Shown here in pieces: positions 1 to 10,788 of a DNA stretch of 10,788 bases. Origin of the DNA: Pseudomonadota bacterium (GTDB taxonomy: Bacteria; Desulfobacterota; DSM-4660; Desulfatiglandales; B25-G16); assembly GCA_015223015.1 (NCBI GenBank), contig JADFWK010000265.1, positions 1-10,788 of the forward strand, given 5' to 3'. Within the stretch, counting starts at the first letter, position 1. Every line of letters begins with the position of its first letter. Below the pieces are notes generated by a model. It did no database searches, had not been told where the DNA came from, and saw nothing but the letters and a program-made list of their open reading frames with translations. The position numbers and the translations under genes are program-made.

Positions 1-50
1 GGTTTATATAGATGGAGCCTATGATTCTAAGGCTTAGGGCTCAATAAACC
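1..50. repeat. Nested inverted repeat at window edge
   Basis: GGTTTAT (1-7) is complementary to ATAAACC (44-50). Inside it, GAGCC (15-19) is complementary to GGCTC (38-42). The two arms are separated by an unequal internal loop, and ATTTT follows the structure. It could be the terminator of a gene lying before the window, on either strand, but the gene is not visible and the U-run is short. Seen in sequence; the role is inference. Confidence 0.3.
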
Positions 51-76
51 ATTTTCAATCGACCCAGTAAGGGGCC

Positions 77-187
77 ATGTCACAGGGCATAACCAAAAAA
101 AAAGACACCCATACCCTGGACTTTGACGTTACCCTGGGGTTTCTGCTTTCTGATCTGGACAGCTCAGACAGCAGTATGGTAGTTTGA
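77..187 (+). CDS. Possible 36-aa small ORF (doubtful)
   Basis: This is an ATG-initiated frame of 36 codons ending in TGA at 185-187, preceded by AAGGGG (69-74) at only 2 nt from the ATG, which is closer than usual. The product would be hydrophilic, starting MSQGITKKKD and rich in Asp and Ser toward its end. I recognise no family. The stop codon directly abuts the -10 box of the promoter for the next gene. The frame is short enough to arise by chance, and there is no independent sign of coding. Confidence 0.15.
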   Translation: MSQGITKKKDTHTLDFDVTLGFLLSDLDSSDSSMVV

Positions 188-193
188 TATAAT
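165..193 (+). promoter_or_regulatory. Extended -10 sigma70-type promoter of pgk
   Basis: The -10 box is a perfect TATAAT (188-193), preceded by TGA (185-187), which makes an extended -10 (TGnTATAAT). A CAGACA -35 box (165-170, 4 of 6 to consensus) lies 17 bp upstream. Transcription would start near 200, leaving a leader of about 126 nt before the pgk start codon. I see no known riboswitch in that leader. Confidence 0.55.
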
Positions 194-325
194 ATATTAT
201 GACATCATGGTAATTGTGGCAGGATATTTGCAAATTTATGGTACAGAGATAAAAAGTCTCTTGCCGACTGATGCGAAGAAACATGCACTAACCTGAGACG
301 TTCTTAACCAATAAGGAGCTCCGCC

Positions 326-1672
326 ATGAGCGAACCGGACTTAGACCCCCGTTTACCTCTCATACAAAATGCTGACCTAAAGGATAAGCTCGTTCTGGTC
401 AGAGTGGACCACAATGTCGTCAAGAAGGGTGAAATCCACGACCCCTACCGGATCGATGCCACCCTGGGGACGCTTTACAACATCGTAGAGCGAGGAGGCC
501 GGCTCATCCTCATGACTCACGTGGGCCGAACACGAGACAAAGAAACCAGCCACATCAAAGTGGACGATGACACCTCGGTCCATCCAGTTGTTGATTATCT
601 AGAGCGCAAATTGCACACCAAGTTTGTGGTACCCCAGTTTCCAGTCCATCCAGAATGGGGCATCAGAGAGATCGACACCTCCATCAACTGGTGTATTAGG
701 GACCTCCTAGCACACCGGGTGGGGGGCATCTACCTGCCCAATACGCGCTGGTTCGAGGGTGAGGAGGCCACTGGTGAGAAGCGACAGCGCTTTGCCGTGC
801 AACTGGCTGGCCTGGCCGATGTCTTTGTCAATGACGCCTTCGGCTCGTGGCAAGCTCATGTCTCAACGGTTGACGTGACCAAGCATCTGCCGAGCTTTGC
901 CGGTTTCCTTCTCCAGAAGGAACTCAGCAACCTGAAGCACGTGCTGGAACCCGATCGGCCCTTTGTCGCCGTTGTAGCCGGGGCCAAATATGACACCAAG
1001 ATCGGCCCGCTCTACCAAATCTACAAAAAGGTTGATCACCTGATACTGGGGGGAATTATTTACAATACCTTTCTGTGCGCTAAACACGATATTCACGTGC
1101 GCGGGGTAAGCGAAACCGACATCCAGGCAGCCAAGGATCTGGTGAACCTGGACAAGGTAGCCAAGAAGGTGATCGAATTACCTTTTCTGGTCGAGTCGGA
1201 TACCATAGAGGGTCGGGTGGAAGGCAAGTACCGCACCCGCAGCATCAAGGACTTCAAGAAAGGAGATCAGTTCGGCTATTTCTTGGATGTGCCTCCCGAA
1301 TCATTCGATGCAACAGGGGTAGCAGAGGTTATTGGCTCGGCAAAAACCATTTTTGTCAATGCGGTTATGGGCCTCACTCCGCACTTTTACGAAGGGTCGG
1401 AAAAATTGGACCGCACTATTGATCAGAACAGGCGAGCCCAAAAGTTCTATGGCGGGGGGGACACCCTCCAGGAATTCAAGAACCTCAGCCCCGGGTTGTA
1501 CCTGGCCGCTATGGATAGCGCTCAATATTTCTTTTTTACCGGAGGCGGGACAGTGCTCAAAGCCATTGAGGAGGGTACGCCCTATGGCCTCGAACCAGTT
1601 GAGGCCTTAATAGAAAACGGGGGGTCAACGCCGAAAAATCCAGCCCATAGGATTTTGTCAGAGACCGCATAG
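326..1672 (+). CDS. pgk: Phosphoglycerate kinase, divergent
   Basis: This 448-aa cytoplasmic enzyme should interconvert 1,3-bisphosphoglycerate plus ADP with 3-phosphoglycerate plus ATP in glycolysis and gluconeogenesis. The length is slightly above the usual 390-420 aa. N-domain substrate motifs are recognisable: VRVDHN (R26, D28, N30), R42, THVGR (H65, R68), NTRW (R141) and VFVNDAFG (167-173). Hinge and nucleotide-site motifs are AGFLLQKEL (192-200), AGAKYDTK (K221, K225), GGGDT (376-380) and TGGGT (405-409). Two elements differ from typical enzymes. The loop that is normally RAH reads QAH (177-179), so one substrate-binding Arg appears lost. The usual NGPxGVFE reads NAVMGLTPHFYE (345-356). 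The ATG is preceded by AAGGAG (313-318) at 7 nt. The hydrolase gene follows after 12 nt, probably co-transcribed. The family call is secure; full activity is inferred. Confidence 0.93.
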   Translation: MSEPDLDPRLPLIQNADLKDKLVLVRVDHNVVKKGEIHDPYRIDATLGTLYNIVERGGRLILMTHVGRTRDKETSHIKVDDDTSVHPVVDYLERKLHTKFVVPQFPVHPEWGIREIDTSINWCIRDLLAHRVGGIYLPNTRWFEGEEATGEKRQRFAVQLAGLADVFVNDAFGSWQAHVSTVDVTKHLPSFAGFLLQKELSNLKHVLEPDRPFVAVVAGAKYDTKIGPLYQIYKKVDHLILGGIIYNTFLCAKHDIHVRGVSETDIQAAKDLVNLDKVAKKVIELPFLVESDTIEGRVEGKYRTRSIKDFKKGDQFGYFLDVPPESFDATGVAEVIGSAKTIFVNAVMGLTPHFYEGSEKLDRTIDQNRRAQKFYGGGDTLQEFKNLSPGLYLAAMDSAQYFFFTGGGTVLKAIEEGTPYGLEPVEALIENGGSTPKNPAHRILSETA

Positions 1673-1684
1673 AAGGGAAAACAA

Positions 1685-2455
1685 ATGCCTTTCACAAATA
1701 TAAATGAGATAGACATCTATTACGAAACTCATGGCGATGGTGAGACTATCGCACTTCTCCACCATGGTTTTGGCTGTACCAAAATGTGGCACGATATATA
1801 TCCACCTCTGGTGGAAAAGGGTTACAGGGTAGTTATGTATGATAGAAGAGGATATGGACAGTCTGAAAAGGGCACTGATTTCCAAGGATTTTATGAAGGG
1901 GATCAATTTCGCTCTGAGAGCGTGAAAGAGCTGGCCACACTCAGAGATTTTCTCCATATTGATTCTTTTCATATCATGGGGCAGTGTGAAGGAGGAGTAA
2001 TAGGAGTAGATTTTGCGACCAAATATCCTCACCTCGTTAAGACACTGGTTGTTTCAAGCACTCAGTGCTTCAGCACCATGACTATGGCCGAATTCAACCG
2101 ACAAAAATTTCCAAAACCATTTCGAGATCTGGAGCCAGACCTCAGAAAAAAATTTGTTGCTTGGCATGGAAAGGACCATGCTAAACCACTTTATAATCAA
2201 TGCCGAAAATATGGCGGCGCTTATGGCAAAGGGATCTTTGACTTGAGGGGTTTACTACCATCGGCAGCGTGTCCTACTCTTGTGTTGTATCCGGACAGGA
2301 GTTTTCTCTTTGACGTTGACCAGGCTGTTGCGTTTTATCGCCACCTTCCCAAGGGAGAACTTGCAATACTTCCAAGCTGTGGTCACAATACCTATGAGGA
2401 ACAACCCAAGGAATACACCCGGCTTGCCTTGGATTTTCTTAAGAGACACCATTAG
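1685..2455 (+). CDS. Alpha/beta hydrolase with cysteine nucleophile
   Basis: This is a 256-aa soluble alpha/beta-hydrolase-fold protein with no signal peptide or membrane segment. The oxyanion region is LLHHGFG (24-30), followed by the strand and turn YDRRGYGQS (52-60). The nucleophile elbow reads GQCEGG (99-104), so C101 occupies the position normally held by Ser. A late strand TLVLYPDRS (198-206) precedes the usual acid site, where S206 stands instead of Asp; D204 or D210 could substitute. The catalytic His is H234 in SCGHNTYEEQP. Cysteine nucleophiles are known in dienelactone hydrolases, but this chain has the longer epoxide-hydrolase/lactonase-like layout with a cap at about 130-190. The substrate cannot be assigned. 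It begins 12 nt after pgk with an AAGGGA ribosome site, suggesting one transcript. Confidence 0.9.
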   Translation: MPFTNINEIDIYYETHGDGETIALLHHGFGCTKMWHDIYPPLVEKGYRVVMYDRRGYGQSEKGTDFQGFYEGDQFRSESVKELATLRDFLHIDSFHIMGQCEGGVIGVDFATKYPHLVKTLVVSSTQCFSTMTMAEFNRQKFPKPFRDLEPDLRKKFVAWHGKDHAKPLYNQCRKYGGAYGKGIFDLRGLLPSAACPTLVLYPDRSFLFDVDQAVAFYRHLPKGELAILPSCGHNTYEEQPKEYTRLALDFLKRHH

Positions 2456-2459
2456 AACT

Positions 2460-2476
2460 TTGGGGCTTCGCCCCAA
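2460..2476 (+). terminator. GC-rich hairpin after the hydrolase gene
   Basis: TTGGGG (2460-2465) pairs with CCCCAA (2471-2476) around a CTTCG loop, four nucleotides after the hydrolase stop codon. The position suits a transcript 3' end. There is no U-run after the stem, so it is not a classical intrinsic terminator and may only protect the end of the message. Confidence 0.4.
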
Positions 2477-2477
2477 T

Positions 2478-2509
2478 TGGAGTACTGGAATACTGGAGTT
2501 CTGGAATAA
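2478..2509. repeat. Degenerate 8-bp tandem repeat (4 units)
   Basis: Four head-to-tail units follow the pattern TGGARTWM: TGGAGTAC, TGGAATAC, TGGAGTTC, TGGAATAA. It lies directly after the hairpin. I see no coding role. It shares its 8-bp period with the unrelated repeats at the other end of the window (10575-10598 and 10691-10722). Confidence 0.75.
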
Positions 2510-2667
2510 TGGGTGAGCAGGTGCACGAGGATTCGTTTGCCACTTTCCCTTGCTTAGAACACCATCTCATCCACTATCACGATTGCATCCCCCCCGTTGG
2601 TATCTTTTTATCGGTCTTGCACACCATATTTCAACAGATACCCCCATATCTTGTGGTTTCTTTTCCT

Positions 2668-2696
2668 TTGACACACAATCAACTTTAGCTTATATT
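2668..2696 (+). promoter_or_regulatory. Strong sigma70-type promoter for the PAS kinase
   Basis: A perfect TTGACA (2668-2673) and a TATATT (2691-2696, 5 of 6) are separated by the optimal 17 bp. The start point would be near 2703, giving a leader of about 77 nt before the ATG at 2780. It is the best promoter in the window, so the kinase gene probably has its own transcript, separate from pgk. Confidence 0.65.
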
Positions 2697-2707
2697 TACT
2701 ATATAAG
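2689..2707. promoter_or_regulatory. Inverted repeat over -10 and start point, candidate operator
   Basis: CTTATAT (2689-2695) and ATATAAG (2701-2707) form a perfect 7-bp inverted repeat around TTACT. It overlaps the -10 box and the expected start point, where a bound repressor would block RNA polymerase. The arms are AT-rich, so chance is a real alternative. Confidence 0.3.
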
Positions 2708-2727
2708 AAATCAAGCCTGTATCGGTT

Positions 2728-2739
2728 TTGACAGGTCAA
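2728..2739. promoter_or_regulatory. Short palindrome TTGAC-AG-GTCAA in the kinase leader
   Basis: A perfect 5-bp inverted repeat with a 2-nt centre lies about 25 nt after the predicted start point. Its left half also resembles a -35 box, but no good -10 follows at the right distance. It may be a second operator site, or nothing. Confidence 0.25.
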
Positions 2740-2779
2740 GAAACGCCACATAGTCTCGCATCCTCATACAGGGTAAAAG

Positions 2780-5506
2780 ATGAAAGATAAAGATAAGACA
2801 AAAGAGCAACTCGTAGATGAATTGATTACTCTGCGCCAGCGGGTTACCGATTTAGAAGCAGGGGCCCCCGAGCACACACAGGCAGAAGAAACGTTGAGAG
2901 AATCAGAGGAGAAATTCAGGACCCTTGCAGAAAATTCACCTAACATGATTTTTATCAATATGAAGGGCAAAATCGTGTATGTCAATGACAAAGCTGCAGA
3001 GATTACAGGGTATACCAAGGAGGAGTTTTACTCCCCAGATTTCGACTTCCTTACCTTGATCGCACCGGAATATAGAGACCTATTAAAGGCAAATTTCAAC
3101 AGGCACATGAGAGCCGAAGAGCTCCCTGCCTATGAATATGCGCTTATCACGAAAGAGGGTAAGAGAGTTGAGGTACTGCTTACCTCAAGATTGGTAACAT
3201 ACCGTGGAGAGCATACTATCCTCGGGACTGTAACGGACATCACCATGCGCAAGCGCGCGGAAAGTGCCTTGCGCGAGAGCGAAGAACGTTACCGAAATCT
3301 CTTTGAGCAGTCCAAAGATGCTATCTATATCACCACCCGAGAAGGCAAACATGTTGAAGTCAATCAATCTTTCTTGGATCTTTTTGGCTGCAGTGGAAAA
3401 GAGTTAACAAAATTGAAGGCTCAAGACATATATGCTAATCCCACCGACCGAGCCAGGTTCCAGCAAGAGATAGAAAAAAACAGTTCGGTCAAAGATTTTG
3501 AAGTGAAACTTCGCAAGAAAGATGGAACAGAGATGGATTGTCTGCTCACTGCGACTGTGAGGCAAGCGGATGATGGGAGTATTCTCGGATACCAGGGTAT
3601 CATCCGCAATATTAGCGAGCGGAAGACCTTGCTGGAAATGTTGCGCAAATACGAGTTTATTGTGAATACCTCCAAACAATTTATGACCCTCATCAACAGA
3701 GACTATACCTACGAGGCTGTGAATGAAGCATATTGCCTCGCCCATAACAAATCGCGAGAGCAAGTCCTTGGTAAAACCGTGCCGAAAATCTGGGGAGAAG
3801 AGAGGTTCAAAAGAGTCATTAAGCCCTATTTAGATAAGTGCTTTGCCGGCAACGAGACCCATGACCAGAAGTGGTTTGAATTTACTGGGAAAAAGCAGAA
3901 GTATTATGACGTAAGCTATTACCCATACTACGGGAACAAATCAGATGTGACCCACGCTGTAGTCATTACTCACGACATGACAGAGCGCAAACACGCAGAG
4001 GAGGCGCTTCAGGAAAGTGAAGTCAAATTCCGGAATCTGTTCGACCTTTCTCCTCAGGCTATTGCTGTTGCCGACAGGAAGACGGGCAGATTAATTGAGG
4101 TCAACGACAAGTTCTGTGAACTGACCCAATACGCTCGAAAGAAGGTCCTCGGAAAAAGCCTTTCGGAATTGCACTTTTTCTCTGAGGGCGAGAGGGATGC
4201 GTTTCTAAAAGAGCTTCAGGCATCAGGGGAACTTGACGGATTGGAGATCCAGCCCGAAGCCAAGGACGGCTCTGTTCTCAACGTAATCATGTTCGCTAAA
4301 CTCATTCGGATCACAGGCGAAGAATTTGTACTTACGGCATTCCTCGATATGTCTGACCAAAAGCGGCTCGAAGCACAACTTCAACAGGCACAAAAAATGG
4401 AAGCTCTTGGCACTTTGGCCGGCGGCATTGCTCACAACTTCAACAACCTTCTCATGGGTATCCAGGCAAATGCCTCCTTAATCCTGCTGGACATTGACCC
4501 TAATGATCCGAATTATGATAGGCTTATGAATATTGAAAAAATGGTTCAAAACGGGTCCAAACTCACCAAACAACTGCTTGGGTATGCCAGGGAGGGAAGA
4601 TATGAGATCAGGCCCACGAGTCTGAATCGATTGGTGAAAGAAATCTCTGGCACCTTTGGCCTGACCAAAAAGGAGATCAAAGTTCATCAGAAGCTTGCCA
4701 GAGACCTATTTGCAATAGAGGCAGACCAAGGGCAGATTGAGCAGATTCTGTGGAACCTGTATGTAAATGCCGCAGATGCCATGCCGGCAGGCGGAGACCT
4801 CTTCCTGGAAACCATGAATGCCACCCATAAGGATATTACAGGCAAACCCTCCAAAATAAAGCCTGGGGACTATGTGCTACTAACCCTTACCGATACAGGC
4901 ACAGGTATGGATAAAAAGACCGTAGGACGCATCTTTGATCCCTTTTTTACCACTAAGGGTATGGGCAGAGGCACCGGCCTCGGATTGGCCTCTGTTTACG
5001 GGATCGTAAAAAGCCATGGTGGTACTATTTCTGTCTCGAGCAAAAAGGGTAAAGGCACTACCTTTAGTCTTTATCTGCCAGCCTCAAAAAGGCAAGCAAT
5101 GAAAGAAGGCAGAGGGTCTGATAAGTTTGTACCGGGTAAAGAAACTGTTCTTCTCGTGGATGATGAAGATATGATTCTCGATGTTGGCACACAGATTCTG
5201 GAAAAAATGGGACACAAGGTCATAAAAGCCAAGAGTGGACAAAAGGCAATAGATATTTACGAAAAGCATAAGGATCTGATCGAGCTTGTTATCCTTGATA
5301 TGATTATGCCGGGTGTAGGTGGAGGTGAAGCCTATGACAGGATAAAAACAATCAACCCAAAGGTAAAAGTCCTTCTTTCAACTGGTTACAGCATAAATGG
5401 ACAGGCAACCGAGATTCTGGAACGCGGTTGCAACGGCTTTATCCAGAAACCTTTTAGAATGAAAGAACTGTCTCATAAGATAAGAGAGGTTCTGGACAAA
5501 GAGTAG
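2780..5506 (+). CDS. Four-PAS hybrid sensor histidine kinase with receiver
   Basis: This is a 908-aa protein without signal peptide or membrane segments, so probably a cytoplasmic sensor. The order is: an N-terminal coiled coil (about 1-45); PAS1 (42-160); PAS2 (165-283); PAS3 (287-404); PAS4 (412-529); a dimerisation/phosphoacceptor helix with GIAHNFNN (H552); an ATPase domain with N-box LYVNAADAM (N663), G1 DTGTGM (705-710), F-box IFDPFFTTK and G2 GRGTGLGLA; and a receiver with D794, D795, phosphoacceptor D840, T868 and K890. All residues for autophosphorylation and His-to-Asp transfer are present. No DNA-binding or enzymatic output follows, so a partner must receive the phosphate. The PAS ligands are unknown; no haem or flavin signature is evident. 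The start at ATG 2780 follows AGGGT. The kinase-receiver half is a paralogue of the one at 8458-10545. Confidence 0.94.
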   Translation: MKDKDKTKEQLVDELITLRQRVTDLEAGAPEHTQAEETLRESEEKFRTLAENSPNMIFINMKGKIVYVNDKAAEITGYTKEEFYSPDFDFLTLIAPEYRDLLKANFNRHMRAEELPAYEYALITKEGKRVEVLLTSRLVTYRGEHTILGTVTDITMRKRAESALRESEERYRNLFEQSKDAIYITTREGKHVEVNQSFLDLFGCSGKELTKLKAQDIYANPTDRARFQQEIEKNSSVKDFEVKLRKKDGTEMDCLLTATVRQADDGSILGYQGIIRNISERKTLLEMLRKYEFIVNTSKQFMTLINRDYTYEAVNEAYCLAHNKSREQVLGKTVPKIWGEERFKRVIKPYLDKCFAGNETHDQKWFEFTGKKQKYYDVSYYPYYGNKSDVTHAVVITHDMTERKHAEEALQESEVKFRNLFDLSPQAIAVADRKTGRLIEVNDKFCELTQYARKKVLGKSLSELHFFSEGERDAFLKELQASGELDGLEIQPEAKDGSVLNVIMFAKLIRITGEEFVLTAFLDMSDQKRLEAQLQQAQKMEALGTLAGGIAHNFNNLLMGIQANASLILLDIDPNDPNYDRLMNIEKMVQNGSKLTKQLLGYAREGRYEIRPTSLNRLVKEISGTFGLTKKEIKVHQKLARDLFAIEADQGQIEQILWNLYVNAADAMPAGGDLFLETMNATHKDITGKPSKIKPGDYVLLTLTDTGTGMDKKTVGRIFDPFFTTKGMGRGTGLGLASVYGIVKSHGGTISVSSKKGKGTTFSLYLPASKRQAMKEGRGSDKFVPGKETVLLVDDEDMILDVGTQILEKMGHKVIKAKSGQKAIDIYEKHKDLIELVILDMIMPGVGGGEAYDRIKTINPKVKVLLSTGYSINGQATEILERGCNGFIQKPFRMKELSHKIREVLDKE

Positions 5507-5570
5507 GTAGCACTTCTACAAATCTCGCACGAGCATTTCCTTTGGCCCCATATGGCCTGTTCTGCCTAAG

Positions 5571-5649
5571 AAACCCGAATCCGCTTCAGAAAACCCAAAC
5601 CACATACTATACCACTATCTTAGTAGCCCGTTTTTAGGAAACCCAAACC
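5571..5649. repeat. Repeated AAACCCAAACC motif upstream of the riboswitch
   Basis: AAACCCAAACC occurs exactly at 5591-5601 and 5639-5649. A degenerate copy, AAACCCGAATC, lies at 5571-5581. They sit in the spacer between the PAS kinase stop and the riboswitch. They could be protein-binding sites for the riboswitch promoter. Spacings of 20 and 48 nt are not regular helical turns, so the role is uncertain. Confidence 0.35.
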
Positions 5650-5713
5650 TAGCCCTTTGGTGGTAGGCTATCGCTAAAAAAATCGAAAAGACTAAAGTTT
5701 TTCTCTGGGGATG

Positions 5714-5742
5714 CCGATATGCTATATGAATTGTTGTAAAAT
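5714..5742 (+). promoter_or_regulatory. Possible promoter of the riboswitch transcript
   Basis: TAAAAT (5737-5742, 5 of 6) would place the start point near 5749, just before the first pairing strand of the aptamer, which is the expected arrangement. The -35 candidate CCGATA (5714-5719) is weak at 17 bp. A GG-N10-GC pair (5709-5722) allows a poor sigma54-like reading as an alternative. Confidence 0.3.
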
Positions 5743-5750
5743 GTTGCGAT

Positions 5751-5843
5751 TTTGCTGAAGGGCAAACCTTCCGAAAGGTTGGGACGCAAAGCCTCCGACT
5801 TAGATCAGCTTGAGGTGATAAGGCAGCGGGGTTGCTAAGCAAA
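5751..5843 (+). promoter_or_regulatory. Cyclic-di-GMP-I (GEMM-I) riboswitch aptamer
   Basis: The conserved core of the GEMM-I class is plain. AGGGCAAACC (5759-5768) is followed by a GAAA tetraloop (5773-5776), then GGGACGCAAAGCC (5781-5793), then GCGGGGTTGC (5826-5835). The closing stem pairs TTTGCT (5751-5756) with AGCAAA (5838-5843). The third helix can start with GCCT (5791-5794) against AGGC (5821-5824). The G residues before CAAACC are kept. Known cGAMP-sensing members carry an A at one of these positions, so c-di-GMP is the likelier ligand. The tetraloop stem has tandem U-U mismatches or uses a shifted AACCTT/AAGGTT register. The element controls transcription through the adjoining terminator and so governs the 115-aa gene at 5937 and probably genes beyond. 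Confidence 0.92.
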
Positions 5844-5849
5844 TGAAAC

Positions 5850-5888
5850 AAATAAACCCGCTTCTTGCCCTCAGAAGTGGGTTTATTT
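5850..5888 (+). terminator. Riboswitch expression platform: hairpin terminator
   Basis: A 16-bp stem (5850-5865 with 5873-5888) contains a single G-U pair and closes a 7-nt loop, TGCCCTC. The 3' side ends in TTTATTTAT, which supplies the U-rich release tract. It begins 7 nt after the aptamer. Part of its left arm (CCCGC, 5857-5861) can instead pair with GCGGG (5826-5830) of the aptamer core. Ligand binding would lock up that core strand and should favour this terminator, which suggests an OFF switch. The direction of control is inference. Confidence 0.9.
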
Positions 5889-5936
5889 ATACAATTTCTC
5901 CAAATGATCAACATCTCGCAACAATGGTGAGATCAC

Positions 5937-6284
5937 ATGAAAATTACAGAAAACGCCAGCTACATTAGGCAACAACAGCCTGGGCAATTCAGGAGACCAG
6001 AAGACGCTAAGGCACCAGCCACTCATATGAACGACCAAAAGCTGGTTACCATAAGGGGACAGAAAGGATACTCTGTTTACGTCAGTAACGAGAAGCTCGT
6101 AGCTCTGGACAGGTTGATAGAGCCTGATTTCCCCAAGCTCTTTGATTTTGATGCCGGGGTGCAATTCAGTCTTGAAAAACTGAATCGGACTCACAGGGAT
6201 GAAGACATTAACCCACAATATGACAAGTCCGCAAAAACAGAGATGACGACCAAAAAGGAATGGATCATTGATCAGTGGGCCTGA
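5937..6284 (+). CDS. Hypothetical 115-aa protein under c-di-GMP riboswitch control
   Basis: I do not recognise a family. The protein is hydrophilic and probably cytoplasmic, with no signal peptide, membrane segment or cysteine. Residues 1-30 are Gln/Pro/Ala-rich and look disordered. Residues 33-75 (from about KLVTIRG to FPKLFDF) have alternating hydrophobic positions that suggest a small folded core. The tail is charged. The start is ATG 5937, preceded by GGTGAG (5926-5931) at 5 nt, and it lies 48 nt after the terminator hairpin. Being the first gene behind a c-di-GMP riboswitch, it is likely tied to motility, adhesion or a related c-di-GMP programme. That is context only. It could also be a leader gene for the CNB protein downstream. 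Confidence 0.62.
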   Translation: MKITENASYIRQQQPGQFRRPEDAKAPATHMNDQKLVTIRGQKGYSVYVSNEKLVALDRLIEPDFPKLFDFDAGVQFSLEKLNRTHRDEDINPQYDKSAKTEMTTKKEWIIDQWA

Positions 6285-6305
6285 AACACTGGGAGGCACA
6301 AGATC

Positions 6306-6422
6306 TTGAGCATGAAAAGCGGTATTGAGTTCAGAGGAGACCAACATCCCGGCGAATTTTTTGGTGGCTCTATACAACGCTGTTTGAACCTGAAAGTGAT
6401 TCCTATAACATCACTCACATAG
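6306..6422 (+). CDS. Possible 38-aa small ORF (doubtful)
   Basis: A frame opening with TTG 6306 (or ATG 6312) runs to TAG 6420-6422. GGAGG (6292-6296) lies 9 nt before the TTG. The predicted product has one Cys, a Gly/Phe-rich middle and no known motif. It would fill the gap between the 115-aa gene and the CNB gene, ending 24 nt before the latter. Length and non-ATG start make chance likely. Confidence 0.17.
   Translation: MSMKSGIEFRGDQHPGEFFGGSIQRCLNLKVIPITSLT
6395..6415. promoter_or_regulatory. Inverted repeat AGTGAT-N9-ATCACT before the CNB gene
   Basis: Perfect 6-bp arms (6395-6400 and 6410-6415) flank TCCTATAAC, which contains a -10-like TATAAC (6404-6409). It lies 31 nt before the CNB gene start. 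The spacing does not match the CRP site (GTGA-N6-TCAC) or the FNR site (TTGAT-N4-ATCAA). No well-spaced -35 accompanies the TATAAC. Candidate operator only. Confidence 0.28.
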
Positions 6423-6446
6423 ATTGATGAAAAGGAGAACATATTC

Positions 6447-6836
6447 ATGAAAAGCAAAACATACAAACCCGGAGAGATCATAATCCAAGAAGGGGAGATG
6501 GGAAGAGACCTCTATGTTTTAAATGACGGTGTTGTTGAAATATCGACTAAGGAAGACAATGGAAGTTTTATTCTGAACCAAATTGAGCCCCCGCAAATTC
6601 TTGGAGAACTTTCCTTTTTGACTGGTCTTCCGAGGACAGCGACAGCAAAAGCGAAGACAAATGCAGAGGTATATATCTTCAAATACGAGAATTTAGAAGG
6701 GCAAATTGCGGAATTACCGAAAAGCATTAAGCCCATCATGAGTACACTTATTAATCGTGTTAGGGCTCAGGATAGAAGGATTATAGAGTTGGAAGAGGAG
6801 ATGTTAACGTTAAAGAGAAAACTGCTAACATTATAA
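6447..6836 (+). CDS. Single-domain cyclic-nucleotide-binding (CNB) protein
   Basis: This 129-aa protein is one CRP-like CNB domain plus a C-terminal helix. The beta-roll starts at YKPGEIIIQEGE (6-17), with YVLNDGVVEIS (23-33) next. The phosphate-binding cassette is ILGELSFLTGLPRTATAKA (51-69): G53, E54, R63 and T64 correspond to the residues that hold the cyclic phosphate and ribose in CRP and PKA, so nucleotide binding is plausible. Residues about 95-127 form a charged helix with heptad-like Leu/Ile spacing, likely a dimerising coiled coil. There is no HTH, so this is not a CRP-type DNA-binding regulator. It may signal by protein contact. The start follows AAGGAG (6432-6437) at 9 nt. It probably shares the riboswitch-controlled transcript with the 115-aa gene. 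Confidence 0.9.
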   Translation: MKSKTYKPGEIIIQEGEMGRDLYVLNDGVVEISTKEDNGSFILNQIEPPQILGELSFLTGLPRTATAKAKTNAEVYIFKYENLEGQIAELPKSIKPIMSTLINRVRAQDRRIIELEEEMLTLKRKLLTL

Positions 6837-6842
6837 TCTTCC
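6791..6842. repeat. Nested inverted repeat around the CNB stop codon
   Basis: GGAAGA (6791-6796) pairs with TCTTCC (6837-6842), and ATGTTA (6801-6806) pairs with TAACAT (6826-6831). This gives 12 bp with a 4/5-nt internal loop and a 19-nt apical loop. The stop codon at 6834-6836 lies in the internal loop. No U-run follows, so it is not a standard terminator. It might stabilise the end of the message. Confidence 0.35.
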
Positions 6843-6848
6843 ACTTTC

Positions 6849-7139
6849 ATGAACAACTGTTCTACCGCTCACGCCCATCCTTCACGTAATACAGTGACTG
6901 TTTCCACACCTTTTCAGCACGACCAGGAAATCCCTTTCGTAATCAGATCACAGGCGGTGAAACTATATCACTATCGCGCCTTCCCACACAAAACTCTTGA
7001 GCGTTCTGGGGCCTCAGATTCTCACATTGAAATCAAACGTGAAACAGAACCCGTGGTTTTTGTAAGGCAAGCTTTCACATTTACACAAAGAACGGTGAAA
7101 GAAGAGCTACCCACTTATAGAGAATCCGCAAAGAACTAG
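6849..7139 (+). CDS. Hypothetical 96-aa ORF, uncertain
   Basis: A 96-codon frame starts at ATG 6849, 12 nt after the CNB stop and in the same frame as it. There is no clear ribosome-binding site (the upstream bases are CTTCCACTTTC), which argues against independent translation. The N-terminal half is His/Ser/Thr-rich. The second half, from about SDSHIEIKRE to the end, looks more protein-like with alternating charged and hydrophobic residues. No family is recognised and no membrane segment is seen. It might be translated by coupling to the CNB gene, be a degraded gene, or be chance. Confidence 0.35.
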   Translation: MNNCSTAHAHPSRNTVTVSTPFQHDQEIPFVIRSQAVKLYHYRAFPHKTLERSGASDSHIEIKRETEPVVFVRQAFTFTQRTVKEELPTYRESAKN

Positions 7140-7180
7140 CATAGTTTTGGGAGGCACCTAAAGTGGTGTGCTCAGATCTC

Positions 7181-7206
7181 GTTGATCGCCAAACTTTAAG
7201 ATCAAC
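7181..7206. promoter_or_regulatory. Inverted repeat GTTGATC-N12-GATCAAC
   Basis: Perfect 7-bp arms (7181-7187 and 7200-7206) flank a 12-nt centre, about 22 nt before the -35 box proposed for the HDOD gene. The position suits an activator or repressor site. It could also form an RNA hairpin if transcription reads through. Confidence 0.35.
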
Positions 7207-7227
7207 ATCCTCATCGATGCATATCCA

Positions 7228-7256
7228 TTGCGCACAATTAAGAAACGTGGTATAGG
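7228..7256 (+). promoter_or_regulatory. Possible extended -10 promoter of the HDOD gene
   Basis: TATAGG (7251-7256) is preceded by TGG (7248-7250), matching the extended -10 pattern. TTGCGC (7228-7233) lies 17 bp upstream. Each hexamer is only a moderate match. The leader would be about 90 nt and contains a perfect TAAGGAGG (7287-7294) with no start codon at a useful distance. Confidence 0.33.
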
Positions 7257-7351
7257 GAACAGGGTGCTGTATCTAGTTATTGCCCCTAAGGAGGAAGCGG
7301 CCCGCAAACTCCTGGGCTATTGAAGAATTACGGATTGATTGGAGAAATCTG

Positions 7352-8203
7352 ATGGCCGAAAAATCCCTTATTGAGCTCATTGAGGAAACACTTGATCGTG
7401 AAGAGATTGAACTCCCTATCTTTAATCAAGTCGCCCTGAAACTCCAGCAGCAGGTTACAAGGGGCGATTACAGCCTGGCTGAGATTTCCAAAATCATACA
7501 TAAGGATCAGGGACTTGCCTCTGACGTCTTAAAAATGGCCAACTCCGTTTTTTACGCTGGTGTGAAACCTGTCAAAACCATTCAGGAGGCTACCGTGCGT
7601 CTGGGGGGAAAGACTATTTTCAATCTGGTCACGGCAGTAACCCAAAAGCAGCTCTACCGCGTTCACAAAAAGAAATATGATTACTGGGCCAAACCGCTCT
7701 GGAGCCATGCCCTTGGTGTTGCCTATGCTGCTCGCTGGCTTTCACGTCACCTGGGTATGGATCAGTTTGTTGACGAAGCATTTATGGCAGGTCTGCTTCA
7801 TGACACTGGAAAGCTGCTTCTCCTCAAGGTAATCGAGGATCTGGATGGATCTGAAGTAACCCAAGAAGATATCTCAAAAGATCTCGTTGATGATATCTTG
7901 GAAACCATGCACACCTATCAGGGGGAAAGGCTCATGAGACGCATGAATATCCCGGATGTCTATTGCAATGTAGCCAGAATGCACCATGATCCAGAGGTTA
8001 GTGCTGAAGATAGCGTCCTAAACCTAGTAAGATTGGGAAATCTTGCTTGTCGTAAGGTTGGAATTGGGCTTAAACATGATCCTAAGCTCCTCCTTGAGAC
8101 TACATCAGGGGTGATAAACCTCAATGTCACGGAGCGTGTATTGGCTGGCTTGTACGTGAGGTTGGAAGAATATGATCAATGGCTGGGGAAGTTTTTGGCT
8201 TAA
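7352..8203 (+). CDS. HDOD domain signalling protein
   Basis: This 283-aa cytoplasmic protein has an HDOD domain of the HD superfamily (about 20-215). The HDOD start is LPIFNQVALKLQQQV (21-35), followed by DQGLASDVLKMANSVFY (52-68) and the helix around TVRLGG. HD-type metal residues are partly visible as H119 and H150-D151 in GLLHDTGK, with MHHDPE at 210-215. The GYP motif of c-di-GMP phosphodiesterases is absent, so it should not be called an HD-GYP enzyme. HDOD proteins usually act as signalling scaffolds near kinases and motility genes. I chose ATG 7352, which has GGAG (7341-7344) at 7 nt. An in-frame TTG at 7280 would add 24 basic residues that do not look like domain sequence. The hybrid kinase gene follows after 254 nt. 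Confidence 0.92.
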   Translation: MAEKSLIELIEETLDREEIELPIFNQVALKLQQQVTRGDYSLAEISKIIHKDQGLASDVLKMANSVFYAGVKPVKTIQEATVRLGGKTIFNLVTAVTQKQLYRVHKKKYDYWAKPLWSHALGVAYAARWLSRHLGMDQFVDEAFMAGLLHDTGKLLLLKVIEDLDGSEVTQEDISKDLVDDILETMHTYQGERLMRRMNIPDVYCNVARMHHDPEVSAEDSVLNLVRLGNLACRKVGIGLKHDPKLLLETTSGVINLNVTERVLAGLYVRLEEYDQWLGKFLA

Positions 8204-8457
8204 CAGTGATTGAGAGCTCACCTGAGCCATCTCGGTCGAATATCAGTTTTGGGTTCTTTGGGCCTCTATCCCTTTCCTTTGAGTTGGTTTTTCCCATATC
8301 GCCAATTGACCAAACAGGGACTATCCCCAACAAGGTGGAGTCAAGATGCGCTCTGAGCGAGAAACATGCAAGGCCACGTCATAATGAAACTTAACCTATT
8401 GATTTTTAAGCTTCTTGGTAGAACCCCTTCTGGACAGGACAAGAATGGAAGGAAATC

Positions 8458-10545
8458 TTGAACACGGTATACATCATTGACGGGCCCAATAAGGGCACAT
8501 CCTTTAACCTGAATGATGGTATCACTACCATCGGGAGAGCCACTGACAACGATATCTGTCTCTCAGATAGAGGGGTTTCCCGACATCATGGCAAGTTTCT
8601 CAGAAAGGATGATGGGCTCTTTGTTGTAGATCTGAACAGCTTGCACGGCGTTTTTGTTGATGGTGAGAAGATAGAGCCGGACCAAGAAGTGGCTCTCACA
8701 AAAGAGAGCAGTGTGCTTATTGGAAAAACGCTTCTCTCATTTCAAAAGAAACTGTCTAGGGAAAAAGCTAATCAACCATATCCCGTCTATGTGCAGAGAA
8801 AGCTCTTTGATACAACCACGCCCCTGTTGGTAAAGGATAGCACCAGGAGCTATGTCCGCAATTTGGAGTTATTGCTCAAGGTGTCAAATATCTTTGCTCA
8901 ATCCCTTAATATCGATGAGCTTCTCGGTGAGGTAGTAGATCAGATTTTTAGTCATTTGAAGAGAATCGATCGTGGAGCCATATTACTGCTAAACCAGGAA
9001 ACCGGCATCTTGAAAGAGGCGGTTTCAAGGACCAGAATGGAGGACAAAGAAGGCCTCTTTTCTAAAATCAACTATAGCAGGACGATCGTTAACAGAACTA
9101 TACAGCAAGGTAAACCTGTAATGATGTCCGATACCAGCAGCGTGGACAAGGCTGACCTCTCCAACAGCATGGAAAAAATGCATATCATGTCCGTTATGTG
9201 TGTGCCCCTCAAGTACAAAGATAAGGTTGGGGGAGTTATTTATGTGGATTCTCTTGGGGTGCCTGAAGGCCTCGGAAAGAATGACCTCCAGTTACTTGCA
9301 GGCTTGGCCAATACCGCGGCTATTGCCATAGAGAATGCCCGGCTCTATGAGGCGCTGAAGCAAGAGCTAGCTGAGCGCAAGCGCGCAGAAGAAGAAAAAG
9401 CAAAACTGGAGACCCAATTCCAGCATGCCCAAAAGATGGAAGCCCTGGGTACCCTGGCGAGTGGCATCGCCCATAATTTCAATAACATCCTCATGGGTAT
9501 ACAGGGCTACGCTTCGTTAATGCTCATGGACATTGACTCCGGTCATCCCCACTACAAAAGACTAAAGGGCATTGAGCAGCAGGTTCAGAGCGGGTCTACC
9601 CTGACCAAGCAGCTCCTCGGATATGCACGGGAGGGGAAGTATGAGGTCAAACCCATTACCCTGAACCAGATGGTGAAAGAAGTTTCTGACACCTTTGCGA
9701 TGACCAAGAAGGATATCACAGTCCATCTAGACCTTGCTGAAAACCTGCATATAATAAAGGCAGATCAAGGGCAGATCAGACAGACGCTGATGAATCTGTA
9801 TGTAAACGCTGCAGATGCCATGCCTCGTGGTGGAGATATTTTCCTGAAGACTGTGAATGTTGCGGATAGGGATATGAAAGGTAAGCCCTATACACCGAAG
9901 CCAGGAGACTATGTCCTGCTAACCATTACTGACACGGGCATGGGCATGGACAAAAACACCACGGAGCGTATCTTTGATCCGTTCTTTACCACCAAGGGTA
10001 TGAGCAAAGGAACCGGTCTCGGACTGGCCTCGGTGTACGGCATTATCAAGGCCCATGGCGGATACATTGATGTAGACTCCGAGAAGGGACGGGGAACAAC
10101 CTTCAGTATCTATCTGCCAGCCTCAGATACGGAAGGAGGAAAACAGAAGGAAGTCGCCGCAGAAGTACTCAAAGGTAAAGAAGGTGTCCTCCTCGTAGAC
10201 GATGAGGATGTGATTATTGATGTTAGTCGGGAGCTTCTTCAGACACTTGGCTACGAGGTTTACGTGGCCAGAAATGGGAAAGAAGCTATTGACACCTATA
10301 AGGCAAACGAGGACAAGATTGATATGGTCATCCTGGATATGGTTATGCCGGATATGGGCGGCGGGGAGGCGTATGATATAATGAAGGGCATAAACCCTAA
10401 CATTAAAGTCCTCCTCTCAAGTGGGTACAGCATAGATGGCCAGGCAGCCGAGATACTAGATCGGGGGTGCAATGGTTTTATCCAGAAGCCCTTTAATATT
10501 ACGCAGTTATCTCAGAAGTTAAGGGAGATTCTGGAAAAGCAATAG
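8458..10545 (+). CDS. FHA-GAF hybrid histidine kinase with receiver
   Basis: This is a 695-aa soluble protein. The order is: FHA domain (3-97) with IGR (25-27), SRHH (41-44) and DLNSLHGVFVDG (58-69); GAF domain (about 136-297); a charged coiled coil (298-325); a phosphoacceptor helix with GIAHNFNN (H339); an ATPase with N450, DTGMGM (492-497), IFDPFFTTK and KGTGLGLA; and a receiver with D581, D582, phosphoacceptor D627, S655 and K677. FHA domains bind phosphothreonine proteins, so Ser/Thr kinase input is plausible; the usual Asn before Gly is H63. The GAF ligand is unknown. The start is TTG 8458. A stop lies upstream at 8419 and no in-frame ATG precedes the first FHA strand. GGAAGG (8447-8452) gives a ribosome site. 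The kinase-receiver half closely matches that of the PAS kinase. I see no promoter in the 254-nt spacer before it and no terminator after it. Confidence 0.94.
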   Translation: MNTVYIIDGPNKGTSFNLNDGITTIGRATDNDICLSDRGVSRHHGKFLRKDDGLFVVDLNSLHGVFVDGEKIEPDQEVALTKESSVLIGKTLLSFQKKLSREKANQPYPVYVQRKLFDTTTPLLVKDSTRSYVRNLELLLKVSNIFAQSLNIDELLGEVVDQIFSHLKRIDRGAILLLNQETGILKEAVSRTRMEDKEGLFSKINYSRTIVNRTIQQGKPVMMSDTSSVDKADLSNSMEKMHIMSVMCVPLKYKDKVGGVIYVDSLGVPEGLGKNDLQLLAGLANTAAIAIENARLYEALKQELAERKRAEEEKAKLETQFQHAQKMEALGTLASGIAHNFNNILMGIQGYASLMLMDIDSGHPHYKRLKGIEQQVQSGSTLTKQLLGYAREGKYEVKPITLNQMVKEVSDTFAMTKKDITVHLDLAENLHIIKADQGQIRQTLMNLYVNAADAMPRGGDIFLKTVNVADRDMKGKPYTPKPGDYVLLTITDTGMGMDKNTTERIFDPFFTTKGMSKGTGLGLASVYGIIKAHGGYIDVDSEKGRGTTFSIYLPASDTEGGKQKEVAAEVLKGKEGVLLVDDEDVIIDVSRELLQTLGYEVYVARNGKEAIDTYKANEDKIDMVILDMVMPDMGGGEAYDIMKGINPNIKVLLSSGYSIDGQAAEILDRGCNGFIQKPFNITQLSQKLREILEKQ

Positions 10546-10574
10546 GTTTTATTCCCCACTCGTGACTATTGAGC

Positions 10575-10598
10575 CACCAAGGCACAAAGACCCAAAGA
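10575..10598. repeat. Degenerate 8-bp tandem repeat (3 units)
   Basis: CACCAAGG, CACAAAGA and CCCAAAGA follow head to tail, with a weaker fourth unit, GAAGATGA. From memory, degenerate repeats of this CACNAAGR type are common between genes in environmental deltaproteobacterial genomes. They often create false short reading frames, as one does here. Confidence 0.7.
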
Positions 10599-10690
10599 GA
10601 AGATGAATATGAATTAAAAAATGGAGTTTTCTCATTAATGATCCTTAGGCTCATTAATCTCAATGTGCCACGTATCAAAAAGGCTGTAAC

Positions 10691-10788
10691 CGTTCACGAG
10701 TTCACAGGTTCAGGGTTGAACGAAAATCTGAAAAGTCTTACGAGCAAGGTTAACGAAAGAAATGTAACCCTGAACGGTGAACCTTGAA
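10691..10788. repeat. 8-bp repeat array folded as a long inverted repeat
   Basis: Units CGTTCACG, AGTTCACA, GGTTCAGG and GTTGAACG (10691-10722) are followed by their inverted counterparts CCTGAACG, GTGAACCT and TGAA (10769-10788). GTTCAGGGTT (10708-10717) is perfectly complementary to AACCCTGAAC (10766-10775). TTCAC (10701-10705) extends the stem against GTGAA (10777-10781). The spacer is 48 nt. The element runs off the window, so its full extent is unknown. Confidence 0.7.

Follow-up and report, generated by a model that had tools for sequence, protein, structure and literature searches.

Results

A c-di-GMP-I riboswitch precedes an orphan gene

The window, by which we mean the whole stretch of 10,788 bases that was analysed, holds a c-di-GMP-I (GEMM-I) riboswitch and an orphan gene between two hybrid histidine kinase genes (Table 1). 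The two flanking kinases have similar kinase-receiver halves, and the downstream gene order of the window is kept at three other loci (L003, L005 and L006).

Table 1. Coordinates of the genes and regulatory features in the window
Feature	Position	Strand	Remark
PAS hybrid histidine kinase	2780-5506		upstream of the riboswitch
Sigma-28 (FliA)-type promoter, TAAAGTTT-N12-GCCGATAT	5693-5720	+	16/16 to the consensus
c-di-GMP-I (GEMM-I) aptamer	5751-5839	+	RF01051 covariance-model match over gathering score
AGCGGGGTT, 3' strand of the aptamer	5825-5833	+	putative antiterminator; can pair with the 5' arm of the terminator
Intrinsic terminator	5850-5888	+	by folding; hairpin of -19.8 kcal/mol, T-rich 3' side
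AACCCGCT, terminator arm	5855-5862	+	within the terminator; complementary to 5825-5833
115-aa orphan protein	5937-6284	+	ORF with ATG start; 26 homologues; no Pfam/NCBIfam match over cut-off
Cyclic-nucleotide-binding-domain (cNMP-binding) protein	6447-6836		downstream of the 115-aa ORF
96-aa ORF without family			downstream, between the cNMP-binding and HDOD genes
HDOD protein	7280-8203		downstream
FHA-GAF hybrid kinase	8458-10545		downstream

The aptamer is the sole Rfam match at gathering score in the window. It spans model positions 1-87 of 87 of RF01051 at 63.2 bits (E 8.7e-11; gathering score 35), which bears out the clear aptamer core reported by the first-pass annotation of this DNA, for which a covariance search had been proposed. 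The clear terminator that the annotation placed beside the aptamer is likewise recovered by folding; a simple consensus scan of 5400-6500 listed no terminator and no sigma-70 promoter. Its span of 5751-6284 for the switch and the gene was correct, but omitted the promoter at 5693-5720. In the window's own genome (G000, a draft of 1.74 Mb that is 68.5% complete), all 131 of 131 candidates were scored and the aptamer of the window is the one c-di-GMP-I match.

By a position mapping counted by hand, we take G5761, A5788 and C5835 to be the ligand contacts G20, A47 and C92. GGC stands at the start of P1a in the window and in the other 12 aptamers of the family described below, and by this mapping the specificity base, position 20, would be G in all 13. 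The structure line of RF01051 shows which base is left unpaired just ahead of the P1a pair: it is the first G of GGC, and the family aptamers thus carry G at the specificity base. An earlier classing of L010, L057 and L058 as possible cGAMP types, which had counted the base before GGC as position 20, was dropped after this line was consulted. For five family aptamers (L005, L010, L057, L058 and L060) the best listing was RF03167 (c-di-GMP-I-GGC), with L005 under the gathering score of that model. Because RF01051 is also over its cut-off for all five, and because an A stands in GACGCAAAG at L005, L010 and L060, the variant was not assigned to them.

The orphan protein is conserved and predicted to be disordered

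A search of 5.8 billion proteins returned 27 rows including the query. The other 26 are 45-80% identical to it and 113-119 aa long, except one of 157, and are called hypothetical, unnamed or uncharacterised where they are named at all. Residues 1-45 of a family protein (P0016) returned 15 rows, all from the 115-aa family and six of them new; the lowest identity between a family member and the window's protein is 36%. None of 34 members meets a cut-off in Pfam or NCBIfam, in agreement with the earlier statement that the product has no recognised family. Scattered weak matches in these scans (adenosine deaminase in three members, best 0.0019) were treated as chance. The annotation had allowed that the reading frame might prove unconserved; instead there are 26 homologues, and the comparison with the distant member at L010 indicates purifying selection (dN 0.44, dS 1.25). 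Judged by this conservation, the ORF is a gene. Within the genus dN/dS is about 0.8-1.3 over few differences, which makes this a fast-evolving protein.

Three parts of the protein are conserved: the start, IRQQQPGQF..ED.K.P....N..KL, the motif PKLFD at residues 66-70, and a DQWA-type end. No membrane segment was seen by eye. The structure prediction proposed for the 115-aa product brought no fold, since AlphaFold2 models built with 34 and 42 sequences reached a pLDDT of only 53.1 and 52.3. The protein is therefore predicted to be disordered, with the proviso that low pLDDT may also stem from a shallow alignment.

The family recurs behind aptamers

We collected 14 family loci, comprising the window, eight from a scan of GTDB contigs, four from 389 genomes around one carrier genome (G086) and one from a 395-genome sample of the phylum. 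Thirteen of the 14 have an aptamer immediately upstream in the same orientation (the window, L003, L004, L005, L007, L008-L010, L057-L060 and L100); they are not independent, since one genus accounts for four of them and one close group for three. At the fourteenth, L006, a run of 100 N takes the place of residues 1-43 and of the sequence upstream of them, the gap is preceded by an unrelated gene, and the Rfam scan lists no match there; with its gene start cut off, this locus was left out of the promoter count and counted as an aptamer miss. At the loci computed, 72-123 nt separate the aptamer from the start codon; only at L007-L009 is the gap larger, 416-417 nt, with another small ORF between. 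The neighbouring genes differ between lineages, giving about eight settings by eye. One locus, in a genome that is 97% complete (G527), was found after the pattern had been noted; the single c-di-GMP-I match in that genome (150 of 188 candidates scored) stands in front of the family gene.

The family itself is patchily distributed. Within the order to which the window belongs, five of 85 genomes have it, every one a member of the window's genus; a search at class level covers the same 85 genomes. It further occurs in two genomes of the 395-genome phylum sample, the window's own included, and in eight of the 389 genomes around G086. In that last set, the matches of four of the 12 matching genomes (G449, G279, G332 and G155) were weak and partial (E 0.0016-0.009) and were set aside as chance; L061, among the rows dropped, has no aptamer. 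The annotation had asked whether homologues recur behind GEMM switches and had proposed the protein as an undescribed component of a c-di-GMP programme; the recurrence just described and the score of the window's aptamer lend support to both.

A sigma-28-type promoter lies upstream of each family aptamer

The sigma-28 consensus of E. coli and Bacillus consists of TAAAGTTT and GCCGATAW at a spacing of 11-12. The promoter of the window, 30 nt upstream of the aptamer, is the only place on either strand of the window that scores 13/16 or more against it. Its spacing of 12 is one above the E. coli spacing of 11 and is also found at four of six fliC-type genes of family-carrying genomes. Judging from the motif, this promoter would be used by FliA. 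For comparison, the FliA promoter of Bdellovibrio is given as TTAAG-N16-CCGATA in the passages of PMC3627812 available to us.

All 13 family loci that have an aptamer also have a sigma-28 site of 13-16/16 before it. At 12 of them, together with the leader of a FlgM paralogue described below, 12-31 nt lie between the end of the site and the aptamer, and the spacing is 12 in 11 of these 13. When each of the 13 leaders was subjected to 200 dinucleotide shuffles, the observed score was reached only for L058 (1.5%), and nine of 1104 background windows reach 13, true sites included. The remaining family locus, L100 in G527, found after the pattern had been noted, has a site of 15/16 that lies 2 nt before its aptamer. 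In a positive control, sites of 12-14/16 lie within 350 nt of six flagellin genes of the fliC type, and eight FlgL-type rows score 9-12; the genes in this control were typed by their N-termini, and two of its 16 loci (L070 and L080) gave no row. PF00669, which marks the flagellin or FlgL type, occurs in 11 of 13 genomes and was not found in G001 and G087 in a set consisting mostly of drafts; in G003, G085, G088 and G243 only matches of FlgL strength are listed (58-72 bits).

The aptamer can pair with its terminator

In the window, the duplex between the 3' strand of the aptamer and the terminator arm has an energy of -12.9 kcal/mol, which is matched by 3.6% of 500 shuffled arms. A terminator is present in all 13 leaders tested, 12 from the family and one from the FlgM paralogue. 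In nine of these 13, an antiterminator pairing is evident between the 3' strand AGCGGGGUU (AGCGGGGCU in L005) and the 5' arm AACCCGCU, each pairing being marginal when taken individually, as shuffled arms equal it at a rate of 0.006-0.164. The pairing is weak in L010, L057, L058 and L060 (0.18-0.85 against shuffles).

A FlgM paralogue with the same kind of leader has a matching N-terminus

One carrier genome, G085, encodes a protein with a FlgM domain (PF04316, E 5.5e-10) behind a second c-di-GMP-I aptamer, with one ORF between. The leader of this paralogue has an aptamer of 79.5 bits and a sigma-28 site of 15/16. The first 41 residues of the paralogue are 46% identical to the window's protein (BLASTP 4e-10), and another pair of FlgM paralogue and family member reaches 56% identity (BLASTP 1e-14). 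In hhalign, the family and the subfamily of FlgM paralogues (A3) align with a probability of 99.0% over 42 columns at 45% identity. The remainders of the 115-aa proteins and the FlgM paralogue give no alignment. This link comes from direct comparison and not from database search: a protein-database search with the FlgM paralogue returned six FlgM rows only and none of the 115-aa family, and the search with residues 1-45 of P0016 had no FlgM paralogue among its rows. PF04316 is not listed for any of the 34 family members at E up to 1.

The classical FlgM of the same genomes was rejected as a direct relative (hhalign 0.6%). It was found elsewhere in seven of nine genomes and not in G003 and G087, in a set that is mostly drafts, and no aptamer was seen in the stretches of 2.3-3.2 kb fetched around its genes. 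The comparisons indicate that the 115-aa family is not FlgM, but that it has one module in common with a FlgM paralogue whose gene is controlled in the same way.

Promoter and riboswitch are paired at further genes

The four family-carrying genomes G085-G088 have at least 29 c-di-GMP-I matches. With the four family aptamers left out, 19 of the 25 aptamers listed there have a sigma-28 site of at least 13 within 130 nt upstream, a threshold that was chosen after the family sites had been seen. On the opposite strand the count is one of 25, and in background windows five of 722 (Fisher 2.8e-28, uncorrected for kinship); in two of the 19 cases the site is 81-84 nt away from the aptamer. With the threshold unchanged, 12 of 23 non-family aptamers listed in four other genomes (G151, G243, G281 and G343) have such a site, compared with none of 28 on the opposite strand and four of 968 background windows, the five family loci being included in these controls. 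In two genomes of the window's own genus (G002 and G004), none of six other aptamers has one. Riboswitch counts per genome are a lower bound in 12 of 13 genomes, in which 150 first-look candidates were scored; G001 and G000 were scored in full. A pattern search for promoter plus aptamer core over the 389 genomes found at least 10 places in nine genomes, a lower bound because the pattern gap of 14-15 fits spacings of 10-11 and not the 12 of most family sites; a control pattern found none. One of the places, L084, looks like a chance match.

In the genomes that bear such pairs, the targets include a FliD-like protein (L020), Flg_bbr_C proteins (L035 and L092) and further small orphan ORFs. At L036 (riboswitch 1501-1591, ORF 1703-2452) and its look-alike L042, a gene of the sigma-70 family that by eye resembles fliA follows a sigma-28-type site of 15/16 and an aptamer, which suggests a c-di-GMP-gated autoregulation of sigma-28. 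An orphan family of 77-88 aa as called, with the motif VVE[GK]KVNPV, is found behind a 13-16/16 site and an aptamer at L026, L106, L108 and L120 in four genomes. A third orphan family, of 109-131 aa as called and starting with INNTLQSL or INSVSESL, follows a 14-15/16 site and an aptamer at L025, L030, L093 and L115, the kinship of L115 to the other three being judged by eye only. No homology was seen for the ORFs that come first after the switches at L008 and L052. Genes for proteins resembling multihaem cytochromes also stand behind a sigma-28-type site and an aptamer, at L032 and L041 (by Pfam, with CXXCH motifs) and at L126, L128 and L129 (CXXCH by eye), hinting that the coupled regulon reaches beyond flagella.

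Other aptamers in these genomes are arranged differently. Thirteen with a GCCAAA or GCCAAC core, in which the P1a pair is seemingly swapped (L028, L033, L038, L043, L094, L099, L109, L116, L118, L119, L121, L124 and L127), all score below 13 for a sigma-28 site and precede other kinds of gene; they are possibly a second, differently wired subclass. In an informal comparison, many promoterless aptamers have the GCCAAA core instead of GGCAAA, and some aptamers with GGCAAA are promoterless as well. At L039 and L044 (G086:C320:13944-14196), tandem c-di-GMP-I aptamers stand before one gene; only the first has a sigma-28-type site upstream, of 14/16, and the second scores 10/16.

Discussion

In flagellar systems, sigma-28 and FlgM usually time the order of gene expression, and c-di-GMP times the change to a sessile life. 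Our preferred reading, held with moderate confidence, is that the orphan gene is a class-3 (late) flagellar gene that is gated by both sigma-28 and c-di-GMP and encodes a disordered, perhaps exported regulator related to FlgM. RNA polymerase carrying sigma-28 (FliA) would start at the promoter of the window as soon as the sigma factor has been released; whether the terminator is read through would then depend on the c-di-GMP-I riboswitch. With ligand bound, the aptamer would leave the terminator free and the gene would be OFF; without ligand, the 3' strand of the aptamer would pair with the terminator arm and the gene would be read. Swimming cells in which c-di-GMP is low would thus be those that make the protein. 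The gating has support in the sequence itself, and the action of the protein is what we infer from it. The protein may be a small disordered relative of the FlgM paralogue in which the sigma-28-binding half is replaced by a PKLFD/DQWA-type tail, and it may act as an export-linked flagellar regulator or checkpoint protein. The first-pass annotation had named motility, adhesion, pili and matrix as likely roles; the sigma-28-type promoter and the N-terminus shared with the FlgM paralogue narrow these to flagellar motility.

FlgM is exported after completion of the hook, according to the passages of PMC9307174 available to us, and the N-terminus that the family shares with the FlgM paralogue therefore suggests a flagellar partner or export. 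The same source describes type III export signals as lacking a conserved sequence (PMC9307174). Since the N-terminus of the family is strongly conserved, it may bind a partner rather than mark the protein for export.

The switch is probably OFF at high c-di-GMP, because in nine of 13 leaders the aptamer's own 3' strand can open the terminator; with a pairing that is marginal against shuffles and four leaders that lack a clear one, the direction is something we infer. The same nine leaders make an ON switch rather unlikely in our judgement. In such a switch, c-di-GMP would permit transcription, and the protein would be made as sigma-28-active cells meet rising c-di-GMP, serving as a brake on swimming at the onset of surface life. 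A sigma-28-driven gene tied to a sessile signal would suit such a brake, the antiterminator is weak in four leaders, and closely similar aptamers act as ON or OFF switches in the passages of PMC9262584 that we could consult. Concerning the ligand, cGAMP binding by GEMM-Ib aptamers of Geobacter, from the same broad bacterial group (passages of PMC6456294 and PMC8835794), raises the question of whether the aptamer senses 3',3'-cGAMP and not c-di-GMP. We find this improbable, because the 13 family aptamers have G at position 20 by the hand-counted mapping and the change A20G converts a cGAMP aptamer to c-di-GMP selectivity, as reported in a part of PMC6456294; the specificity base thus makes c-di-GMP the more likely ligand.

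The protein might also have no regulatory role and be a secreted or structural accessory: a late substrate of flagellar export that comes to lie in the filament, on its surface or outside the cell, and whose production the switch merely stops in sessile cells. The same promoter type and switch do stand before FliD-like and FlgE/F/G-like genes, and a small, predicted disordered protein in which no membrane segment was seen by eye would fit. However, no flagellin-, hook- or cap-like structure is predicted, the Pfam and NCBIfam scans give no kinship to structural proteins, and the N-terminus is common to a paralogue of an anti-sigma factor, so we regard an accessory role as unlikely. It is very improbable that the whole association reflects the shared descent of one conserved block, with a protein unconnected to motility. 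The crowding of four of the 13 loci into one genus and of three into one close group would be expected from shared descent, as would the lack of a sigma-28 site at all six other aptamers in the window's genus, but the gene occurs in about eight neighbourhoods with members down to 36% identity, an out-of-sample locus lies in another family (G527, L100), and the sigma-28 motif is also found at fliC-type genes. More tentatively, and as a possibility that we would not yet rely on, several Desulfobacterota lineages could have a doubly gated regulon in which sigma-28 promoters lead into c-di-GMP-I riboswitches gene by gene, a fliA-like gene included. It would yield undescribed small disordered proteins, the FlgM-related family among them, as exported checkpoint factors that link flagellar completion to the level of c-di-GMP.

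By sequence, the 115-aa proteins are a new riboswitch-bound family, placed in the flagellar programme by promoter type and N-terminal kinship, and the orphan family thereby gains a concrete hypothesis as FlgM-related, late flagellar and c-di-GMP-gated. The sigma-28 and c-di-GMP controls appear in series on one short leader, an arrangement repeated over many genes in some genomes, so that the coupling of swimming and sessile programmes can be tested with a single reporter. The same promoter-riboswitch control also provides a list of sister orphan families, and, as it is also seen in other members of the group, it suggests that part of the swimming programme has yet to be studied. Among the open-access PMC titles found, none described such a coupling of sigma-28 promoters and c-di-GMP-I riboswitches for these bacteria, or the 115-aa protein.

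The Cd1 c-di-GMP-I riboswitch of Clostridioides difficile reportedly governs a large early flagellar operon. In contrast, the genes here stand singly behind separate sigma-28-type promoters, an aptamer belonging to each, and the one studied is an orphan. Both systems combine an aptamer with a terminator, and the passages of PMC9262584 at hand describe an OFF control of flagellar genes by Cd1. Like FlgM (PF04316), the 115-aa protein is small and predicted to be disordered, and its residues 1-42 are common to the A3 paralogues, one of which stands behind a c-di-GMP-I aptamer. It differs from FlgM in having an unrelated conserved tail and no PF04316 domain, and from classical FlgM in that the stretches fetched around the classical genes contain no aptamer. 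The GEMM-Ib cGAMP riboswitches of Geobacter are also aptamers of the GEMM-I class with cytochrome genes among their targets, but their ligand base is A20, and FliA promoters do not figure in the passages of PMC6456294 and PMC8835794 available to us. As far as the parts of PMC3627812 at hand allow the comparison, the closest known case is Bdellovibrio, in which FliA is proposed to govern the attack phase, FliA promoters govern many non-flagellar genes, and a c-di-GMP riboswitch RNA (merRNA) is abundant in the same life phase. The merRNA has no conserved ORF behind it and no FliA promoter marked in Table 2 of that paper (PMC3627812), whereas here promoter and riboswitch are joined before protein genes.
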